From assembly GCA_014379595.1 (NCBI GenBank), contig JACMLM010000008.1, positions 62,001 through 126,000 on the forward strand: a stretch of 64,000 nucleotides of DNA, in the 5' to 3' direction. Within the stretch, counting starts at the first letter, position 1, and each line of letters opens with the position of its first letter. Position numbers and translations under genes: made by a program. The notes under the pieces are model-generated. The model was not told where the DNA came from, did not search any database, and worked only from the letters and a program-made list of their open reading frames with translations. Below, piece by piece: positions 1 to 64,000 of this stretch. This DNA comes from Anaerolineales bacterium (GTDB lineage: Bacteria; Chloroflexota; Anaerolineae; Anaerolineales; Villigracilaceae).

Positions 1-1
1 T

Positions 2-256
2 GGCTGTGGTGAGGCGGATTTCAGTAAGGTGAGTTCAAAAGTTCTCGGGCATTTTGCAGAAACAGATGAATGGGAACCGCTTGATCAAGTTAAAGCGATG
101 GAAGCAGATATGAAGTCTGCGGGCGTGGATGTGACGTTTCATATCTACCCGAATGTTGGCCACTGGTTTGTTGAAGAGGACGTACCCGAATTTGACTCTG
201 CATCGTCGCTATTGGCATGGTCACGGACGTTTGAATTTTTGAGAAGCAATTTGTAG
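2..256 (+). CDS. Dienelactone hydrolase family protein, C-terminal part (5' end outside window)
   Basis: The reading frame is open to the left edge, so only the last 84 residues are seen. The segment HFAETDEWEP followed about 30 residues later by YPNVGHWF matches the end of alpha/beta-hydrolase proteins of the dienelactone hydrolase family. In that family an Asp in the first segment and a His in the second complete the Cys/Ser-Asp-His triad, so D and H here are the likely catalytic residues. The nucleophile lies outside the window. Substrate cannot be told. A hairpin at 364-385 may end its transcript. Confidence 0.7.
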   Translation, partial: GCGEADFSKVSSKVLGHFAETDEWEPLDQVKAMEADMKSAGVDVTFHIYPNVGHWFVEEDVPEFDSASSLLAWSRTFEFLRSNL

Positions 257-260
257 TTAT

Positions 261-356
261 GAGGGTGCGTCGCACCTTACTCGAAGAGAAAAAACAATTC
301 GATAAGATTTTGCTGATTAATAAGAGGCATCTACCCGTCAGGTGCGACGCACTTGC
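261..356. mobile_element. REPIN-like element, copy A
   Basis: Two short hairpin-forming sequences face each other: GGTGCGTCGCACC at 264-276 and GGTGCGACGCAC at 341-352. Each is a GTGCG-N-CGCAC palindrome. The whole 96 bp aligns with the reverse complement of 24421-24513, including a shared interior (AGATTTTRCTG-TTAAT-AGA type). The base context TGAG precedes the hairpin in three of the copies. This layout is that of REP doublets (REPINs), which are moved by RAYT transposases in other bacteria. No transposase is present in the window. Confidence 0.6.
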
Positions 357-360
357 TAAA

Positions 361-391
361 ACTCTCTCCCCTTTCATGGGGAGAGTTTGCT
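361..391 (+). terminator. Hairpin, possible terminator of the dienelactone hydrolase gene
   Basis: CTCTCCCC (364-371) pairs with GGGGAGAG (378-385) around a 6-base loop, followed by TTTGCTTGT. The T tract is weak. It sits between the hydrolase stop and lpdA. Confidence 0.4.
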
Positions 392-443
392 TGTAGTACA
401 ATAGCCTCGTTCAATAATAAATATCCATTCCCTGGAGAAACCC

Positions 444-1844
444 ATGGCAGAAAATTTTGATGTAGTTGTAATTGGCGCTGGACCCGCTGGCTATGTAGCC
501 GCGATCCGCGCCGCCCAATTGAAGCAGAAAGTCGCAATCGTGGACAAGCAATGGCTTGGAGGTGTATGTTTAAATATAGGATGTATTCCCTCAAAATCGT
601 TGCTCAAAAATGCGGACGTAGCTCACACTCTGCGCGAACGTGCAAAAGACTTCGGCTTCTCATTCGATAACTTAAAGCTGGATTACAGTGTGGCCGTCAA
701 ACGCTCGCGCCAAAATTCAGATAGGTTAACCAAAGGCGTTGCCTTTTTGATGAAGAAGAACAATATCACTGTTTTTATGGGTGAGGCAAAGTTCAAAGCA
801 AAAGATACCATCAATGTGACCGATAAAGATGGAAAAGCCACTGAACTTAAAGCAAAAAATATTATTGTTGCCACGGGTGCAAGCGCAGCTGTTCCTCCTG
901 TCTGGAAAGTGGATGGCGAAAAAGTTGTCACTTATTCAGAAGCGATATTGCAGGAAAAACTTCCCAAGTCTGTTGTGGTGATCGGCTCTGGCGCAATTGG
1001 CGTGGAATTTTCCACAATATGGAGTGCTTACGGTGTGGATGTGACAATTGTTGAAATGCTGCCGCGCATAGTTCCGCTTGAAGATGAAGAAATCTCAAAA
1101 GAGTTGGATAAGGAATTTAAGAAACGCGGCATTAAAGTGATGGTTGGTCACAAAGTGGAATCAGTGGAAGCCACAAAAACGGGCGTGAAGGTGAAGGTCT
1201 CTGCTGAAGGGAAAGAAACAACCCTCGAAGCAGATCAGGCCTTGGTCGCGATTGGGTTCCGTCCCAATTCCAAAGGACTTGGCCTCGAAGAAGTCGGCGT
1301 CAAGATCAATGACCGCGGCTTTGTTGAGATCAATGAAAAGATGCAAACGAATGTTCCAAACATTTGGGCTGTCGGCGATGTGACGGGTAAACTTATGCTT
1401 GCACACGTTGGTTCAGCAATGGGTATTGTCTGCGCTGAACACATTGGCGGACATGAAACCGTAACTCTTGATTATGAAATGATGCCGCGCGCCACGTATT
1501 CACATCCGCAGATCGCATCGTTTGGCATGACGGAAGCACAGGCTAAAGAACGCGGATTAAATGTAAAAGTCGGCCGCTTCCCCTTTCAGGCAAATGGCAA
1601 GGCGCTTGGCTTGGGCGATTACGGCGGCTTCGTGAAAATTCTTGTGGATGAAAAATATGGTGAACTGCTTGGCGCATCCATGATCGGCCCCGAGGTAACT
1701 GAGTTATTACCTGAACTCACTCTCGCGCGCATGATGGAGCTCACGCCGCATGAGATCGCAAGAAACGTCCATGCTCACCCAACGCTTTCCGAGGCTTTGA
1801 TGGAAGCAGCACACGGAGCAGACGGAAGCCCGATTCACCTTTAA
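444..1844 (+). CDS. lpdA: Dihydrolipoyl dehydrogenase (E3)
   Basis: This is the FAD flavoprotein that reoxidises dihydrolipoamide with NAD+ in 2-oxoacid dehydrogenase complexes and the glycine cleavage system. The 466 residues are the normal family length. The FAD-binding GAGPAG lies at 11-16, the redox-active disulfide at C42/C47 in CLNIGC, the NAD-binding GSGAIG at 181-186, and the His-Glu pair of the dimer interface at H445/E450 in HPTLSE. All key residues are intact. A GGAGAAA Shine-Dalgarno precedes the ATG. It stands alone, with a strong terminator at 1861-1887, and no E1/E2 genes are adjacent, so which complex it serves cannot be told here. Confidence 0.95.
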   Translation: MAENFDVVVIGAGPAGYVAAIRAAQLKQKVAIVDKQWLGGVCLNIGCIPSKSLLKNADVAHTLRERAKDFGFSFDNLKLDYSVAVKRSRQNSDRLTKGVAFLMKKNNITVFMGEAKFKAKDTINVTDKDGKATELKAKNIIVATGASAAVPPVWKVDGEKVVTYSEAILQEKLPKSVVVIGSGAIGVEFSTIWSAYGVDVTIVEMLPRIVPLEDEEISKELDKEFKKRGIKVMVGHKVESVEATKTGVKVKVSAEGKETTLEADQALVAIGFRPNSKGLGLEEVGVKINDRGFVEINEKMQTNVPNIWAVGDVTGKLMLAHVGSAMGIVCAEHIGGHETVTLDYEMMPRATYSHPQIASFGMTEAQAKERGLNVKVGRFPFQANGKALGLGDYGGFVKILVDEKYGELLGASMIGPEVTELLPELTLARMMELTPHEIARNVHAHPTLSEALMEAAHGADGSPIHL

Positions 1845-1860
1845 CTGAGTTTTGCAAATA

Positions 1861-1890
1861 AAAGAGCTGACGCATTGTCAGCTCTTTTTG
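1861..1890 (+). terminator. Rho-independent terminator of lpdA
   Basis: Perfect 11-bp stem AAAGAGCTGAC / GTCAGCTCTTT (1861-1871 and 1877-1887), 5-base loop, then TT. Confidence 0.9.
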
Positions 1891-1911
1891 ATTCTATACA
1901 ATAAGGTTGGT

Positions 1912-1972
1912 AGCAGATTGCTTCGCGTAGCGGATATATCGGTTGAAATCCGCTCATTCGTTCCCATCTGCT
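1912..1972. repeat. Nested inverted repeat between lpdA and the next gene
   Basis: Outer arms AGCAGAT (1912-1918) and ATCTGCT (1966-1972) enclose inner arms AGCGGAT (1929-1935) and ATCCGCT (1948-1954). It would fold into one long hairpin. The 11-mer TAGCAGATTGC at its left end recurs at 56887-56897 beside the solo REP copy. Its role is unknown. Confidence 0.55.
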
Positions 1973-2056
1973 GACTAAATTTGTCTAGTCAACTTGATGT
2001 TTTATCTAATGTGTGCTATTAATAATATACAATAAATTCATGAACAAGGCGGATGT

Positions 2057-2887
2057 ATGCATCGCGAGCGAGTATCGGAAAACGTTTTTTGGTTCCAAAG
2101 TGAAGTTTATGCACAGGTGACGGCTGGCGTCATTGTCGGTCCACAATGGGCAGTGGTAATTGACACGCTGGCCTTGCCTGAAGAGACGCTGGGTATGCGT
2201 GAATTCATCGAACATGAGCTGGGCGTTCAAGTACGTTATGTGATCAACACCCATTATCATGCTGACCACACCTGGGGCAATTGTTTCTTCCCGGGCGCAA
2301 CAGTGATCGGTCATGCAAAATGCCGCGAATTCCTGATCGAGCATGGCATCCCTTCACTGGAAGCAGCTCGCAAACAGAATCCAAATTTGAGACAGGTTAA
2401 GATCGTTCCTCCCCACCTGACATTTGCCTCAGGTGAATTGACCATGCGTGTGGGCAAGAAGAATCTGGTGTTCTCACAATCCTTTGGGCATAGCGATGAT
2501 GGCATTTCAGTATTGGTCGAAGAAGATCGCGTGCTCTTTGCTGGCGACTCGTTTATGTCCCTGCCTTACATTGTAGATGGCGATATAGATGATATGCTTG
2601 CATCGATCAAGAAAGTTGGCCGCATGGGGCTGGAAAATATTATTCAAGGCCATGGTGACATCATTCTTCGCGGCGAGATCGATGCTGCGGTCAAGGAAAA
2701 TACCAATTACTTGAATAACATCAAGAAAGCTGTAAAATCTGCGGGCAAGCGTAAGAATGTGGAAGAGTATCTCGAGGGCATTACCATCGAAGAATGTGGA
2801 AAAAGCCGCGTATACCTGGGCGGCCTGGCAGAGACATTACACCGACGCAATTTACGTTCACTTTATCGTCAAACGCAAGGTGAATAA
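2057..2887 (+). CDS. Metallo-beta-lactamase-fold hydrolase
   Basis: A 276-residue soluble protein with the di-metal motif HYHADH at 66-71, a third metal ligand at H145 in FGHSDDG, D164 in FAGDSF, and a late His in QGHGD. This ligand set is complete for the superfamily, which covers glyoxalase II, lactonases, sulfur dioxygenases and others. The sequence does not point to one substrate. An AAGGCGG Shine-Dalgarno precedes ATG 2057. The 169 bases upstream hold a nested inverted repeat, and the downstream spacer holds an inverted repeat at 2893-2927. Confidence 0.85.
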   Translation: MHRERVSENVFWFQSEVYAQVTAGVIVGPQWAVVIDTLALPEETLGMREFIEHELGVQVRYVINTHYHADHTWGNCFFPGATVIGHAKCREFLIEHGIPSLEAARKQNPNLRQVKIVPPHLTFASGELTMRVGKKNLVFSQSFGHSDDGISVLVEEDRVLFAGDSFMSLPYIVDGDIDDMLASIKKVGRMGLENIIQGHGDIILRGEIDAAVKENTNYLNNIKKAVKSAGKRKNVEEYLEGITIEECGKSRVYLGGLAETLHRRNLRSLYRQTQGE

Positions 2888-2892
2888 AAAGA

Positions 2893-2927
2893 GATGTTGC
2901 AGACTTGATCCATGAGCCTGCAACATC
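2893..2927 (+). terminator. Inverted repeat after the metallohydrolase gene
   Basis: GATGTTGCAG (2893-2902) pairs perfectly with CTGCAACATC (2918-2927). No T run follows, so termination is uncertain. Confidence 0.45.
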
Positions 2928-3005
2928 TTATATACCGGGGGGTATTTTGAAAGTTCTCATATTAATAGTACGCGTTTTATTATGGCGACGCAATAGATCA
3001 TTAAT

Positions 3006-3040
3006 ACAACCATCACACGCTCTGCGCAAATGATGGTTGT
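3006..3040. repeat. Inverted repeat in the leader of the C39-like gene
   Basis: ACAACCATCA (3006-3015) and TGATGGTTGT (3031-3040) form a perfect 10-bp stem ending 18 bases before the start codon. It could be an operator or an mRNA hairpin. Confidence 0.5.
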
Positions 3041-3058
3041 CTGTTATCAGGATTAGTT

Positions 3059-3634
3059 ATGACGGCTTATAAAAAACCATCTGTAAGCTTTCCTCCCTTT
3101 CAGCAAGGCGGCTTGGATTCGCTTTGCGGTCTATATAGCATTATCAATGCAGAGAGGTTTATTAATCACTCATCAGATTGGGAAACCCAACAGTTATTCG
3201 ATGACCTGATCCATTTTCTCGCGCGCCGTAAATTATTAAGCAAGCTGTTGATCGGGGGCATTATCCACACAGAAATGTTATTGATATTGGAAAAAGTTGT
3301 GGGCAAACAGCGTATTTCAAATGTCAGAATTCCGTGGCGCGGCGTACATAACCCCGAACTGACGATTTTTTGGAAATCCATGCAACGGTTTCTGGATGGA
3401 ACTCCCGGCCGTGCCATCATTCTCGGATTAAAAGGCTATCACGACCATTGGACGGTGATCGAAAAAATTACCAACCAATCCATTATGCTATATGACTCGG
3501 CACTCATAACAAAATTGCCACGCTCCTCCTGCACTACTGTATATGCGACCTGGAAGCGTAAGCACCTACTACTCCCTGCGCAGACGTATTTTCTATCAAA
3601 TGAAGTACTGGATATTAGTCAGTATGATTATTAA
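3059..3634 (+). CDS. Papain/C39-like putative cysteine peptidase
   Basis: A 191-residue protein with no signal peptide or membrane segment. QQGGLDSLCGLYSIINA (around 15-31) has the oxyanion Gln and nucleophile Cys (C23) layout of papain-fold peptidases. HDHWTVI gives a candidate catalytic His (H130), and YDSA gives Asp (D146). The order Q-C-H-D and the spacing fit the C39-like branch, but the ABC exporter domain of true C39 leader peptidases is missing. It could be a free-standing protease or an inactive relative. The next gene (DinB) follows by 20 bases, so they may share a transcript. Confidence 0.6.
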   Translation: MTAYKKPSVSFPPFQQGGLDSLCGLYSIINAERFINHSSDWETQQLFDDLIHFLARRKLLSKLLIGGIIHTEMLLILEKVVGKQRISNVRIPWRGVHNPELTIFWKSMQRFLDGTPGRAIILGLKGYHDHWTVIEKITNQSIMLYDSALITKLPRSSCTTVYATWKRKHLLLPAQTYFLSNEVLDISQYDY

Positions 3635-3654
3635 ATAAATAAAGGAAAACTCAC

Positions 3655-4140
3655 ATGATCAATGCGCAATTAATGGCCGACCATTTTGCTATTAGCCTTC
3701 GTTCCATTCACATGCAGACCGATGGCCTGACTCATGAGGAATCTATCATGCAGCTTCCATTTCGCGGCAATTGCATGAACTGGACTCTGGGTCATGCTCT
3801 GTTATGCCGTGAAGAAATTCTGGATATGCTCAGTATGCCGCGTGTATTCCCCAACGAAACTTTTCAACGCTATGACCAAGGTTCTGAACCGATCACTCAG
3901 GATGAACCTGGTGTAATTCGTTTGGAGAAACTGCTGGAGATGTTCGATGAGCAATCTCCGCGCTTTCTCGAGGCATTGATCAACACTAGTGAAGAGACGT
4001 ATGCAACCGAAATCCAGGTTGGTCAAAACAAGCGCGTAGTGGCACGCCGCGTGTTGTTTTATTTCTTTCACGAAGCTACACATGTAGGTGAACTTGCGAT
4101 CCTACGTCAACTGACAGGCAGGAACGATCAAGTAGTATAG
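3655..4140 (+). CDS. DinB/YfiT-like four-helix metal-binding protein
   Basis: The 161 residues match the DinB-like fold, a helical bundle that holds a divalent metal with three histidines. The candidates are H47 (MNWTLGH) and H139/H143 (FHEATH). Some members are mycothiol- or bacillithiol-dependent transferases, but most have no known reaction. AAGGAAAA precedes the ATG. A clear paralogue with the same HEES-MQLPF-NCMNW core lies at 36977-37465. It heads a run of small enzyme genes to 5930 with 13-57 base gaps. Confidence 0.75.
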   Translation: MINAQLMADHFAISLRSIHMQTDGLTHEESIMQLPFRGNCMNWTLGHALLCREEILDMLSMPRVFPNETFQRYDQGSEPITQDEPGVIRLEKLLEMFDEQSPRFLEALINTSEETYATEIQVGQNKRVVARRVLFYFFHEATHVGELAILRQLTGRNDQVV

Positions 4141-4153
4141 AAAGGAATTCTTT

Positions 4154-4525
4154 ATGACGAATTCACTCTCGAAGTATATAAAAGAAAATTATTGCTATCT
4201 GACCACAACAGGTCGCAAAAGCGGAAAACCACATGAGATAGAAATTTGGTTTGGGATTCAAGGAGACTCGCTCTATCTTTTATCAGGCGGTGGAGCTGAC
4301 TCGGATTGGGTTAAGAACTTGCGAGTGAATCCAAATGTGACTGTGCGAATCGCAAAGCAGACTTTCACAGGAGTTGCCCGAATTGCACAGGAAGAAAAAG
4401 AAGAGATGATGGCTCGTTATATGCTGGCTGAGAAATATCAGGAATGGGCTGAAGGCAGAAAATTAAGCGAGTGGGCGCGGGCTGCTTTGGTGGTGGCAAT
4501 TGATTTGGTTGAGAATTTATTGTAA
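4154..4525 (+). CDS. Deazaflavin (F420)-dependent nitroreductase-family protein
   Basis: 123 residues of the split-barrel type related to mycobacterial Ddn. TTTGRKSGKPHEIEIWFG near the N-terminus is the usual cofactor-phosphate segment of that family, and ADSDWVKNLRVNPNVTVRI gives the second conserved strand. It probably transfers hydride with F420 or a flavin, and the substrate is unknown. It starts 14 bases after the DinB gene with a GGAATTC leader. A longer relative is at 24519-24950. Confidence 0.7.
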   Translation: MTNSLSKYIKENYCYLTTTGRKSGKPHEIEIWFGIQGDSLYLLSGGGADSDWVKNLRVNPNVTVRIAKQTFTGVARIAQEEKEEMMARYMLAEKYQEWAEGRKLSEWARAALVVAIDLVENLL

Positions 4526-4582
4526 ACTTGATACATCTTATTAACCATTTAGTACTTTGTAAATTCATGGGAGAAGTGACCT

Positions 4583-5386
4583 ATGACAGAACCCACAAAG
4601 AAAGAAATCCTACGAGAGGTATTCGACCGGGCGGCTGATGGCTACGGGCATATTCGATATTTCCCGATCTTCGGTCAATGGTTGGTGGATACAGCTCAAA
4701 TTCCCACTGGTGCGCATGTATTGGATGTGGCTTGCGGCCGCGGCGCAGTGCTTTTTCCAGCTGCTGAAAAGACCGGGCCAAGCGGTCGAGTCGTGGGCAT
4801 TGATCTTTCTGAAGGCATGGCGCAGGAAACTAATGGTGAAATCCAGAAGCGCGGATTGAAACATGCTGAGGCACATGCCATGGACGCGGAACATCTTGAA
4901 TTCGCAGATGGAACATTTGATTATGTCCTGTGCGGATTCTCGTTTCAATTTTTTCCAAACCTCGCCCAAGCCCTATTGGAATTCCATCGCGTTCTAAAGC
5001 CCGGCGGGCGCATCGTAGTCACTACATGGGGAGAGGAAGACAGCCGTTGGAACTGGTGGGATAAATTACGCAGCAAGTACGGGGCAGTCGTAAAATTGGG
5101 ATCACAGAGTCTGGATACTCCTAAGGAGATCAAACCCTGGTTCAGTGAGGCAGGGTTTGTGGATATTGATATCATCACCAAAGACATGGATATGGTTTTT
5201 GCCGATGAGGCTGAATGGTGGAATATGCAATGGTCGATCTCAGGTCGTGCGGGACTGGAGAAGCTGGATGCTGCCACTCTGGAAAATTTTAAAGCTGAGA
5301 CATCCGCGCGCATGCAAGCTCACAAGGAAGTGGACGGATTCCATGACCGCCTTCAGGCGCACTGCACAATCGCAAAGAAACTTTGA
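4583..5386 (+). CDS. Class I SAM-dependent methyltransferase (UbiE/Methyltransf_11 type)
   Basis: 267 residues. Motif I, VLDVACGRGA, is at 46-55 and binds S-adenosylmethionine. The acidic VVGIDLSEGM follows, then DYVLCGFSFQFFP and the LKPGGRIVVTTWG segment typical of the fold. GGGAGAAGTG before the ATG fixes the start. The substrate is not evident, and the gene stands in a run of small-molecule enzymes of unrelated families. Confidence 0.8.
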   Translation: MTEPTKKEILREVFDRAADGYGHIRYFPIFGQWLVDTAQIPTGAHVLDVACGRGAVLFPAAEKTGPSGRVVGIDLSEGMAQETNGEIQKRGLKHAEAHAMDAEHLEFADGTFDYVLCGFSFQFFPNLAQALLEFHRVLKPGGRIVVTTWGEEDSRWNWWDKLRSKYGAVVKLGSQSLDTPKEIKPWFSEAGFVDIDIITKDMDMVFADEAEWWNMQWSISGRAGLEKLDAATLENFKAETSARMQAHKEVDGFHDRLQAHCTIAKKL

Positions 5387-5402
5387 TTAGAGGTGTTGAA
5401 AT

Positions 5403-5930
5403 ATGCCGACTAATAAAAAGCAAGTCAAGGATGAAACAGGACCAACAGCAAGCCGCCCATCCATAGCGGACTATGGCATCCCAAAGAGTAAAACAGGCTT
5501 GCTTGCATGGGCAGATATAACAAAGCGTTTATCAGATACAAAATATTATTGGATATGCACAGTTGACTCTAAGAATCATCCCCATGTGACTCCAGTGGAT
5601 GGCTTGTGGGTGGATGATACTTTATATTTCAGCGGAAGCCCACGGACTCGTCGTAACCGTAATTTAATAACGAATCCAAATGTGTCTGTTCATCTGGAAA
5701 GCGGACTTGATGTTGTCATTCTGCATGGCGAGGCACAAGAACAGCCTGCATTGGATAGTGCTTTAGCATCTCGTTTAGCCAAAGAACATGGCAACAAATA
5801 TGGTTATGGATTCACGGCAGAGAATTTTATTACTGGCGGCGTAGGACTTTATATATTTCGTCCACGCACAGCTTTTGCCTGGTCACAATTTCCAAAAGAT
5901 GCTACACGATGGGATTTTCAGGGTCATTGA
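5403..5930 (+). CDS. Pyridoxamine 5'-phosphate oxidase-like FMN-binding protein
   Basis: 175 residues of split-barrel type. The core reads WICTVDSKNHPHVTPVDGLWVDDTLYFSG, then RNRNLITNPNVSVHLE, which are the FMN-binding strands of the general PNPOx-like family. This subfamily binds FMN, F420 or haem, and true PdxH activity is not implied. It starts 16 bases after the methyltransferase stop with an AGAGGTG Shine-Dalgarno and is closed by a strong terminator, so it is the last gene of the run that begins near 3059. Confidence 0.7.
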   Translation: MPTNKKQVKDETGPTASRPSIADYGIPKSKTGLLAWADITKRLSDTKYYWICTVDSKNHPHVTPVDGLWVDDTLYFSGSPRTRRNRNLITNPNVSVHLESGLDVVILHGEAQEQPALDSALASRLAKEHGNKYGYGFTAENFITGGVGLYIFRPRTAFAWSQFPKDATRWDFQGH

Positions 5931-5934
5931 GTTT

Positions 5935-5972
5935 AGACCTCCGAGTTCTTAAAGAACTCGGAGGTCTTTTTT
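5935..5972 (+). terminator. Rho-independent terminator
   Basis: AGACCTCCGAGTTCTT (5935-5950) pairs with AAGAACTCGGAGGTCT (5952-5967) and a T run follows. Very strong. Confidence 0.95.
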
Positions 5973-6120
5973 GCAGGGCTTTCTGTCGCTTTTTATTTTG
6001 GAGGTTCCTACTAAAATCCAGCCACTAAAATTTTTGGAACAAAGATATACTTTGATTATGTTTGCTGCTCTACCTATAATTTATCATCGAGAGTTATTTC
6101 TTATTTTAGGAGAACCGAGA

Positions 6121-7170
6121 ATGAGCATGAGAATCACGACATCCCTTTTTTTTATTTTGTTGATCGTTACCTTGTCGGCATGCAATCTTCCATTGGTAGA
6201 AAGCCCGGAAACAGCTGACCTTGCATTGACCATTACTGCCCAAGCACAGGAACTAGAGCTACTCGTACAAAATGGGCAAACTGAGACACCCACCATAACC
6301 GCAAGCGTTGAACAAACAAATATTGAGATCACAGCCACAGAAGAGGTGGTAGTTCCTGCACCTGTAGTTCAAGTGACTGTTCCCGTAGGTGCAGTCACTG
6401 TAACCGTAAGTGTTGCTACCAATTGCCGTCAGGGACCGAGTTCTAGTTTCGCAAATGTTTATGGGATGCCAGTGGGACAGGTGGCGAAAGTAGTCGCCAA
6501 AAACACATACTCCGGTTACTGGATCATCGAGATCCCTAATAAGAACGGACAAACCTGTTGGCTGTGGGGACAGTATGCCACCGTCACAGGAGATACTGCC
6601 AGCCTCACAAATGTGGTGACACCCACTTCTGTGGCAACAAAGAAACCTACAACAACTATAACAGCAACCTTATCCTCTTCTGGGGCTATTGCTGGTTGTA
6701 CCGACTCAACAGCATCTAATTATAATTCCGCAGCGACTGTGGATAATGGCTCATGCACCTATGTTGGACCCGCATTAATTGGGGGCTGTATCGACCCGAA
6801 TGCCACAAACTATAACCCCGCTGCCAATGCCGATGATGGCTCGTGTAAGTACAAGACCGAGCCGCCGATCATTACGAATGCATCCGTATCCTGTGAAGAT
6901 CAGTTGGATGGCAATTATAAATTCACCTTCACCATTAACTGGCTTAAAAATAATACACGTAGCGGGCTTGATTATAAAATCACCTATCAATGGGAAGACA
7001 CTGATGATACAACTATGTCCTACGAGGAAATTCCCGTTTCTACCTCACCTGTCATTTATACTGAAATCAAACCTGCCGGGTGGGATTTGGAGATTGATTT
7101 TATTATTGCTGATAGACTGGGACTCACAATTGGCGCGCGCTCAGATGCGGTTGAACTCACCTGCCCATAA
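6121..7170 (+). CDS. Lipoprotein with SH3b domain and two GCxDxxAxNYN repeats
   Basis: The start at 6121 is chosen because AGGAGAACC precedes it and a lipoprotein signal follows (hydrophobic 8-18, lipobox LSAC with C21). An upstream in-frame start at 5971 lies inside the preceding terminator. Order of parts: lipid anchor; a low-complexity Thr/Val linker; a bacterial SH3 (SH3b) domain around 85-150 (TNCRQGPSSSF ... CWLWGQY); two cysteine-framed repeats near 192 and 222 of the form GCxDxxAxNYNxxAxxDxGSCxY; and a C-terminal beta-rich domain with further Cys. The Asp/Asn-rich repeats resemble calcium-binding loops seen in secreted bacterial proteins. An extracytoplasmic binding role is inferred. 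Confidence 0.7.
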   Translation: MSMRITTSLFFILLIVTLSACNLPLVESPETADLALTITAQAQELELLVQNGQTETPTITASVEQTNIEITATEEVVVPAPVVQVTVPVGAVTVTVSVATNCRQGPSSSFANVYGMPVGQVAKVVAKNTYSGYWIIEIPNKNGQTCWLWGQYATVTGDTASLTNVVTPTSVATKKPTTTITATLSSSGAIAGCTDSTASNYNSAATVDNGSCTYVGPALIGGCIDPNATNYNPAANADDGSCKYKTEPPIITNASVSCEDQLDGNYKFTFTINWLKNNTRSGLDYKITYQWEDTDDTTMSYEEIPVSTSPVIYTEIKPAGWDLEIDFIIADRLGLTIGARSDAVELTCP

Positions 7171-7182
7171 TTAACTTCTATA

Positions 7183-7216
7183 AAACTCCCACGTCCTTTT
7201 ACGTGGGAGTTTATCT
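7183..7216 (+). terminator. Rho-independent terminator
   Basis: AAACTCCCACGT (7183-7194) pairs with ACGTGGGAGTTT (7201-7212) with a 6-base loop and a short T-rich tail. Confidence 0.8.
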
Positions 7217-7277
7217 ATTTAAGAGTTTGTATAAGAATGACGATTAGAATTTCAATCAAAATATTTGGAGCATTTAT

Positions 7278-8612
7278 ATGGGTGTGATGATGCAAACTTT
7301 TCACTGGGATTGTCCGAGAGAAGATCATAAAGAATTTCAGTGGTGGAATTACATCAACGAAAAGATACCCGAGCTTGCCAAAGTTGGGTTCACATCTTTA
7401 TGGCTTCCACCCATTCACAAGGCTGCTAATCTGTTTGGTCCGTCCATGGGCTATGACCCGTATGATTATTATGACCTCGGTGAGTTTGACCAGAAGGGAA
7501 CTGTCCAAACCTGGTTTGGCACGCGTGCGGAATTAGAGTCTGTTATTGAAAGCGCACACAAGCATAAGTTAAGTGTGATCGCCGATATGGTTTTGAATCA
7601 CAACAGCGGAGCGGATGCACAGGAAGTCAATCCGATTTCAAATCAATCCCGTTGGACAGTCTTCAATCCAAAAAGCGGAAAGTTCCCGCGCAATTGGGAA
7701 TCGTTTCATCCCAGCATGTATGAGTCGTGGGACGAGATGACCTTTGGCGATATGCCCGATCTTTCGCATCGCAATCCTTATGTGTTCGGTGAGTTGCTCA
7801 AGTTATCACGCTGGCTGATCGAAGAAATTGGCTTCGATGGATTTCGTTATGATTTTGTAAAGGGTTTCGCTGCAAGCACCATTCAATCCATTCAGGAATA
7901 TCTCTATCTGAAGAACGGCGCATATCACAAACCATATGGTGTTGCAGAATATTGGGATAATGCAAGCAATACCATCAATTGGACGAACTTGACAAATTTT
8001 TCCAACAGCAACCCTGTGGATGCATTTGATTTTGCATTGCGTGAACTGCTCAAGAATATGTGCGACCAATACGGATTTAGTTTAAGAAATTTAGTGGAAG
8101 GTGATTCGGTTTTGAAAGCTCAACCGCAGACCACTGTCACTTTCGTTGAGAATCATGACATACGCGATGAAGGCCGCCCGATCACGAACGATAAACTGCT
8201 CGCCTATTCATACATTTTGACTCACGAAGGTTATCCTTGTGTCTTCTGGAAAGATTATTTCAATTTCAATCTCGCATTGAACGGTACAGCAAATGGCGTT
8301 GCGGCTTTGGTGAACGTGCATGAAAAATATGCGGGTGGATCAACTTCCGTTTTATATCTTTCAGATGACTTATACATTATGCAACGCGGTGGATTTGATA
8401 ATCATCCTGGTTTGATTTATGTGTTGAATAATCGCGGCGACCAATGGAATGGTCAATGGGTAAACACGCAATGGAAAAACGCTTCGTTCCGACCCGCAGC
8501 ATGGTGGAGCAAAACAGACATGGCCTCCCCCCTAGCCCAACGCACTGACGGCGATGGCCGCGCACAATTCTTCGCAGGTCCGCGCGGATTTGCAGTGTAT
8601 GTAGTAATGTAA
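7278..8612 (+). CDS. Alpha-amylase, glycoside hydrolase family 13
   Basis: The 444 residues have the GH13 barrel motifs in order: GMGYDPYDYYDLGEF region I context (57-70), DMVLNH with H108, the nucleophile D192 in GFRYDF, the acid/base E224 in GVAEYWD, and the transition-state Asp D294 in VENHDI. It should cleave alpha-1,4-glucans. The opening GVMMQTFHWD resembles cytoplasmic or archaeal-type alpha-amylases. There is no signal peptide, so it probably acts inside the cell on glycogen or imported maltodextrin. The start has a TTTGGAG Shine-Dalgarno. It is monocistronic, between a terminator and a lipoprotein gene. Confidence 0.88.
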   Translation: MGVMMQTFHWDCPREDHKEFQWWNYINEKIPELAKVGFTSLWLPPIHKAANLFGPSMGYDPYDYYDLGEFDQKGTVQTWFGTRAELESVIESAHKHKLSVIADMVLNHNSGADAQEVNPISNQSRWTVFNPKSGKFPRNWESFHPSMYESWDEMTFGDMPDLSHRNPYVFGELLKLSRWLIEEIGFDGFRYDFVKGFAASTIQSIQEYLYLKNGAYHKPYGVAEYWDNASNTINWTNLTNFSNSNPVDAFDFALRELLKNMCDQYGFSLRNLVEGDSVLKAQPQTTVTFVENHDIRDEGRPITNDKLLAYSYILTHEGYPCVFWKDYFNFNLALNGTANGVAALVNVHEKYAGGSTSVLYLSDDLYIMQRGGFDNHPGLIYVLNNRGDQWNGQWVNTQWKNASFRPAAWWSKTDMASPLAQRTDGDGRAQFFAGPRGFAVYVVM

Positions 8613-8648
8613 CAAAAAGTTGAGCACAAATAATTTGTGAGGTGCATT

Positions 8649-9887
8649 ATGTTTAAAAGGATTGCCTTAATGATATTTGGTATTTCTCTTTTTACTTCAT
8701 CCTGCAATCCTTTTTCTGCTGCTTCAACTCCGCAAATTGCAACACAAACTGTTACACTTTTCACTCCTGCGGCTTTTGAAATATCAACTTTAACACCTAC
8801 ACCCATTGGCACACCTACAATCTTTGTCACAAAACCAATTCTGGTTGAACCAACTTATACAACCTTTCCTGGTGAATCAACTCCTATTGAATTAACTCCT
8901 GTTGATTCTATTATTCCGATACTTCCAAATGCGCAAAATGTTTCCAATGCTGATTGGGTAGTAGATGTATTTGGCAAACGTGGGGAGACAGTCTCTTTTC
9001 AAGTAGATGCAAGTTTAGAAGATATAAAATTATTTTATTTAGATGAACTTCAAAAAGAAGGTTGGACATGGATTTACACCGATTATGGCGAGTCACTTGT
9101 TACAACTTCTCCTAGTCCCGCTTTGTTTATGGAATTTAGAAAAGATGATACAAGGCTTGGGGTTGGTGCAATTGGGTTTGGATTTTTTGGAGAAGGCACT
9201 TCAGTTTTCGTAGGTACTGGATATAGCGGCGCAACTCTTGTCAGCTATTATATTGGGATGATCGCTGGTGGGCTTGACTTATTTGGAGCAAAAGAAGAAG
9301 ATGTTAAACAAGATGCAATGTTATTCTCTTCTACAATTGTAGAATTCAAACATCCATCCAATTGGCATGTGACCGAAAATCTTATGCAAACTATTGATAC
9401 AGAGGGTGCCATCATTTTCTTTTCAGAAGCAGGTTCTTGCACAGTTACACAACAGCCTTGTTTTGTTAATTTCACCAATTTGTTGGGGTCTCAATTTGAT
9501 ATACCTACTTCTATCCGAATTCATCCTGAAATGTCTGATTTAACATTAGAAGAAGCCGATTCTATTCGTTGGGAAGAACTAAAAAATATCATACCCAATC
9601 AAACTTACAATTTTCCAGAAAATTTAGTGAAACCTGGTTCTTTAGAAAGTATCGATGTTCGAAATATTGTTTTAGGTGATGGGGCTTCCGCTCTTCAACG
9701 AACATACAAATGGAAAGCCGAAGCTATTCAAGAATCAGTCATTCCCGAAACATTCATCAGCACATATACATTGTTTATGAGTGCAGGTTTGCTAGTAGAA
9801 TTTCACGCTGACTTCACCAATGAAGAATGGAGTGTTGAAAAAAGTAATATTGACCAGATGATTTCAGGAATAATCACAATTCCATAA
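8649..9887 (+). CDS. Lipoprotein of unknown function
   Basis: Start 8649 is preferred over an upstream GTG at 8637 because GTGAGGTG then serves as Shine-Dalgarno. The 412 residues begin with a lipoprotein signal (LFTSSC, C19), then a Thr/Pro-rich linker to about residue 90, then a soluble domain with no family I recognise. The base composition is more AT-rich than the amylase before it. Two segments, 130-160 and 215-260, look like globular beta-rich folds. It is followed within 30 bases by a DUF3592 gene. Confidence 0.6.
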   Translation: MFKRIALMIFGISLFTSSCNPFSAASTPQIATQTVTLFTPAAFEISTLTPTPIGTPTIFVTKPILVEPTYTTFPGESTPIELTPVDSIIPILPNAQNVSNADWVVDVFGKRGETVSFQVDASLEDIKLFYLDELQKEGWTWIYTDYGESLVTTSPSPALFMEFRKDDTRLGVGAIGFGFFGEGTSVFVGTGYSGATLVSYYIGMIAGGLDLFGAKEEDVKQDAMLFSSTIVEFKHPSNWHVTENLMQTIDTEGAIIFFSEAGSCTVTQQPCFVNFTNLLGSQFDIPTSIRIHPEMSDLTLEEADSIRWEELKNIIPNQTYNFPENLVKPGSLESIDVRNIVLGDGASALQRTYKWKAEAIQESVIPETFISTYTLFMSAGLLVEFHADFTNEEWSVEKSNIDQMISGIITIP

Positions 9888-9913
9888 ACAAGATGTTAGG
9901 TTTGGATGCACCC

Positions 9914-10381
9914 ATGAAAAAAACTGAAAAAGTATTCAATGCGTTTGACAAAGTCTATCGAGGCTGTGGTTGGCTGTTAGTTAATTTTTTCGTACTTGGC
10001 TTCCTATGCTGGGCTTTATATGCTGGCTTTGTTGGTTTTCGCGTGGAAACCAACGGCGAAATTGCTGAAGGCCACGTCAGTCACCTTGAACCTCGTGATG
10101 GTGGAGCATATAGGGCGGTTTTTGAATTTGAAGTGAATGGGCAAACCTATTCTTTTAACGATGATACATCAGCCCGCCCGCCAAAATATGAGCTTGGTGA
10201 AGCTGTAACTGTGCGTTATGACCGTACTAATCCCAACATTGCTCAAGTAGATGATAGTCCATTTCCACTTTGGTTATTTCCTTCATGTACGATAGTTGGA
10301 TTACTCATTGCTTTGATCGTTGTCAATATTTGGGGCTGGCGCGCCTGGAAACGCGGCGAAGAAATAATAGATCTGCCTTGA
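9914..10381 (+). CDS. DUF3592 membrane protein (copy 1)
   Basis: 155 residues from ATG 9914, which has GGAT upstream. An in-frame ATG at 9893 lacks any ribosome site. The protein has an N-terminal membrane helix, an extracytoplasmic beta domain carrying the DUF3592 pattern (EGHVSHLEPRDGG ... FEFEVNGQTYSF ... VRYDRTNPNIAQV), and a second helix ending in WGWRAWKRGEE. The function of the family is unknown. Two paralogues lie at 11003-11569 and 11595-12059. Confidence 0.7.
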   Translation: MKKTEKVFNAFDKVYRGCGWLLVNFFVLGFLCWALYAGFVGFRVETNGEIAEGHVSHLEPRDGGAYRAVFEFEVNGQTYSFNDDTSARPPKYELGEAVTVRYDRTNPNIAQVDDSPFPLWLFPSCTIVGLLIALIVVNIWGWRAWKRGEEIIDLP

Positions 10382-10496
10382 TATTTTGATAGGACGATTG
10401 GGCCAGTGTGCATCAACATGAAACTATATAAACTTGAAAAAGTTTTCGGAGGTGTGCGGTGACCAAAGTGCAAACAAAAATAAAGACGGTCTCATT

Positions 10497-10982
10497 ATGA
10501 GTGATATCCATGTTCGTCTGCGTGAACTGCTGGATAGTGAAAAAGCAAAGTATCGTGTGATGGAACATGAATCCGAGGGCCGCACAGAAATGATCGCGAA
10601 GATCCGCGGCAACAGAATTGAACAGGCGATTAAATCCATTGTGGTCATGATCCGCTTTGGGAAAAAAGAAACACGTTATTGCCTCGCAAATGTCCCTGGC
10701 GATTGCCGCATTGATTTGAACGCGATCAAGGATCATTTTGGGGGAACCAAGTCCGCTTTTGCTCCACGCGAAAAAGCCGAAGAGTTGACCGGGTGCGTCA
10801 TCGGGGCAATTCCTCCCTTTTCGTTCAATGAGCAGTTACCAGTGTTGGCTGATTCGTTGATTAAAGAGAATGAAGAAGTTGTATTCAATGCGGGCAGTCT
10901 TGAAAAATCCATCTTTATGAAAATGGAAGATTATTTTCGAATCGTGAATCCGCGAGTGGTGAAGATCGGCTTACGTGGCTAA
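10497..10982 (+). CDS. YbaK/ProX-type aminoacyl-tRNA deacylase domain protein
   Basis: 161 residues from ATG 10497. The in-frame upstream extension to 10434 has no ribosome site and no family similarity. YRVMEHESEGRTEMIAKIRG, the central KSIVVMIRFGKKETRYCLANVPGDCRID and the GAIPPFSF segment match YbaK/EbsC proteins, which hydrolyse mischarged aminoacyl-tRNA in trans. The usual lysine around KSIV is present. It sits between two DUF3592 genes but has no evident functional tie to them. Confidence 0.75.
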   Translation: MSDIHVRLRELLDSEKAKYRVMEHESEGRTEMIAKIRGNRIEQAIKSIVVMIRFGKKETRYCLANVPGDCRIDLNAIKDHFGGTKSAFAPREKAEELTGCVIGAIPPFSFNEQLPVLADSLIKENEEVVFNAGSLEKSIFMKMEDYFRIVNPRVVKIGLRG

Positions 10983-11002
10983 ACTTATATTGGAGGTACT
11001 TC

Positions 11003-11569
11003 ATGAGCGATAAATTCGAAGAGAATTTGGATAAAGCGGTTGAGAGTTATGAAAAAGGGTTCGATAAACTTGCGCCGAAATTAGAAAATGCAGTTGAAAA
11101 GATCGGACGTGGTGCCAATAAATTATATATCGGTTGTGCAACCATATTTGCCAATTTATTTTTTGCAGCCTTCTGTCTCTGGGGAGTTTATGCAGCATCG
11201 GTTAGTTGGAAATTGCAGAACGAAGGTGAGATCACTACAGGGACAGTCACACGATTGGAGGAGAGTGAAACCAGCGAAGGGTATTGTTGTGTATATGCGC
11301 CTATTGTTGAGTTTGAAGTGAATGGGCAAACATATTCGTTTGAAAACGATAACGCATCCAGCTCACCAGATTATCAAATTGGTAGTCAAGTAGGTGTTCG
11401 TTATGATCCTGCTGACCCTAACACAGCCCAGATCAATGAATTTTCAGACCGCTGGCTGTTTCCTATTATCATCATCCCAGCAATGACGATTGCCGCTTTA
11501 ATACTCAATTTCTTTATGATCCGTGCCTGGCGGCGTGGTGAAGATCTATTAAGTGATCAATTAGTTTAA
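11003..11569 (+). CDS. DUF3592 membrane protein (copy 2)
   Basis: 188 residues, with an amphipathic, Glu/Lys-rich N-terminal segment of about 40 residues that copies 1 and 3 lack, then helix-beta domain-helix. The block YAPIVEFEVNGQTYSFENDN and VRYDPADPNTAQI is nearly the same as in copy 1. GGAGG precedes the ATG. The paralogues probably arose by tandem duplication, with the YbaK gene later or originally between them. Confidence 0.75.
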   Translation: MSDKFEENLDKAVESYEKGFDKLAPKLENAVEKIGRGANKLYIGCATIFANLFFAAFCLWGVYAASVSWKLQNEGEITTGTVTRLEESETSEGYCCVYAPIVEFEVNGQTYSFENDNASSSPDYQIGSQVGVRYDPADPNTAQINEFSDRWLFPIIIIPAMTIAALILNFFMIRAWRRGEDLLSDQLV

Positions 11570-11594
11570 ACCAATCAAACTTCGGAGGAAAACC

Positions 11595-12059
11595 ATGCAA
11601 GTAGGAAATGAACCATTTCAGCAAGGTAACGTGAATAAGAGTCCGCGTAAATTGGGATGCGCATTTATATTGTTGCCGATCAGCGCGGTAATTTTATTGG
11701 GCCTTGGCATTTGGTATGGGTATACGAGTTATGGGTTTTACAGCAACGGCATCGAAGTAGAAGGCACCGTGGTACGGTTGGCAACATCACACTCGGCAGA
11801 CTCGGGCACCACCTACTCCCCTGTCTTTAGCTATACAATAGATGGTCAACAGTATGAATATGAAAGTGTTAATTCATCTGACCCACCTACCAACCAGGTT
11901 GGTGATGTGGAAACGCTTCTCGTTGACCCAACCAAACCAGACAAGGCGCGCCAAAATAGTTTTATGGAGCTTTGGTTTTTACCCTGTATCATGTTTCCGA
12001 TTTCCTTTGTGATGATTATTTTGTCGATCGGGATTCCGTTTTTTGTTCGTCGGATGTAA
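11595..12059 (+). CDS. DUF3592 membrane protein (copy 3)
   Basis: 154 residues with a GGAGGAAAA Shine-Dalgarno, 25 bases after copy 2. Layout is helix, beta domain (EGTVVRLATSHSAD ... YSPVFSYTIDGQQYEYES ... LVDPTKPDKARQ), helix. It is more diverged than copies 1 and 2. Function unknown. Confidence 0.72.
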   Translation: MQVGNEPFQQGNVNKSPRKLGCAFILLPISAVILLGLGIWYGYTSYGFYSNGIEVEGTVVRLATSHSADSGTTYSPVFSYTIDGQQYEYESVNSSDPPTNQVGDVETLLVDPTKPDKARQNSFMELWFLPCIMFPISFVMIILSIGIPFFVRRM

Positions 12060-12144
12060 GCAATTATATTTGGGATGAAGTATCCGTCTCCCACCTGACC
12101 GAAAGCCTGCTTCTGTCCATTGGCTTTTGCTACACTGATTGAGT

Positions 12145-12180
12145 TGAGCCGCCATCCTTGATACAGATGGCGGCTCACTC
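12145..12180 (+). terminator. Terminator-like hairpin after the DUF3592 cluster
   Basis: TGAGCCGCCATC (12145-12156) pairs with GATGGCGGCTCA (12166-12177), 9-base loop, then CTCTTATG. The T tract is weak. Confidence 0.6.
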
Positions 12181-12320
12181 TTATGTCTTATGATATGCTA
12201 TATCCAATCTCAAATTATGGAGAGTTGGAGGCGAAATGTATGAGCATCACAAACAGCCATTAGCCATCAGAAAAATATTTTTAAATCGAAACCGGGAACT
12301 TCAAGCCTAGAGGCGGTACC

Positions 12321-13046
12321 ATGGATGAGCATTCATCAGAACCAGTTTTTCTTCCAAATCAAGATAATCTAGAAAACGACCCCGCCATTGCACATTGGTC
12401 AATTTTTGATACCTGGTTGGGAGTTGCCCTACTTATAATCCTTATTGCTCTAACGCTTCTTGGTGCGGCATTTATGCCATCTGTGGCAACGGGTCCGCTG
12501 TTCATGATAGGCTTTGAATTACTCCTCCTCGTCCCCATTGCAATTATTTTTCTGTGGAGGAAGGTCTCTTGGAAAGAGCTTGGCTTTCGTAAATTTGAAT
12601 GGAATGTGATCGGTCTAGGCTGTGGGATATTATTGATCGTCTACGCTATTATTTTTATTCATAACATAATTCTGGTCTGGTTCGGTGTTGTAACACAGGG
12701 AGATGTTATTTCTGAATTGTTCAACAGCCTTGATTCGCCAGTCTGGTTTTTCTTTGTGGCTGCCATAATGGCACCACTGATGGAAGAAACATTTTTTCGC
12801 GGCTTTTTGTTTAAAGGGTTTCGTCAAAAATATGGTTGGAAGGCCGCACTCATTGTCAGTTCGGTTATCTTTGGCGCGTCCCATCTACAGCTGGCAGCAT
12901 TTATCCCAACATTTCTTTTAGGATGTGTGCTGGCTTATGTCTATCACCGTTCAAATTCACTCTTCCCGGGCATGATCCTGCATTTTCTGATCAATTCCTG
13001 GGGGTTATGCGCCGCGTTTTCTCTTTATAAATGGGGCGGTATATAG
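12321..13046 (+). CDS. CPBP family intramembrane glutamic-type protease
   Basis: 241 residues with about seven membrane segments. EETFFRG at 155-161 is motif 1 of the CAAX/Abi (CPBP) family, with the two glutamates and Arg of the active site. The later GASHLQLAAF and MILHFLINSWG supply the histidine motifs. Members cleave prenylated or other membrane proteins, and bacterial substrates are mostly unknown. GAGGCGG precedes the ATG. The gene runs into the end of ndh on the other strand with only 2 bases between. Confidence 0.82.
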   Translation: MDEHSSEPVFLPNQDNLENDPAIAHWSIFDTWLGVALLIILIALTLLGAAFMPSVATGPLFMIGFELLLLVPIAIIFLWRKVSWKELGFRKFEWNVIGLGCGILLIVYAIIFIHNIILVWFGVVTQGDVISELFNSLDSPVWFFFVAAIMAPLMEETFFRGFLFKGFRQKYGWKAALIVSSVIFGASHLQLAAFIPTFLLGCVLAYVYHRSNSLFPGMILHFLINSWGLCAAFSLYKWGGI

Positions 13047-13048
13047 AA

Positions 13049-14296
13049 TTACTCCTTCGTGATCAACCTGACTTGATTGTCATAGAAGAAATAATCCCAG
13101 GCCCAGTTGAACATCACGATCAGTCTATTGCGGAAGCCAATAATTCGATAGATATGCAGGAAGACCCAGATCACCCATGCAATGAATCCACTGAACGAGA
13201 TTCCCCAAATGCGCGCAACTGCGGCGTTCCGTCCAATGGTAGCAAGTAAGCCAGGGTCTTTATAATGGAACTGAGTCAGCGATTTGCCATTCATCATATT
13301 GCGAATGTTTTTTGCGGTTGCAACTCCCTGCTGAATAGCAACTGTTGAGATCATCGGTAAGGCTTGACCATTTTCTTCGAGGAAAGCGGCATCCCCGATA
13401 ACAAATGTTTCAGGATGCTGAGGCAACTGCAAGGTCGGTTCGATGCGAATTCTGCCTCCACTAGCTTTAGCCACTTCGAGTTCATCCACAACTTCAACAG
13501 CTTTGACTCCCGCTGTCCATATCACTGTTTGAGTTTCAATAAAACTACCATCACCGAGAGTAACACGATGTCCGTTAAAACTTTCCAGCTTTGTATTTAG
13601 TCGAATATCCACTTTTTTCTTTTTCAAAAGTTTTACTGTGGCTTTTCTTAATTCATCTGGATATGAAGCGATCAGGTCTCCAGCGGCTTCGAGCAAAATC
13701 ACTTGCGCGTCACTCAAATTTAAATTCGGATAATCTTTTTTCATGACGTGTGAAATCAATTCTGCAAGTGCGCCTGCAGTTTCAACACCAGTAGGTCCGC
13801 CGCCAACAATTACGAAAGTAAGAAGCATTTTACGTTTTTCTGCATCTGCTTCCTGGCTTGCCTTTTCAAACATGGATAGCAAATGATTTCTTGCTTTGAC
13901 AGCGGTATCAAGGTCTTTGAGCTGGAAGCCAAGTTTTTCAATATCATCATTACCAAAAAAATTAGTTCTCCCGCCAACAGCCAGCACAAGATAATCATAG
14001 GCAATAATAGAGCCATTAAGTTTTATATATTTTTCATCGAAGTTGACGTCGCTCACTTCACCCATTTGAAAGGTGAGATTTTTTTGTTTACGAAAGATAG
14101 TGCGTATCGGCTGCGCGATCTGTGAAGGAAGCAAACCCGCTATGGCAACTTGATATAGCAGCGGCTGAAATAAATGATGATTATGTTTGTCAATTAAAGT
14201 AATACGCACAGGATCACTGGCAAGCCCGCGTGCGGTTTCCAACCCTGCAAATCCAGCGCCGATAATGACGATATGGGGAGTATTGTTTGTGTTCAT
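13049..14296 (-). CDS. ndh: Type II NADH:quinone oxidoreductase
   Basis: 415 residues. FAD-binding GAGFAG at 13-18, NADH-binding VIVGGGPTGVETAG around 162-175, TVIWTAGVKA, and FVIGDAAFLEENG, all in the order of NDH-2 enzymes. A hydrophobic C-terminal stretch around 365-400 fits the membrane-attachment region. It oxidises NADH and reduces quinone without pumping protons. The promoter at 14343-14371 overlaps a Rex-like site, which suggests control by the NADH/NAD+ ratio. Monocistronic. Confidence 0.88.
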   Translation of the reverse strand: MNTNNTPHIVIIGAGFAGLETARGLASDPVRITLIDKHNHHLFQPLLYQVAIAGLLPSQIAQPIRTIFRKQKNLTFQMGEVSDVNFDEKYIKLNGSIIAYDYLVLAVGGRTNFFGNDDIEKLGFQLKDLDTAVKARNHLLSMFEKASQEADAEKRKMLLTFVIVGGGPTGVETAGALAELISHVMKKDYPNLNLSDAQVILLEAAGDLIASYPDELRKATVKLLKKKKVDIRLNTKLESFNGHRVTLGDGSFIETQTVIWTAGVKAVEVVDELEVAKASGGRIRIEPTLQLPQHPETFVIGDAAFLEENGQALPMISTVAIQQGVATAKNIRNMMNGKSLTQFHYKDPGLLATIGRNAAVARIWGISFSGFIAWVIWVFLHIYRIIGFRNRLIVMFNWAWDYFFYDNQVRLITKE

Positions 14297-14322
14297 GGCA
14301 ACCTCGATAATTCAAGTTTCAT

Positions 14323-14340
14323 TTGTGAAATAATTCACCA
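14323..14340. promoter_or_regulatory. Rex-like redox operator at the ndh promoter
   Basis: TTGTGAA-ATAA-TTCACCA is an 18-bp near-palindrome with one mismatch to the general Rex pattern TTGTGAA-N4-TTCACAA. It lies immediately downstream of the ndh -10, over the expected transcription start, where a repressor would block initiation. Rex controls NADH dehydrogenase genes in other bacteria. No rex gene is in the window. Confidence 0.6.
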
Positions 14341-14342
14341 TT

Positions 14343-14371
14343 ATTATATCGAGGATTATTTGATTTGTAAA
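14343..14371 (-). promoter_or_regulatory. Sigma-70-type promoter of ndh
   Basis: On the minus strand: -35 TTTACA (14366-14371), 17-base spacer, -10 TATAAT (14343-14348). The expected start is about 40 bases before the ATG. Confidence 0.75.
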
Positions 14372-14386
14372 GATTGAAAATCAAAA

Positions 14387-14413
14387 TAAAAAAGCCACCG
14401 ATATGGTGGCTTT
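14387..14413 (-). terminator. Terminator of the galE-metallohydrolase operon
   Basis: AAAGCCACC (14391-14399) pairs with GGTGGCTTT (14405-14413). Read on the minus strand a run of T follows. Confidence 0.85.
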
Positions 14414-14442
14414 GAAAAAAAACAATTTATCATCAACAGATA

Positions 14443-15126
14443 TTATTTAAAATTCTCGATCTCTTTTTGAATGACCTCAACGGGAAAATCCATGCCGTGC
14501 GCGGGATAAATGCGTTTGATTCCCATAGGCAAAATTTTCTTCCAACTTTGTACGACCATATTAATATCATCCGCGAGAATAGGAAGGCCGGGTGTAAGAC
14601 GCAGGAACCATGAATTCATTGCCATATCGCCCACAAAGGCTTCACCCGAATCAAGAATGATGCTGACATGCCCCATGGAATGGCCAGGCGTATGAACCAC
14701 TTTGCCGGGAATACCATATTCATGCAGTGACATACCGTTATCATCGATGACCTCATCCACTTTGATCCTGGGAAGTTTTAGATTTAATAAAGATTTAGCA
14801 GACCATGACATGATCTTCCCGTACGTGTTGACTCCAGCAGGAAACGGCGGTTCGCCTGTCTCGACCATGAACTGGTCGCTGTGATGGATGGCGACTCTTG
14901 CCCCGGTCATTTCGCGGACATCGCCCAAACTGGTGATGTGATCCCAATGACCATGTGTCAGCAAAATAAGTTCGATCTCTTTGGGGTCGACTCCAAGTTG
15001 GTTAAGCCCACGCTTAAAAGCAGACGCTCCTCCCCACGCGCCACCATCAATGAAAATTGTCCGTTCGCCGCGCAGAAGAAAACAGTTATCAATGCCAAGA
15101 GGAATTCTATGAAATGTAAATGCCAT
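14443..15126 (-). CDS. Metallo-beta-lactamase-fold hydrolase
   Basis: 227 residues with the metal motif THGHWDH (57-63), HTPGHSMGH (third ligand) and VGDMAMN (bridging Asp), and a late His in YPAHGMDF. This is a complete di-metal site of the superfamily. It is translationally coupled to galE: its ATG shares one base with the galE stop (TAATG). The link to galE does not reveal the substrate. A second family member is at 2057-2887, but the two are not close relatives. Confidence 0.85.
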   Translation of the reverse strand: MAFTFHRIPLGIDNCFLLRGERTIFIDGGAWGGASAFKRGLNQLGVDPKEIELILLTHGHWDHITSLGDVREMTGARVAIHHSDQFMVETGEPPFPAGVNTYGKIMSWSAKSLLNLKLPRIKVDEVIDDNGMSLHEYGIPGKVVHTPGHSMGHVSIILDSGEAFVGDMAMNSWFLRLTPGLPILADDINMVVQSWKKILPMGIKRIYPAHGMDFPVEVIQKEIENFK

Positions 15127-16100
15127 TATTTATATCCATTAGGATTGGATTTATGCCATTCCCAGGCGCTGGAGATTATTTCCTGCAAGTTGGTATGTTC
15201 AGGCTTCCAACCCAATTCACTCATTATCTTTTTCGGCGATGCAACCAATCGTGCCGAATCACCGGGCCTGCGTGGGGACTCAACTGCGGGTATCGCATGA
15301 CCTGTTACCTTGCGTGCGGTCTCAATCACTTCGCGCACTGAAAAGCCGTTTCCGCTTCCAACGTTGTAAAACATCCTATCTTTGGTTTCGAGTGCGCCAA
15401 GCGCAAGTATATGTGCGGATACCAAATCTGCTAGATGAACATAATCACGAATACATGTGCCATCGGGCGTGGGATAGTCAGTTCCAAAAATATTTACGGA
15501 TTCGGCTTGCCACAACGCAATTTGTAAAACACGCGGAATCAAATGCGATTCAGGTTGATGAGCCTCACCGCGACCGGGCAATGCTCCGCAGGCGTTGAAA
15601 TAACGAAGCGCAGCAAAATGTAAGCCGTGAATACTGCGATACCATTCAAGAGCTTGTTCGGTCATCAGTTTTGTATGACCATAAACGTTTGTTGGACTGA
15701 TAGTCGATTCTTCAGTCAGCGGCTCTTCGCTGGATTGATACACTGCGGCAGTGGAAGAGAAGACAAAACGTTTTACGCCTGTCTGTATGGCAGCTTCCAT
15801 CAACTGCAAGGAATTCGTAAAATTGTTCCGAAAGAACTTACCGGGGTCTTTCATACTTTCGCCTGCTTCAATGAACGCGGCGAAATGCATGATCGCATCG
15901 AATTTATTAGAGGTTAGCACATCTCCAAGAGAATGAGTGTCATCAAGATTGGCATGGACGAATTGTGCGCCTTGTGGCACAGCCGCTTGATGACCTGTTA
16001 CAAGCGAATCATACACAGTGACTGAGTGACCTGCTCTAAGTAATGCTTCTGCTGTGGCTGAGCCAATATAACCCGCTCCACCTGTGACTAAAATATTCAT
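15126..16100 (-). CDS. galE: UDP-glucose 4-epimerase
   Basis: 324 residues of the extended short-chain dehydrogenase fold. NAD-binding GGAGYIG at 7-13, catalytic Y140-x3-K144 in YGHTK with the Ser-Ser-Thr at 115-117, and the family segments FNACGA and DGTCIRDYVH. It interconverts UDP-glucose and UDP-galactose for sugar use or envelope glycans. AGGAGA precedes the ATG, and a -10 TATAAT lies at 16126-16131 (minus). It heads a two-gene operon. Confidence 0.88.
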   Translation of the reverse strand: MNILVTGGAGYIGSATAEALLRAGHSVTVYDSLVTGHQAAVPQGAQFVHANLDDTHSLGDVLTSNKFDAIMHFAAFIEAGESMKDPGKFFRNNFTNSLQLMEAAIQTGVKRFVFSSTAAVYQSSEEPLTEESTISPTNVYGHTKLMTEQALEWYRSIHGLHFAALRYFNACGALPGRGEAHQPESHLIPRVLQIALWQAESVNIFGTDYPTPDGTCIRDYVHLADLVSAHILALGALETKDRMFYNVGSGNGFSVREVIETARKVTGHAIPAVESPRRPGDSARLVASPKKIMSELGWKPEHTNLQEIISSAWEWHKSNPNGYK

Positions 16101-16125
16101 ATGTTCTCCTAAAAGTATTGAGAAA

Positions 16126-16131
16126 ATTATA
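16126..16131 (-). promoter_or_regulatory. -10 element of galE
   Basis: TATAAT on the minus strand, 25 bases before the ATG. It is followed by a normal leader with AGGAGA at 16105-16110. The -35 is not clear. Confidence 0.5.
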
Positions 16132-16133
16132 TC

Positions 16134-17036
16134 TTATTGCTCAACCGGCTGTACTTGCCATGCCTGTGCATACCAGCGCAGGTATTCTTCCACATGCTCG
16201 CCCCAGTAATTCTCAGTATGGTCACCGGCGAAGAGATGAAATTTGTGGATGTAATTATTACTAGAAAGAGTATCTTCAAACAAAATGACGCTCTCCAATT
16301 CCCTATCCACATCGCCAACATCCAACCATAGCTGCGGGCGAGATTCTTCTGTAATATTCTTTATCATTTTTTCAATGTAAAAAGCATCTGCTTTGAATAT
16401 GGCTGGCGAGTGCAAGCCAAGCGAACCAAATAATTCTGGATAGGTGAAACCAAGTTGTATTGTCCAGCCACCGCCACGGGAAAGGCCGCCAAGTGCACGA
16501 TGTTCCCGATCTGCAAGAGTAAGATAATTCATATCCACATAAGGGATAAGGTAATTGATAAGGCGATCTCCAAAGCCTGAGCCTGCTTGTAGATTCCAAT
16601 AACGGTCATCAGGGAAAACGATCACAAAAGGGAGCGCCTCTTCTGATTGAATGAGTCGATCAGCAATTGTCGGCACGCCAAGGCGAACCCATTGATCATC
16701 TGTATAGGTTTGTCCGTGAAGCAAATAAAGTACTGGATAGCGTGCTGAGTCTGATTCATCATAGCAGGGTGGTACATAAATAAGGAACTCCTGCGGGGGA
16801 TTTGTAGTTGAAACGACATCTTGTTTAACTTCACCCGCCTCTGTAAGACAAGTCAACGGGGTGGGCGTGAAAGTAGGTGGAACAGGGCTTGGAGTGAAAG
16901 TCGCGGAGCGTGTGGCAGTTGGGGTTGGTGGGATAACTGTTTGGGTTGGGACGATTTCATTTGGGGTGGAGCAGGCTGAGAACAGGATGAGAAGCGAGGC
17001 GCAAGTCATCAAGATAATTGCTTGACGGGTGTTCAT
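16134..17036 (-). CDS. Lipoprotein esterase, putative esterase D/Fes-like
   Basis: Start 17036 is used, giving 300 residues. A longer frame reaches 17165, but its first 30 codons are the antisense of tRNA-Pro. The N-terminus is a lipoprotein signal with lipobox FSAC, then a Thr/Pro-rich linker. The catalytic domain has DQWVRLG, the nucleophile elbow GGLSRGG (GxSxG), and GDHTENYW near the end with the likely catalytic His. This is the alpha/beta-hydrolase family of feruloyl, enterochelin and mycolyl esterases. It should act outside the membrane on esters of unknown kind. TATAAT ends 7 bases before the ATG and no Shine-Dalgarno is present. Confidence 0.75.
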   Translation of the reverse strand: MNTRQAIILMTCASLLILFSACSTPNEIVPTQTVIPPTPTATRSATFTPSPVPPTFTPTPLTCLTEAGEVKQDVVSTTNPPQEFLIYVPPCYDESDSARYPVLYLLHGQTYTDDQWVRLGVPTIADRLIQSEEALPFVIVFPDDRYWNLQAGSGFGDRLINYLIPYVDMNYLTLADREHRALGGLSRGGGWTIQLGFTYPELFGSLGLHSPAIFKADAFYIEKMIKNITEESRPQLWLDVGDVDRELESVILFEDTLSSNNYIHKFHLFAGDHTENYWGEHVEEYLRWYAQAWQVQPVEQ

Positions 17037-17051
17037 GCTTCGCATTATACT
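17022..17051 (+). promoter_or_regulatory. Promoter of tRNA-Pro
   Basis: -35 TTGACG (17022-17027), 18-base spacer, -10 TATACT (17046-17051), about 17 bases before the tRNA. Its -10 shares bases with the opposing -10 of the esterase gene. Confidence 0.65.
17044..17049 (-). promoter_or_regulatory. -10 element of the esterase gene (leaderless type)
   Basis: TATAAT on the minus strand, 7 bases from the ATG at 17036, so transcription would start at or next to the start codon. Confidence 0.55.
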
Positions 17052-17068
17052 CGGCCAGTTCATTTGAT

Positions 17069-17143
<75 letters not shown>

Positions 17144-17158
17144 CAGATTGATTTGTAG

Positions 17159-17218
17159 GAGACACAGAGACACTTAATCACGGAGTTAATATCTCTGTAT
17201 TGGGTGTCTTTGTGGTTT
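17159..17218. repeat. Dispersed inverted repeat with octamer-phased arm
   Basis: CACAGAGACAC (17163-17173) pairs with GTGTCTTTGTG (17204-17214) with one wobble, and CGGAG with CTCTG inside. The left arm reads in 8-base steps (ACACAGAG, ACACTTAA, TCACGGAG). It is similar in build to the repeats at 43139, 46876 and 52310. Confidence 0.55.
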
Positions 17219-17252
17219 AATGGATGTGTTAAAATTGATTTGGAGATTATTC

Positions 17253-17555
17253 ATGGCAAAAAAAATTGACGGCGTGATCGAAGCGGTCCGCTACAAAAAT
17301 GGACAGATATTGATGGTACGAGCCTATGAACGGCGTGGAGCTACATTTTCAGATCGTGTTTTGTTGGACCGAAAAATGCTTTTGGAACGTTTGCAAAACG
17401 GAAAACAGTTTGTAACCGGTACACGCGAAGAATTTTTAGCCGGCACATTCAAAACTGGAAAATCTTTGATGTCCTTAAAACAGGATGACCGTGAGTTGAT
17501 CGCCACACACCAGAGCGCTACACACGACGAACTTCAGGAAGTACCCGCTTTTTAA
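17253..17555 (+). CDS. Small protein of unknown function
   Basis: 100 residues from ATG 17253 with TTGGAG upstream. An in-frame ATG at 17220 is less likely. The protein is soluble, basic and strand-rich (KIDGVIEAVRYKNGQILMVR at the start). No family is recognised. It ends 1 base before the NERD-like gene, so the two are surely co-transcribed, and four genes to 19831 form one run. Confidence 0.6.
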   Translation: MAKKIDGVIEAVRYKNGQILMVRAYERRGATFSDRVLLDRKMLLERLQNGKQFVTGTREEFLAGTFKTGKSLMSLKQDDRELIATHQSATHDELQEVPAF

Positions 17556-17556
17556 A

Positions 17557-18480
17557 ATGAAAATTATTGACAAAACCCCACTGCAAGATGCCAATGGCAA
17601 TATCAGTTTCTTTGCTCGTGTTCAGGGAACGCTGAAATACGGGTTTAGCTGGTATGGAGAATTGGAAGCTCAAAAGAAGGTGATTGAGCAATTGGATCGT
17701 TCACTGGAAAAGGGCCATGTTCTGATTCGTAATTTTGCCCTCCCAAATATCGAGGTCATCATTCCGCTCATTTTGATCGGTACGGGAGGCATTTCTGTAA
17801 TTTATGCCACTCCTGTGAAAGGCTTCTTTGAAGCAAAAGGGGATCAATGGAACACAGTCTCTAATGGACGTGCGCTTCCTGCCAGCCCCAACCTGATCGA
17901 TGTGGTGAGAAAACGTGCTCGTGCTCTACAAAGATATTTACAGGAACAGAAGATCAATCTTCCCAACGATGTAGATTCTGTTTTGATCACAGTTGACCCC
18001 GGCGCACACGTTGATTCAACACGGCCTAATGCGCGGGTAGTGATGGGTGACGCGATCAAACAATTTGCAAGCTCACTTTTGCAAGCCAGCCCTGTCTTTC
18101 GCGCGGACATGGTTTATGATATTGCAGATCGGCTTGTTGACCCCAGACCACGCGAAGAACCAAAGACTACTACACCTGACCAAGCTAGCGGGCCATCACG
18201 TGCCCAGGCCATCTTCAATGCTTCTGAATCCGCGCAACCTTTTGACAACAATGATTTTGGGTTTGCATTTGAAGAAGGCGATGCTGCACCAGAGGCCCAA
18301 CGTGCTCCACAAAACATAAGGGAAACAAATCCGTCACGCCAATTGCCCCGTCCAAAACCTGCACAGAGCAAAAAGATATTTGGCATGAGCACTTCACAAG
18401 TTGCCATTCTGGCGGCCATGTTGGTCCTTCAATGCTGTATTCTGGTTGGCTTCGCTGCTGCTTATTACTTCACCCAATAA
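17557..18480 (+). CDS. NERD-like domain protein with C-terminal membrane anchor
   Basis: 307 residues. The N-terminal 110 residues (FSWYGELEAQKKVIEQL ... NFALPNIEVIIPLILIG ... GFFEAKGDQW) resemble the nuclease-related domain (NERD), with the E of GELEAQ and the FEAK segment in the places of the restriction-like active site. This is a weak, remote match by eye. Residues 200-275 are a charged, Pro-rich linker. The protein ends in KIFGMSTSQVAILAAML, a membrane helix, and a very short tail. The same GM-S/T-x-Q plus helix ending occurs in the 70-residue protein at 44011. It is probably membrane-bound with the domain in the cytoplasm. Confidence 0.5.
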   Translation: MKIIDKTPLQDANGNISFFARVQGTLKYGFSWYGELEAQKKVIEQLDRSLEKGHVLIRNFALPNIEVIIPLILIGTGGISVIYATPVKGFFEAKGDQWNTVSNGRALPASPNLIDVVRKRARALQRYLQEQKINLPNDVDSVLITVDPGAHVDSTRPNARVVMGDAIKQFASSLLQASPVFRADMVYDIADRLVDPRPREEPKTTTPDQASGPSRAQAIFNASESAQPFDNNDFGFAFEEGDAAPEAQRAPQNIRETNPSRQLPRPKPAQSKKIFGMSTSQVAILAAMLVLQCCILVGFAAAYYFTQ

Positions 18481-18486
18481 TCTGAA

Positions 18487-19218
18487 TTGACAACTCCATT
18501 TTTGTCCATTGTTATCCCAGCTCATAATGAAGAGAATCGCCTGCCTCAAACTTTGGGGCAGATTTTTGCATTTCTTGAAAACCAATCCTACACATCAGAA
18601 GTGATCATAGTAGAAAATGGAAGTTCAGATCGCACGCTCGAATTAGCACAAGAATTTACTTCGCAGCACAAAAACTTGATTGTCATTCGTGAAGAGCTGC
18701 GTGGCAAAGGCAATGCCGTGCGGCGCGGCTTGCTGGATGCTCGTGGCGAATATCGTTTTATATGTGATGCCGATCTCTCCATGCCGATCAATGAAGTACA
18801 AAAATTCCTACCCCCGGTTCTCAACGATTTTGATATTGCGATAGGAACACGGGAAGCGCCGGGGGCTATTCGTTTTAACGAACCCCCCTATCGTCACTGG
18901 GGCGGACGGGCTATCAACCTGGTTATTCAATTATTGATCCTGCCTGGGTTGAACGATACACAATGCGGCTTTAAATGTTTTCGCGCTGAAATAGCAGAAA
19001 ATCTTTTTCGCCAACAAACTCTCACAGGATGGTCATTTGACATTGAGCTTCTTTATCTTGCACGCCGAAAACGTTTGAGTATTAAAGAAATTCCCATTCA
19101 ATGGTATTTCGATGCAGATAGCAAAGTAAATGCGATCCGCGATGCCTTGCACATGATCGGCGATATCTTTCGTATCCACATGAATGCACTGCGCGGTCGA
19201 TATGATCCCAAACCCTGA
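18487..19218 (+). CDS. Family 2 glycosyltransferase, dolichyl-phosphate-glucose/mannose synthase type
   Basis: 243 residues from a TTG start, since no ATG precedes the first conserved strand LSIVIPAHNEENRLP. GT-A motifs: VENGSSDRT, GKGNAVRRG, CDADLSMP (DxD-like metal site), and TQCGFKCFR. Length and motifs fit the ALG5/DPM1-like group that transfers sugar from a nucleotide donor to a polyprenyl phosphate. It lies 6 bases after the membrane protein gene and overlaps rnhB by 17 bases. Confidence 0.8.
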   Translation: MTTPFLSIVIPAHNEENRLPQTLGQIFAFLENQSYTSEVIIVENGSSDRTLELAQEFTSQHKNLIVIREELRGKGNAVRRGLLDARGEYRFICDADLSMPINEVQKFLPPVLNDFDIAIGTREAPGAIRFNEPPYRHWGGRAINLVIQLLILPGLNDTQCGFKCFRAEIAENLFRQQTLTGWSFDIELLYLARRKRLSIKEIPIQWYFDADSKVNAIRDALHMIGDIFRIHMNALRGRYDPKP

Positions 19219-19831
19219 CCTCTCATACGAAAAACAACTTTGGCCCGCCTATCAATATATTGCAGGGTTGGATGAAGCAGGACGCGGCGCATTGGCTGGA
19301 CCTGTATGTGTAGGTGCAGTGATCTTGCCAAATAATAATCCGCTTCTTTTACGAACCTTGAAAGGGGTACGCGATTCCAAACAGTTGACTGCCCTAAGCC
19401 GTACCCAACTTATCCCTCGCATCAAAGAAAACGCATATGCCTGGGGTATTGGATTCGCCTCAGCAGATGAAATTGACACATTGGGAATTGTGCCAGCCAC
19501 CCGCCTGGCCGCGAGCCGCGCAGTAGAAATGCTTAATCTCTTTCCCAATTTTTTGCTGACAGACTTCCGCCTCGAACTTCCTGAGTTGGATGTATCGCAA
19601 ACTGCGCTTGTAAAAGGAGACCAAAAATCTCTCAGTATCGCAGCCGCATCGATTCTGGCAAAGACCGCGCGTGATGATCTTATGAGCGAAGTTGATTCGC
19701 AATTTCCTGAATATGGGTTTACACGTCACAAAGGATATGGCACACTATTTCATCGAGAGAAGATCACAACGTTAGGCTACTCCCCCATTCATCGAAAAAC
19801 ATTCAAGATAAATAAAAGTGGACGTTTGTAA
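19202..19831 (+). CDS. rnhB: Ribonuclease HII
   Basis: 209 residues from ATG 19202 (an alternative start is 19184). The signature AGLDEAGRGALAGPV gives catalytic D24 and E25. Later TDFRLELP and KGDQKSLSIAAASILAKTARD, then YGFTRHKGYGT, are typical of RnhB. It removes RNA from RNA-DNA hybrids and single ribonucleotides from DNA. It is the last gene of the run from 17253, and its terminator overlaps the stop codon. Confidence 0.9.
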   Translation: MIPNPDLSYEKQLWPAYQYIAGLDEAGRGALAGPVCVGAVILPNNNPLLLRTLKGVRDSKQLTALSRTQLIPRIKENAYAWGIGFASADEIDTLGIVPATRLAASRAVEMLNLFPNFLLTDFRLELPELDVSQTALVKGDQKSLSIAAASILAKTARDDLMSEVDSQFPEYGFTRHKGYGTLFHREKITTLGYSPIHRKTFKINKSGRL

Positions 19832-19846
19832 CGTCCGCTTTTATTT
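19814..19846 (+). terminator. Terminator of rnhB, also facing the opposing gene
   Basis: AAAAGTGGACGT (19814-19825) pairs with ACGTCCGCTTTT (19831-19842), then ATTTC. It lies between two convergent genes. Confidence 0.75.
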
Positions 19847-20686
19847 CTTTCGCAGCATACCGCCGCTTAATTTACTTTCTGGCTTGCCTGAGCGCCAGGC
19901 ATAATATCCAACAGCAGCGCCGCCCAACAAGAATAAAAATCCAAGAATACCAAGAAGGGATGATTTTCCTCCACCCTCGTTTGTTTCACTTGCGCCGGGG
20001 TCTGCAACGATATCTTTTGATTGCACACCAAAACCAACTTCAGCACGGTCACCAGCCTTCACCTCGATCAATGAGTTCAACTCCATGGTTGGGTTGTAAT
20101 TATCTGGAATAGCAACTGTGATGTTGTAACTGCCTTCGGGTACATCGGAAAAACAAATTCCTTGATAAGCCTCTGGGTCTGCTTGAAGGACCGTATCCTG
20201 TGCAGCAGAATACTCGCCATTGTTTTCAGTTACGCTGACGGCACCCCCAGCAACTGCAGACTCGGTCTCTACTTCATAAAGCGCATTGCCATTGGAATCT
20301 TCAAAGAGCAAAATACAAATTTCTGTTGTACCAGTGAGCGGCGTAGGAGTGACCGTCGGTAAACCGGGCGTAGGAGATGGGCCGGCAGTTGGAGTCCCTG
20401 CCACTGAAACGATGCCCACAAGATATTCCTGTCCTTCAATGATAGTACAAGCCTCGTCTAAGTTTTTATTTAGCTGGCGGAGTTGATCAATTGAAATGCT
20501 ATTCAAAGCGGCCACGCGCGTGCAATTATCACCTGCCACAGCAATATAAAGAATACGTCCATCAAGGCCAGGCGTGGAAGTAGGAATTACTTGTTGTGTG
20601 ATTGGCGCTGCATTTGCAGGAAGCCATACACCAAATAAAAGCAAGCTTACTAAAATAAATAAGATAAAGAAACGTTTTGGATTCAT
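19841..20686 (-). CDS. Exported LysM-like membrane-anchored protein
   Basis: 281 residues from ATG 20686, which has TATAAT 7 bases upstream. A TTG two codons earlier is in frame. Parts in order: signal peptide (1-26, ends ANA); a LysM-like segment (VAGDNCTRVAALNSISIDQLRQLN ... IIEGQEYLV); a Thr/Pro linker; a Cna-B/SdrD-like beta domain (CILLFEDSNGNALYE ... AVAGGAVSV ... GSYNITVAIPDNY); and a C-terminal helix followed by a short basic tail. It is probably outside the cell, bound to the membrane by its C-terminus, and may contact the cell wall or polysaccharide. Partner unknown. Confidence 0.65.
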   Translation of the reverse strand: MNPKRFFILFILVSLLLFGVWLPANAAPITQQVIPTSTPGLDGRILYIAVAGDNCTRVAALNSISIDQLRQLNKNLDEACTIIEGQEYLVGIVSVAGTPTAGPSPTPGLPTVTPTPLTGTTEICILLFEDSNGNALYEVETESAVAGGAVSVTENNGEYSAAQDTVLQADPEAYQGICFSDVPEGSYNITVAIPDNYNPTMELNSLIEVKAGDRAEVGFGVQSKDIVADPGASETNEGGGKSSLLGILGFLFLLGGAAVGYYAWRSGKPESKLSGGMLRKK

Positions 20687-20693
20687 CTGCAAA

Positions 20694-20699
20694 ATTATA
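20694..20699 (-). promoter_or_regulatory. -10 element of the LysM-like gene (leaderless type)
   Basis: TATAAT on the minus strand, 7 bases before ATG 20686, with no Shine-Dalgarno between. Confidence 0.5.
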
Positions 20700-20777
20700 T
20701 CAGGATTTACTTAAGCACTCTTATTTCATATTTCGGTATAAAATAAAGGGGATAAGCAAATATCTTTGGAGCAATTC

Positions 20778-22190
20778 ATGAATACACTTATTAAACATGG
20801 AACATTGGTCACTGCCTCTGAAACATTTGAATCAGATATCCTGATCGAGGATGAAAAGATCATCCGCATCGGACTTAATCTGGAAGCTGATTCTGCACAA
20901 GTGATCGATGCTTCGGGGAAGTTGATCCTGCCCGGCGGTGTGGACCCTCACGTTCACCTCGACCTGCCAATGTTTGATACTGTTTCATCCGATGATCATT
21001 ACACAGGTCACAAGGCTGCCGCATTTGGCGGCACAACAACTGTAATGGATTTTGTAGTTCTCGAAGATAAAGGTTTTCAACATTCTGTTAATCTATGGAT
21101 GAAGAAAGCTGAAAAAGCTGCGATTGATTATTCTTTTCACATGAACTTGACCCAATTTAGTGAAAAGCTTGCAAAAGAGATTCCGTCATTGATGGATATG
21201 GGAATTCAAACCCTCAAGGTATTCACAGCCTACAATGGACGTTTACGACTTGCTGATGGAGATATTTTCAAAGCCATGCAAGTTGCAAAAGACAGCGGTA
21301 TGTTGGTGATGGCACATTGTGAAAACGGAGATGTGATCGAAACCCTCGTCCAGCAGGCGTTAGCAGATGGGCATACAGACCCAATTTGGCACGCCTGGAC
21401 AAGACCCAACTGGGGCGCTGTAGATGCCACTTTACGAGTAGCAGGCATGGCTGCAGATGCAGATTCGTCGGTTTACATCGTCCACATGAATACAGGCGGC
21501 GAAGTGGACATGCTAAAGTATGCGCGCGAACGCGGAGTCAAAGTGATGGGCGAGACTTGTCCGCAATATTTATTTTTCACGGAAGATGTATTGAGCCGTG
21601 ATGATGGTGCAAAGTGGATCTGCTCCCCGCCTTTGCGCACAGAGATGGACAATGCACGGTTATGGCAGGGCTTGCGCGATGGAACCCTGCAAACTATTGG
21701 CACGGATCATTGTCCGTTTTTTCTTGACGGTACGCAACCGATCATTTATGAAAATATGGAGATTTCAATTCCTGGCAAGGAACTTGGTAAATATAATTTT
21801 ACGAAAATTCCCAACGGCCTACCTGGGATTCAAGACCGCATGCCTATCATGTGGACGTACGGTGTGAAAACAGGGAACATCACTGCGAATCAATTTGTGG
21901 CATATACATCTACAAACCCGGCAAAGATTTTTGGTTTATATCCGCGAAAAGGTGCATTGATCCCCGGTGCAGATGCGGATATTGTGATTTGGGATCCAGA
22001 GAAAGTTTTGAAATATGGTACAGCCTATTCACACCAACGGACAGATTACAATCTATATGAAGGCTGGGAACTGGCAGGTTACCCCGAAAAGGTTTTCCTA
22101 CGCGGAAAGTTGATCGTGGATGGTGAGCAGTGGTTAGGCAAGAGTGGGAATGGACAATTTTTGAAAAGAAGCGAAGGCGAAGTTTTATAA
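20778..22190 (+). CDS. hydA: Dihydropyrimidinase / D-hydantoinase
   Basis: 470 residues from ATG 20778, which has GGAG 7 bases upstream. The frame opens 12 bases earlier at a TTG. Amidohydrolase motifs: GGVDPHVHLD (H58, H60), the carbamylated Lys in GIQTLKVFTAYNG, MAHCENG, YIVHMNTGGE and GTDHCPF (catalytic Asp). All metal ligands are present. It opens cyclic ureides such as dihydrouracil, dihydrothymine or hydantoins to N-carbamoyl amino acids. No carbamoylase or dihydropyrimidine dehydrogenase gene is adjacent, so the pathway cannot be fixed. A carbonic-anhydrase-like gene follows by 33 bases. Confidence 0.88.
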   Translation: MNTLIKHGTLVTASETFESDILIEDEKIIRIGLNLEADSAQVIDASGKLILPGGVDPHVHLDLPMFDTVSSDDHYTGHKAAAFGGTTTVMDFVVLEDKGFQHSVNLWMKKAEKAAIDYSFHMNLTQFSEKLAKEIPSLMDMGIQTLKVFTAYNGRLRLADGDIFKAMQVAKDSGMLVMAHCENGDVIETLVQQALADGHTDPIWHAWTRPNWGAVDATLRVAGMAADADSSVYIVHMNTGGEVDMLKYARERGVKVMGETCPQYLFFTEDVLSRDDGAKWICSPPLRTEMDNARLWQGLRDGTLQTIGTDHCPFFLDGTQPIIYENMEISIPGKELGKYNFTKIPNGLPGIQDRMPIMWTYGVKTGNITANQFVAYTSTNPAKIFGLYPRKGALIPGADADIVIWDPEKVLKYGTAYSHQRTDYNLYEGWELAGYPEKVFLRGKLIVDGEQWLGKSGNGQFLKRSEGEVL

Positions 22191-22223
22191 ATTCATTATA
22201 GTCTCAAAACATTAAAGGAAAAC

Positions 22224-22601
22224 ATGCCATCTAAAAAACCTGTTATTCATTGTGATGCACTCGTCGTCCACTGCATGGACTATCGTCTACAAAAATTTCT
22301 ACAACCGTGGATCACTGTCCGCTTTGGGTATGATAATTTTGATATCATTGCGTTGGCGGGAAGTGTACACGATTATGAAATGGTCTTGAAATATGTTCAA
22401 CTTGCTGTAAAAATCCATACCATTGAAACTGTGTGTCTCATTAATCACGAAGATTGCCGCGCTTACGGCCGTGACGGAACATATAAGCGGCATAAACATG
22501 ATCTAATGGATTCACAAGCCAAAATCAAAGCCTTGTTCCCCAGCTTAAAAGTTGAATCTTTCTATTTGCATTTAGATGGAAATTTCGAATCAATCTCATA
22601 A
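22224..22601 (+). CDS. Small beta-carbonic-anhydrase-like protein
   Basis: 125 residues. HCMDYRL (C17, D19, R21) and NHEDC (H75, C78) reproduce the Cys-x-Asp-x-Arg and His-x2-Cys zinc-site pattern of beta-carbonic anhydrases, with ALAGS in place of the usual RNAG loop. It is much shorter than classical enzymes (about 200), and related short proteins are often of unproven activity. AAAGGAAAAC precedes the ATG. It may be co-transcribed with the hydantoinase. Confidence 0.6.
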   Translation: MPSKKPVIHCDALVVHCMDYRLQKFLQPWITVRFGYDNFDIIALAGSVHDYEMVLKYVQLAVKIHTIETVCLINHEDCRAYGRDGTYKRHKHDLMDSQAKIKALFPSLKVESFYLHLDGNFESIS

Positions 22602-22609
22602 AAGAAAAC

Positions 22610-24247
22610 TTATTCTTTATAACCCCGACGTTTTACGATTTCCTCCATAACTTGTGTTCGGATTTGCATCCATTCCTCGGCAGGAATGGCAAGGAATGCA
22701 TTAACGGCTTGCGGGTCGAACTGTTGGCCAGACTCTTCTTCAATAATTTTACGTGCATCTTCATAGGAACGGCCCTGACGGTATGGACGGTCAGATGTTA
22801 GCGCGTCGAATGTATCTGCGATGGAGAACAAGCGCGCGCCTAGTGCGATCTGCTCCCCGCGCAAGCCAAAGGGATAACCCATACCGTTCCACTTTTCATG
22901 ATGACAAACAACGATCTTGATTTCCTCTTGTAGATAAGGAATATCAGCCAACATGTAATATCCAGTTTGCGGGTGGCGTTCAATGATCTTCCGCTCTTCC
23001 ACACTAAGTGAGCTAGGTTTATTCAACACGGCATCAGGGACACCGATTTTTCCAATGTCATGAATGAGCGCACCACGGCGGATCGTTTTAATGGTCTCAG
23101 TATCCAACCCTATTTGCTCTGCAAGACGGGCTGTATATTCAACCACACGCCGTGAATGACCTTCCGTTTCACGGTCACGTACATCAAGCGCGGCAGAGAG
23201 TGCATCCAGCGTGAGATCATAACTATTTTGCAAATCAGCAACCAGCTGGGCATTGTTGACCGCCAGCGCAGCGCTATCTGCAATCGACCGAAAGAGGTCA
23301 AGGTCATCTTGAGTGAAGAGTTTTCCGCCGCGTTTATTTACCGCCTGGATTGCACCAATGGATCTATCCCCCAACACCAGCGGCACTGTCATTAATGAAC
23401 GTGTTACAAAGCCTGTCTTTTCATCTGCTGAACGAGCGCGGCGCGGATCATTTTGTGCATCTTTAATAATAATAGATTTTTTTCTGGAGATGCTTGTGCC
23501 AACAATGCTGGGCGCATTAAGTGGCATGCTAAAGCCTTTAATCACTTCAGATTCAGGACCAGCCGCAAAACGGCATTTGATAAAGCCTGCTTCTTTATCC
23601 ACCAGCCAAATAGATTGGGCTTCGGCGTTGATGGCTTTATTCACTTCTGCAAAAATACGAGGGATAAGTTCGTCAATATTGAGTGTTCGATGCAGGTAAA
23701 GGCTGATCTGGTTAAGCAGTTTTTGACGTCCAGAATTACGATTGTGCCTTTCGTAGATCTGTATGTTTTGGATGGCAGATGCAATCCGCTTTGATAATCC
23801 AAGGATTAGATTTCTGTCACTACGTTTGAAAGCAGGCTTGCTCATCTTGTTGATAATGACAGCCCCTATCAGTTCATTTCGCGCTACAAGTGGGGCAACG
23901 ATAATATTGTGTGTAGGCAGCTTGAAATAATTTTGATATATTCTGTCTTCCATCCATTGAGAATGATTCGGTTCTTCAGTACTCCCCTTCCTGTTCGTAA
24001 CATGACGATATGCTGTAATGAAATTTTTAGCACGCATCACAGCGCCTGACAGTTCCCTCGCTTTTGGCCCAATAACATGTACGCATTGAAGTTCAGCTCT
24101 AGCTTCATCTATTAACCAAATCGAACACCCATCGCCGTTAACATCCTTCCGCATCTGCTTAAGAATGGATAATAACAGCGGGTCAAGCTCATGTGCAGAA
24201 CGAAATGTTTGGTCTAATTTCAGTAACAAGGATGGATGGATGGACAT
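22610..24247 (-). CDS. GAF-GAF-HD-GYP cyclic-di-GMP phosphodiesterase
   Basis: 545 residues from ATG 24247. The frame extends to 24373, but the extra segment has no domain and GGAG lies upstream of 24247. Two GAF domains (about 15-165 and 190-345) precede an HD-GYP domain (about 360-530). The latter shows HSRRVVEYTARLAE, the metal pair HD in ALIHDIGKIG, HHEKWNGMGYP (the GYP loop, with NG where DG is usual), and DTFDALTSDRPYR. It should degrade cyclic di-GMP in response to a small ligand sensed by the GAF domains. The PilZ protein at 31015 is a possible effector of the same messenger. Confidence 0.85.
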   Translation of the reverse strand: MSIHPSLLLKLDQTFRSAHELDPLLLSILKQMRKDVNGDGCSIWLIDEARAELQCVHVIGPKARELSGAVMRAKNFITAYRHVTNRKGSTEEPNHSQWMEDRIYQNYFKLPTHNIIVAPLVARNELIGAVIINKMSKPAFKRSDRNLILGLSKRIASAIQNIQIYERHNRNSGRQKLLNQISLYLHRTLNIDELIPRIFAEVNKAINAEAQSIWLVDKEAGFIKCRFAAGPESEVIKGFSMPLNAPSIVGTSISRKKSIIIKDAQNDPRRARSADEKTGFVTRSLMTVPLVLGDRSIGAIQAVNKRGGKLFTQDDLDLFRSIADSAALAVNNAQLVADLQNSYDLTLDALSAALDVRDRETEGHSRRVVEYTARLAEQIGLDTETIKTIRRGALIHDIGKIGVPDAVLNKPSSLSVEERKIIERHPQTGYYMLADIPYLQEEIKIVVCHHEKWNGMGYPFGLRGEQIALGARLFSIADTFDALTSDRPYRQGRSYEDARKIIEEESGQQFDPQAVNAFLAIPAEEWMQIRTQVMEEIVKRRGYKE

Positions 24248-24420
24248 AACTGAAAAAGTTCTCCAAAACCAATAAATGCTGGTCTTCGCAGTATACTGCC
24301 TATTACAGCAAATAAAAAGTGCATTATTTGAATACTGATGAATCCTTTGATTAGAAGTTTTAACAATCCCCACGGGGTGTTACGATTCTGGCCTGTCAGA
24401 AACATCAAATCCAATACAGT

Positions 24421-24513
24421 GAGTGCGTCGCACTACACTGGTGGACGATTCTCATTAAGCAGTAAAATCTACAGGCAGAAAGAGTCTCATTAAGTCAGGT
24501 GCGACGCACCCTC
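24421..24513. mobile_element. REPIN-like element, copy B (inverted relative to copy A)
   Basis: AGTGCGTCGCACT (24422-24434) and GGTGCGACGCACC (24498-24510) face each other 63 bases apart. The reverse complement aligns with 261-356 end to end. The right end lies 5 bases from the next start codon, so the insertion has replaced the natural ribosome site region of that gene. Confidence 0.6.
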
Positions 24514-24518
24514 ATCAA

Positions 24519-24950
24519 ATGGACACAATGAAAGATATATTTATTAAATGGTTCATGAACATCAACACCTTCCTCATCCACCTCTCCAGCGGACGGATCG
24601 GCACGCAGCTTGGCGCACAAACCATCCTGATCTTGACGACTATGGGGCGGAAATCAGGCCAGCCGCGTAGTGTTCCGATCGCGTATTTCTTCTACGAAGG
24701 GAAATATCTAATTGTCGAATCCAATTGGGGAAAAGACAATCACGCCGATTGGTATTTGAATTTACAGAAACAACCCCAAGCGAGTATTGAAGTGAAAGGT
24801 CAGACCATCAAGGTCAATGCAAGTTTTGCTGAGGGAGAGGGATACGCCCTCTTGTGGGAATATCTTACAAAGAAACATCCGCCCTATTTGCAATATCAAA
24901 AGATGACGAAGAGAAAGATTCCCATTGTGGTTTTTGACCAAAGCATATAA
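24519..24950 (+). CDS. Deazaflavin (F420)-dependent nitroreductase-family protein
   Basis: 143 residues, or 140 from the second ATG at 24528. The segment TILILTTMGRKSGQPRSVPIAYFF and NWGKDNHADWYLNLQKQPQASIEVKG are the split-barrel cofactor strands of the Ddn-like family. It is closer to the classical Ddn group than the 123-residue protein at 4154. There is no Shine-Dalgarno before either ATG, and the REPIN-like copy B ends 8 bases upstream. Substrate unknown. Confidence 0.72.
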   Translation: MDTMKDIFIKWFMNINTFLIHLSSGRIGTQLGAQTILILTTMGRKSGQPRSVPIAYFFYEGKYLIVESNWGKDNHADWYLNLQKQPQASIEVKGQTIKVNASFAEGEGYALLWEYLTKKHPPYLQYQKMTKRKIPIVVFDQSI

Positions 24951-24965
24951 AGAGAACAATCAGAT

Positions 24966-25859
24966 ATGAATGCGAAGCAAAAGCAAACAAAGCTTTTTGG
25001 GATTCTAGTCAGCCTTTTCATACTCTATAGTTGTTCGACCAATACAAATCCCCTGTCGGGACCGTGGCAAGTGGTCGGTTTTTACGATGAGCATCAATCC
25101 ATTATGACAGCAGGCTTTCTAGATGAGACTCATGTTGTCACAGGTGGTGTGATCGGACAAATGGCATATTCCAGTGATGCTGCTGAAACCTGGCTGGAAA
25201 CCGATAGCCAGGCGGACTGTCGTTATGGGATCGAAATTGTGAGTCCCGAAGTAATATGGACATGCGGAGGCGCGACCAATGTTCGCAAGTCAATAGATAG
25301 TGGGCAGACCTGGCAAATGCTGGCGGCGTTTGGTGACCCGCGCACGATCACCAATCCCTGTCATTCAATGAGCTTCCTTGATGAAAAGATCGGCTGGCTT
25401 GCAAATTCAAATTTATTTGGCACTACAACAAATGGCGGACTTTCATGGAACATGCACACTTTGCCTGAAACAGCAAATAAGATCGCCACGATTGATACAT
25501 ATTTACCGAATGAAGGATACTTACTCGATCAAAATGGTGTTTTGTTTTTCACACAAGATGATGGTGCATATTGGAATCGAGTAAGCCAACTGGACTTGGG
25601 CGAGTTAAAAATGTCCTTTTCAGTTTATCAATTAGCTGCTATGCGTTTCGCTGATGCGAACCACGGCCTGATCGTGGTCTCATCCAGTGACTCTGGCAAG
25701 GGACAAGTGATTGCCTTCCACACCACTGATGGCGGACAGATTTGGACTTCCGAAGTTATCCCAGTAATTGCTGGACCAGTGTATCTCTCCCGCGAAGGCA
25801 ACCTGCTGACCGTGATTACAGGAGCCAATCAGCTTACGTTACTTAGATATGAAGAATAA
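24966..25859 (+). CDS. Ycf48/BNR-repeat-like lipoprotein
   Basis: 297 residues. A lipoprotein signal (lipobox LYSC, C23) leads into a beta-propeller of BNR/Ycf48 type. Repeated Asp-box-like units such as SSDAAETWLE, SIDSGQTWQM, TTNGGLSWNM, TQDDGAYWNR and TTDGGQIWTS recur every 40-60 residues. In photosynthetic organisms Ycf48 helps assemble photosystem II, but many non-photosynthetic bacteria carry similar sensors or sialidase-like propellers, so no function is assigned. It starts 16 bases after the deazaflavin-type gene. Confidence 0.7.
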   Translation: MNAKQKQTKLFGILVSLFILYSCSTNTNPLSGPWQVVGFYDEHQSIMTAGFLDETHVVTGGVIGQMAYSSDAAETWLETDSQADCRYGIEIVSPEVIWTCGGATNVRKSIDSGQTWQMLAAFGDPRTITNPCHSMSFLDEKIGWLANSNLFGTTTNGGLSWNMHTLPETANKIATIDTYLPNEGYLLDQNGVLFFTQDDGAYWNRVSQLDLGELKMSFSVYQLAAMRFADANHGLIVVSSSDSGKGQVIAFHTTDGGQIWTSEVIPVIAGPVYLSREGNLLTVITGANQLTLLRYEE

Positions 25860-25920
25860 AACTCATGCATTGACTTTTGGCCAAACTAAACTAAAATATT
25901 ACAAACACATTGCAAATTTG

Positions 25921-25946
25921 ATAGGTCTTGAGACCTATATTTTTTA
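25921..25946 (+). terminator. Rho-independent terminator
   Basis: ATAGGTCT (25921-25928) and AGACCTAT (25931-25938), then ATTTTTT. Confidence 0.8.
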
Positions 25947-26033
25947 ATCCTGAATTTAAATGGGCTTAGAAATTGAGACATTATTTGATTTCTAAACTGA
26001 CGTGTTTTTGAGCAATAGTGAAAAAGGAATATT

Positions 26034-27653
26034 ATGACAGCCAAGAACATAATACCTACCTTTGAAGAAACTCTTGTGGTGCAACATCAACAAGATAGCC
26101 ATTATAGATTCACATTGGAATTGGGATTATTTATTGTGTTTCTTTTGGGTGCATTCATGGTGAACATTAATGATCTTAACTACAACACCTTATTTCTGGA
26201 TGAAGCAATTTATGCAAGCGTAGGTGAAGATTTATTACAAGGTATTTATAGCCACAATGCCGTGTCGTATCTTTTTGGTTCATATCTTTATCCTGCTCTA
26301 TCAGGCATTATTAATAAAATAGGGGGTGTTATTGCCATCCGTTTCGCAAGTGCAATACTCATGGGTCTAGCATCTGTTTTTGTCTATCTCACTACAAAAA
26401 TACTTTTTGGATACAAAGCCGGCTTGTTCAGCATGATACTGTTTTCATTTAACGGCAACATTCTTAATCTGAGCCAGTTGGCCGTTTATGATGCGCTGGC
26501 TCTCCCCTTTTTGGCCGCATCTCTTTTTCTATTAGTCATGGCCGCAGCATCCCGTGAACACCAAAGGCATTTCATCCTTGCATCTTCTATTTGTGCCATT
26601 TTAACTGTTTTGTCAAAATATATCGGTCTAATTTATATGCCTGCCCTATTCATCACTGCTGTAGTGTTATTTGTACTGACAGGTACACCTTTACGGCACA
26701 CGTTGGTTACATTAATTAAATATTTTGTTTTTCCCATTGTACAGGCATTGAGTGTTTACACCGCTTTTTATTGGGATGAATTGATCCAGGTTTTTCAAGA
26801 GCAGGGATTCTCATCTTATCCACAATGGCTGGTCTTAAAAATTATTGGGCAGGAGATCGGTTTTATCCTGCTATTTGCATTGGCTGGCCTAGCGCTACTT
26901 ATATTCGCTATTATCCGTAACCGAGATCATAATTCCCAACTGTTATTTTTAAATGAAAAGTTACAATTTGATTGGCGGAAATTAACACTTGTTTCTCGCA
27001 TCTTATTCTTCGCCTTATTTTTACTGCTTCTCTCTACCTGGCTTGCTGCTCCACTACACCATTTGATAACAATGAACAGCCGATCACTTTGGAAAAACTG
27101 TGCTTACAGCCTTGTTTTTCTATCTCCACTTGCCGGATATTGTGTAGCAGCAACGGTTCAGTCCCTTCGCGCACGTAATCTGACTATGAATGTGATTGGG
27201 ATAATATCCTTATGTGCGGGTATTTTTTACTTTGCCGATAAAGCTCTTGATTCCAACTGGTCATTTCATCATAGTTGGCCGAACATAGAAAACGAGATGG
27301 CCTATTTGCAGAAAGCTGGTCTTAATGAAAATAGCCTTATTCTTGCTGAAGGAATGAATATTTATGAATATTATTTTGCTTCAGAGATAGCTAAAGGCCA
27401 GGTATGGGATAACTTTTGGTATATGGAATATGGTGGTTTATCTGGTCAAGAAGGGGCATTAGCAGCAATACAAGATGGAGCACCCGACTTCGTCATCATT
27501 GATGATTATTATTTTCCCGGAATACGCGAGCGCATCACACCTCTTTTGGCTGAAGCCGGTTATGTTTTGGGTTGGCAGGAAGAACAAATATTACGAACTG
27601 GAGAAACGATACTGTTGCAAGTATTTATTCTTGGTGATGGCGGTGCCCAGTGA
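26034..27653 (+). CDS. Polytopic glycosyltransferase of the ArnT/PMT (GT-C, family 39) type
   Basis: 539 residues with about 11-12 predicted membrane helices. LFLDEAIYASVGEDLL in the first periplasmic loop holds the acidic D-E pair where GT-C enzymes bind the lipid-linked sugar. The C-terminal soluble part (from about 430) ends with DFVIIDDYYFPGIRERI. It should transfer a sugar from a polyprenyl phosphate carrier outside the membrane. AAGGAATATT precedes the ATG. The next gene overlaps by 4 bases (GTGA), so the two act together. Confidence 0.7.
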   Translation: MTAKNIIPTFEETLVVQHQQDSHYRFTLELGLFIVFLLGAFMVNINDLNYNTLFLDEAIYASVGEDLLQGIYSHNAVSYLFGSYLYPALSGIINKIGGVIAIRFASAILMGLASVFVYLTTKILFGYKAGLFSMILFSFNGNILNLSQLAVYDALALPFLAASLFLLVMAAASREHQRHFILASSICAILTVLSKYIGLIYMPALFITAVVLFVLTGTPLRHTLVTLIKYFVFPIVQALSVYTAFYWDELIQVFQEQGFSSYPQWLVLKIIGQEIGFILLFALAGLALLIFAIIRNRDHNSQLLFLNEKLQFDWRKLTLVSRILFFALFLLLLSTWLAAPLHHLITMNSRSLWKNCAYSLVFLSPLAGYCVAATVQSLRARNLTMNVIGIISLCAGIFYFADKALDSNWSFHHSWPNIENEMAYLQKAGLNENSLILAEGMNIYEYYFASEIAKGQVWDNFWYMEYGGLSGQEGALAAIQDGAPDFVIIDDYYFPGIRERITPLLAEAGYVLGWQEEQILRTGETILLQVFILGDGGAQ

Positions 27654-29512
27654 AACGTCTTACCATCATCTTTTTTAGCCTGACCGGCGTGATTGTACTG
27701 GCCTTATTAGCCTTACAAAGGCTTGGTTTGGTATCAGATCCCTGGCAGGTTTTGGTTGTCTACAATTTAATACTAGGTATTAGTGGGCTAACTTTATATT
27801 TGAATAATTTCACACTAAGTGAGGGATGGCGGCCTTTATTTCGTATGCGATTCAAAATCCATATGCTCCGCCTGGTGGTCTTTTTGAGTGTTTTAAGTTT
27901 GAACTTCTGGTTGCTTCGTGATTTCAATACTCTTCGCTGGCCCTACCTATGGCCCAAACCAGGCGCATTTATTCTCCTAGTTCTAGCGGTCTTGGCAATC
28001 TGGTTTTATGAGGAAATGCAGCGTGTTTGGATGTTTCGCATGGTTGGTTTTTTCATGCTGCTCATCAGTCAAAGTTATTTGCTGCACAGTATTGAGACCA
28101 CCTTTACTCACTTTAACTTTGTTTCCCTAGTTCACCTTTTTGCGGTAACAGGCATCATTGCAGGTATGTTCTTAAATTTCTTAAATCAGTTTACCCCCCA
28201 AAATAAACGACAATATCAACAACCGCCGGAACAGCTGCCGTATGTCGTAGCAGTTATTCCCACCTACAATGAACCTATTGATATATTAGAGCAAACCGTC
28301 CTATCGCTTAAGGCCTTGGATTATCCAAAAGATCTTTTACAAATTATTATTTCTGATGATGGTCATAATCAGCACATCAAAGAATTAGCCCAGCATCATA
28401 AAGTTCTATATAATCCTGGAGCGCGGCGTGATGCAAAGGCCGGGAATCTGAACAGCGCCTTGCAATATATTAAGAGTAATTTGTCTGACTCAGCCTTTAT
28501 CTTAACGCAAGATGCCGATGAATTGATCGATCCATCCTTTTTATCCAAAACCATTGGTTATTTTAACGATCCAAAAGTAGCCTTTGTCCAAACACCGAAG
28601 GAAGCAATTGCACCGAAGGGAGATCCTTTTGGCGTACGTGACCGTATCTTTTTTGACGCTCTACAACCTGGCCGTGCAGGTGCAGGTGCGGCTTTTTCCT
28701 GTGGCAGCGGTGTGATCTGGCGGATTTCGGCAGTCGAATCTATTGGTGGTTTTGCGACCTGGAACCTGGTAGAGGATTTAACAACATCCTATTATTTGCA
28801 CATTGCTGGATATAGTTCAGAGTACCACAATGAAATACTGACTATTGGATTGTCACCGGATGATATTCCCAATTTGTTGAAGCAGAGGGGCACATGGGCG
28901 GCAGATACGATACGGATCTTTCTCTTCAAGAATCCGCTTTATCAATATGGTTTAACTTTACGTCAACGCCTCCAGTATTTGGAGCTTGGGCTCTTCTATC
29001 TTACGTCGGTCTTTTTTATTCCCTGTCTTATGCTGGTTCCCTTGATCTCTCTAGCCACTGGTGTATTTCCAGCAATTGAAGGGTCCGCTCTTTTTCCTTG
29101 GATGGTTGTCAGCATAATATATTACGCCACTTTGTCACAAAGCCGGTTGATAGATTTATTACGTATGTGGCAATACTGGATCGGTCATTGGCCCACTTAT
29201 TCAAAAAGCCTTATCATTGCTCTTCGATCCCGCTACAAAAAACCAGCTTATAAGGTAACTCGAAAAACGCATCAAAACGGGTTTTACGGCCATTTATTAT
29301 GGCCTCAGTTCCTATACATATTTGCTGGTGTTTTCATATCTATTCGAGCCTTGATCTCACCAGGCGCTAATTTGATTGCTGTCTGGTCGAATATCGGTGT
29401 ATTTGCTTATTTTGCTTTTATGCTATCAGGGATCTGCCGAGCTGCATTTTATGGTTTGAAATGGAACGTATTTCAAATGAGCCGAGAACCTCACCCTGTT
29501 CAACAAAAATAA
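27650..29512 (+). CDS. Processive family 2 glycosyltransferase, cellulose-synthase-like
   Basis: 620 residues from a GTG start overlapping the previous stop. Four N-terminal helices, then a GT-A domain: VAVIPTYNEP, IIISDDGHNQ, TQDADELIDP (DxD), FVQTPKEA, and LVEDLTTSYYLHIAGY. The acceptor motif QRGTW takes the place of QxxRW of BcsA. Four or five helices follow. There is no PilZ domain at the C-terminus, unlike BcsA. It probably makes and extrudes a beta-linked polysaccharide from a UDP-sugar, and the product is unknown. Confidence 0.8.
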   Translation: MKRLTIIFFSLTGVIVLALLALQRLGLVSDPWQVLVVYNLILGISGLTLYLNNFTLSEGWRPLFRMRFKIHMLRLVVFLSVLSLNFWLLRDFNTLRWPYLWPKPGAFILLVLAVLAIWFYEEMQRVWMFRMVGFFMLLISQSYLLHSIETTFTHFNFVSLVHLFAVTGIIAGMFLNFLNQFTPQNKRQYQQPPEQLPYVVAVIPTYNEPIDILEQTVLSLKALDYPKDLLQIIISDDGHNQHIKELAQHHKVLYNPGARRDAKAGNLNSALQYIKSNLSDSAFILTQDADELIDPSFLSKTIGYFNDPKVAFVQTPKEAIAPKGDPFGVRDRIFFDALQPGRAGAGAAFSCGSGVIWRISAVESIGGFATWNLVEDLTTSYYLHIAGYSSEYHNEILTIGLSPDDIPNLLKQRGTWAADTIRIFLFKNPLYQYGLTLRQRLQYLELGLFYLTSVFFIPCLMLVPLISLATGVFPAIEGSALFPWMVVSIIYYATLSQSRLIDLLRMWQYWIGHWPTYSKSLIIALRSRYKKPAYKVTRKTHQNGFYGHLLWPQFLYIFAGVFISIRALISPGANLIAVWSNIGVFAYFAFMLSGICRAAFYGLKWNVFQMSREPHPVQQK

Positions 29513-29535
29513 TGATGACATTTAGATATTCATCC

Positions 29536-30222
29536 TTATAAAGCTTTTACATCCTGTGCATCTCTACTCTCCAATTCCTTCAGCCTCGGATGCTCTGCAT
29601 ACACCCCGCGATAACTTTCAGGCAGCATCACACCGATCTGACACATAATTTCATCAGTAGCTTTCTGCATCGCTTCTTCCCGTCCCTTGCCTTTGGGAAT
29701 TTCGATCATGAACGACTCCCCTGCTACAACCTTTATCTTTGACTTTCGAAATCGTTTTAGATTCGCGAGTACACCCTGATCTTCTGTACCCGTCAACGCG
29801 ACGGGCAAAACAGGGTATCCACTTTTGCTTGCCAAAAATGCCACTCCCATTTTGCCTTGCTGTAGGGATGCAGTTTTCGAGCGCGTGCCTTCTGGAGCAA
29901 TCACCATTAATCCACCCTTTTGCATACGTACAAGAATTTCGCGCAAGGCGGAAAAATCCGCTTCAAAACGATTGAGCCAGATGCCATTTACGGAACGTCC
30001 AAAGACACCATATAACGGGTGATTCTTATATTTCTCCGCAATAGCCATGATGATGTCTTCACGGTCAATGATATACATTAAAACTGCAGTATCCAGACGC
30101 CCCAAATGATTGGATGCCGCCAAAACATTCCCCTGCGGAAGTTTATCCATGCCAACCACTTCAATATCAGCGATGATATTCAAGACGAAGCGCATGATTG
30201 AGCGTAAAGTTTTATATTTCAT
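29536..30222 (-). CDS. 1-acyl-sn-glycerol-3-phosphate acyltransferase (PlsC family), copy 2
   Basis: 228 residues with NHLGRLD (N38-D44, the NHx4D motif), a second block NGIWLNR, and APEGTRS. It transfers an acyl group to lysophosphatidate or another glycerol acceptor. It is a paralogue of the gene immediately upstream at 30254, and both end in EHPRLKEL. TACAAT lies 6 bases before the ATG (30229-30234), with no Shine-Dalgarno. Confidence 0.82.
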   Translation of the reverse strand: MKYKTLRSIMRFVLNIIADIEVVGMDKLPQGNVLAASNHLGRLDTAVLMYIIDREDIIMAIAEKYKNHPLYGVFGRSVNGIWLNRFEADFSALREILVRMQKGGLMVIAPEGTRSKTASLQQGKMGVAFLASKSGYPVLPVALTGTEDQGVLANLKRFRKSKIKVVAGESFMIEIPKGKGREEAMQKATDEIMCQIGVMLPESYRGVYAEHPRLKELESRDAQDVKAL

Positions 30223-30228
30223 CGGGAT

Positions 30229-30234
30229 ATTGTA
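30229..30234 (-). promoter_or_regulatory. -10-like element of PlsC copy 2 (leaderless type)
   Basis: TACAAT on the minus strand, 6 bases before ATG 30222. Confidence 0.4.
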
Positions 30235-30253
30235 TCAATAAATAAAACAGCAA

Positions 30254-30922
30254 TTATTCCCTACCATTCAACAATTCCTTCAACCGCGGATGTTCAGCAT
30301 AGTATCCGCGATTTTTTTCAGGGAGCATTACTGCGATTCGGCACATGATCTCGTCTGTATATTCTTGTAAAATTTCCTCGCGGTTTTCCTTTGGAAAAGG
30401 CGGAAGTTTAAACGATGTACCAGCAGTCAGTTTAACATGTGTACGACGAAAGCGTTTGAGGTCGCCAAGAATGATCCGATCTTCTGTGCCAGAAATTGCG
30501 ACGGGCACGATCTCCCACCCCATCTTGGATGCCAGATAAGCAACCCCAGGTTTTCCCTGCGCCATCTTTTCATCACGGGCGCGGGTCCCTTCAGGAGCGA
30601 TAACCAATGTCTGTCCTTCATTCATGCGTTTGATCATTTCACGCATTGATTTCAGGTCTGGATTAAAGCGGTCAATAAAGATCAAATTAAGATGTTTACC
30701 AAGCCATTTCCAGATCGGATTCTCTTCCCATTTCTCTGCAACGGGAATAAATAAATTCCAGTTATCCAAGGCATAAAATGCCATGGGCACATCCAGAAAG
30801 CCCAAGTGATTGACTGCAATAACAAACCCGCCTTTTTCAGGCAGGTTTTCATAACCAGAAGGCTCTATTCTTGTAATGAGTTTTAAAACAGTATGAATGA
30901 GCCAGCGTAGAAATCTTTTCAT
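30254..30922 (-). CDS. 1-acyl-sn-glycerol-3-phosphate acyltransferase (PlsC family), copy 1
   Basis: 222 residues with NHLGFLD (NHx4D at 38-44), NLIFIDR and APEGTRARD. It is similar to copy 2 over its whole length, so this is a tandem duplication. Perhaps one acts on the sn-2 position and the other on a different acceptor, but nothing in the sequence tells which. Upstream is TAAAAT at 30929-30934, 6 bases from the ATG. Confidence 0.82.
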   Translation of the reverse strand: MKRFLRWLIHTVLKLITRIEPSGYENLPEKGGFVIAVNHLGFLDVPMAFYALDNWNLFIPVAEKWEENPIWKWLGKHLNLIFIDRFNPDLKSMREMIKRMNEGQTLVIAPEGTRARDEKMAQGKPGVAYLASKMGWEIVPVAISGTEDRIILGDLKRFRRTHVKLTAGTSFKLPPFPKENREEILQEYTDEIMCRIAVMLPEKNRGYYAEHPRLKELLNGRE

Positions 30923-30928
30923 TATTTT

Positions 30929-30934
30929 ATTTTA
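30929..30934 (-). promoter_or_regulatory. -10-like element of PlsC copy 1 (leaderless type)
   Basis: TAAAAT on the minus strand, 6 bases before ATG 30922. It lies in an AT-rich stretch, so this is the weakest of the set. Confidence 0.3.
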
Positions 30935-30967
30935 CACGGTTTGGTTGATAATTTTACTTATAAAAAA

Positions 30968-30993
30968 TAAAAGCCCTGTGAAAACAGGGCTTT
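30968..30993 (-). terminator. Terminator of the PilZ gene
   Basis: AAAGCCCTGT (30970-30979) and ACAGGGCTTT (30984-30993) with a GAAA-type loop. On the minus strand a T-rich tail follows. Confidence 0.85.
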
Positions 30994-31014
30994 GAAATCA
31001 TCATTAGAAATTAT

Positions 31015-31359
31015 TTACATTCCATAGGTATTGAACATCTTTAAAAAGATATCGTAATCACCTGGAGCCATAGTCACAATTTTAAAACCTACGTTATACA
31101 TACCAGGCGCCAATACATCACTCTGGCACCACGTTGCACGCCCCACAAAGATCAAGTAATTCTTATTTGAGATCTCTCCAGTTTGGTCAATGCGGAGTCG
31201 AAAATCCTTATTGAGAGGTACAGCATCCTTGCTGTCCAATTTAAAGCCACCCGAGCTAATATCCGAGATATGACCAACCAGCTTGCCGCTGGCTTCATCA
31301 ATCACACGCATATAATAGGAAAAATTTTTCCGCGTTATTTTTCGGCGTTCCGATCCCAT
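31015..31359 (-). CDS. PilZ domain protein, cyclic-di-GMP receptor
   Basis: 114 residues, a single PilZ domain. R6-x3-R10 in ERRKITR and D33-x-S35-x2-G38 in DISSGG are the two ligand motifs, both intact, so it should bind cyclic di-GMP. AAAGGAG precedes the ATG. It stands alone between a terminator and the thiolase gene. The HD-GYP phosphodiesterase at 22610 is the only other cyclic-di-GMP protein seen here. Confidence 0.88.
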   Translation of the reverse strand: MGSERRKITRKNFSYYMRVIDEASGKLVGHISDISSGGFKLDSKDAVPLNKDFRLRIDQTGEISNKNYLIFVGRATWCQSDVLAPGMYNVGFKIVTMAPGDYDIFLKMFNTYGM

Positions 31360-31426
31360 TCAGGCTCCTTTCAAAAATGTTAGGCATGTCAGTATATAGC
31401 ATAAATTAAGAACCATCAAGGTTGTT

Positions 31427-32575
31427 TTAATCATACTGCAATATATGTGTCAACACGGTTGCGCCTGAGCCGCCGATATTTTGCGCCATTCCGATCTTCG
31501 CACTCTCCACCTGAGTCTTTCCACACTCGCCTCGTAATTGCTGGACAACTTCCACGAGTTGATATACACCTGTCGCTCCGACTGGGTGGCCTCGAGCTTT
31601 TAATCCGCCGCGAGTGCAGACGGGCAAACGGCCCTGAATGCTGATCTCGTTATCGAGGCCGAGTCTTACACCCTGGCCTCTTTCTGCAAATCCGTTGGCC
31701 TCAAGTGAAAGCGCGGCCATGATCGAGAAGGCATCGTGTAACTCAAAGAAATCAATATCATTAGGGGTTATTCCTGCCATTTCATAAGCCCGCTTTGACG
31801 ATGTATATGCAGCCTGCAGAAACATAGGGTCTTTCCGTGAATGCACTGCAATCGTATCTGTGGACGCAGCAGAAGCAGAGACAACGATCCGAGGCTGTCT
31901 CACCACCTTTTCAGCAGGGACAATGATGATCGCCGCCGCCCCATCTCCAGTGGGAGATGCATCCAATAAGTTGATCGGAGTTGAGATCATGGACGATTTT
32001 TCAAATTTATCGATAGAGATTTTCTCATGCAAACGTGCATAAGGGTTATGCATGGCATTGGCATGTGCATTAATCGAGAACGGTGCAAAGTCTTCATGCT
32101 TCCAGCCAAACTCATGCATGTAACGTCTCATCACAAGGGCATTGATGCCGACAAAGGAAACGCCTTGTTCAATTTCATAATCGGCATCTGCGGCGGTTGC
32201 CAATGAAGCAGTGACGTCGCGGCCTGCTTTGTCTGTCATTTTTTCGACACCCACTACCAGCGCTGACTCTACGTCGCCGGATGCAACAGCCATCAGCGCG
32301 GCACGAAACGCTGCAGCCCCTGATCCACATGCAGCTTCAATTTTGACCGCTTCCTGTTTCCACAGCCCGATCCAATCCGAAAAAAATGTACCGAGCTGAT
32401 TCTGGCCGTTTACAATCGGTGAAAGCATATTGCCCACAAAGAGTGCATCTACTTTCTCTAGGCCTGCATCCTGCATCGCGGCAAAAGCGGCATCACCGCC
32501 GATCTCACGCAGAGATTTTTCCCAATGCTCACCGATCTTTGTTTGGCCAATTCCAAGAATAGCTGTTTTTCTCAT
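31427..32575 (-). CDS. Thiolase family protein (SCP-x-like acetyl-CoA acyltransferase)
   Basis: 382 residues from ATG 32575. A frame extension to 32599 has no support. The nucleophile Cys is in EAACGSGAAA (about residue 86), the later His in FFELHDAF and in GGLKARGHPVGATG, and the end has NIGGSGATVL in place of the second Cys loop, as in SCP-x-type and archaeal HMG-CoA-linked thiolases. No DUF35 OB-fold partner gene is next to it. TAGAAT lies 7 bases before the ATG, and no Shine-Dalgarno is seen. Confidence 0.8.
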   Translation of the reverse strand: MRKTAILGIGQTKIGEHWEKSLREIGGDAAFAAMQDAGLEKVDALFVGNMLSPIVNGQNQLGTFFSDWIGLWKQEAVKIEAACGSGAAAFRAALMAVASGDVESALVVGVEKMTDKAGRDVTASLATAADADYEIEQGVSFVGINALVMRRYMHEFGWKHEDFAPFSINAHANAMHNPYARLHEKISIDKFEKSSMISTPINLLDASPTGDGAAAIIIVPAEKVVRQPRIVVSASAASTDTIAVHSRKDPMFLQAAYTSSKRAYEMAGITPNDIDFFELHDAFSIMAALSLEANGFAERGQGVRLGLDNEISIQGRLPVCTRGGLKARGHPVGATGVYQLVEVVQQLRGECGKTQVESAKIGMAQNIGGSGATVLTHILQYD

Positions 32576-32582
32576 AAAATTA

Positions 32583-32588
32583 ATTCTA
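32583..32588 (-). promoter_or_regulatory. -10-like element of the thiolase gene (leaderless type)
   Basis: TAGAAT on the minus strand, 7 bases before ATG 32575. Confidence 0.4.
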
Positions 32589-32679
32589 CCGCATTGCACT
32601 ATCAGGAACTATCTAAAAGTAGGAACATTACCAATGGCTTTTCCGTCAGTTTCTTGATATGCTATATCAAAGGAGAAAA

Positions 32680-33186
32680 ATGTCACGATATATTTTTTTA
32701 TATACACTTATTATTTCCCTACTGATTGCGAGCTGTGGGCAAACTATTACTCCTATACCACTTAAAACGCCTACACGTTCAGCGCCCAAACCTTCCCCTA
32801 GTCCGATCCCATCTTTACAGGTAAATGAAGAGTGGACCATAACGATGTCTCACTCAGGCGGCATCATGGGGTTGATGCGTTCGATAGAAATTTCATCTGA
32901 CGGAAAATATACTGTCACAGATGGGCGTGAGGACAAGACGATCACGAAACAACTTTCCGCAAATGCATTGTCAGAGCTACACGAAATTGTTTCTAATACT
33001 GAATTTGTTTCCCCAGAGAAATCACTTCCATCAGGCTGCGCAGATTGTTTTATTTATGATCTTGAAATACAGCACGGAAATGAAAAGCCGTTCAGCGTTC
33101 AAGTGGATGATATTACTATGCCAGGCTCAGGAATGGAAAAAATGATAACGCATTTACGAGGTTTGCTTGAGAAGGCGTTGAAATAA
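32680..33186 (+). CDS. Small lipoprotein of unknown function
   Basis: 168 residues from ATG 32680, chosen because AAAGGAGAAA precedes it. It has a lipoprotein signal with lipobox IASC (C19), a Pro/Ser-rich linker to about 45, then a domain with HSGGIMGLMRSIEISSDGKYTV and a CADCFIYDL pair of cysteines. The pattern of a short beta domain with 'SDGKYTV' occurs in many uncharacterised bacterial lipoproteins. Confidence 0.65.
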   Translation: MSRYIFLYTLIISLLIASCGQTITPIPLKTPTRSAPKPSPSPIPSLQVNEEWTITMSHSGGIMGLMRSIEISSDGKYTVTDGREDKTITKQLSANALSELHEIVSNTEFVSPEKSLPSGCADCFIYDLEIQHGNEKPFSVQVDDITMPGSGMEKMITHLRGLLEKALK

Positions 33187-33471
33187 TTTATAAAGAAAAA
33201 GTGTTCTTGAAAAATTTGTTCATTCGCGTATACCCAAAATAAAGAATTTACAAATTTGATGGCTGATTTTAATGTATTACTTCCTTATTCATTGTATGAT
33301 GGTTATATCCTAGAGAAAGGAGGTTGCGATAGATACACCACCTAAATACATAACGATGGAAAGGGCGAAACGCCTTAACCTGGTCTAAGTCAACACGATA
33401 GAACCAGACGTCCTTCAAACGATTGATGATGCTAATTCGTTCCTTTCCTGACACATAAGAAAAGAACTTTT
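33187..33471 (+). ncRNA. Candidate structured leader or small RNA before the HExxH gene
   Basis: This stretch has no convincing gene. From about 33313 it reads as possible RNA: GGAGGTTGCGAT ... CCACCT, then AAGGGCGAAACGCCTT as a small hairpin, CTGGT ... ACCAG (33379-33407), and CCTTTCC (33442-33448), which can pair back to GGAAAGG (33358-33364). A strong terminator follows at 33472. A weak promoter TTGAAA-N16-TATACC begins near 33207. Part of the 5' side vaguely recalls a lysine riboswitch, but the conserved junction is not matched. A class cannot be named. Confidence 0.35.
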
Positions 33472-33502
33472 GACGGACGGGTATTCCCCGTCCGTCTTTT
33501 TT
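33472..33502 (+). terminator. Strong terminator 16 bases before a start codon
   Basis: GACGGACGGG (33472-33481) pairs with CCCGTCCGTC (33487-33496), then TTTTTT. It ends whatever RNA starts upstream. Confidence 0.9.
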
Positions 33503-33504
33503 AT

Positions 33505-33510
33505 TATAAT
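33505..33510 (+). promoter_or_regulatory. -10 element of the HExxH gene (leaderless type)
   Basis: TATAAT, 7 bases before ATG 33518, directly after the terminator T run. Confidence 0.5.
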
Positions 33511-33517
33511 ATTTCAA

Positions 33518-34036
33518 ATGGATCATTCTGAATGGCTTGAACAATATCTTGAAAAGGTAGCGCAATCTTCAGTTGAAGGGTGCGAGGCCGTAGAATATGT
33601 CCGCTTGAACAAGACAAAAATTGGGATCAAACGCGCCCGTAAAAGCGTGGGGGCATATTGGACGATCAACCGAAAATTTTATTTGAACTCTGTTCACCAC
33701 ACAAAAGAATCAACTTTGCAAAATCCCCGCGCATGGACTTTATTTGTGCATGAGGTACGCCACCTGCAGCAAGGGCCGATAACAGCTCTTTCCATTTACG
33801 GCGAGTTGGATGCGTGGCAATATGAATTTCGTTTGTATCAGAAAATAACTGGCAAGGAATTACATCCTATTTTACAGGAGTTGCTCGCACTCCCTGTCAA
33901 TTTTGACCGCGAGAATTTAAGCTGTGCACGGAAATTAATGATCAGATATGCAGGGAAAGGCTATCGCGCAGACATCCTTCCGCTTTATCCCATCACGAAA
34001 GAAATCCATTATTGGCTTACACGCAAACAAGATTAA
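33518..34036 (+). CDS. HExxH-motif protein, possible zinc metallopeptidase
   Basis: 172 residues from ATG 33518. An in-frame start at 33470 lies inside the terminator. FVHEVRHLQQG gives H78-E79-x2-H82, and YGELDAWQYE about 15 residues later offers a Glu as third ligand, the arrangement of gluzincin-like minimal proteases. There is no signal peptide. The charged C-terminal half is not recognised. It could be a peptidase or a DUF4157-like proteolytically inactive fold. Confidence 0.55.
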   Translation: MDHSEWLEQYLEKVAQSSVEGCEAVEYVRLNKTKIGIKRARKSVGAYWTINRKFYLNSVHHTKESTLQNPRAWTLFVHEVRHLQQGPITALSIYGELDAWQYEFRLYQKITGKELHPILQELLALPVNFDRENLSCARKLMIRYAGKGYRADILPLYPITKEIHYWLTRKQD

Positions 34037-34048
34037 TAGATAAAAATA

Positions 34049-34564
34049 TCAACTACAGTATTCAATAGCAGACAGGAAATTCTTCTCAAATGAATTGACC
34101 GCATCCAGAATAAGCCGCGGCTCATTCCACAAACCATAATACGATTTCACTCTATCTACATCAGACCATTTCAGTTCATGCCAGCCCGGAATATCTCGTT
34201 GACGTTCTTCCAAACGCTTCCGATGAAGGCTTACGTCTGAACATATACATTCGACCACATTCCACTCCCCATCATATTGAATAGTAAGATCACGCCACAT
34301 CTCTCGAATGGATTCTGATGGGGCAACGCTATCTAAAATAACGGATTGATTTAGACTTAGTTGACGCTTCGCTAATGTGGTCAATAACTCGTAACCAGCA
34401 GCACCAAGGGGTTTATCTGGATTACCTTGAATTAATTCACTACGTAATAAAACTGCTTCCAACCAATCCTTTGCAAAAACAGGGATGCCAAGTTCACGCC
34501 CCACTGCTTCTGCAAGTGTGCTTTTTCCCGAACCAGGTAGACCAGAAAAGACGATCAGTTTCAC
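34049..34564 (-). CDS. AAA/P-loop kinase-like protein
   Basis: 171 residues from a GTG start. FSGLPGSGKST (Walker A at 8-15) opens a nucleoside-kinase-like fold, with VILDSVAP and the RRLEERQRD lid-like region. Small ATP-dependent kinases of this kind phosphorylate small molecules or tRNA-related substrates. The target is unknown. It lies 10 bases downstream of the MalY-type gene on the same strand. Confidence 0.65.
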   Translation of the reverse strand: MKLIVFSGLPGSGKSTLAEAVGRELGIPVFAKDWLEAVLLRSELIQGNPDKPLGAAGYELLTTLAKRQLSLNQSVILDSVAPSESIREMWRDLTIQYDGEWNVVECICSDVSLHRKRLEERQRDIPGWHELKWSDVDRVKSYYGLWNEPRLILDAVNSFEKNFLSAIEYCS

Positions 34565-34574
34565 TTCAATCTAG

Positions 34575-35729
34575 TTAAAGAGCTTTCCGCATCCGCTCAA
34601 GCCCTTGCTCAAGAATTTTCCTGGATGTCCCAAAATTCAAGCGGACATGTCCCTCCCCTTCCTTTCCAAATATTTTTCCTTCGCTCACAGCAACCTTGGC
34701 ATTCTTTAGGAAGAATTCAAACGGTGAGCCGTCTATTGCGGTTTGTGTGAAATCAAGCCAGCCCAAATAAGTGGCATCAGGGATGGTCATTTTGACATCT
34801 GGCATATACCTCGTAACATACTCTGCGAGAAAATTTCGATTGCCCGTGAGATATGTACGCAAGTCTTTCAACCATCCGTCACATTGACCGCTGAATGCGA
34901 TATGCGATGCAAACAATCCCATACTGCTGACATGCAGCCGCAAACGAGAAACTTCTTTCTGATATCGTTGGCGTAATTCGTTGTCAGGGATGATCGCAAA
35001 TCCACAAAACAAACCTGGCACATTGAAAGTCTTCGACGGCGCGATCAAAGTAATTGTATTCTTCGCAATTTCAGGGGATAACTTCGCCATCGGAGTAAAT
35101 TTATTTCCATCAAGCAGTAACTCCGAATGGATTTCATCTGAAACGATCAAGACCTTGCTCTTGATACAAATCTCTGCCATTCGTATTAGATCTTTGCGCG
35201 AAAAAATTATCCCCAGCGGATTATGCGGATTACACAATAAAAATATCCCTGCCTTCTTAACCTGCTTTTCAAAAATATCCCAGTCAATTTCATAACTCAA
35301 GATATTTCCATCTACGTGTTTTACAAGCGGCGCATCAAGCTGTGGAATGCCAACATTATTTTTAACTTCGTGAAATTCATTGTAAACAGGCGTTTGAAAA
35401 AGCACACCTTTCTTTGGCGTACAAGCAATCCGCGCCGCAACACTGAAACCACTGACGATCCCTGTTACAGCTTCAACGGCCTCAGGCTTCACTTTCCAAC
35501 CATATAAATAGTCCATGCGGGCGGCAACAGTTTCTTTCAAAACAGAGGATGGTAATTCATAACCCAACACACCTTGATCAACAGCCTTTCGTAATTCATT
35601 CAAGATCGGCTTGGGCGCAGGAAAATCCATATCTGCCACCCACATAGGCAGCACATCTTTTGGATACCATGTCCACTTATTCAATTTATTAGGGCTGCGA
35701 CGATTCGGGACATTATCAAAGTTTGTCAT
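34575..35729 (-). CDS. PLP-dependent cystathionine beta-lyase / MalY-PatB-type aminotransferase
   Basis: 384 residues from ATG 35729, which follows the upstream stop by 7 bases. A longer frame would overlap that gene. WVADMDFPAP, NPHNPLGIIFSRKDL, VSDEIHSELLL and the PLP lysine in APSKTFNVPGL are the fold-type I motifs of the PatB/MalY subgroup. It splits cystathionine or cysteine S-conjugates, giving a thiol, pyruvate and ammonia. It is in a three-gene run on the minus strand (O-methyltransferase, this gene, P-loop kinase). Confidence 0.82.
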   Translation of the reverse strand: MTNFDNVPNRRSPNKLNKWTWYPKDVLPMWVADMDFPAPKPILNELRKAVDQGVLGYELPSSVLKETVAARMDYLYGWKVKPEAVEAVTGIVSGFSVAARIACTPKKGVLFQTPVYNEFHEVKNNVGIPQLDAPLVKHVDGNILSYEIDWDIFEKQVKKAGIFLLCNPHNPLGIIFSRKDLIRMAEICIKSKVLIVSDEIHSELLLDGNKFTPMAKLSPEIAKNTITLIAPSKTFNVPGLFCGFAIIPDNELRQRYQKEVSRLRLHVSSMGLFASHIAFSGQCDGWLKDLRTYLTGNRNFLAEYVTRYMPDVKMTIPDATYLGWLDFTQTAIDGSPFEFFLKNAKVAVSEGKIFGKEGEGHVRLNFGTSRKILEQGLERMRKAL

Positions 35730-35736
35730 AAGGTCT

Positions 35737-36375
35737 CTATTTTTTATATGCAACGATCATGCCATCACGCGCAGGCACCAGAGAAACGATCCAATCCGAG
35801 TCGCTGGTAATGCGACGCGTAAAGTCGCGCACGCCTTCGGTTGCAGGTGTAACATCCTTCTTATCAAAGATACGTCCGCTCCACAACATGTTATCAATGA
35901 TCAATATTCCACCACTTCGTAATTTTTCCTTGATGATATCCAAAGAAGCAGGATACGCCTGTTTATCAATATCATTGAAAATGATGTCAAACGGACCGTC
36001 AGTTTGACTTAGAGTCTCCACCGCCTCAGCATTATGATATTTGACCAGGCCATCGAAACCCAACTTGGACAGATGGATGCTTGCGCTCTTTGACAGTTCC
36101 TCATCCCAAACTGTGTGATGAACGATTGCTCCCCCATTTTCTTTCAACGCTTTTGCAAACCATGCAGTTGAATATCCATATCCAGAACCTAATTCAAATA
36201 TGGATTTTGCGTTTATCATGCGCGCCAGTTGATAACAGTAATATCCGCAGGCGGGACCGATAATTGGAAAATTATTTTTTTCCGCGTGTGCTTCCATCTC
36301 CTGCATTTCTTTCTCACGCGGCGGGACGAGAGATGCAAGATAATCTTGTACAGCGGGATAGGTTAATTCACTCAT
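35737..36375 (-). CDS. SAM-dependent O-methyltransferase (family 3, catechol-type)
   Basis: 212 residues from ATG 36375, chosen for GGAGG 5 bases upstream. SAM-binding IFELGSGYGYSTAWFA, then DIIFNDIDKQAYP (metal-binding Asp) and GGILIIDNMLWSG are the motifs of cation-dependent O-methyltransferases. It is the first gene of a run of three. Confidence 0.82.
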   Translation of the reverse strand: MSELTYPAVQDYLASLVPPREKEMQEMEAHAEKNNFPIIGPACGYYCYQLARMINAKSIFELGSGYGYSTAWFAKALKENGGAIVHHTVWDEELSKSASIHLSKLGFDGLVKYHNAEAVETLSQTDGPFDIIFNDIDKQAYPASLDIIKEKLRSGGILIIDNMLWSGRIFDKKDVTPATEGVRDFTRRITSDSDWIVSLVPARDGMIVAYKK

Positions 36376-36515
36376 TGTGGCCTCCAAAGAATTTTAGTAA
36401 AAGTCAGACGTGTAACATCTACTTGCTATTGAATTTTACTACCCAACAGCATTGACTTTATAGAACAATTATTCTAAAATCGAGATGTATCGTTTTCACT
36501 TAACAAGGAGCAGAT

Positions 36516-36953
36516 ATGAAATTCACACTCGAACTCCCCATTCGCAAACCACGCGCTGAAGTATGGAAAGCTTTTGATAACGTGGAAAATATGAAAAAGT
36601 GGCAGCCTACACTCATCAAATTCGAGAATGTGAGCGGTACACCCGGTCAGCCTGGCGCAGTTTCAAATCTCATTTATGCTGAAGGCAAACGTGAATTCGT
36701 GCTGGTTGAAAAGATCACCTATCGCGCCGAACCTGATCAGTTTGACGGCGTTTACGAAAATGATTTTGCAGACAATGTAATAAAAAACTTTTTCATTGCA
36801 ACCAGTGAAAATGAAACGCTTTGGAAGATGGAAAATGAATTTAAATTCAAAACATTTATAATGAAAATCATGGGGCCGTTGATGAAAAAGAATTTCGTCA
36901 TTCGCACCGAAAAAGATATGGCACGATTCAAAGAATTGGTTGAAAGCCTATAG
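36516..36953 (+). CDS. SRPBCC (START-like) ligand-binding protein
   Basis: 145 residues. It starts FTLELPIRKPRAEVWKAFDNVENMKKWQP, the helix-grip opening of the polyketide-cyclase/SRPBCC fold. The family binds hydrophobic ligands in a deep cavity. AAGGAG precedes the ATG. It is followed by a DinB gene and then by a second SRPBCC gene at 37495. Confidence 0.7.
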   Translation: MKFTLELPIRKPRAEVWKAFDNVENMKKWQPTLIKFENVSGTPGQPGAVSNLIYAEGKREFVLVEKITYRAEPDQFDGVYENDFADNVIKNFFIATSENETLWKMENEFKFKTFIMKIMGPLMKKNFVIRTEKDMARFKELVESL

Positions 36954-36976
36954 ACCTATAGAGAAGGGAATAAACC

Positions 36977-37465
36977 ATGTTATCTGAACAAGCCCAAAAT
37001 TTAGTTGAAAAATACCAGTTTCTCAATATGGTGATCCATGGCAATGTAGAAGGCATCACGCATGAAGAAAGCCTAATGCAGCTGCCATTCGACACAAATT
37101 GCATGAACTGGGTGATGGGGCACATCGTCACCAATCGCAGTCATGTGCTGGAAGCCGTAAATGCAGCTCATATATGGCGGGATGATGTCCGTAATTTGTA
37201 TCATACGGGCACAGCACCGATCAAACCAGAAAGTACTGCTCTACAATTTGAGAAGCTTCTGGCCTATCTCGATGAAAGCGTGGAATTGCTCAAAGCGGCA
37301 CTGGAAAATGTCAGTGCTGAGCGGCTGGCAGAAAACTTTACCAATTATCGGGGCGAAAAGACGCGCGAAGCACATCTACTTGGATTTCACTGGCATGAGA
37401 CATATCACATTGGACAATTGGAAATATTCAAAGATATGGCATTGGCAGGCAGAGCATCGAAGTAA
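36977..37465 (+). CDS. DinB/YfiT-like protein, paralogue
   Basis: 162 residues with metal-site histidines H49, H140 and H144 (FHWHETYH). The block GITHEESLMQLPFDTNCMNWVMGH is nearly the same as in the protein at 3655. The two genes lie 33 kb apart in different neighbourhoods, so this is an old duplication. Reaction unknown. Confidence 0.75.
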   Translation: MLSEQAQNLVEKYQFLNMVIHGNVEGITHEESLMQLPFDTNCMNWVMGHIVTNRSHVLEAVNAAHIWRDDVRNLYHTGTAPIKPESTALQFEKLLAYLDESVELLKAALENVSAERLAENFTNYRGEKTREAHLLGFHWHETYHIGQLEIFKDMALAGRASK

Positions 37466-37482
37466 GATCATAATTTAAACAG

Positions 37483-37488
37483 TATAAT
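37483..37488 (+). promoter_or_regulatory. -10 element of the second SRPBCC gene (leaderless type)
   Basis: TATAAT, 6 bases before ATG 37495. Confidence 0.5.
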
Positions 37489-37494
37489 CGCCGC

Positions 37495-37935
37495 ATGAAA
37501 CAAGGAACTTTCGAAAAGCAGATTTTTATCCAATCTGATGTTGCGACAGTTGTTGGAGTGGTAGCGAATTACAATCAACATCACAAAATTCACCCGCTGA
37601 TCGAGAAAGTGGAGCAAGCAAAGGATGCTCCTGCGGGTATACAGCGTTTTTTCATCACGGATCGGCTGCAATGGGGGCCATTCAAATTCAAGATAAAATA
37701 TCGTGCTGATATTATTTCTGTCACGGAAGATACCGTCCACACCGAAGCATATCAATCTCCAAACACATTCGTCGAAAATATAACAAAGGTCACGCCAACA
37801 CAAAACGGTGTGACCTTGCATGAAACCATCACGCTCAAAGCGCCTGATCTTTTGTTCAGTTATGCATTTGGGCAGGCGCAAATTGCCCATGAGGAAATGC
37901 TCAAACGGATAAAGAATTTCGTGGAAACGCTTTAA
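37495..37935 (+). CDS. SRPBCC (START-like) ligand-binding protein
   Basis: 146 residues, with QSDVATVVGVVANYNQHHKIHPLIEKVE at the start and a beta-rich middle, ending in an amphipathic helix. It is only distantly similar to the protein at 36516. A TATAAT 6 bases before the ATG and no Shine-Dalgarno suggest its own transcription start despite being 29 bases from the DinB stop. Ligand unknown. Confidence 0.62.
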   Translation: MKQGTFEKQIFIQSDVATVVGVVANYNQHHKIHPLIEKVEQAKDAPAGIQRFFITDRLQWGPFKFKIKYRADIISVTEDTVHTEAYQSPNTFVENITKVTPTQNGVTLHETITLKAPDLLFSYAFGQAQIAHEEMLKRIKNFVETL

Positions 37936-37966
37936 ACCAGAATGGCGATTGGTGATAGAATAATTG

Positions 37967-37988
37967 AAAAAGCCCTAACGGGCTTTTT
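37967..37988 (+). terminator. Rho-independent terminator
   Basis: AAAAAGCCC (37967-37975), loop TAAC, GGGCTTTTT (37980-37988). Confidence 0.88.
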
Positions 37989-38024
37989 CAATGTAAGCAA
38001 AAAGCAAGGATAACTCACTCGTAC

Positions 38025-39209
38025 ATGAAATATAACTTTCACCTTTTCTGGCGCACTTTCTACCGCTCATTCTTCGGCGCAAAGAACACTCCTGCCCGCC
38101 TCACTCGAAAACGCTTTCTCTTTCTTCTGCTCTTCTACACAGTCTGGCCTGTCGGTGGACTCGTGCACTGGTTTTGTTTTTGGCTGGACGACATCCTCTT
38201 CCCCGCCTACAAAAACCATCCCATTGAAAAGCCCTTATTTATTCTCGGCAATCTGCGCAGCGGCTCAACATTTTTGCATCGCCTGCTTTCACGCGATACA
38301 GAAACCTTCACCAGTTTAACCACCTGGGATATTTACCTAACCCCTTCCGTCACGCAAAAGAAGATCACACAGTTCTTCGCGCGGCTTGATACAAAATATT
38401 TCAATAATACTTTTCATCGCCTGCTCCACAAATTTGACCGTGCCACGCTCGGCAAATTAAAGATCCATCCCATTTCTTTCTTCCAACCCGAAGAGGACGA
38501 AAATATCCACCTGCATATTTGGGATGGTTTCTTCGTCACATTCCTCTTCCCTTTCATGGACGAGATGCCGAACTATCTGCACTTCGATGAAGCTCTCAGC
38601 CCTGAACATAAAAAACGCATCATGACTTTCTACAAATCCATGATACAGCGTCACATGTATGCTACGGGTAAAAAATATTTCGTGGCGAAGAATCCAGCTT
38701 TCAGCGCAAAGATCGAAACGCTCGTAGATTTCTTCCCAGAGGCACGCATTATTTATCTTGCACGCAATCCGCTGGATATGCTCCCCTCAACTATTTCATG
38801 GATCAACTATGCGCGCCGTCAATTCACTGACCCTGAACCTGGATATTTGTATCTGGACGAGATCGTAGACATGACCAAACACTGGTATGAACATCCTCTT
38901 ACATATTTGGATGCGCATCCATCTCCCCGACACCTGATCATGAAATACGATGACTTGGTTCAGCGCCCGGAGGCAGTGATCCGCGCGTTCTATGAACAAT
39001 TTGGCTATCCTGATAAGCCCGGTCTGCCCGTTATCATTGACCGTGCCGTAAAAGAGACGCTCGCCCACCATAGTGAACACATTTACTCTTACGAAGAAAT
39101 GGGATTCACCCGCGAACAGATATTGGAAATGTATCCCGATGTTTTCAAACGCTTTAATTTTGAAACGCGTGAGGTTGAAGTAGTTCCGAGTGTCAAGCTG
39201 GAAAGATAA
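38025..39209 (+). CDS. Sulfotransferase family protein, membrane-associated
   Basis: 394 residues. A hydrophobic stretch near 30-60 suggests a membrane anchor. FILGNLRSGSTFLHRLLSRD is the 5'-phosphosulfate loop, and RIIYLARNPLDMLPSTISW the 3'-phosphate motif, of PAPS-dependent sulfotransferases. PRHLIMKYDDLVQRP follows. It likely sulfates a lipid or polysaccharide. It is transcribed alone: an intrinsic terminator lies on each side (37967 and 39232). Confidence 0.72.
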   Translation: MKYNFHLFWRTFYRSFFGAKNTPARLTRKRFLFLLLFYTVWPVGGLVHWFCFWLDDILFPAYKNHPIEKPLFILGNLRSGSTFLHRLLSRDTETFTSLTTWDIYLTPSVTQKKITQFFARLDTKYFNNTFHRLLHKFDRATLGKLKIHPISFFQPEEDENIHLHIWDGFFVTFLFPFMDEMPNYLHFDEALSPEHKKRIMTFYKSMIQRHMYATGKKYFVAKNPAFSAKIETLVDFFPEARIIYLARNPLDMLPSTISWINYARRQFTDPEPGYLYLDEIVDMTKHWYEHPLTYLDAHPSPRHLIMKYDDLVQRPEAVIRAFYEQFGYPDKPGLPVIIDRAVKETLAHHSEHIYSYEEMGFTREQILEMYPDVFKRFNFETREVEVVPSVKLER

Positions 39210-39231
39210 AAAAATATAAAACCAGAAAATA

Positions 39232-39261
39232 AAAATGCCCAGAATTTCTTCTGGGCATTTT
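39232..39261. terminator. Bidirectional terminator between the sulfotransferase and lgt
   Basis: AAAATGCCCAGAA (39232-39244) pairs with TTCTGGGCATTTT (39249-39261). A-rich before and T-rich after, so it can work on both strands. Confidence 0.85.
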
Positions 39262-39263
39262 GT

Positions 39264-40355
39264 TTACTTCTTCGTTGTCTTTGGCTTTGTAGTTTTCGAT
39301 GTTGTCGTTTTTTGTTTAGTTGTTTTTGATTTGGTCGTTTTAGGCTTTACAGCAATCTTCTTCGTAGGCGCCGCTTTCTTTGTCACTGACTTTGACCCTG
39401 CGCTGGTAAGCACAGCATTGGCCGATTTTTTACTTGTCACTTCCTCGTTCATCTCATCAAGTGTAGCAGGTGTTAGCGCACGAGTACGAGTCTTCTTCTC
39501 CACCGGCTTGATGTGATATTCCTCCTCCCAGCCTTCTGCAGCAGCAAGCTGTAATTTGCCATAACGGACAAGCAGCATCACAACGCCTACAACTGCCATT
39601 AGAACTGAAACCAGCATTGTATAGCTGACAAATGAATCACCAATGCGCGGCTGGTCTGGGCGGAAGAATTCAATGAAAGTGCGCGCCACTCCTGCAAAGA
39701 CTAACCATAGTGAAAAGATAGCACCGGGCTTCATCTTATCTTTGTATTGGCGTGAAATCCATATGAGCAATAAGGCCAGTAAAATATTGAGAATCATTTC
39801 ATAAGCAAATGTTGGGTGAAAACGGGTAGCCTCACTTAAATCTGCGAACTGTGGAAGGCGGTGTTGAGCATCAATTGGAATGCCCCATGGAAGTTTTGTC
39901 GGCTGGCCGTACAGTTCTTGATTAACGAAGTTCGCCGGCCGTGCTAATGCCTGACCAATAAATATGGCAGGTGCAATGGCATCAAGAAAGAGCCAAATAT
40001 CCATTCCATTTTGTTTGAGGAAAAAGTATAAAGCAATGGCTCCAAATAGCAGGCCGCCGAAGAAATGTAATCCCCCTTCGGGGATGTTGATGATGTTTAT
40101 AGGGTTATCAATGTAATATCTGCTGCCACCGAGAATATTATTAACGACATACCATAAACGCGCACCAATAATCCCAGCTGGCAGAACCCATATTAGTGCA
40201 TCCCAAATACTCTCCCCGTTTTCACCGCGACGTTTGATCTCACGCTCTGCAATCAGAGCGCCTACCACTGCACCTAACATTACCAACACACCATACCAAC
40301 GCAAAATAATGGGGATGCTGAATAACTTGAACGAAAAAATTACTGGATCTATCAT
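39264..40355 (-). CDS. lgt: Prolipoprotein diacylglyceryl transferase with basic tail
   Basis: 363 residues. Seven membrane helices and the motifs GARLWYVV, GGLHFFGGLLFG, ALARPANFVNQELYG (conserved Arg and Asn) and HPTFAYE identify Lgt, which adds a diacylglyceryl group to the lipobox Cys of prelipoproteins. This fits the many lipoproteins in the window. It is longer than usual Lgt (about 270-300): from about 280 on the tail is charged and ends in a Lys/Thr-rich repeat (KTTKSKTTKQKTT type), a low-complexity cytoplasmic extension. Confidence 0.92.
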   Translation of the reverse strand: MIDPVIFSFKLFSIPIILRWYGVLVMLGAVVGALIAEREIKRRGENGESIWDALIWVLPAGIIGARLWYVVNNILGGSRYYIDNPINIINIPEGGLHFFGGLLFGAIALYFFLKQNGMDIWLFLDAIAPAIFIGQALARPANFVNQELYGQPTKLPWGIPIDAQHRLPQFADLSEATRFHPTFAYEMILNILLALLLIWISRQYKDKMKPGAIFSLWLVFAGVARTFIEFFRPDQPRIGDSFVSYTMLVSVLMAVVGVVMLLVRYGKLQLAAAEGWEEEYHIKPVEKKTRTRALTPATLDEMNEEVTSKKSANAVLTSAGSKSVTKKAAPTKKIAVKPKTTKSKTTKQKTTTSKTTKPKTTKK

Positions 40356-40460
40356 TGATTACCTCTGAGTTTAAGTTTTGCGAATTATATCATCCAAATA
40401 TTTGAAAGATTTCAACAGCAAAAGAGAAAAACTCATATTGCATCATACGCGCGAGAGTGC

Positions 40461-40466
40461 TATAAT
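40461..40466 (+). promoter_or_regulatory. -10 element of rho
   Basis: TATAAT in the 311-base gap before rho, with TTGCAT 17 bases upstream (40438-40443) as a poor -35. Transcripts would have a leader of about 195 bases. Confidence 0.55.
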
Positions 40467-40596
40467 ATCGCTACTTCCCCAGAATTTTGATAAAGCACAT
40501 CTATAAACCGCAGCACCAACAATACCGCGTGCGGAAAATGTAACGAGAACCTTGACCGAAATCCCTGATTCAACAACAACTTCCTAAGGAAATTCA

Positions 40597-40626
40597 CCAG
40601 CCCGCTAAAACAGTTGCTGGTTTTTT
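40597..40626 (+). terminator. Attenuator-like terminator in the rho leader
   Basis: CCAGC (40597-40601) pairs with GCTGG (40616-40620), then TTTTTT. It lies 41 bases before the rho ATG, inside the leader. The rest of the 311-base gap between lgt and rho shows no gene. Confidence 0.65.
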
Positions 40627-40666
40627 CGCATTATCCCATTCCAAAGTCCCTCAGAGAAACTCACAC

Positions 40667-41944
40667 ATGAAAATACTTGAACTAGAAAATGAGCCGCTGT
40701 CAAAGCTGCGCGGCATGGCAAAAACCCTCAATATTCCTAATTTCAACCGCTTGAAAAAGGAATCGCTCGCGATGATGATCCGCGAGGCCGAGGCGCAAAA
40801 GGAGGGTATTGAACTACGCGGCGGTATTCTCGAGATCATGAGCGAAGGCATAGGCTTTCTGCGGGCCACCAATTATCGCATTAGCGACCAGGATGTTTAT
40901 GTATCACAAGCCCAGCTAAGAAAATACGACTTACGCGCAGGTGATCTGGTTATTGGGCAGGTCCGCCCGCCGCGCGAAAGTGAAAGACATTTCGGGTTGC
41001 TCAAAGTAGAATCAATTAATGGATTGGAACCAGAAACAGGCGGACGTAGAGTTATCTTTGAAAATCTAACTCCCATTTTCCCAGAAGTACGTTTTGACCT
41101 TGAAATCGAACATGACACGTTAGCTCCTCGTCTCATAAACTTGATCGCTCCCATAGGCAGAGGCCAGCGCGGATTAATAGTTTCACCTCCCAAGGCGGGT
41201 AAGACCACGATCCTCAAGCAAATTGCGAACTCTATTTCAACTAAATATCCAGATGTACATCTTATTATTGCTCTTATTGGTGAACGTCCTGAAGAAGTAA
41301 CTGATATGGATCGCTCTGTAGATGCGGAAGTGGTTGCATCCACTTTTGATGAACCAGTTACCGCCCACGTCCGTACGGCTGAACTCGCTCTCGAGCGTGC
41401 AAAACGTCTCGTTGAGATCGGCCGCCATGTGGTCATATTAATGGACTCGATCACACGCCTTGCCCGCGCCTATAACCTCGTCGTTAATCCATCTGGGCGC
41501 ACCCTCTCCGGTGGTATGGATCCATCTGCGCTTTACCCGCCCAAGCGCTTCTTCGGTGCGGCTCGTAACGTGGAAGATGGCGGATCATTGACCATTATCG
41601 CCACCTGCCTCGTGGACACCGGTTCCCGCCTTGATGATGTTGTGTATGAAGAATTCAAAGGCACCGGCAATATGGAATTAATCCTCTCCCGCAAACTACA
41701 GGAACGCCGCATCTTCCCCGCAGTGGATATCGAACGCTCGTCCACCCGCCGCGAAGACCTGCTCCTCGGACCTGATCTTCTCCAGCGTGTCTGGTTGATG
41801 CGCCGTATGTTCATTCAAATGATCTCACCTCCTCCACAAGGTGCAGGTATGGATCATTCCGTAGCCACTGAAGCCATCATCACCCGCATGGAACGTGCGA
41901 AAAATAATATTGAATTCTTAGAGAATCTTACAAAAGACGCGTAA
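40667..41944 (+). CDS. rho: Transcription termination factor Rho
   Basis: 425 residues. The N-terminal helical part (LELENEPLSKLRGMAKTLNI) and cold-shock-like RNA-binding domain (GILEIMSEGIGFLRATNY ... DVYVSQAQLRKYDLRAGD) precede the ATPase core: Walker A SPPKAGKTT around 172-180, the Q-loop region, and the R-loop YPPKRFFGAARNVEDGGSLT. All conserved. It lacks the long acidic insertion seen in some phyla. It has its own promoter and a leader with a terminator. Confidence 0.96.
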   Translation: MKILELENEPLSKLRGMAKTLNIPNFNRLKKESLAMMIREAEAQKEGIELRGGILEIMSEGIGFLRATNYRISDQDVYVSQAQLRKYDLRAGDLVIGQVRPPRESERHFGLLKVESINGLEPETGGRRVIFENLTPIFPEVRFDLEIEHDTLAPRLINLIAPIGRGQRGLIVSPPKAGKTTILKQIANSISTKYPDVHLIIALIGERPEEVTDMDRSVDAEVVASTFDEPVTAHVRTAELALERAKRLVEIGRHVVILMDSITRLARAYNLVVNPSGRTLSGGMDPSALYPPKRFFGAARNVEDGGSLTIIATCLVDTGSRLDDVVYEEFKGTGNMELILSRKLQERRIFPAVDIERSSTRREDLLLGPDLLQRVWLMRRMFIQMISPPPQGAGMDHSVATEAIITRMERAKNNIEFLENLTKDA

Positions 41945-41964
41945 CGCGAATTGTCAACTTGTGC

Positions 41965-41970
41965 CATAAT
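41965..41970 (+). promoter_or_regulatory. -10-like element of the M23 peptidase gene (leaderless type)
   Basis: CATAAT, 6 bases before ATG 41977. Confidence 0.35.
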
Positions 41971-41976
41971 TAAAGA

Positions 41977-43128
41977 ATGAAAAGCCTTTTAGAGAAAATT
42001 CGATCCTTCTTTGCGTCACTTGGGACCAAACTTAAGCGCAAACCAAAAAGTGAGTCAGCCAATAGCGAATCACCGAGCAGAGGCAAAGCGGATCGTTTTA
42101 CTATTATTAGCTGGGTCGTGACAGTTTTTGTCGTATTAACTTTATTAATTTCGACAATTCTTTACAAGAATTCACTCCCAGCCATAATTCCCCCACTGCC
42201 AACCGCAGTCCCTACAGATACATCAGGCACTGGTCAACCTCAAACTGGAGAACCAGTGAACGGGTCGGCTGCGATCGGAATTTCATCCATCTTGCGTGAA
42301 CTGCAATTAAAGACCAATATCCCGGAAAGACCGCGCTATGAGTCTGTCCTCTACCGTGTTTCCCGCGGTGATGCCATGATGGGTATTGCAGATGATTTTA
42401 AGATCAAATACGAAACCATTCTTTATGTAAACAAACAATTGGATGATAACCCGCACAGCCTTAAGCCCGGCATGGAACTACTCATTCCTCCCATGGATGG
42501 GCTGTATTATGAATGGAAAGATGGCGATACGTTTGAAACTGTTGCGGAAAAATTCTATGCAGATGCAGACGATATACTAACTTTTCCCGGCAACAAAGTT
42601 GACCTCACTGATCCAAAAATAGAGCCAGGGACATTGGTGATGATCCCAGGCGGCTCACGCGAATTACGCAATTGGGCGGCAGATTTGCAAACGCAAGGCA
42701 GAGGAACGGGCACTGGCACATCTGAGATCGGTGGAAACGCATGCGGTGGCGGCCCAGTTGGTTCGGGCCTAGGCTGGCCTGCAGATGATCACACTCTCTC
42801 TGGAAACCCCTACGGCCCCGGTCATCTTGGAATTGATATCTCCGCTCCTGAAGGCTCGAGTGTTTATGCGGCAGGTACTGGCGTTGTGACCATGGCACAA
42901 GGCGGCTACAATTATGGTTACGGCAATGTTATCCAAATTGATCACGGCAATGGATTTGTGACAGTCTATGCCCACTTAAGCCAGATCAATGTGGGGCCAT
43001 GTCAAGCTGTGGGGCAAGGTACATTGATCGGTCTTTCCGGTAATACGGGCAATTCCTTTGGCGCACATTTGCATTTCGAGATCCGCTCCGGCGGCACTAA
43101 CGTCAACCCGTATGAAATTGTTCAATAG
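41977..43128 (+). CDS. LysM-containing M23 family peptidase
   Basis: 383 residues. A charged cytoplasmic N-terminus, a membrane helix around 45-65, two LysM-like segments (about 125-170 and 175-225), then an M23 zinc peptidase domain. The motifs are HLGID (H about 283), HAHLS-type YAHLSQ, and HLHFE near 365, so all zinc ligands are present. It should cut peptidoglycan cross-links outside the membrane. It begins 33 bases after rho. The -10-like CATAAT lies 6 bases upstream. Confidence 0.85.
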   Translation: MKSLLEKIRSFFASLGTKLKRKPKSESANSESPSRGKADRFTIISWVVTVFVVLTLLISTILYKNSLPAIIPPLPTAVPTDTSGTGQPQTGEPVNGSAAIGISSILRELQLKTNIPERPRYESVLYRVSRGDAMMGIADDFKIKYETILYVNKQLDDNPHSLKPGMELLIPPMDGLYYEWKDGDTFETVAEKFYADADDILTFPGNKVDLTDPKIEPGTLVMIPGGSRELRNWAADLQTQGRGTGTGTSEIGGNACGGGPVGSGLGWPADDHTLSGNPYGPGHLGIDISAPEGSSVYAAGTGVVTMAQGGYNYGYGNVIQIDHGNGFVTVYAHLSQINVGPCQAVGQGTLIGLSGNTGNSFGAHLHFEIRSGGTNVNPYEIVQ

Positions 43129-43138
43129 AGACGTAAAC

Positions 43139-43193
43139 AAGTAGACAGGTAGACAGAAACACGATAACTTCCTATGTACTTGTCTACCTACTT
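43139..43193. repeat. Dispersed inverted repeat with octamer-phased arms
   Basis: Left arm AAGTAGAC-AGGTAGAC (43139-43154) is two 8-base units. Right arm TGTCTACC (43181-43188) followed by TACTT pairs with it, with three bases bulged. It lies between the peptidase and birA. Confidence 0.6.
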
Positions 43194-43202
43194 ACTTTTC
43201 CC

Positions 43203-43985
43203 ATGAACGAACACACCATAAAAAAAACTCTCTCAAAATTAAATATTGGCGGCTTGCGCTATTTTGATTCCATTGGCTCCACAAACGATGAAGCCCTGGC
43301 ATGGGCGGCAGACGGCGCAAAGGATCTCTCCATTGTTATTGCGGATGAACAAACGCAGGGCCGCGGCAGACTCAACCGAAAATGGTTCACACCAAAAGGA
43401 ACAGCTCTTGCTTTTAGCCTGATCCTGCGCCCCTCATCAACCCTGCGCCCGCATCTCTCGCGGACCGTTGGCCTGGCTGCGCTTTCAATAGCAGAATCTT
43501 TTTCCAAGCTTGGGCTTGCTCCGCTGATCAAATGGCCGAATGATATTTTACTGAACAATAAAAAAACAGCAGGCATTCTGATCGAAACAGTTTGGTCAGG
43601 TGAGGATGTAGATTCACTTGTGATTGGTATGGGAATCAATGTTTACAAAGCATCCATTCCCCCTGCTGACGTTTTGCAGTTCCCTGCCACAAGCCTTGAA
43701 GATGAGCTGGCGAAAGAACCACCTGCGCGGGAAGAAATATTGTTCAGCATTCTGGAAAAATTCATCCAATGGCGTGAACGGATGGGAACAAATGAGTTTA
43801 TCACTGCCTGGGAAGAGACTCTTGCCTTTCGCGGCCAGCAGGTTCAAATCCACGCTGGAGGCGAAGCCCCGATCACGGGAGAATTGCTCGGCCTCGAATC
43901 AGATGGCAGTCTGCACCTGCGCGACATCCATGACAAATCCATAATAGTCCGATTTGGGGATGTCAGTCTTAGGCCTGCTGCATGA
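43203..43985 (+). CDS. birA: Biotin-protein ligase
   Basis: 260 residues. RYFDSIGSTNDEA, DEQTQGRGRLNRKW (biotinyl-AMP loop), LIKWPNDILLNNKKTAGILIE and GMGINV are the BirA catalytic motifs. There is no N-terminal DNA-binding domain, so it is the monofunctional (group I) type that biotinylates acyl-CoA carboxylases and does not repress. No strong ribosome site is seen. A repeat lies just upstream. Confidence 0.92.
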   Translation: MNEHTIKKTLSKLNIGGLRYFDSIGSTNDEALAWAADGAKDLSIVIADEQTQGRGRLNRKWFTPKGTALAFSLILRPSSTLRPHLSRTVGLAALSIAESFSKLGLAPLIKWPNDILLNNKKTAGILIETVWSGEDVDSLVIGMGINVYKASIPPADVLQFPATSLEDELAKEPPAREEILFSILEKFIQWRERMGTNEFITAWEETLAFRGQQVQIHAGGEAPITGELLGLESDGSLHLRDIHDKSIIVRFGDVSLRPAA

Positions 43986-44010
43986 TATACTTTAATAAAT
44001 AGAGGCCAAT

Positions 44011-44223
44011 ATGTTTGATAATCTTCGTGACGAAGCCGCAGCAAGTCCATTTTATGAAGAAGAAGCAAAGTTCCAGCCTGCAGCAGGCACGGGACGCAAG
44101 CGCTCTAAACGCATTTTAGGCATGACATCAATTCAACGATTTGTTATTGCAGTGATGTTCATGCTGGCTGTTTGCACAATCGGTGGAATGGCATTATTCG
44201 CACTAGGAAAAATCGGGTTCTAA
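44011..44223 (+). CDS. Small single-helix membrane protein with GMTxxQ tail
   Basis: 70 residues with AGAGG before the ATG. A short acidic start (DNLRDEAAASPFYEEEAKF), a basic link (GRKRSKRILGMTSIQRF), then one membrane helix of about 24 residues. The part from ILGMTSIQ on is similar to the last 35 residues of the NERD-like protein at 17557 (IFGMSTSQ plus helix). The function is unknown. The shared end may be a membrane-targeting module. Confidence 0.65.
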   Translation: MFDNLRDEAAASPFYEEEAKFQPAAGTGRKRSKRILGMTSIQRFVIAVMFMLAVCTIGGMALFALGKIGF

Positions 44224-44259
44224 GAGTTGAATCACTCAAGTCCGCAATCCATTTAAATA

Positions 44260-44297
44260 AAAGAACGGGCGAGGCTAATAGCCTCGCCCGTTCTTTT
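44260..44297. terminator. Bidirectional terminator between the small membrane gene and gyrA
   Basis: AAGAACGGGCGAGGC (44261-44275) pairs with GCCTCGCCCGTTCTT (44281-44295). T runs on both strands. Confidence 0.95.
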
Positions 44298-46838
44298 TTA
44301 CACCAATTTCGGTTGTGCTTCCTGTATCTCAGTACCATCACTGATTTGTGCACCGATCTTCTTCAAGTCCTCCGCAGAGGTGCGCGCTACAGAGGCTACG
44401 CCATCGCCTTCTCCTGGCTTGATGAGATGCACACCTTTTGTAGCACGGCCTGACTGTTTTACATCCTTCACTTTCATACGAAGCGTAACGCCATTAGACG
44501 TCATGATCGTTAGGTCATCTGCATTTTGCACAACGCGTGCTGCAGCGATCTTGCCAACTTCCTTCAAAGCCTTTTGGTCAATCGTGAAATTACCACTTGT
44601 TGCACGTCCTTTTGCAGTGTAATCTTTGAGGGGGGTTTGCTTGCCATAGCCGCGTGTAGTTACTATTAACAAAGAACCATCTTTTTCAACAACATCCATG
44701 CTGGTAACCAGGTCATCTTTCTTGAGACGAATACCTTGTACACCTGCGGCCTGACGCCCCATGGAACGGACTTTGGTTTCACTAAAGCGCAGGGCTTGTC
44801 CATTTTCGGTCACAATAATGATCTCATCCTTGCCTGATGTCAACCGCGCCCAACCTAATTGGTCGCCATCTTCCAAAGACATAGCGATCAGGCCCGAGGG
44901 ACGCACGGAGGCAAACTCCTGCATGGATACACGCTTGATCCTGCCGCGTGATGTCATCAACATACAGAAACTGTGCGAAGAGAAATCCCCGACCGCCATT
45001 GCAGCTGTTACTTTTTCATTTGGCTCAAGTGATAACACATTGACTAAGGGAATGCCTTTCGTAGCGCGCTCTGAATCTGGGATCTGATAGATCTTCTCAG
45101 AATACACCTTACCTTTATCAGAGAAGAACAACATCGTATTCAAACTACGTGCTGGGATGAGCATTACTACTTCATCTTCATCTTTAGTAGTGTGTCCCAT
45201 TACACCCCGTCCGCCGCGACTCTGTGACTTGAATGCAGTCGCCGCCACACGTTTGATATATCCGCGAGCGGTGAGGCTGATCAGTACAGCTTCATCAGCA
45301 ACCAGGTCTTCATCGTGAATATTCTCCTTGGCTTCTGCTGAAATCTGCGTACGACGGTCATCGCCAAATTTTTCGGCAAGTTCATTCAAGTCTGATTGAA
45401 TGAGCGCGAGTATCTTTTTTGGATGCGCAAGCAAATCTTCAAGATGTTCAATAACACCGCGCACCTGCTTATGTTCTTCTTCGATCTTCCAACGTTCCAA
45501 TGCTGCCAGTCTGCGTAACTGCATATCTAAAATCGCCTGCGCTTGCAGTTCGCTCAGCTTGAATTTCTTCATCAAACTGGTCTTGGCAACATCCGCATCT
45601 GCAGCTTCACGGATGGTCTTAATAACGGATTCAATATTGTTGAGCGCGATCAGATATCCATCAAGAATGTGCAAACGCGCCTCTGCTTTGGCAAGTTCAA
45701 ACTTGGAACGGCGTGTAATAACTGTCTGACGATGCTCGATAAAGATCTGTAACATGCGCTTGAGAGGCAGAGTGCGCGGCTCGCCATCAACCAGTGCAAG
45801 CATTTGCACACCAAATGTGGATTGCAAGGCTGTAAATTTATAAAGTTGATTGAGCACCTTTTTCGGCTGCGCGCTGCGTTTCAACTCAATGATGATGCTC
45901 ATGCCGCGTTGGTCAGATTCATCCCGTAGGTCTGAGATCTGATCGATCTTGTCATCGCGTACCAACTCAGCTATGCGTTCGATCAAAGTGGATTTATTAA
46001 CCTGATATGGAATCTCTGTAATGTTGATCTGAAAACGCCCAGCCTTGGTCTCTTCGATATGGGCAATACCGCGCATCACGATTCGACCTCGGCCTGTTCC
46101 ATACGCCGAGAGAATTCCCTCCATCCCGACGATCATGCCACCAGTGGGAAAATCAGGCCCAAGCACAAACTTCATCAAATCATCCACTGTGACATCTTCG
46201 ATCTTGTCATAATGATCGATCAAATAATTGATCGCGCCAACCAACTCACGCAAGTTTTGCGGCGGGATATTGGTGGACATACCAACAGCAATACCCGATG
46301 AACCATTCAATAAAAGATTTGGCAAACGCGCAGGGAGAACGAGCGGCTCTTCCAGTGAGTCATCAAAGTTTGGGCCAAAATCTACCGTATCTTTTTCGAG
46401 GTCGGCGAGCATCTCCTCAGCCATCTTTTGCAGGCGCGCCTCGGTATAGCGCATGGCCGCAGGTGAATCGCCATCTACTGAGCCAAAGTTCCCTTGTCCA
46501 TCTACGAGCAGATAACGCATGGAAAAATCCTGCGCCATGCGCGCCATTGATTCATATACTGCCGAATCACCGTGCGGATGATATTTACCCAGCACCTCAC
46601 CCACAATACGAGCGGATTTTTTGTACGCCGTATTTGAGCGCATACCTAACTCATGCATGGCGAATAAAATGCGCCTATGGACTGGTTTTAACCCGTCACG
46701 GGCATCTGGCAGAGCACGTGCCACGATCACGCTCATGGCATAATCGAGATACGCCGTGCGCATCTGTGAATCAATATCAACGGACTCTATATTTCCTGTG
46801 TTTGCGGGTACAACGGGCACTACATCGTCTTCAGCCAT
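44298..46838 (-). CDS. gyrA: DNA gyrase subunit A
   Basis: 846 residues. The quinolone-determining segment [17 protein letters not shown] has Ser at 92 and Glu at 96. The catalytic Tyr is Y131 in [27 protein letters not shown] forms the coiled-coil gate, and the C-terminal beta-pinwheel contains SQSRGGRG around 537, a GyrA-box-like motif that separates it from ParC. With GyrB it introduces negative supercoils. AAGGAT precedes the ATG. The gene pairs tail-to-tail with the small membrane gene. Confidence 0.95.
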
Positions 46839-46875
46839 AAAATATCCTTAACTAAGGGAAAAACTCGGTAAATTG

Positions 46876-46913
46876 GCACAAAAAGACACGAAGATGGGGG
46901 AAAACTTCGTGTC
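46876..46913. repeat. Dispersed inverted repeat
   Basis: GACACGAAG (46885-46893) and CTTCGTGTC (46905-46913), perfect 9-bp arms with an 11-base loop. The left flank GGCACAAAAA continues the ACAC/AGAC-type phase seen in the repeat at 17159. Confidence 0.55.
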
Positions 46914-47045
46914 CGCATTAGATGAAGAAAGCTCTCTTTTTATATTGCAATTATACCACTCCCCGCCTATTTATTCAGTCATCAAAGCTCATCTTCAATT
47001 CTGGCAAAGACAGCTACAAAACATAAATTTTAAAGGTCTTTTCAT

Positions 47046-47163
47046 TGGACTTCTTGCATAAGTACGTTTATTAAGAAGTTTTTTTGGCAGTTCGCGAAGC
47101 GTGCCGAACCGTCAGCAGTGCAACTACTGACGGAACAAAACAAAGACTTTTGCAAGAGGTCTA
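47046..47163. mobile_element. 118-bp MITE-like element
   Basis: Terminal inverted repeats of 18 bp, TGGACTTCTTGCATAAGT at 47046-47063 against the reverse complement of 47146-47163 (TAGACCTCTTGCAAAAGT), match at 15 of 18. The interior has a hairpin CCGTCAG ... CTGACGG. There is no coding capacity. ATT flanks the core on both sides as a possible target duplication. The parent insertion sequence is not identified. Confidence 0.5.
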
Positions 47164-47214
47164 TTGTGTATTTTGCATACTTTCTATTCGAAATATGAAA
47201 GCAAAGTATTAAAA

Positions 47215-47239
47215 ATAAAACAGACCCACAAGAATGTGG
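47215..47239 (-). terminator. Terminator of tRNA-Leu
   Basis: CCACA (47226-47230) and TGTGG (47235-47239) form the stem. On the minus strand GTCTGTTTTATTTTT follows. Confidence 0.65.
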
Positions 47240-47253
47240 ATCCATTTATGGTG

Positions 47254-47337
47254 TGCCGAAGGAGGGAGTCGAACCCTCACAAGCGTAAGCCCACTACGAC
47301 CTGAACGTAGCGCGTCTGCCAATTCCGCCACTTCGGC
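47254..47337 (-). tRNA. tRNA-Leu (anticodon CAG)
   Basis: Minus strand, 84 nt. The acceptor arms are GCCGAAG and CTTCGGC. The anticodon arm is CTACG-TTCAGGT-CGTAG. A long variable arm and GGTTCGACTCC are typical of type II tRNA. CCA is not encoded. Confidence 0.94.
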
Positions 47338-47355
47338 ATAAGTCGTGCGGGTTGT

Positions 47356-47383
47356 ATTTTATCGCAAACGCTTGTTTTGTCAA
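47356..47383 (-). promoter_or_regulatory. Promoter of tRNA-Leu
   Basis: Minus strand -35 TTGACA (47378-47383), 16-base spacer, -10 TAAAAT (47356-47361), about 19 bases before the tRNA. Confidence 0.7.
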
Positions 47384-47408
47384 TTATTGATCATTAACGG
47401 TAGTTCGT

Positions 47409-47549
47409 TTAGCCAGAAATCATCCTCAGAAGTCCTGTCATTAAAATGAATTCTCGCCTTATAGCATCAGGAATTGTTCGCATTGAAATATTTTTTTGAA
47501 AGAATTCCCTAACATCGTGGCTTGGAGTAAAATCGTGAGCGATATACAT
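47409..47549 (-). pseudogene. Short open frame, possible gene remnant
   Basis: 46 codons from ATG 47549. The frame stays open to about 47612 without another ATG. The translation (YIAHDFTPSHDVREFFQKN ... FILMTGLLRMIS) looks more like real protein than random sequence, but no family is recognised and no ribosome site was found. It could be the end of a degraded gene. Confidence 0.25.
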
Positions 47550-47627
47550 CAACTCATTTGCGAAAGAAACAGCAATATTTGAGATGATGTTCTTTTTTAT
47601 AAAATAAAAAAATCAAGGAGTAGCTTC

Positions 47628-48794
47628 ATGACTTCATACACCCCAACCTCTGAAAACAAATTTACCTTCGGCCTGTGGACCGTTGGCAACATTGGACGTG
47701 ACCCATTTGGCGGGCCAGTACGAGATGTTAAATCGCCTGTTGAACTTGTTCATTTACTTGCAGAAGTTGGCGCATACGGAGTCAACTTCCACGATAATGA
47801 CCTCGTCCCCATTGATGCGACTTCAGCCGAACGAGACCACATCGTTCGTGACTTCAAAGCGGCTCTCTCCGAAACAGGCCTTGTCGTGCCTATGGCAACC
47901 ACCAACCTGTTTACTGACGCAGCCTTCAAAGATGGCGCGTTCACATCCAACGATCCAAAAGTCCGCGCGTATGCTTTGCAGAAAACAATGAATGCCATTG
48001 ACCTGGGCGTGGAACTCGGCGCGAAGATTTACGTCTTCTGGGGCGGGCGTGAAGGCACTGAAACAGATGCGTCCAAAGACCCGATCACAGCCATTAAACG
48101 TTCACGCGAAGCCATGAACTTCCTCTGTGAATATGCACTGGATAAAAAATATGATCTAAAATTTGCACTCGAAGCAAAACCCAACGAACCACGCGGTGAC
48201 ATGTACAACGCAACAACGGGGCATATGCTGGCATTTATTGAAACACTTGATCATCCTGAAATGGTAGGCGTGAATCCAGAAGTAGCTCATGAACACATGG
48301 CTGGACTCAACTTCGTGCACGGTGTGGCGCAGGCAATGGAATCTGGCAAGTTATTTCATATTGACTTGAATGACCAGGCCTTTGGTCGTTATGACCAGGA
48401 TTTCCGTTTTGGTGCAGTCAATCTCAAAAGCGCATTCTTCCTGGTGAAATTGCTTGAAGACAATAAATATGATAGCAGCCGTCACTTCGATGCACATGCT
48501 TATCGTACCGAAGATTACGAAGGTGTGAAAGACTTTGCTCGCGGGTGCATCCGTACCTATCTAGTCTTGAAAGAAAAAGTAGCACAGTTCAATGCAGATA
48601 AAGAAATTCAGGCATTGCTGGCAGAGATCAATGCCAATGATAGTTCCACAGATCAATATTTTGGAAAATACTCTTCTAAGAAAGCGAATGAATTAAAGGC
48701 TCAGACCTTTGACCGCGAAGCACTTGGCAAACGCGGCCTTGGATATGAACGCCTGGACCAACTGACAATTGATCTCCTGCTGGGCGTGCGATAA
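47628..48794 (+). CDS. xylA: Xylose isomerase
   Basis: 388 residues, the short (class I) type. [12 protein letters not shown] gives the catalytic His. [12 protein letters not shown] carries the metal ligand Glu, [11 protein letters not shown] the next Glu and His, and FHIDLNDQ the later Asp residues. It converts D-xylose to D-xylulose with two divalent metals. AAGGAGTAG precedes the ATG. xylB follows by 3 bases, so the two form an operon. No transporter or xylR lies next to it in the window. Confidence 0.95.
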
Positions 48795-48797
48795 CTT

Positions 48798-50282
48798 ATG
48801 TATTTTCTTGGCATTGATACATCCACAACATCGAGCAAAGCTTTATTGATTGATGAAAAAGGTGAAGTGATTGCGGTTGCTTCATCTCCACACACTTTGC
48901 AAACACCGAAGCCGTTATGGTCAGAGCAGAATCCGCTGGAATGGTGGGATGCGGTAGCGGCGAGTATTAAGTCCGTTTTGGAAAAAGCAAATATCAGCGG
49001 AGAAAGAATCGCGGCGGTTGGTCTCACAGGTCAAATGCACGGACTGGTCTTGTTGGATGAAGTGGGTAATGTCTTACGTCCAGCCATTTTATGGAATGAC
49101 CAGCGCACACAAAGTCAATGCGATGAAATCCATCGACGGATTGGAAAAGAAAAGTTTATTCAAATTGCCGGCAATCTTGCACTTACAGGTTTCACTGCAC
49201 CAAAAATTTTATGGGTAAAAGAAAACGAACCAGAAATATATAAAAAAGCAAAACATGTTTTGCTTCCAAAGGATTACATCCGTTATAAATTAACAGGCGA
49301 ATATGCAATGGATAAAGCTGATGGCGCGGGTACGATTTTATTCGACTTGAAATCGCGCGAGTGGTCTGATGAAGTTTTATCTGCATTAGATATTCCGCGC
49401 GCATGGATGCCGAAAACTTTTGAAGGCACTGAATTTACAGGACACATTACAAATGAAGCCGCATCGCTCACTGGATTAAAAGTTGGCACGCCAGTCGCAG
49501 CAGGCGGCGGTGATCAAGCCGCAGGTGCTGTTGGTGTTGGTGCTGTTGAAGTTGGCATTGTTGGTTTAACAGTTGGCACAAGCGGCGTTGTGTTTGCAAC
49601 CACGCCATCTGCATTGATAGAACCCGCTGGACGGCTTCATGCATTTTGCCATGCCGTTCCAAATATGTGGCATTTCATGGGTGTGATGCTTTCTGCTGCA
49701 GGAAGTTTGCAGTGGTACCGCGATATGCTCGCGTCAAATATGAGCTTCGATGAATTGTTGAAAGAAGCAGGATCGATTCCAGCGGGAAGTGAAGGATTGC
49801 AATTTCTCCCCTACTTAAGTGGAGAACGCACGCCTCACCCTGACCCGTTGGCGCGCGGTGCTTTCATCGGCTTGACTCTGCGCCATAGCCGCGCCCACAT
49901 GACTCGTGCTGTGCTTGAAGGTGTTTCTTTTGGATTGAAAGATAGTTTTACATTGATACAAAATGCAGGCTTGGGAGCGATCACACAAGTCCGCGCTTCG
50001 GGTGGTGGCACAAAGAGCATACTATGGAGGCAGATCCTAGCCTCAGTACTGGATGCAGAATTAGTAACAGTCAATACAACAGAAGGTGCGGCATACGGCG
50101 CGGCACTGCTCGCAGGAGTGGGTGCAGGTGTTTGGGCCGATGTTATCTCTGCCTGCAAAGCATCTGTGAAAATAACAGGAAGCACACAGCCTGATTTATT
50201 TCAAGTAGACGCTTATAAAAAATCATATTCACTGTATCAAGAGCTGTATCCTATATTGAAGCCGAGTTTTGAGAAAATGTAA
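48798..50282 (+). CDS. xylB: Xylulokinase
   Basis: 494 residues of the FGGY carbohydrate-kinase family: GIDTSTTSSKALL (phosphate loop 1), the GLTGQMHGLVLLD region, GGGDQAAGAVGVG, and RASGGGTKSILWRQILA. It phosphorylates D-xylulose to D-xylulose 5-phosphate for the pentose phosphate pathway. It starts 3 bases after xylA. Confidence 0.93.
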   Translation: MYFLGIDTSTTSSKALLIDEKGEVIAVASSPHTLQTPKPLWSEQNPLEWWDAVAASIKSVLEKANISGERIAAVGLTGQMHGLVLLDEVGNVLRPAILWNDQRTQSQCDEIHRRIGKEKFIQIAGNLALTGFTAPKILWVKENEPEIYKKAKHVLLPKDYIRYKLTGEYAMDKADGAGTILFDLKSREWSDEVLSALDIPRAWMPKTFEGTEFTGHITNEAASLTGLKVGTPVAAGGGDQAAGAVGVGAVEVGIVGLTVGTSGVVFATTPSALIEPAGRLHAFCHAVPNMWHFMGVMLSAAGSLQWYRDMLASNMSFDELLKEAGSIPAGSEGLQFLPYLSGERTPHPDPLARGAFIGLTLRHSRAHMTRAVLEGVSFGLKDSFTLIQNAGLGAITQVRASGGGTKSILWRQILASVLDAELVTVNTTEGAAYGAALLAGVGAGVWADVISACKASVKITGSTQPDLFQVDAYKKSYSLYQELYPILKPSFEKM

Positions 50283-50329
50283 TCACTGCGGGCATTGCTT
50301 CGAGGTTTTTGAGTATAGGCAAACGATCA

Positions 50330-50349
50330 TTTACACTTAATTGTGTAAA
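50330..50349. promoter_or_regulatory. Operator-like palindrome after xylB
   Basis: TTTACAC-TTAATT-GTGTAAA, a 7-bp-arm palindrome without a T run. The surrounding 50283-50570 holds no gene. It could be an operator or mRNA-end hairpin. Confidence 0.4.
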
Positions 50350-50570
50350 GTAAACGAAGTTTAGGATAGCAATAAGGGAGGAAGAATACTGAAACAAGTA
50401 ATCTGTTTATCTATGCAGCAAATATATTTTCAGGAACAAAATAATCTTTTTGATCGTCTTCTTTTCAATCCTTGCATAATTGTATTGTCGATTCATTACA
50501 GTACTGTTAGGGGAGTATCTTTTTGTTTCCAGAATAGTTATTATATTCATCATAGAGAAAGGAGTTGCAT

Positions 50571-50690
50571 ATGTTATTCGTAGCCGCAGGTTTGGTCGTT
50601 TTATTATTGCTTGTACTCGCTAGCGCAGATTTGTTCGTGTCTCAATACAACACGGATGAACTCAGCAACATGGGAGTCCAAGAGCAATGA
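50571..50690 (+). CDS. 39-residue membrane protein
   Basis: ATG 50571 is preceded by AAAGGAG, the best ribosome site in the neighbourhood, and the frame ends at 50690 before a strong terminator. The protein is one membrane helix (LFVAAGLVVLLLLVLASA) and a short polar tail with acidic and Gln residues. The good ribosome site and own terminator make it a likely real small protein. Function unknown. Confidence 0.55.
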   Translation: MLFVAAGLVVLLLLVLASADLFVSQYNTDELSNMGVQEQ

Positions 50691-50711
50691 CGGATGACCA
50701 TCAAATTCCCT

Positions 50712-50748
50712 AGCCCGACGCACATCGAAAGACGCGTCGGGCTTTTTG
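50712..50748 (+). terminator. Rho-independent terminator
   Basis: AGCCCGACGC (50712-50721) and GCGTCGGGCT (50734-50743), then TTTTGTTTT. Confidence 0.9.
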
Positions 50749-50799
50749 TTTTAACGAACAGGTATAATAAAGAAAATTTTCACGGAGCCAAAAAACTTC

Positions 50800-52011
50800 A
50801 TGGACTTCTCCCTTTCACAAGAACATCAAATGACGCAAAAGATGGTGCGTGATTTCGCTCAAAAAGAGATCACCCCCGTTATTAAAGAGTACGACCGCAA
50901 GCAGGAGCCGATCCCTTTCGCGCTTAAACGCATGGGTGAGCTTGGTATCTTGGGCATTTGCTTCCCTGTCCGCTACGGCGGTCAAGGCATGGATTACATC
51001 TCTCTCGGCCTCGCCTGCGAGGAACTCGAAGCTGTGGATACATCCTTGCGCGTTGCTATGTCTGTGCATACGGGCTTGTGCGCCACAAATCTCTTTCAGT
51101 GGGGAACTGAGGAGCAGAAGGAAAAATTCCTTGTGCCGCTCGCAAAAGGCCAAAAGATAGGATGCGGCGCTTTTACAGAATCAGGCATGGGGTCGGATGT
51201 GGCGGCGATGGTTACCTCTGCAAAACGAGACGGCGACTTTTACATCCTGAACGGCGAAAAAATGTGGATCTCGCTCGCATCCAAAGCGGACCTGGCACTT
51301 GTCACCGTTAAAACGAATCCGTCGGCGCGAAAGGCATCAGATGGGTTATCCACTTTCATCGTAGACTTGCACAGCGCAGGCGTGAAGACGGGCGACTTAC
51401 ATGGCAAGCTCGGTGTGCGCGCAGGCTCAACAGGCTGGATATCATTCACAGATGTAAAAGTTCCTATAGCAAATCGTATAGGCGAAGAAGGCGAGGGGTT
51501 CAAGATAACCATGTCTGGCTTTGACCACGGACGTTATACAGTAGCATCTGGCGCGACAGGCATTATCCGCGCTGCGTTGGAAGCAAGTGTGAAGTACGCC
51601 CAGACCCGCAAGACATTCGGAAAATCAATTGGCGAGCATCAATTGATTCAAGAGAAGATCGCGAAGATGGCACAGGATTATGAAATTGCGCGCTTGTTAT
51701 ATTTACAAGTAGGCTGGCTAAAGAACGAAGGCCAACGCCCCACACGTGAAACATCTTATGCAAAGAAGTTCGCTACCGAAGCATCATTCGCTGCCGCGGC
51801 AGAAGCCATTCAAATCCACGGTGCGTATGGATATAGTGACGAGTACGATGTGGAACGTTATCTGCGCAACTCAAAAGGCGCGATGATCTATGAAGGCAGT
51901 TCCGAAGTGCAAGTGTTGATCCAGGCGGGTTACGCCCTCGGCCAGCGGACGGATAAGCCCCTGCGCTGTGAGCTGCCCGCATATGATGAAAATTTATGGC
52001 AAGGCAGGTAA
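50800..52011 (+). CDS. Acyl-CoA dehydrogenase
   Basis: 403 residues. FTESGMGSDVAAMV and WISLASKAD are the FAD-binding loops, RKTFGKSIGEHQLIQEKIA and IHGAYGYSDEYDVERYLRN complete the fold, and the base is E365 in MIYEGSSEVQ. It oxidises acyl-CoA to enoyl-CoA and passes electrons to ETF, whose genes lie 2 kb downstream (53809-55565). The chain-length or substrate class cannot be read from this. CGGAG precedes the ATG. Confidence 0.92.
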   Translation: MDFSLSQEHQMTQKMVRDFAQKEITPVIKEYDRKQEPIPFALKRMGELGILGICFPVRYGGQGMDYISLGLACEELEAVDTSLRVAMSVHTGLCATNLFQWGTEEQKEKFLVPLAKGQKIGCGAFTESGMGSDVAAMVTSAKRDGDFYILNGEKMWISLASKADLALVTVKTNPSARKASDGLSTFIVDLHSAGVKTGDLHGKLGVRAGSTGWISFTDVKVPIANRIGEEGEGFKITMSGFDHGRYTVASGATGIIRAALEASVKYAQTRKTFGKSIGEHQLIQEKIAKMAQDYEIARLLYLQVGWLKNEGQRPTRETSYAKKFATEASFAAAAEAIQIHGAYGYSDEYDVERYLRNSKGAMIYEGSSEVQVLIQAGYALGQRTDKPLRCELPAYDENLWQGR

Positions 52012-52014
52012 ACC

Positions 52015-52305
52015 ATGGATGTTGAACCTCTGTATACAAAGATCGATAAATCAATTCAGGTCAATGCTGGTGTGATCGTGCTGGAGAATCCACAAGGATT
52101 CCCGCGCAACGAAACCAATTTGTATTTAATCGGGCAGAGCGGAAAGATCATCTGGAAAGCTGAAAAACCAGATATAAACGCTTCCTTTTCACGCGTCAAA
52201 CTTAATGAAGATGGTGATACTTTTGCCGCTTACACAGTTAACGGTCACGCTTGTGAGTTGGATTTACAGACAGGGAAGTTGATTAGTTTTACAAGTATTC
52301 AGTAA
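52015..52305 (+). CDS. Small protein of unknown function
   Basis: 96 residues starting 4 bases after the acyl-CoA dehydrogenase stop. The pattern of alternating strands and GQSGKIIWKAEKP, NEDGDTFAAYT and LDLQTGKLISF suggests a small beta-propeller-blade or beta-sandwich fragment, but no family is recognised. The close spacing indicates the same operon. Confidence 0.55.
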   Translation: MDVEPLYTKIDKSIQVNAGVIVLENPQGFPRNETNLYLIGQSGKIIWKAEKPDINASFSRVKLNEDGDTFAAYTVNGHACELDLQTGKLISFTSIQ

Positions 52306-52309
52306 AGAG

Positions 52310-52366
52310 AAGTTAACAAGTTAGCAGGTTTGAACGTTCAAACGTTTCAACTTGCAACCTTTAAAC
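52310..52366. repeat. Dispersed inverted repeat with octamer-phased arm
   Basis: AAGTTAAC-AAGTTAGC-AGGTTTGAAC reads in 8-base steps (52310-52335), then GTTCAAAC and AACTTG fold back. The centre GTTTGAACGTTCAAAC (52328-52343) is a perfect 16-bp palindrome. It shares the AACAAGT-GC/AC-AGG type of arm with 43139. Confidence 0.6.
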
Positions 52367-52371
52367 TCACT

Positions 52372-52656
52372 ATGATAAAAGGCTTCCTGAATCTTCCCTG
52401 GTTCGCGTGGACTGGACTCGCTCTCATGATCGCGATAATCTACTATTTCGTGTGGCCACATAAAACAGAGACCAATTTCACAAACTTCCGCTTTTTCGTT
52501 ATCCGTTACGCACATACATTGACATGGTTATTACTCGCAATTAACTTCTTCCTACGCGGCCTCTCCCCTTCCTACAATGGCGCAGCGAATTTAATTGCAG
52601 CGGTTGGTGGGTTGGTATATTTGTTATTTATGATAATGACATTCATGGTGAAATAA
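52372..52656 (+). CDS. Small membrane protein, three helices
   Basis: 94 residues from ATG 52372. A TTG 42 bases upstream is in frame. It has three hydrophobic segments (about 8-27, 43-63, 70-92). No family is recognised. The ATG of the next gene overlaps the stop (TAATG), so they are translationally coupled. Confidence 0.55.
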   Translation: MIKGFLNLPWFAWTGLALMIAIIYYFVWPHKTETNFTNFRFFVIRYAHTLTWLLLAINFFLRGLSPSYNGAANLIAAVGGLVYLLFMIMTFMVK

Positions 52657-53444
52657 TGTTCATTCAAGAAAATCGAACCAAACTTAAACTGAAATCTGGT
52701 CAGCCAGCATATGGTGTGTTATCCACTTCAGACGACCCACAACTCGCGGAGTTATTCGGCCTGGCAGGTTTTGACTATTACATGCTGGATGCGGAACATG
52801 GATTATTAGACTCTGTTCAAGTAATAAATGTGATTCGAGCCTGTGAATCAGTAAACATGACCCCGCTGGTACGGATCGGCTCCAAAGACCCAAAAATCGT
52901 CCTGCAATATATGGATGCAGGCATGATGGGCGTGATGATGCCCGGGCTTGAGTCTGTGGACGAGGTGAAGATGCTGATCGATGCTGTAAAATATGCTCCG
53001 CTTGGAAAACGCGGAATGGGAATCACTCGCGCATCGGGCTATGTAGCGGTTGGACAGGATGCAGTTGACTATATCAACTTCACCAATGAGCAGACAATGG
53101 TCATTCCGCAGTTTGAAGACCCAGCTTTGATAGACCGCTTTGAAGAAATGATTTCTCTCCCTGGAGTGGATACAGTCGTTATCGGCCCACGCGACCTCTC
53201 ACTCAACATGGGATTCCCCGATGGGCCGAATCATCCTGAAGTGCAAGAGATGATCGACCGAGTAGTAGCTATATGCAAAAAGTCAAATGTCTCGGCTGGG
53301 ATTACAGCTGGCACACGCGCGGACTCTGCGAAGCAAGTGGCACGTGGCGCGACAATGATTCTGGCAATTGCGCAATTTGTGATTACAGCTGGCTCAAAGG
53401 AATTTTTGCCTGGAAGTAGCGACTCTCCACTTGCGATAGGATAA
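52656..53444 (+). CDS. HpcH/HpaI family aldolase (class II, citrate-lyase-like)
   Basis: 262 residues. The barrel motifs GFDYYMLDAEHGLLD, TPLVRIGSKDPKIVLQYMDAGMMGVMMPGLE and GKRGMGITRASGY, and IGPRDLSLNMGFPDG, are those of 2,4-dihydroxyhept-2-ene-1,7-dioate aldolase / macrophomate synthase-like enzymes, which form or split 2-oxo-3-deoxy acids with a divalent metal. The acidic metal ligands in DAEHG and in MPGLE are present. It is coupled to the upstream membrane gene. Confidence 0.8.
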   Translation: MFIQENRTKLKLKSGQPAYGVLSTSDDPQLAELFGLAGFDYYMLDAEHGLLDSVQVINVIRACESVNMTPLVRIGSKDPKIVLQYMDAGMMGVMMPGLESVDEVKMLIDAVKYAPLGKRGMGITRASGYVAVGQDAVDYINFTNEQTMVIPQFEDPALIDRFEEMISLPGVDTVVIGPRDLSLNMGFPDGPNHPEVQEMIDRVVAICKKSNVSAGITAGTRADSAKQVARGATMILAIAQFVITAGSKEFLPGSSDSPLAIG

Positions 53445-53492
53445 GGGCAGGGTAGTGATTATGACTTTCATGTTTGACAGACAGGATGTATA

Positions 53493-53771
53493 GTGCTTAT
53501 GGAATCAAAATCAACTGACATCCTTGTGTTATTAATATTTACGGCATTGTGGTTCTATCAGTTATACAAAATCTGGTTTCAGATCGATGATGAGTACAAA
53601 AAAGCATTAGAAAGATCAAATTGGATACCAAAATGGTTATATCCTTTCAAGAATGTTACTGATGATTTTCTAAGCGACAAGAAACAATGGATTATTATGT
53701 CAAGAGTTGGAAGTATTTTAATGACGATAATAGTAATATGGGCAAATATACAAATATTATTCATTCACTAA
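53493..53771 (+). CDS. Small membrane protein
   Basis: 92 residues from a GTG start with AGGA 6 bases upstream. ATG 53499 is the alternative. It has two membrane segments, at about 9-27 and 71-91, with a charged WFQIDDEYKKALERSN loop between. More AT-rich than its neighbours. Unknown family. Confidence 0.5.
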   Translation: MLMESKSTDILVLLIFTALWFYQLYKIWFQIDDEYKKALERSNWIPKWLYPFKNVTDDFLSDKKQWIIMSRVGSILMTIIVIWANIQILFIH

Positions 53772-53808
53772 TTCGATAAATTGAATTCATAAATCAAGGA
53801 GTACTACT

Positions 53809-54579
53809 TTGAAAATCATCGCATGTATCAAGCAAGTACCAGACTCGGAGGCGAAGGTCAAAGCCGAGGGTGGGAAAATATCTTGGGGAGATTCACCATT
53901 AGTCATCAACCCATTTGACGAGTACGCGGTCGAAGGTGCGCTTCAACAAAAAGAAGCAACTGGCGGCACAGTCACGGCGTTGTGTGTCGGCCCTGAGTCC
54001 GCCAGGGACGCGCTCAAGCACGCCCTCGCAATGGGCGCAGATGACGCGGTGCTCGTCTCAGATGCGGCACTTGCAGAATTAGATACCCTCGGCGCGGCGC
54101 GTGTGCTGGCGGCCGCAATCAACAAGATCGGCGGCGCAGATATGGTCGTCTTTGGCCGTCAGACTCTCGACAACGGCGCAGGCCTCACCCCTGCACAAAC
54201 AGCAAGAGTCCTCGGGTGGCCAATGCTTGGACTGGCGGGCAGCATAAAGGTCGACAGTGGAAGCGTAACTGTTGAACGAGTCATCGAAGAGGGCAGGCAA
54301 ACTGTCAATGCAAAATTGCCCGCCGTGATCAGCGTCGTGCAAAGCATTGGCGAACCGCGCTATCCATCGTTCATGGGCATTCGTAAAGCGTCGAAAGCTG
54401 AAATTCCAGTTTGGTCATTGAGCGACATCAATGCAACTGCGCCCGCACCCATCGTGACACGCACCGAATTAATGAACCCACCCACGCGCGACACCACAGT
54501 AGAAATCATCACGGGCGAAAGCCCCGCCGAGATCGCCGAAAAACTCGCCGACAAAATTCTCGCGGAGAAAGTGCTATGA
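53809..54579 (+). CDS. etfB: Electron transfer flavoprotein subunit beta
   Basis: 256 residues from a TTG start with AAGGAG 7 bases upstream. IKQVPDSEAKVK, NPFDEYAVEGALQ, and GADMVVFGRQTLDNGAGLTPAQTARVLG are the AMP-binding beta-subunit motifs, and LPAVISVVQSIGEPRYPSFMGIRKA follows. With EtfA it accepts electrons from acyl-CoA dehydrogenases. etfA overlaps its stop by 4 bases (ATGA). Confidence 0.92.
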   Translation: MKIIACIKQVPDSEAKVKAEGGKISWGDSPLVINPFDEYAVEGALQQKEATGGTVTALCVGPESARDALKHALAMGADDAVLVSDAALAELDTLGAARVLAAAINKIGGADMVVFGRQTLDNGAGLTPAQTARVLGWPMLGLAGSIKVDSGSVTVERVIEEGRQTVNAKLPAVISVVQSIGEPRYPSFMGIRKASKAEIPVWSLSDINATAPAPIVTRTELMNPPTRDTTVEIITGESPAEIAEKLADKILAEKVL

Positions 54580-55565
54580 AAACTTTAGTTTATGTTGACC
54601 ACTTCAAAGGCGAAGTGCAGCCAGCTTCGTGGGAGGCGCTCGGCCTCGCAAAAAGTTTTGGCACAGCAGTTGCGTTGGTGTTTGGTACTGGCGTGGATGC
54701 GATTGCAAAAGCCGCATTTGAATTTGGCGCCGATGAAGTGATCGTCGTGGATGATTCCGCGCTAACAGATTATCGCGCTGAACCGTATGCATCCACTCTT
54801 TCGGCGCTCGCATCTTCATCTAGCCCAGACCTGATTCTGTTTCCTGCAACTACTCGAACCCGCGAGCTGGCTGCCATGTCTGCTGTGGATTTATCCACTG
54901 GTGTGATTACTGATGTCACAAGCTTGGAAGTAAATGGTGATCAATTAATTGCAACCCGCCCGATCTATGAAGGAAAATTGTTTGAGAAAACAGTTTGTTC
55001 GAGCAAGCCCGTCATGGCAACCATCCGCGGACGTGCATTCCCCAAGCCCGCTCAAACAGCAGACAAAACAGGCACGCTCACAAAAGGCGATGCAAAGACA
55101 GATGCAATTACAACTGTTCAGGGTTATGCCGCTTCTGAAAGCAAAGTCAGTTTGGGCGACGCAGGCATCATCGTCTCTGGTGGACGTGGCGTAAGTAACA
55201 ATCCATCACTCGGCATGGATGAAAAATCCACTGCGCAAGTAGGCTTTGAATTAGTCAGGCAATTGGCTTCTGTACTAGGCGGCGCAGTTGGTGCAAGCCG
55301 CGCTGCTGTAGATGCTGGTTATATTCCCTATGCAAATCAAGTCGGGCAAACAGGCAAAGTCGTCGCACCTGATCTTTATATCGCCTGCGGCATTTCAGGA
55401 GCCATCCAGCACATCGCAGGCATCCGCTCTGCAAAGACAGTCATCGCCATCAACAAAGACGCTGACGCGCCGATCTTCAAAGTTGCTAGATATGGCGTGG
55501 TTGGCGATCTGTTCCAGATTGTCCCTGCATTGACAGAGGCATTGAAGAAGAAATTGGGGAAGTAG
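54576..55565 (+). CDS. etfA: Electron transfer flavoprotein subunit alpha
   Basis: 329 residues from ATG 54576. The frame opens far upstream inside etfB, but that segment is antisense-like junk. [58 protein letters not shown] and NKDADAPIF are the FAD-binding motifs of the C-terminal domain. With EtfB it carries electrons to ETF:quinone oxidoreductase or a like acceptor. No ETF-QO gene is in the window. A 42-bp palindrome follows the stop by 29 bases. Confidence 0.93.
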
Positions 55566-55594
55566 GAACGAATAACCAAGTTTATATTATTAAC

Positions 55595-55636
55595 ACTCCC
55601 TTTCTCCAACTCCTTAAGGAGTTGGAGAAAGGGAGT
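55595..55636. repeat. Perfect 42-bp palindrome
   Basis: The two 21-base arms are exact reverse complements with no spacer. The left arm starts ACTCCCTTTCTCC and the centre is CCTTAAGG. It lies between etfA and an AT-rich gene, and no T run follows. It could be a terminator hairpin for etfA or a cruciform-prone site. Confidence 0.75.
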
Positions 55637-55657
55637 AGCTAAGCATAAGGTTAAATA

Positions 55658-56800
55658 ATGAAAAAAGGGCGAACAAATCGAAGCTTCTTAATTGACGCTA
55701 AATACATATTCCTCATTATTATATTCATATCTACCGCATTTGCCATTATTTTATATAATATTTTAATTGCCATTCCCATCTACGCAACATCAAATCCTGA
55801 AGTTGAAAAGTTCCTTGCGGAATCAGCCAAACTTGAAGAATTTGAGTCCATTGACATAAATGTATCAAGTAATAGTATCGATTTGTACTACTCTTTAATT
55901 CCTGACGGTTCAGGTATAGTTTTTGTTGATGTTCTGCAAGGAAAAGACCCCATCCAGAATCCAAGCAAATATATATTTAAGTATTTTGACTTTAAGACTA
56001 GAGAAACCTTTGAAATTAACGAAATTGTATTTAATGAAGAATACAATTACAGGGGACAACATCCTTATATTTATTGGCTGGATAAGAACAAAGCACTTAT
56101 AGGAGCACAAACATACATAGGACTATGCAACCCCAATATCCTAAATAGTGCTGTTATCTTTTCTCCTAGCAACGATAATTTACAACAACCTATTGAATGC
56201 ATAAACAGGACCAAGTCCAACGAAACATATGATGAATTATTCAATCAATTTTACTTAAACTACAGTAAGGATGAAAAAACATATATTATTTATAAAGTAC
56301 TCTATAAAGTTCAATATTCTGACGCATCATACATTCTTATCAATAACAATGGGAAATCATATGTTTTAGGGAATTACATAGATGAACGCGTCTCTGGTAA
56401 AGAGAAATTGCTATATACTGAGTTTGACAAAATATCTTTAGGCGAGATGAGAAACGTAGAGAGTTATACATACCCTCCTCTAAAAGAAGTTACAAAAAAC
56501 CATTCAATATACAAACAATATTATTTTACAGAAAAAGTGCTATTTGATTGTCAAGGGCTTGCGTGCTTTGGAGGGGAATGGGGAGGGCATAGTTTTATTG
56601 AAATATATAACTCTTTTAATGAAAAGGTACAAACGATTTATCTTGGTCAGTCATCTATGATGGGTGGTGCAGCACTCAGACCGATTGGATATGAGGGGTA
56701 CTGGTCAGATAGTGATCAAATTATTATTTTGAGATGCTCGGAGTATCGCGAACATTTTTGCAGCCAGCTCAAGCTTTTTTATATTGACCCAGAAAAATAA
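55658..56800 (+). CDS. Membrane-anchored protein of unknown function, AT-rich
   Basis: 380 residues with one N-terminal membrane helix (about 15-37), then a long extracytoplasmic domain rich in Tyr, Asn and Ile. The codon use is clearly more AT-rich than etfA or the act genes. No family is recognised. A paired Cys set ([16 protein letters not shown], and [13 protein letters not shown] near the end) suggests disulfides. The composition suggests a recent acquisition. Confidence 0.6.
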
Positions 56801-56867
56801 TATGGGATATATCCTCAGTTCATTAGGATGAGGCGATAGATGAAATAGGAAAGTAATTGATTATGAG

Positions 56868-56880
56868 GGTGCGACGCACC
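56868..56880. repeat. Solo REP-like copy
   Basis: GGTGCGACGCACC, preceded by TTATGAG as in copy A, in the 223-base gap before the FGE-like gene. The opposing half is not found. The next 50 bases hold an unrelated perfect inverted repeat, ATTGCGAGT (56893-56901) and ACTCGCAAT (56915-56923). Confidence 0.5.
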
Positions 56881-57011
56881 CATGCTTAGCAGATTGCGAG
56901 TCTTTGCAATATTCACTCGCAATTCATTAATTCAGGGAGAACATTGGAAAGAGAAGGAATGGTTATCATAAAATATGCTTAGCGATTATGAAATAATACT
57001 TTCCAGTTGAT

Positions 57012-57017
57012 TATAAT
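57012..57017 (+). promoter_or_regulatory. -10 element of the FGE-like gene (leaderless type)
   Basis: TATAAT, 6 bases before ATG 57024. Confidence 0.5.
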
Positions 57018-57023
57018 CAAGGA

Positions 57024-57941
57024 ATGAATATCTTCAAAAACAAAAAATTTCATATCATCATTATGCTTGGCATAATTGTGGCAGTAAGCATTGCTTTGGT
57101 ATTAAATCTTGATTTTCTACTTCGTGCCATGCATAGTTATCAAAATGGAACATTAACGGAAGAAAAGTTCCGTTTGGATATTGCATCTTTCAATTTGGGC
57201 AGAAAGTCACCTGTTACACCAATTGATAAAAAGATATCAGCAATGGATGGGATGGTACAGGTCTATGTCCCTGACGGAGAATTTATCATGGGGGAAGATC
57301 ATGAATTAAAAAAACCAGATGCCCCAAAACATGTTGTCTATCTTGATGCCTTTTGGATGGATCGCGTGGAAGTGACCAATGCCATGTATCGGAAATGCCT
57401 GCGGGGAAATGAATGTATAGTTCCCGTCTCAGATAATATTTATTACAATAACTGGATATACCGCGATCATCCCATAGTTTATGTAACCTGGGATCAGGCC
57501 AACGCTTATTGTCACTGGGCAGATCGCCGCCTCCCTACCGAAGCGGAATGGGAAAAAGCTGCCCGCGGCACAGACGGACGTATATATCCATGGGGGAATA
57601 AACAGCCAAATCCACGCCAGGCAAATTATGCAGGCACACTGATACAGGAATCAGTTTCGGCATTTCGTTATCCTTTAGGAGCCAGTCCATACGATGTGTT
57701 GAACATGTCAGGCAATGTCCGTGAGTGGGTTGCAGACTGGTTTGACGCTGACTACTATTCGTATTCTCCCTATGCCAACCCCCAAGGACCAGAAACTGGC
57801 GAGGAACGCGTCTTACGCAGTACTTCCTACAACGAAGACGGACGCGAGATCGTGGTGACAAGCCGTTTACGGCATGAGCCAGAGTCCGCTGGGCTGAGTC
57901 GCGGTTTCCGTTGTGCACAAGACGCAGATAGAAACAAATAA
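57024..57941 (+). CDS. SUMF1/formylglycine-generating-enzyme-like protein, membrane-anchored
   Basis: 305 residues. An N-terminal membrane helix (12-30) leads to an FGE-sulfatase domain: EFIMGEDHE, VEVTNAMYRKCL, PIVYVTWDQANAYCHWADRRLPTEAEWEKAARG, YPWG, SGNVREWVADWFD, and SRGFRC. The block that in true FGE reads RGGSW is VLRSTSYN here, and the two catalytic cysteines are not recognisable, so it is more likely a non-FGE member such as an ergothioneine- or cell-surface-type module. Confidence 0.75.
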   Translation: MNIFKNKKFHIIIMLGIIVAVSIALVLNLDFLLRAMHSYQNGTLTEEKFRLDIASFNLGRKSPVTPIDKKISAMDGMVQVYVPDGEFIMGEDHELKKPDAPKHVVYLDAFWMDRVEVTNAMYRKCLRGNECIVPVSDNIYYNNWIYRDHPIVYVTWDQANAYCHWADRRLPTEAEWEKAARGTDGRIYPWGNKQPNPRQANYAGTLIQESVSAFRYPLGASPYDVLNMSGNVREWVADWFDADYYSYSPYANPQGPETGEERVLRSTSYNEDGREIVVTSRLRHEPESAGLSRGFRCAQDADRNK

Positions 57942-57981
57942 GCATAAAAGCGCTTGCAAGCGCCGTCATTTTATTTATCGC

Positions 57982-58010
57982 TTGTCATAAAAACAACACG
58001 TTGGTATAAT
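57982..58010 (+). promoter_or_regulatory. Promoter of tRNA-Ser
   Basis: -35 TTGTCA (57982-57987), 17-base spacer, -10 TATAAT (58005-58010), 20 bases before the tRNA. Confidence 0.75.
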
Positions 58011-58030
58011 TTGCCCGCTTGACTCGAAAT

Positions 58031-58120
58031 GGAGAGGTCGCGTAGTCTGGCTTAGCGCGCACGCTTGGAAAGCGTGTAACCCACAAAGGTTCGCGGGTTC
58101 GAATCCCGCTCTCTCCGCCA
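58031..58120 (+). tRNA. tRNA-Ser (anticodon GGA)
   Basis: 90 nt with encoded CCA. The anticodon arm CACGC-TTGGAAA-GCGTG reads GGA. A long variable arm and GGTTCGAATCC are typical of serine tRNA. Confidence 0.94.
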
Positions 58121-58121
58121 G

Positions 58122-58152
58122 AAAAACGTCTCACTTGTTGAGACGTTTTTGT
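58122..58152 (+). terminator. Terminator of tRNA-Ser
   Basis: AAAAACGTCTCA (58122-58133) pairs with TGAGACGTTTTT (58139-58150), T tail. Confidence 0.9.
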
Positions 58153-58155
58153 TTT

Positions 58156-58209
58156 AGGTTCGCGCGTCCCCATTGAGGGGATGATATTCAAATCCCGCTC
58201 TCTCCGCCA
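58156..58209 (+). repeat. Partial duplicate of the tRNA-Ser 3' end (att-like)
   Basis: AATCCCGCTCTCTCCGCCA at 58191-58209 is a 19-bp exact repeat of 58102-58120, the 3' end of tRNA-Ser including CCA. GGTTCGCG is also repeated upstream (58088-58095 and 58157-58164). The rest of this second copy is degraded. Such a copy is what an integrase using a tRNA 3' end leaves behind. Confidence 0.7.
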
Positions 58210-58215
58210 TATAAT

Positions 58216-58248
58216 AAAAAGACCTGATTTTATAATCAGGTCTTTTTT
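58216..58248. terminator. Bidirectional terminator at the act locus end
   Basis: GACCTGATT (58221-58229) pairs with AATCAGGTC (58234-58242) and is flanked by A and T runs. It serves the minus-strand gene ending at 58259. Confidence 0.9.
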
Positions 58249-58258
58249 GATTAATCAA

Positions 58259-58948
58259 TTATGGTGTTGGAGTAACCGTCGGCGCTTCTGTAGGAGATAT
58301 CGTTGCCGTCGGGTCTGCAATTGGAAGCGGTGTCCCTGCAAAGATCACAAGATCAGAATCAATTTCTGCATGGCCAGGGATATCGTCTTTGCTTGTGGAT
58401 ATGAATTCATATAGTAATGAATCATTCCAATCCCCACCGCCGAGAATATCTGTACCTTGCGATTCTGCATCGGCACGGCGTGAACCAGACATGATTCCCG
58501 CGTAGCTGCTCAAATCCAACTGTGCAGGAGAAATAGTCACATCTACTGAATGACAGGAAACACAGGAAAATGAACCTGAATACCAGAAATTTGCTTCCAG
58601 GAAAAGCGGTTCCACTTCTTCAAATGTAGATTCACAATTCTGACCGTTGATATCTGTGAATTGAAAAGTTTCGGTTTCGGAAGAGCCAGCCTCAACCCAT
58701 GCCCCGATCAAATCTACTGCTGCGACCTGACATTGGTCAGATACAACCACAACACCATCACCAGTTTCTCGGGCCTGTAAAGTGGCGGGCAAAAGTGTGG
58801 GGATCGGAGTACGGTCTATTTGAGGCGCGCCGCGTTTGCAGGTTAATGTAAATCCGCAGGAGCTCACAAATAGAAAGCTAAGCCATATGGATACAACTAT
58901 AAAAAACACGATCAATGTGCCATAAATATATCTGCGTACATCATTCAT
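58259..58948 (-). CDS. Membrane-anchored monohaem c-type cytochrome-like protein at the act locus end
   Basis: 229 residues from ATG 58948, 11 bases after the actE stop. A frame extension upstream overlaps actE. It has an N-terminal membrane helix (8-30), then one c-type haem site CVSCH at 129-133 and a Thr/Pro-rich tail ending in TPTVTPTP. Two more Cys pairs lie before the haem site. An axial Met is not obvious. It is where actF usually sits in this kind of cluster, so it may be a substitute electron carrier of the complex. Confidence 0.6.
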   Translation of the reverse strand: MNDVRRYIYGTLIVFFIVVSIWLSFLFVSSCGFTLTCKRGAPQIDRTPIPTLLPATLQARETGDGVVVVSDQCQVAAVDLIGAWVEAGSSETETFQFTDINGQNCESTFEEVEPLFLEANFWYSGSFSCVSCHSVDVTISPAQLDLSSYAGIMSGSRRADAESQGTDILGGGDWNDSLLYEFISTSKDDIPGHAEIDSDLVIFAGTPLPIADPTATISPTEAPTVTPTP

Positions 58949-58959
58949 ACGAGTGCTTC

Positions 58960-59481
58960 CTATTGATCTTCCGCTGCCTGAAGCGTGCGGATGAAGTTTA
59001 CTAAATCCCAACGTTCACGAACGGTAAGATTTTCATTCAATGCGGGCATATAACCTGATCCAGTACCATTACTAATGGTAAGAAAGAGGGTGCCATCATC
59101 CTTGCTTTGGACCAGCTCACTTGAAAGATCAGCTGGCTTCTTCTTAACCAGAAAGGCTGAGATAGGGCCATTGCCTGCTGCAGTTTCTCCATGGCACATC
59201 TGACAATGAGTACTGAAGAGTTGTGTACCTCGTGCAACGGAAACATCATCTGCAGGTACTGGATTCAAAGGCGAGCCGGCTCCGGGAACATAGGCCGGCC
59301 CTTCTATCGGGATGGATTGTGCAGGTACAGGTAATGGATGCTCTTGTGAAGCATAAGAGGGCTGAATCTCCATGAAGCTGACCCAATCAATTTTGACGAT
59401 ATCGTAGGAAAACACCAGGACCATTCCTAAAAGAAGCCCAAGCGTAAGGAATACCCAGAATAATTGCTTGAGGAGTCTCAT
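58960..59481 (-). CDS. actE: Alternative complex III cytochrome c subunit ActE
   Basis: 173 residues with an N-terminal membrane anchor (10-26), a single haem site CQMCH at 93-97 and an axial Met at M145 in GYMPAL. In the ActABCDEF complex this is the small c-type cytochrome that passes electrons toward an oxidase or soluble carrier. Its ATG overlaps the actD stop by 4 bases. Confidence 0.85.
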   Translation of the reverse strand: MRLLKQLFWVFLTLGLLLGMVLVFSYDIVKIDWVSFMEIQPSYASQEHPLPVPAQSIPIEGPAYVPGAGSPLNPVPADDVSVARGTQLFSTHCQMCHGETAAGNGPISAFLVKKKPADLSSELVQSKDDGTLFLTISNGTGSGYMPALNENLTVRERWDLVNFIRTLQAAEDQ

Positions 59482-59999
59482 AGCTGTTGCGCCTCCGCAG
59501 GTTGAACAGATAGGGCACCTAAATTATCCATTGCATCTGTAAATTTTTTGTCTTCGCCTGGAGGGCATCTAAAAAAGACTGCGATCTTGCCGTCACTAAC
59601 TTCAGCAACATACTCCATCGGGCGGTAATTAGGGAAGTAACTATCCAAAAATACGCCTAGGAAGGTAGCAAGAAGAGCAAAGAGCATCGTCATCTCAAAG
59701 GTAATGATCAAACCGGGTGGCACTGGGGTAATGTATTGACCACCTACTGGGACAAAATACATGTAAGGCGTTCCAAAGTTCAGAAAAAGCCCGAAAATGA
59801 AACCAGCGATCGCGCCACCCAATGCCAATCGCGAAACGTTTGTCACTGGGTGTGGACGTCCAAGCATCTTGTGTGCAATTGGCACACCTGAGATGACATT
59901 AATATTCTCGTCGGTAATGCCCATTTCATACAATTTCTCGACGGCATTCGCAGCGGGGTCTATATCTTCAAACAGCGCTAATAGAGTCGTATCAGACAT
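59478..59999 (-). CDS. actD: Alternative complex III subunit ActD (DUF3341)
   Basis: 173 residues from ATG 59999, which has GGAGAC upstream. The longer frame to 60026 overlaps actC. It has the DUF3341 pattern: TTLLALFEDIDPAANAVEKLYEMG at the start, then RPHPVTNVSRLALGGAIAGFIFG and two membrane helices. It is the small membrane subunit of the complex. Confidence 0.85.
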   Translation of the reverse strand: MSDTTLLALFEDIDPAANAVEKLYEMGITDENINVISGVPIAHKMLGRPHPVTNVSRLALGGAIAGFIFGLFLNFGTPYMYFVPVGGQYITPVPPGLIITFEMTMLFALLATFLGVFLDSYFPNYRPMEYVAEVSDGKIAVFFRCPPGEDKKFTDAMDNLGALSVQPAEAQQL

Positions 60000-60012
60000 G
60001 TTCGTCTCCACT

Positions 60013-61461
60013 TTATTCAAACTCACTCACGGTTGGAACTTCAGCCTTACCTACTTTACGCAAGGAGTGTGTCATCTGTCCTTCTTGAACTTCCCATACT
60101 GGAATCAATGGGATAAGACGTGAGGCAGCCATATAAAAGAGCAGGAAGACCGAAAATGTTCCAATCGTCAGGAATAGTTCAATACGTGGTTCGTAAAGTT
60201 TCCATGTGAACGGCATGCGGTTGATCGTTAACATCACTGGAATGATCAGGTAACGTTCCCAATACATACCTACATTGATCATTAAACCGATCAGAGCAAG
60301 TAACCAGGGAGTTTGGCGTAACTTTTTATTCCATAACAGCAAAGGGGGAATCACAATATTGAAGAGGATCAACTGATAGAACATCCAGGACATTGGCCCT
60401 TCTTCCAACCAGTGCAAAAGAATATCTGTCCACTTATCGCCGCCATACCACTGCACGATGTAATCGTTGAAGAAGAAGTAGGAGTAAGCAAACGTAACAA
60501 TCAGCATCAATTTGCCTAGGCCATCAAAATGTTCCTTGCGGATGAAGTAATCCATGTGCTTCATGGTCGCGCGCATAATGAACAGCACAATCGCTACAGC
60601 TCCCATACCTGAGTGCAATGCTCCAAGCACGAAATATGGACCAAATACTGATGATGACCAGCCTGGGCGCATTGCCATTGCAAAATCCCACGAAACGATA
60701 GTATGCACGGAGAACATGACGGGGATAATTGCAAATGCAAAGAAGTTCATAGCTGTTGTAAGATGACGCCACTCACCCTCGGTGCCCCGCCAGCCCAACG
60801 CGAGAATTTTAAAGAAAGTCTTACGCCAACCGGTAGAACGATCACGCGCCATTGCTAAATCTGGGATAAGCGGCAGGAAGAGGTACATGGTACTGCCAAG
60901 AACATACGTTGTTATCGCGAGCAAGTCCCACATTAAAGGAGAATGGAAGTTGGGCCACAACATTCTCTGATTGGGAACAGGGAGCAGCCAGTAGAAGAGC
61001 CAAACACGACCAAGGTGCATGAAGATACTGGCACCAGCCTGAATCAAACCAAAGGTGGTCATCAACTCTGCTGCGCGAGTGAACGGACGACGAAATTCCG
61101 CTTTGAACACCCGCAAAATAGCAGAGATAAACGTTCCGGCATGGCTAATGCCAATCCAAAAAACGGTATTAACCAGGAAGATGCCCCAGTAAGACGGACG
61201 CATCACACCCGCTACGCCCAAGCCTTCGGCTATCATATAGCCCCAAGCATAAATAAAACAGGTAGCAACCAAAACACATAGAATGCCAAACACTACCCAG
61301 AATTTCCAAGAGGTCGTGGTCATGGATTCCATAACCATTTGGTTCATCTCACCGCGAGGCTTGGGGTCGTACATCAAAAACTCGCGCATGTCTTGTTCTT
61401 CTTCGTGATGACCTTCATGCGCTTTTGCAGGTTTAGAATAAGGATGTGCAGTAGAAGCCAT
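60013..61461 (-). CDS. actC: Alternative complex III subunit ActC (NrfD/PsrC family)
   Basis: 482 residues with about ten membrane helices. FWIGISHAGTFISAILR at about 101-117 and the later EWRHLTTAMNFFAFAIIPVMFSVHTIVSWDF are NrfD/PsrC quinone-site family motifs. It should hold the quinol-binding site and take electrons into the Fe-S subunit. It is 3 bases downstream of the Fe-S gene. Confidence 0.9.
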   Translation of the reverse strand: MASTAHPYSKPAKAHEGHHEEEQDMREFLMYDPKPRGEMNQMVMESMTTTSWKFWVVFGILCVLVATCFIYAWGYMIAEGLGVAGVMRPSYWGIFLVNTVFWIGISHAGTFISAILRVFKAEFRRPFTRAAELMTTFGLIQAGASIFMHLGRVWLFYWLLPVPNQRMLWPNFHSPLMWDLLAITTYVLGSTMYLFLPLIPDLAMARDRSTGWRKTFFKILALGWRGTEGEWRHLTTAMNFFAFAIIPVMFSVHTIVSWDFAMAMRPGWSSSVFGPYFVLGALHSGMGAVAIVLFIMRATMKHMDYFIRKEHFDGLGKLMLIVTFAYSYFFFNDYIVQWYGGDKWTDILLHWLEEGPMSWMFYQLILFNIVIPPLLLWNKKLRQTPWLLALIGLMINVGMYWERYLIIPVMLTINRMPFTWKLYEPRIELFLTIGTFSVFLLFYMAASRLIPLIPVWEVQEGQMTHSLRKVGKAEVPTVSEFE

Positions 61462-61464
61462 TAC

Positions 61465-62244
61465 CTAGCCTCCCTTAAGATAAGTTACACGTGGGAGTGT
61501 ATTAAGTTCTTCGAGATGTTTTACGCCACCTTTTTGATGAGATAACTGGCTCACCAAACTCTCGTGGTCATCTACACGGCCAAATGTAATCGCATTCGCA
61601 GGGCAGGCTTGAGCACATGCAGTCGTGAACTCACCATCCACCACTTCGCGCCCTTCGGACTTGGCTGTGTCCTGAGCTTTATGGATGCGTTGAATGCAGA
61701 ATGTGCATTTCTCCATCACACCGCGGCGACGGACAGTAACATCTGGATTGAATTGATTATGAAACGAGTAAACAGATTTTCCATCCACTTTATTGGCGTG
61801 GAAGCGGTCAATATGATAATCACGCCAGTTGAAGGAACGTACCTGGTAAGGGCAGTTGTTGGCACAATAGCGTGTACCTACACAACGGTTGTACACTTGC
61901 AAATTTAATTGTTCGGCGTTGCTGTGTGGCGTAGCGAAGACCGGGCAAACTGGTTCACAGGGTGCTTGCCCACATTGCTGGCACAACATCGGCTGGTTAG
62001 GTGTCATTTTAACTTCAGGGTACTCACCCTCCCAAAATCTTTCGATACGGATCCAGTGCTGAGTACGGCCATATCCTGCGTCTTCCTCACCCACGAATGA
62101 AATATTATTTTCCATCGCGCATGCGGCAACACAAGCCTGACATCCCGTGCAAATATCCTGGTCAATGACCATGCCCCATTTGCCTTCTGCCTCTTCCACA
62201 ATTGCGCCTTTGGCGCCCATCATGTTTAGATCAGTTTTCATCAT
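61465..62244 (-). CDS. Alternative complex III iron-sulfur subunit (ActB2, separate gene)
   Basis: 259 residues. Four cysteine clusters (C32-C42 in CTGCQACVAAC, CQQCGQAPCEPVC, CVGTRYCANNCPY, and CTFCIQRI with CAQACPANA) indicate 3-4 Fe-S clusters, of the DmsB/NrfC type. In Chloroflexus this region is the C-terminal part of a single ActB. Here it has its own GAGGAG Shine-Dalgarno and starts 8 bases after the upstream stop, in a different frame. The start may be either of two adjacent ATGs. Confidence 0.88.
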   Translation of the reverse strand: MMKTDLNMMGAKGAIVEEAEGKWGMVIDQDICTGCQACVAACAMENNISFVGEEDAGYGRTQHWIRIERFWEGEYPEVKMTPNQPMLCQQCGQAPCEPVCPVFATPHSNAEQLNLQVYNRCVGTRYCANNCPYQVRSFNWRDYHIDRFHANKVDGKSVYSFHNQFNPDVTVRRRGVMEKCTFCIQRIHKAQDTAKSEGREVVDGEFTTACAQACPANAITFGRVDDHESLVSQLSHQKGGVKHLEELNTLPRVTYLKGG

Positions 62245-62252
62245 TGGCTCCT

Positions 62253-64000
62253 CTAATGCTCTTCCATGCCTTCGTTATAGACCCCAATTCGACTCTCAAG
62301 GCGGGATAGGAATTGCTTCCTCTCGGTCTTTTCAATTTTGACTTTCATACCGGCGAATGCAAGATCACCTGCTTCATTCAAGCGTTGACCAATCAGGCTT
62401 GCGGGATTTACGCCGCGATTTTGAGCATAACGACCATAAGCAGTATGGCCCTGGCCAAAAGGAATCGCGATCGTATCTGGACGAATAGCTGGATATAAAT
62501 AAACAGGCACTTCCAACTCCCCGGCCTCACTTGTGATCTTCACTACATCATCATTCTCAATCCCAAGTTCATGGGCAGTTTCAGGATTTATCTCAGCCCA
62601 TGTATTCCACATGACCGTAGTTGTTGGGTCGGGCAATTCCTGCAACCAGGGTTTGTTCGCGCCTGCTTCGGCTAGCGTTGGTGAGACGAACGGAATGAAG
62701 AAGAATTCTCCTTCGCCGGCAAACTCAGATTCTGCACCGCTGATATTACGGTTAAGCACATCTGCCACATTCGGGGCGCCGCGTGCATCAGATAACTTCC
62801 ACCAGCCGCCATTTTGCTGGAAATAAGCTATGAAGGTGTCGGCATCCGCAGCGGAGAAGAAACCATCCGCTTCGGTCATAAGGGAAGAGACTTTGCTATG
62901 TAAGAATTCAACCTCATCCTGGAAGGGTAGAGCATCTGCAAATTTGCCATCGGCAAGTTGAGCCGCAGCAATTAATACATCTGCTGTTGCACGGGCATCG
63001 TAAAGTAATTCTGTTGAATCGGGTTTATATACACCTGAAACTACAGGCTGCAACCCGGAAAGTACCGGCTGTGCTGCGCCCGTTGCAACGCGCTGGTAAC
63101 CCCAGGATTCAAGTCCGTGACGATCAGGAAATACATAGTCCGCTTCCACTGCCATTTCATCTGGGAAAGTTGCAAATGAAATGACTTGTTCAACGTTCTT
63201 CAAAGCATCCTTAAAATTTAAAGAAGCTGGTAATTCAAAAATCGGATTAACTCCATGTACAAATAATACTTTGAATTTGCCATCTGCCATTTGCTGAGTA
63301 AATTCCTGCATTTCTTTTGCAGAAGCAGGGCGTTGATATTCTGTTTGATTGGGGGCGATAGGTGACAAGAACACACCGCCGGGTTTCCCAAAGTTATCAG
63401 AGACGGCATTTAATGCAAGCACCGCTTCAGCAACGGCGAGACCATTGCTTTGGCCAAGTGCTGCTCCACCGGGGATAGCCAGGGCACCGGTTGAACTTGC
63501 AAACATCTCAGCCAGATGCTCCAATGTTTCGAGCTTAATACCAGATTTAGCTGCAACATCAAGGGGTTCAATATCTGAGAATGCGCGTGGCAATGGGTTT
63601 CCGCGAAGTTCAGATACGAGTCTGCCAATTGCAAGCGCCACCATGGCTTCGGTCCCCGGGCGAAGCGGTATCCACTCATCAGCTTTGCCAGCAGTGGAAG
63701 ACATTCGTGATTCAAATTGCACAAAGGTTCCACGCAGTTTTGTTTTACTTTCACGTAAGCCTGCAAATCCACGCGTATATGAAACAGGCGAGAGCCATGT
63801 CTCGAGGAAGTTGGCACCGAAAGAGAAGACAACCTGCGCACCACCTACATCAAAGAATGGCAAGCCAGCTTCTCCTAAAAGGTTTTCGGCAGCCTGACTC
63901 AATGTGGCACGGGATTCAAACATGTTCAATGCACTAAAACGAACAGGGGCGTTAATTCCGGTTGCATTTGCAAGATCAGTTACCAGGTCAAAGAGATGAT
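62253..64000 (-). CDS. Alternative complex III ActB1, molybdopterin-oxidoreductase-like subunit (5' end outside window)
   Basis: The frame runs past the right edge, and only about the last 581 residues are seen. The visible part matches the C-terminal two thirds of molybdopterin oxidoreductase-like ActB: FVHGVNPIFELP, EADYVFPDRHGLESWGY, the late TTVMWNTWAEINPETAHELGIENDDVVKITSEAGELEVPVYLYP, and the ending GVNPASLIGQRLNEAG. ActB is thought to have lost the molybdenum cofactor in characterised complexes. It ends with a stop codon and the Fe-S part follows as a separate gene. Confidence 0.85.
   Translation of the reverse strand, partial: HLFDLVTDLANATGINAPVRFSALNMFESRATLSQAAENLLGEAGLPFFDVGGAQVVFSFGANFLETWLSPVSYTRGFAGLRESKTKLRGTFVQFESRMSSTAGKADEWIPLRPGTEAMVALAIGRLVSELRGNPLPRAFSDIEPLDVAAKSGIKLETLEHLAEMFASSTGALAIPGGAALGQSNGLAVAEAVLALNAVSDNFGKPGGVFLSPIAPNQTEYQRPASAKEMQEFTQQMADGKFKVLFVHGVNPIFELPASLNFKDALKNVEQVISFATFPDEMAVEADYVFPDRHGLESWGYQRVATGAAQPVLSGLQPVVSGVYKPDSTELLYDARATADVLIAAAQLADGKFADALPFQDEVEFLHSKVSSLMTEADGFFSAADADTFIAYFQQNGGWWKLSDARGAPNVADVLNRNISGAESEFAGEGEFFFIPFVSPTLAEAGANKPWLQELPDPTTTVMWNTWAEINPETAHELGIENDDVVKITSEAGELEVPVYLYPAIRPDTIAIPFGQGHTAYGRYAQNRGVNPASLIGQRLNEAGDLAFAGMKVKIEKTERKQFLSRLESRIGVYNEGMEEH

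What the first reader, a model, noticed from the sequence alone, without database searches (positions are those of the whole stretch)
17159..17218. Dispersed inverted repeats with 8-base-phased arms (four loci)
Hairpins at 17159-17218, 43139-43193, 46876-46913 and 52310-52366 have arms that read as tandem degenerate octamers, such as AAGTAGAC-AGGTAGAC, AAGTTAAC-AAGTTAGC-AGGTTTGAAC and ACACAGAG-ACACTTAA-TCACGGAG, then fold back. All are in gaps between genes. The primary sequence differs from locus to locus while the 8-base phase and palindromic shape are kept. That is unusual and suggests a mechanism acting on shape or period, not copying of one sequence.
Basis: partly seen in the sequence, partly recalled or inferred. 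Interest (0 to 1): 0.6.

Follow-up and report, generated by a model that had tools for sequence, protein, structure and literature searches.

The report
Two-armed short-repeat elements between genes
Gaps between genes in this uncultured bacterium and its relatives are often filled by small elements made of two opposed runs of sloppy 7-9-letter repeats, and related species carry quite different repeat words in the same gap, which may point to a way of building repeats other than ordinary copying.

Summary
Intergenic DNA sampled from the window's genome is enriched in tandem arrays of period 7, 8 and 9 (not 8 alone) inside palindromes. Of the four loci, 43139 and 52310 pass that screen, 17159 is weaker, and 46876 is a simple hairpin with one unit. 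The octamer at 43139 (GTANACAN, bases 4 and 8 free) is a dispersed family: 34 hits in this genome, 0 to 317 in 49 same-genus genomes. Its elements run forward units, centre, reverse units: 78 of 78 opposed pairs in one survey. Arms of one element match each other no better than arms swapped between elements (104 elements). In one relative, 20 loci have 20 different centres. Octamer arms begin and end at preferred phases of the unit. In three orthologous gaps in up to 30 same-genus genomes, species carry different families, or none. So, for octamers, neither hairpin upkeep nor copying of a finished palindrome fits well. Best reading: each arm is written separately, inward. No enzyme is identified; RVT_1 and Y1 genes associate weakly, uncorrected for descent, and Ku is in 3 of 81 genomes. 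Five literature searches found no description.

The parts
43131..43156 (+). Left (forward) arm of an octamer element, three GTANACAN units, between ORF 41977-43128 and ORF 43203-43985
   Evidence: similar unit pairs in 25 places of the genome against 6 for the backwards control
43157..43174 (.). Centre of the octamer element
   Evidence: in the five opposed octamer elements recognised in the own-genome loci all five centres differ
43175..43197 (-). Right (reverse) arm of the octamer element
   Evidence: RNA fold of 43125-43202 z -3.4
52310..52366 (+). Octamer-phased palindrome of a different unit (AAGTTARC), after ORF 52015-52305
   Evidence: lag-8 score 17, 0 of 2000 shuffles; the two-unit word was found in none of 410 fetched loci
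17159..17218 (+). Palindrome resembling the CACNGAG family, with 8-base spacing, after tRNA-Pro (17069-17144)
   Evidence: RNA fold z -6.6; the family occurs elsewhere in the own genome at 9-base spacing; the exact longer word occurs once in the genome
46876..46913 (.). Simple hairpin GACACGAAG...CTTCGTGTC, one unit only; resembles a unit of the CACNAAGNA family but is not a tandem array

Best explanation
These are two-armed repeat elements. Each arm is an array of a degenerate 7-9-base unit read inward, and the two arms face each other across a short centre. Shown for the octamer family: dispersal over many loci; forward-then-reverse polarity; arms independent of each other; centres different from locus to locus; arm ends at preferred phases. 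Shown at three orthologous gaps: different families in different species. Inferred: the arms are not copied as a finished palindrome but written separately, unit by unit, onto the two DNA ends flanking a break or gap, by a repeat-adding synthesis with a strand-specific template, after which the ends are joined and the unmatched middle becomes the centre. Position in gaps between genes would then follow from selection against insertions in genes. Any hairpin effect on mRNA would be a by-product.
For: Polarity of opposed pairs 75 of 75 (17 further neighbours were in the same direction) and, in an overlapping re-survey, 78 of 78 for GTANACAN (20 same-direction) and 19 of 19 for GACNATN; over 19 unit patterns 134 forward-reverse against 6 reverse-forward, some elements counted under more than one pattern. 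A third count with 16 patterns gave homotypic FR 70, RF 4, RR 10, FF 3 and heterotypic FR 12, RR 9, FF 4, RF 3. Own-arm pairing 16.74 against 16.87 for swapped arms, 104 elements, p = 0.64; variable-position identity 0.538 against 0.543, 101 elements. G001: 20 loci, 20 different centres, longest shared centre word 3.94 against 3.58 when shuffled, left arms 11.1. 285 octamer arms: 129 start at phase 7 (48 expected for random ends) and 155 end at phase 1 or 2 (83 expected), also in the 233 away from stop codons; GACNATN and CACNAAGNA arms are also phase-bound. Family turnover at three orthologous gaps.
Against: No enzyme or template was found. The window's own genome has no RVT_1 match, nor have octamer-rich G057 and G009, or G066 of another family. 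RVT_1 presence does go with octamer count in the genus (13 of 15 genomes with 50 or more hits, 26 of 49 overall; p = 0.006; rank correlation of counts 0.26, p = 0.08; not corrected for descent). Ten RT proteins, chosen from 24 RT loci of 13 genomes, gave three above the group II intron cut-off and none above an NCBIfam Drt cut-off; in PADLOC the generic RT model was best in all ten, with RT_UG17 (the DRT10 clade) the best UG model in all ten, group II types included, hence unspecific. No octamer pair lies in the 24 loci. Ku is present in 3 of 81 genomes, so Ku-dependent joining is unlikely. TAGTTNNN arms show no clear phase and CGTRAT runs 1 to 3 the other way. In the public contigs 55 octamer loci have 50 different centres, four short centres (4-7 bases) occurring more than once, one of them in two elements on one contig. 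Fixed phases can also arise by tandem duplication between short direct repeats. The 9-base family mostly shows two or three units per arm and TTAA beside the outer end in 11 of 18 arms, more like a copied element.
Confidence: 0.38

Rival explanations
1. REP- or MITE-like mobile palindromes: each family spread as a whole element by a transposase such as a RAYT/Y1 enzyme, and ectopic recombination and slippage later shuffled arms and unit numbers.
For: Dispersed intergenic palindromes, patchy copy number 0-317 within one genus, Y1_Tnp genes in 73 of 81 genomes, weak correlation of octamer and Y1 counts (rho 0.30, p 0.04, uncorrected); polarity is expected from one founder per family; the 9-base family has shared outer ends in 11 of 18 arms.
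Against: Centres differ between loci, octamer arms are independent, octamer-rich G053 has a single Y1 match, the two copies of the widespread ~550-aa Y1 protein that were read have no octamer element within 300 bases, and heterotypic arms occur.
Confidence: 0.25
2. In-place slippage: pre-existing terminator or spacer hairpins acquire tandem units by replication slippage in each arm, 7-9 bases being the favoured step.
For: Heptanucleotide repeats are the commonest long simple repeats in most of the genomes surveyed and slippage at a 7-base step has been proposed (Mrazek et al. 2007 as told in PMC4679880, introduction read). At the orthologue of 43139, 8 of 14 genomes have a plain terminator-like hairpin. 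Adjacent units share variants more than expected (position 4: 0.53 against 0.27; position 8: 0.47 against 0.34), although the way arrays were found favours this.
Against: The same degenerate unit occurs at many unlinked loci, in other families of the order and in Bacteroidota; local slippage from unrelated starting sequences would not give one unit.
Confidence: 0.17
3. Operator or RNA-binding arrays: a protein binds each unit, and the arrays are selected sites.
For: Six of eight octamer positions are 88-93% conserved and two are free (units kept only if 4 of the 6 fit), as in a binding site; arms independent; intergenic position.
Against: Many unit families coexist; elements lie mostly between co-directional genes, close behind the stop codon, not chiefly in divergent promoter regions; related species have a different family in the same gap.
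Confidence: 0.1
4. Ordinary transcription terminators or mRNA-stabilising hairpins whose primary sequence drifts freely.
For: Predicted RNA folds better than shuffled for all eight sequences tried (z -2.1 to -7.1) and terminator-like hairpins at the same site in relatives.
Against: Own octamer arms pair no better than swapped arms; at gap 1 the G001 element folds in another way and less well than that of G000; one gap that is filled in many species is 0-3 bases long in nine others.
Confidence: 0.1

Closest known systems
REP sequences, GTAG/CGTC-tagged palindromes (PMC3733652, passages read)
   Same: Short dispersed intergenic palindromes, patchy between related genomes
   Different: Centres not shared in the octamer family; arms are tandem arrays of degenerate 7-9-base units, arms independent; many unit families per genome
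Heptanucleotide direct repeats: TAACTGA in Beggiatoaceae (PMC4679880, passages and introduction read), (GATAGRA)n in Chloroflexus aurantiacus (PMC6749651, passages read), cyanobacterial STRR sequences (recalled)
   Same: Tandem short units of about 7 bases in many bacteria, often intergenic
   Different: TAACTGA is described as direct repeats with one inverted case; here two opposed arms, degenerate units, several periods, and different families in the same gap in different species
Telomerase and DRT10 repeat synthesis (PMC12632851, abstract and passages read)
   Same: Tandem repeats (9 bases in Eco3DRT10) made by template realignment, which would give products with fixed start and end phases (inference)
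   Different: No RT of that clade or template RNA identified here; the passages read do not say that DRT10 products enter the chromosome

Membership tests
REP / REPIN | Copies of one palindrome with a common core sequence including the loop region | tested here: not met
   (octamer family): G001 20 loci with 20 centres; public contigs 55 loci with 50 centres, the repeated ones only 4-7 bases long
REP / REPIN | Associated RAYT transposase gene flanked by the repeats | tested here: inconclusive
   Y1 genes common; two copies of the widespread one were read and have no octamer element within 300 bases; the other Y1 genes were not examined
REP / REPIN | GTAG or CGTC tag at one foot of the hairpin | tested here: not met
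   Octamer: GTAG is one of four variants of GTAN and recurs along the arm, not at a foot. Other families: seen by eye, not counted
Simple sequence (heptanucleotide) repeats | Head-to-tail tandem units of constant length | tested here: met
   (within each arm)
Simple sequence (heptanucleotide) repeats | Single orientation without an opposed array | tested here: not met
   (many arrays; others have no opposed partner)
Telomerase/DRT10-type repeat addition | Fixed start and end phase of the repeat product | tested here: met
   strong preference in three of five unit families, moderate in one, none in TAGTTNNN
Telomerase/DRT10-type repeat addition | A reverse transcriptase of that clade with a template RNA | tested here: not met
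   no RVT_1 match in the window's genome; ten RTs scanned from relatives are generic or group II type; a template RNA was sought only as an octamer pair in the 24 RT loci
Intrinsic terminator / functional RNA hairpin | Arms kept complementary by selection | tested here: not met
   octamers; small numbers for four further unit patterns

The most novel reading that the evidence does not exclude
A telomerase-like activity in Anaerolineae-type bacteria adds degenerate 7-9-base units to both 3' ends of chromosome breaks, and the healed breaks remain as two-armed repeat scars whose unit sequence changes from species to species as the template changes.
Probability: 0.13. Interest if true: 0.92.

Novelty: new variant of a known kind. 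Interest (0 to 1): 0.6.

Why it matters
If the arms are written separately, these elements record a repeat-adding process in bacterial chromosomes that is neither REP transposition nor simple slippage, and they take part in the turnover of spacers between genes in a group of uncultured bacteria. The replacement of one family by another in the same gap makes the process testable with closely related strains.

Tried and rejected
Strict period-8-only reading: rejected, periods 7 and 9 are as strong. Fold-back copying or hairpin selection: not supported for octamers. RAYT/Y1 as the sole driver: not supported, though counts correlate weakly. Ku-based joining: Ku in 3 of 81. An apparent rule that free bases are spaced by about half the unit: period 8, 36 of 95 arrays at spacing 4 (13.6 expected); period 7, 27 of 68 at spacing 3 (22.7 expected); so not general. 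Naming the organism by comparing window proteins with the fetched named loci: three weak hits, the best 45% to L155, a Chloroflexi MAG. Literature: searches found no description of opposed, degenerate 7-9-base arrays (listings seen; four of the listed papers looked into); the library lacks most subscription papers.

Limits: unit patterns and their 'forward' direction were chosen after seeing examples; many arms are related by descent, so p-values are indicative; family labels were assigned by eye; gene calls are simple ORF calls; start-codon calls cut some gaps short; most relatives are draft genomes. One search had dropped elements with a repeated centre before counting, meant to remove double fetches; one search recounted by locus: none was lost in G001, five were among the public contigs. 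Searches dropped identical arms; one search found no element sequence at more than one locus within the sets.

Full report
What is there. The four stretches exist as described and all lie between predicted genes. 52310 (lag-8 score 17) and 43139 pass a genome-wide array screen; 17159 is weaker (p 0.0075 against shuffles); 46876 is a simple hairpin with one unit. The genome (G000, 4.47 Mb in 72 contigs) was sampled in 60 stretches, 1.157 Mb, including the window. Intergenic arrays number 18, 7 and 12 at periods 7, 8 and 9 against about 1.1 each in 60 Markov simulations, and 8, 4 and 6 of them sit in palindromes against 0.1-0.2; period 12 has 2 in palindromes against 0.05.

Families. The unit at 43139 is a dispersed family: AGTAGACARGTAGACA with up to two mismatches gives 25 places in the genome against 6 for the pattern read backwards (several places belong to one element). 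GTARACARGTARACA with one mismatch gives 34 hits in this genome against 7 control hits, 317 against 4 in G001, and none in four of the 49 same-genus genomes (own included). A different family, searched as four GAC words with ATs between, has its own patchy distribution (0 to 54 per same-genus genome; 11, 19 and 26 in three genomes of another family of the order). The unit at 52310 was found in none of the 410 fetched loci. From this I infer that the window comes from Anaerolineae or a near group; no call names it. Within octamer arrays found by period in G001, positions 1-3 and 5-7 are 88-93% conserved and positions 4 and 8 are free (75 units kept if at least 4 of 6 fixed positions fit).

Anatomy. 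Opposed arrays run forward units, short centre, reverse units. The order was forward-reverse in 75 of 75 octamer pairs, and in an overlapping survey 78 of 78 for octamers, 19 of 19 for GACNATN, and 134 against 6 over 19 unit patterns with some overlap between patterns. With 16 patterns and overlap removed, homotypic neighbours were FR 70, RF 4, RR 10, FF 3, and neighbours of different families within 70 bases FR 12, RR 9, FF 4, RF 3, so an arm can be a mosaic of units and the two arms can belong to different families.

Arms and centres. In 104 octamer elements the arms of one element fit each other no better than arms exchanged between elements (16.74 against 16.87). Four further unit patterns with 19, 5, 7 and 5 elements also showed no excess. 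Centres in 20 G001 elements share little more than shuffled ones (3.94 against 3.58; one of 190 pairs shares 8 bases), while left arms share words of 11; the 20 loci have 20 different centres. In the public contigs 55 loci have 50 centres, the repeated ones being 4-7 bases long. So for octamers neither hairpin selection nor copying of a finished palindrome fits well. Arm ends are phase-bound: of 285 arms 129 start at phase 7 and 81 at phase 1 (48 and 62 expected), and 67 and 88 end at phases 1 and 2 (44 and 39 expected). This holds for the 233 arms not near a stop codon. GACNATN (114 arms) and CACNAAGNA (18) are also phase-bound, RGTTNNA (62) moderately, TAGTTNNN (18) not. The 9-base family differs: mostly two or three units per arm and TTAA beside the outer end in 11 of 18 arms.

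Same gap, different words. For the 43139 gap 31 genomes were searched and 20 matched; in the 14 with both flanking genes, three have octamers, eight a terminator-like hairpin, one a CATTGCGAG repeat and two nothing. For two octamer gaps elsewhere in the genome 61 genomes were searched, 45 matched, and the 30 best loci, all of the genus, were fetched. The occupants, by eye: gap 1 (28 readable) octamer 3, GACNATN 7 plus 2 partial, TAGTTNGA 3, GGTCGAG-type repeat 2, plain hairpins 8, none 3; gap 2 (30) octamer 3, TTTCNTC 2, TTACG 4, RGTTNNA 6, GACNATN 1, TTACTATTTACC-like 1, CATTGCGAG 2, GGTCGAG-type 2, other 1, none 8. A third gap in the same loci, 0 bases in G000 and so not chosen for an element there, is phased in 14 of 30 (3 octamer, 11 others), has two GGTCGAG-type repeats, one plain hairpin, nine gaps of 0-3 bases, three unclear and one at a contig end. 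On a tree of the flanking proteins the families are scattered; the three octamer carriers at gaps 1 and 2 are not sisters. The close relatives G004 and G011 have different hairpins, and the sisters G034 and G031 a plain hairpin and a GACNATN element, between conserved flanks. Some inheritance or transfer exists: G001 and G031 share a centre and arm variants at the third gap, and GACNATN elements of gap 1 align between species.

Placement. Most occupied gaps are co-directional, in a share similar to or somewhat above that of unoccupied ones (own 27 of 34 against 328 of 488; G001 33 of 47 against 182 of 265; G017 13 of 15 against 111 of 174; public loci 90 of 130 against 180 of 279). In them the median distance to the upstream stop codon is 1-12 bases and to the downstream start 26-42. 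The sampled part of one genome of the genus, G033 (200 kb), had no period 7-9 array at the threshold used, although G033 has a partial array at gap 1 and a TTTCNTC array at gap 2.

Candidate machinery. Y1_Tnp is in 73 of 81 genomes, RVT_1 in 36 of 81, Ku in 3 of 81. In the genus octamer count goes weakly with Y1 count (rho 0.30, p 0.04) and with RT presence (13 of 15 genomes with 50 or more hits have one; 26 of 49 overall; p 0.006; rank correlation of counts 0.26, p 0.08), none corrected for descent. The window's genome has no RVT_1 match. Ten RT proteins chosen from 24 fetched loci of 13 genomes were scanned: three are above the group II intron cut-off and none above a Drt cut-off; in PADLOC, which carries no cut-off, the generic RT model is best in all ten and RT_UG17, the DRT10 clade, is the best UG model in all ten, group II types included. 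No octamer pair lies in the 24 loci. There is thus no enzyme to name.

Reading. The combination of a shared unit, differing centres, independent arms, fixed polarity and preferred phases fits separate, unit-wise writing of two arms toward each other better than copying a palindrome, slippage alone, or selection for a hairpin. The telomerase-like version is the boldest and rests on analogy with DRT10 (PMC12632851, abstract and passages read). The weakest links are the missing enzyme, the possibility that fixed phases come from tandem duplication between short direct repeats, and the different look of the 9-base family.

Noticed in passing
window 55595-55636: Perfect 21-base palindrome ACTCCCTTTCTCCAACTCCTT/AAGGAGTTGGAGAAAGGGAGT between ORFs, with some 6- and 8-base self-match.
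   Followed up: no
own genome sample, e.g. L052 downstream of 19732; L224; L358-L386: Two further dispersed repeat families, CATTGCGAGGAGG...GACGAAGCAATC and GGTCGAGTAG...GTATCGAGACC, are in the own genome sample and occupy the studied gaps in some other species; neither word is in excess in the window.
   Followed up: partly
L052:18065-19732 and L332 (minus strand): A ~550-aa protein with a Y1_Tnp match near its C-terminus, long-frame Y1 matches of this size being listed for many genomes of the genus, beside a gene that looks like polA (name and the regulator-like look of its N-terminus are recalled); no octamer element within 300 bases in the two copies read.
   Followed up: partly
L307, L336, L337, L355, L069 and others: The CACNAAGNA/CACNGAG family has mostly two or three units per arm and often TTAA-like outer ends, unlike the octamer family.
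   Followed up: partly
L099, L100, L103, L111, L158: Bacteroidota contigs carry GTAAACAA arrays, some long and near-perfect (L099, L100), some grading into GTTGACGA-like units (L103, L111, L158).
   Followed up: no
L387-L410: Reverse transcriptase genes of the genus include group II types and a ~350-aa type that looks like diversity-generating retroelement RT (label recalled, not from a call).
   Followed up: partly
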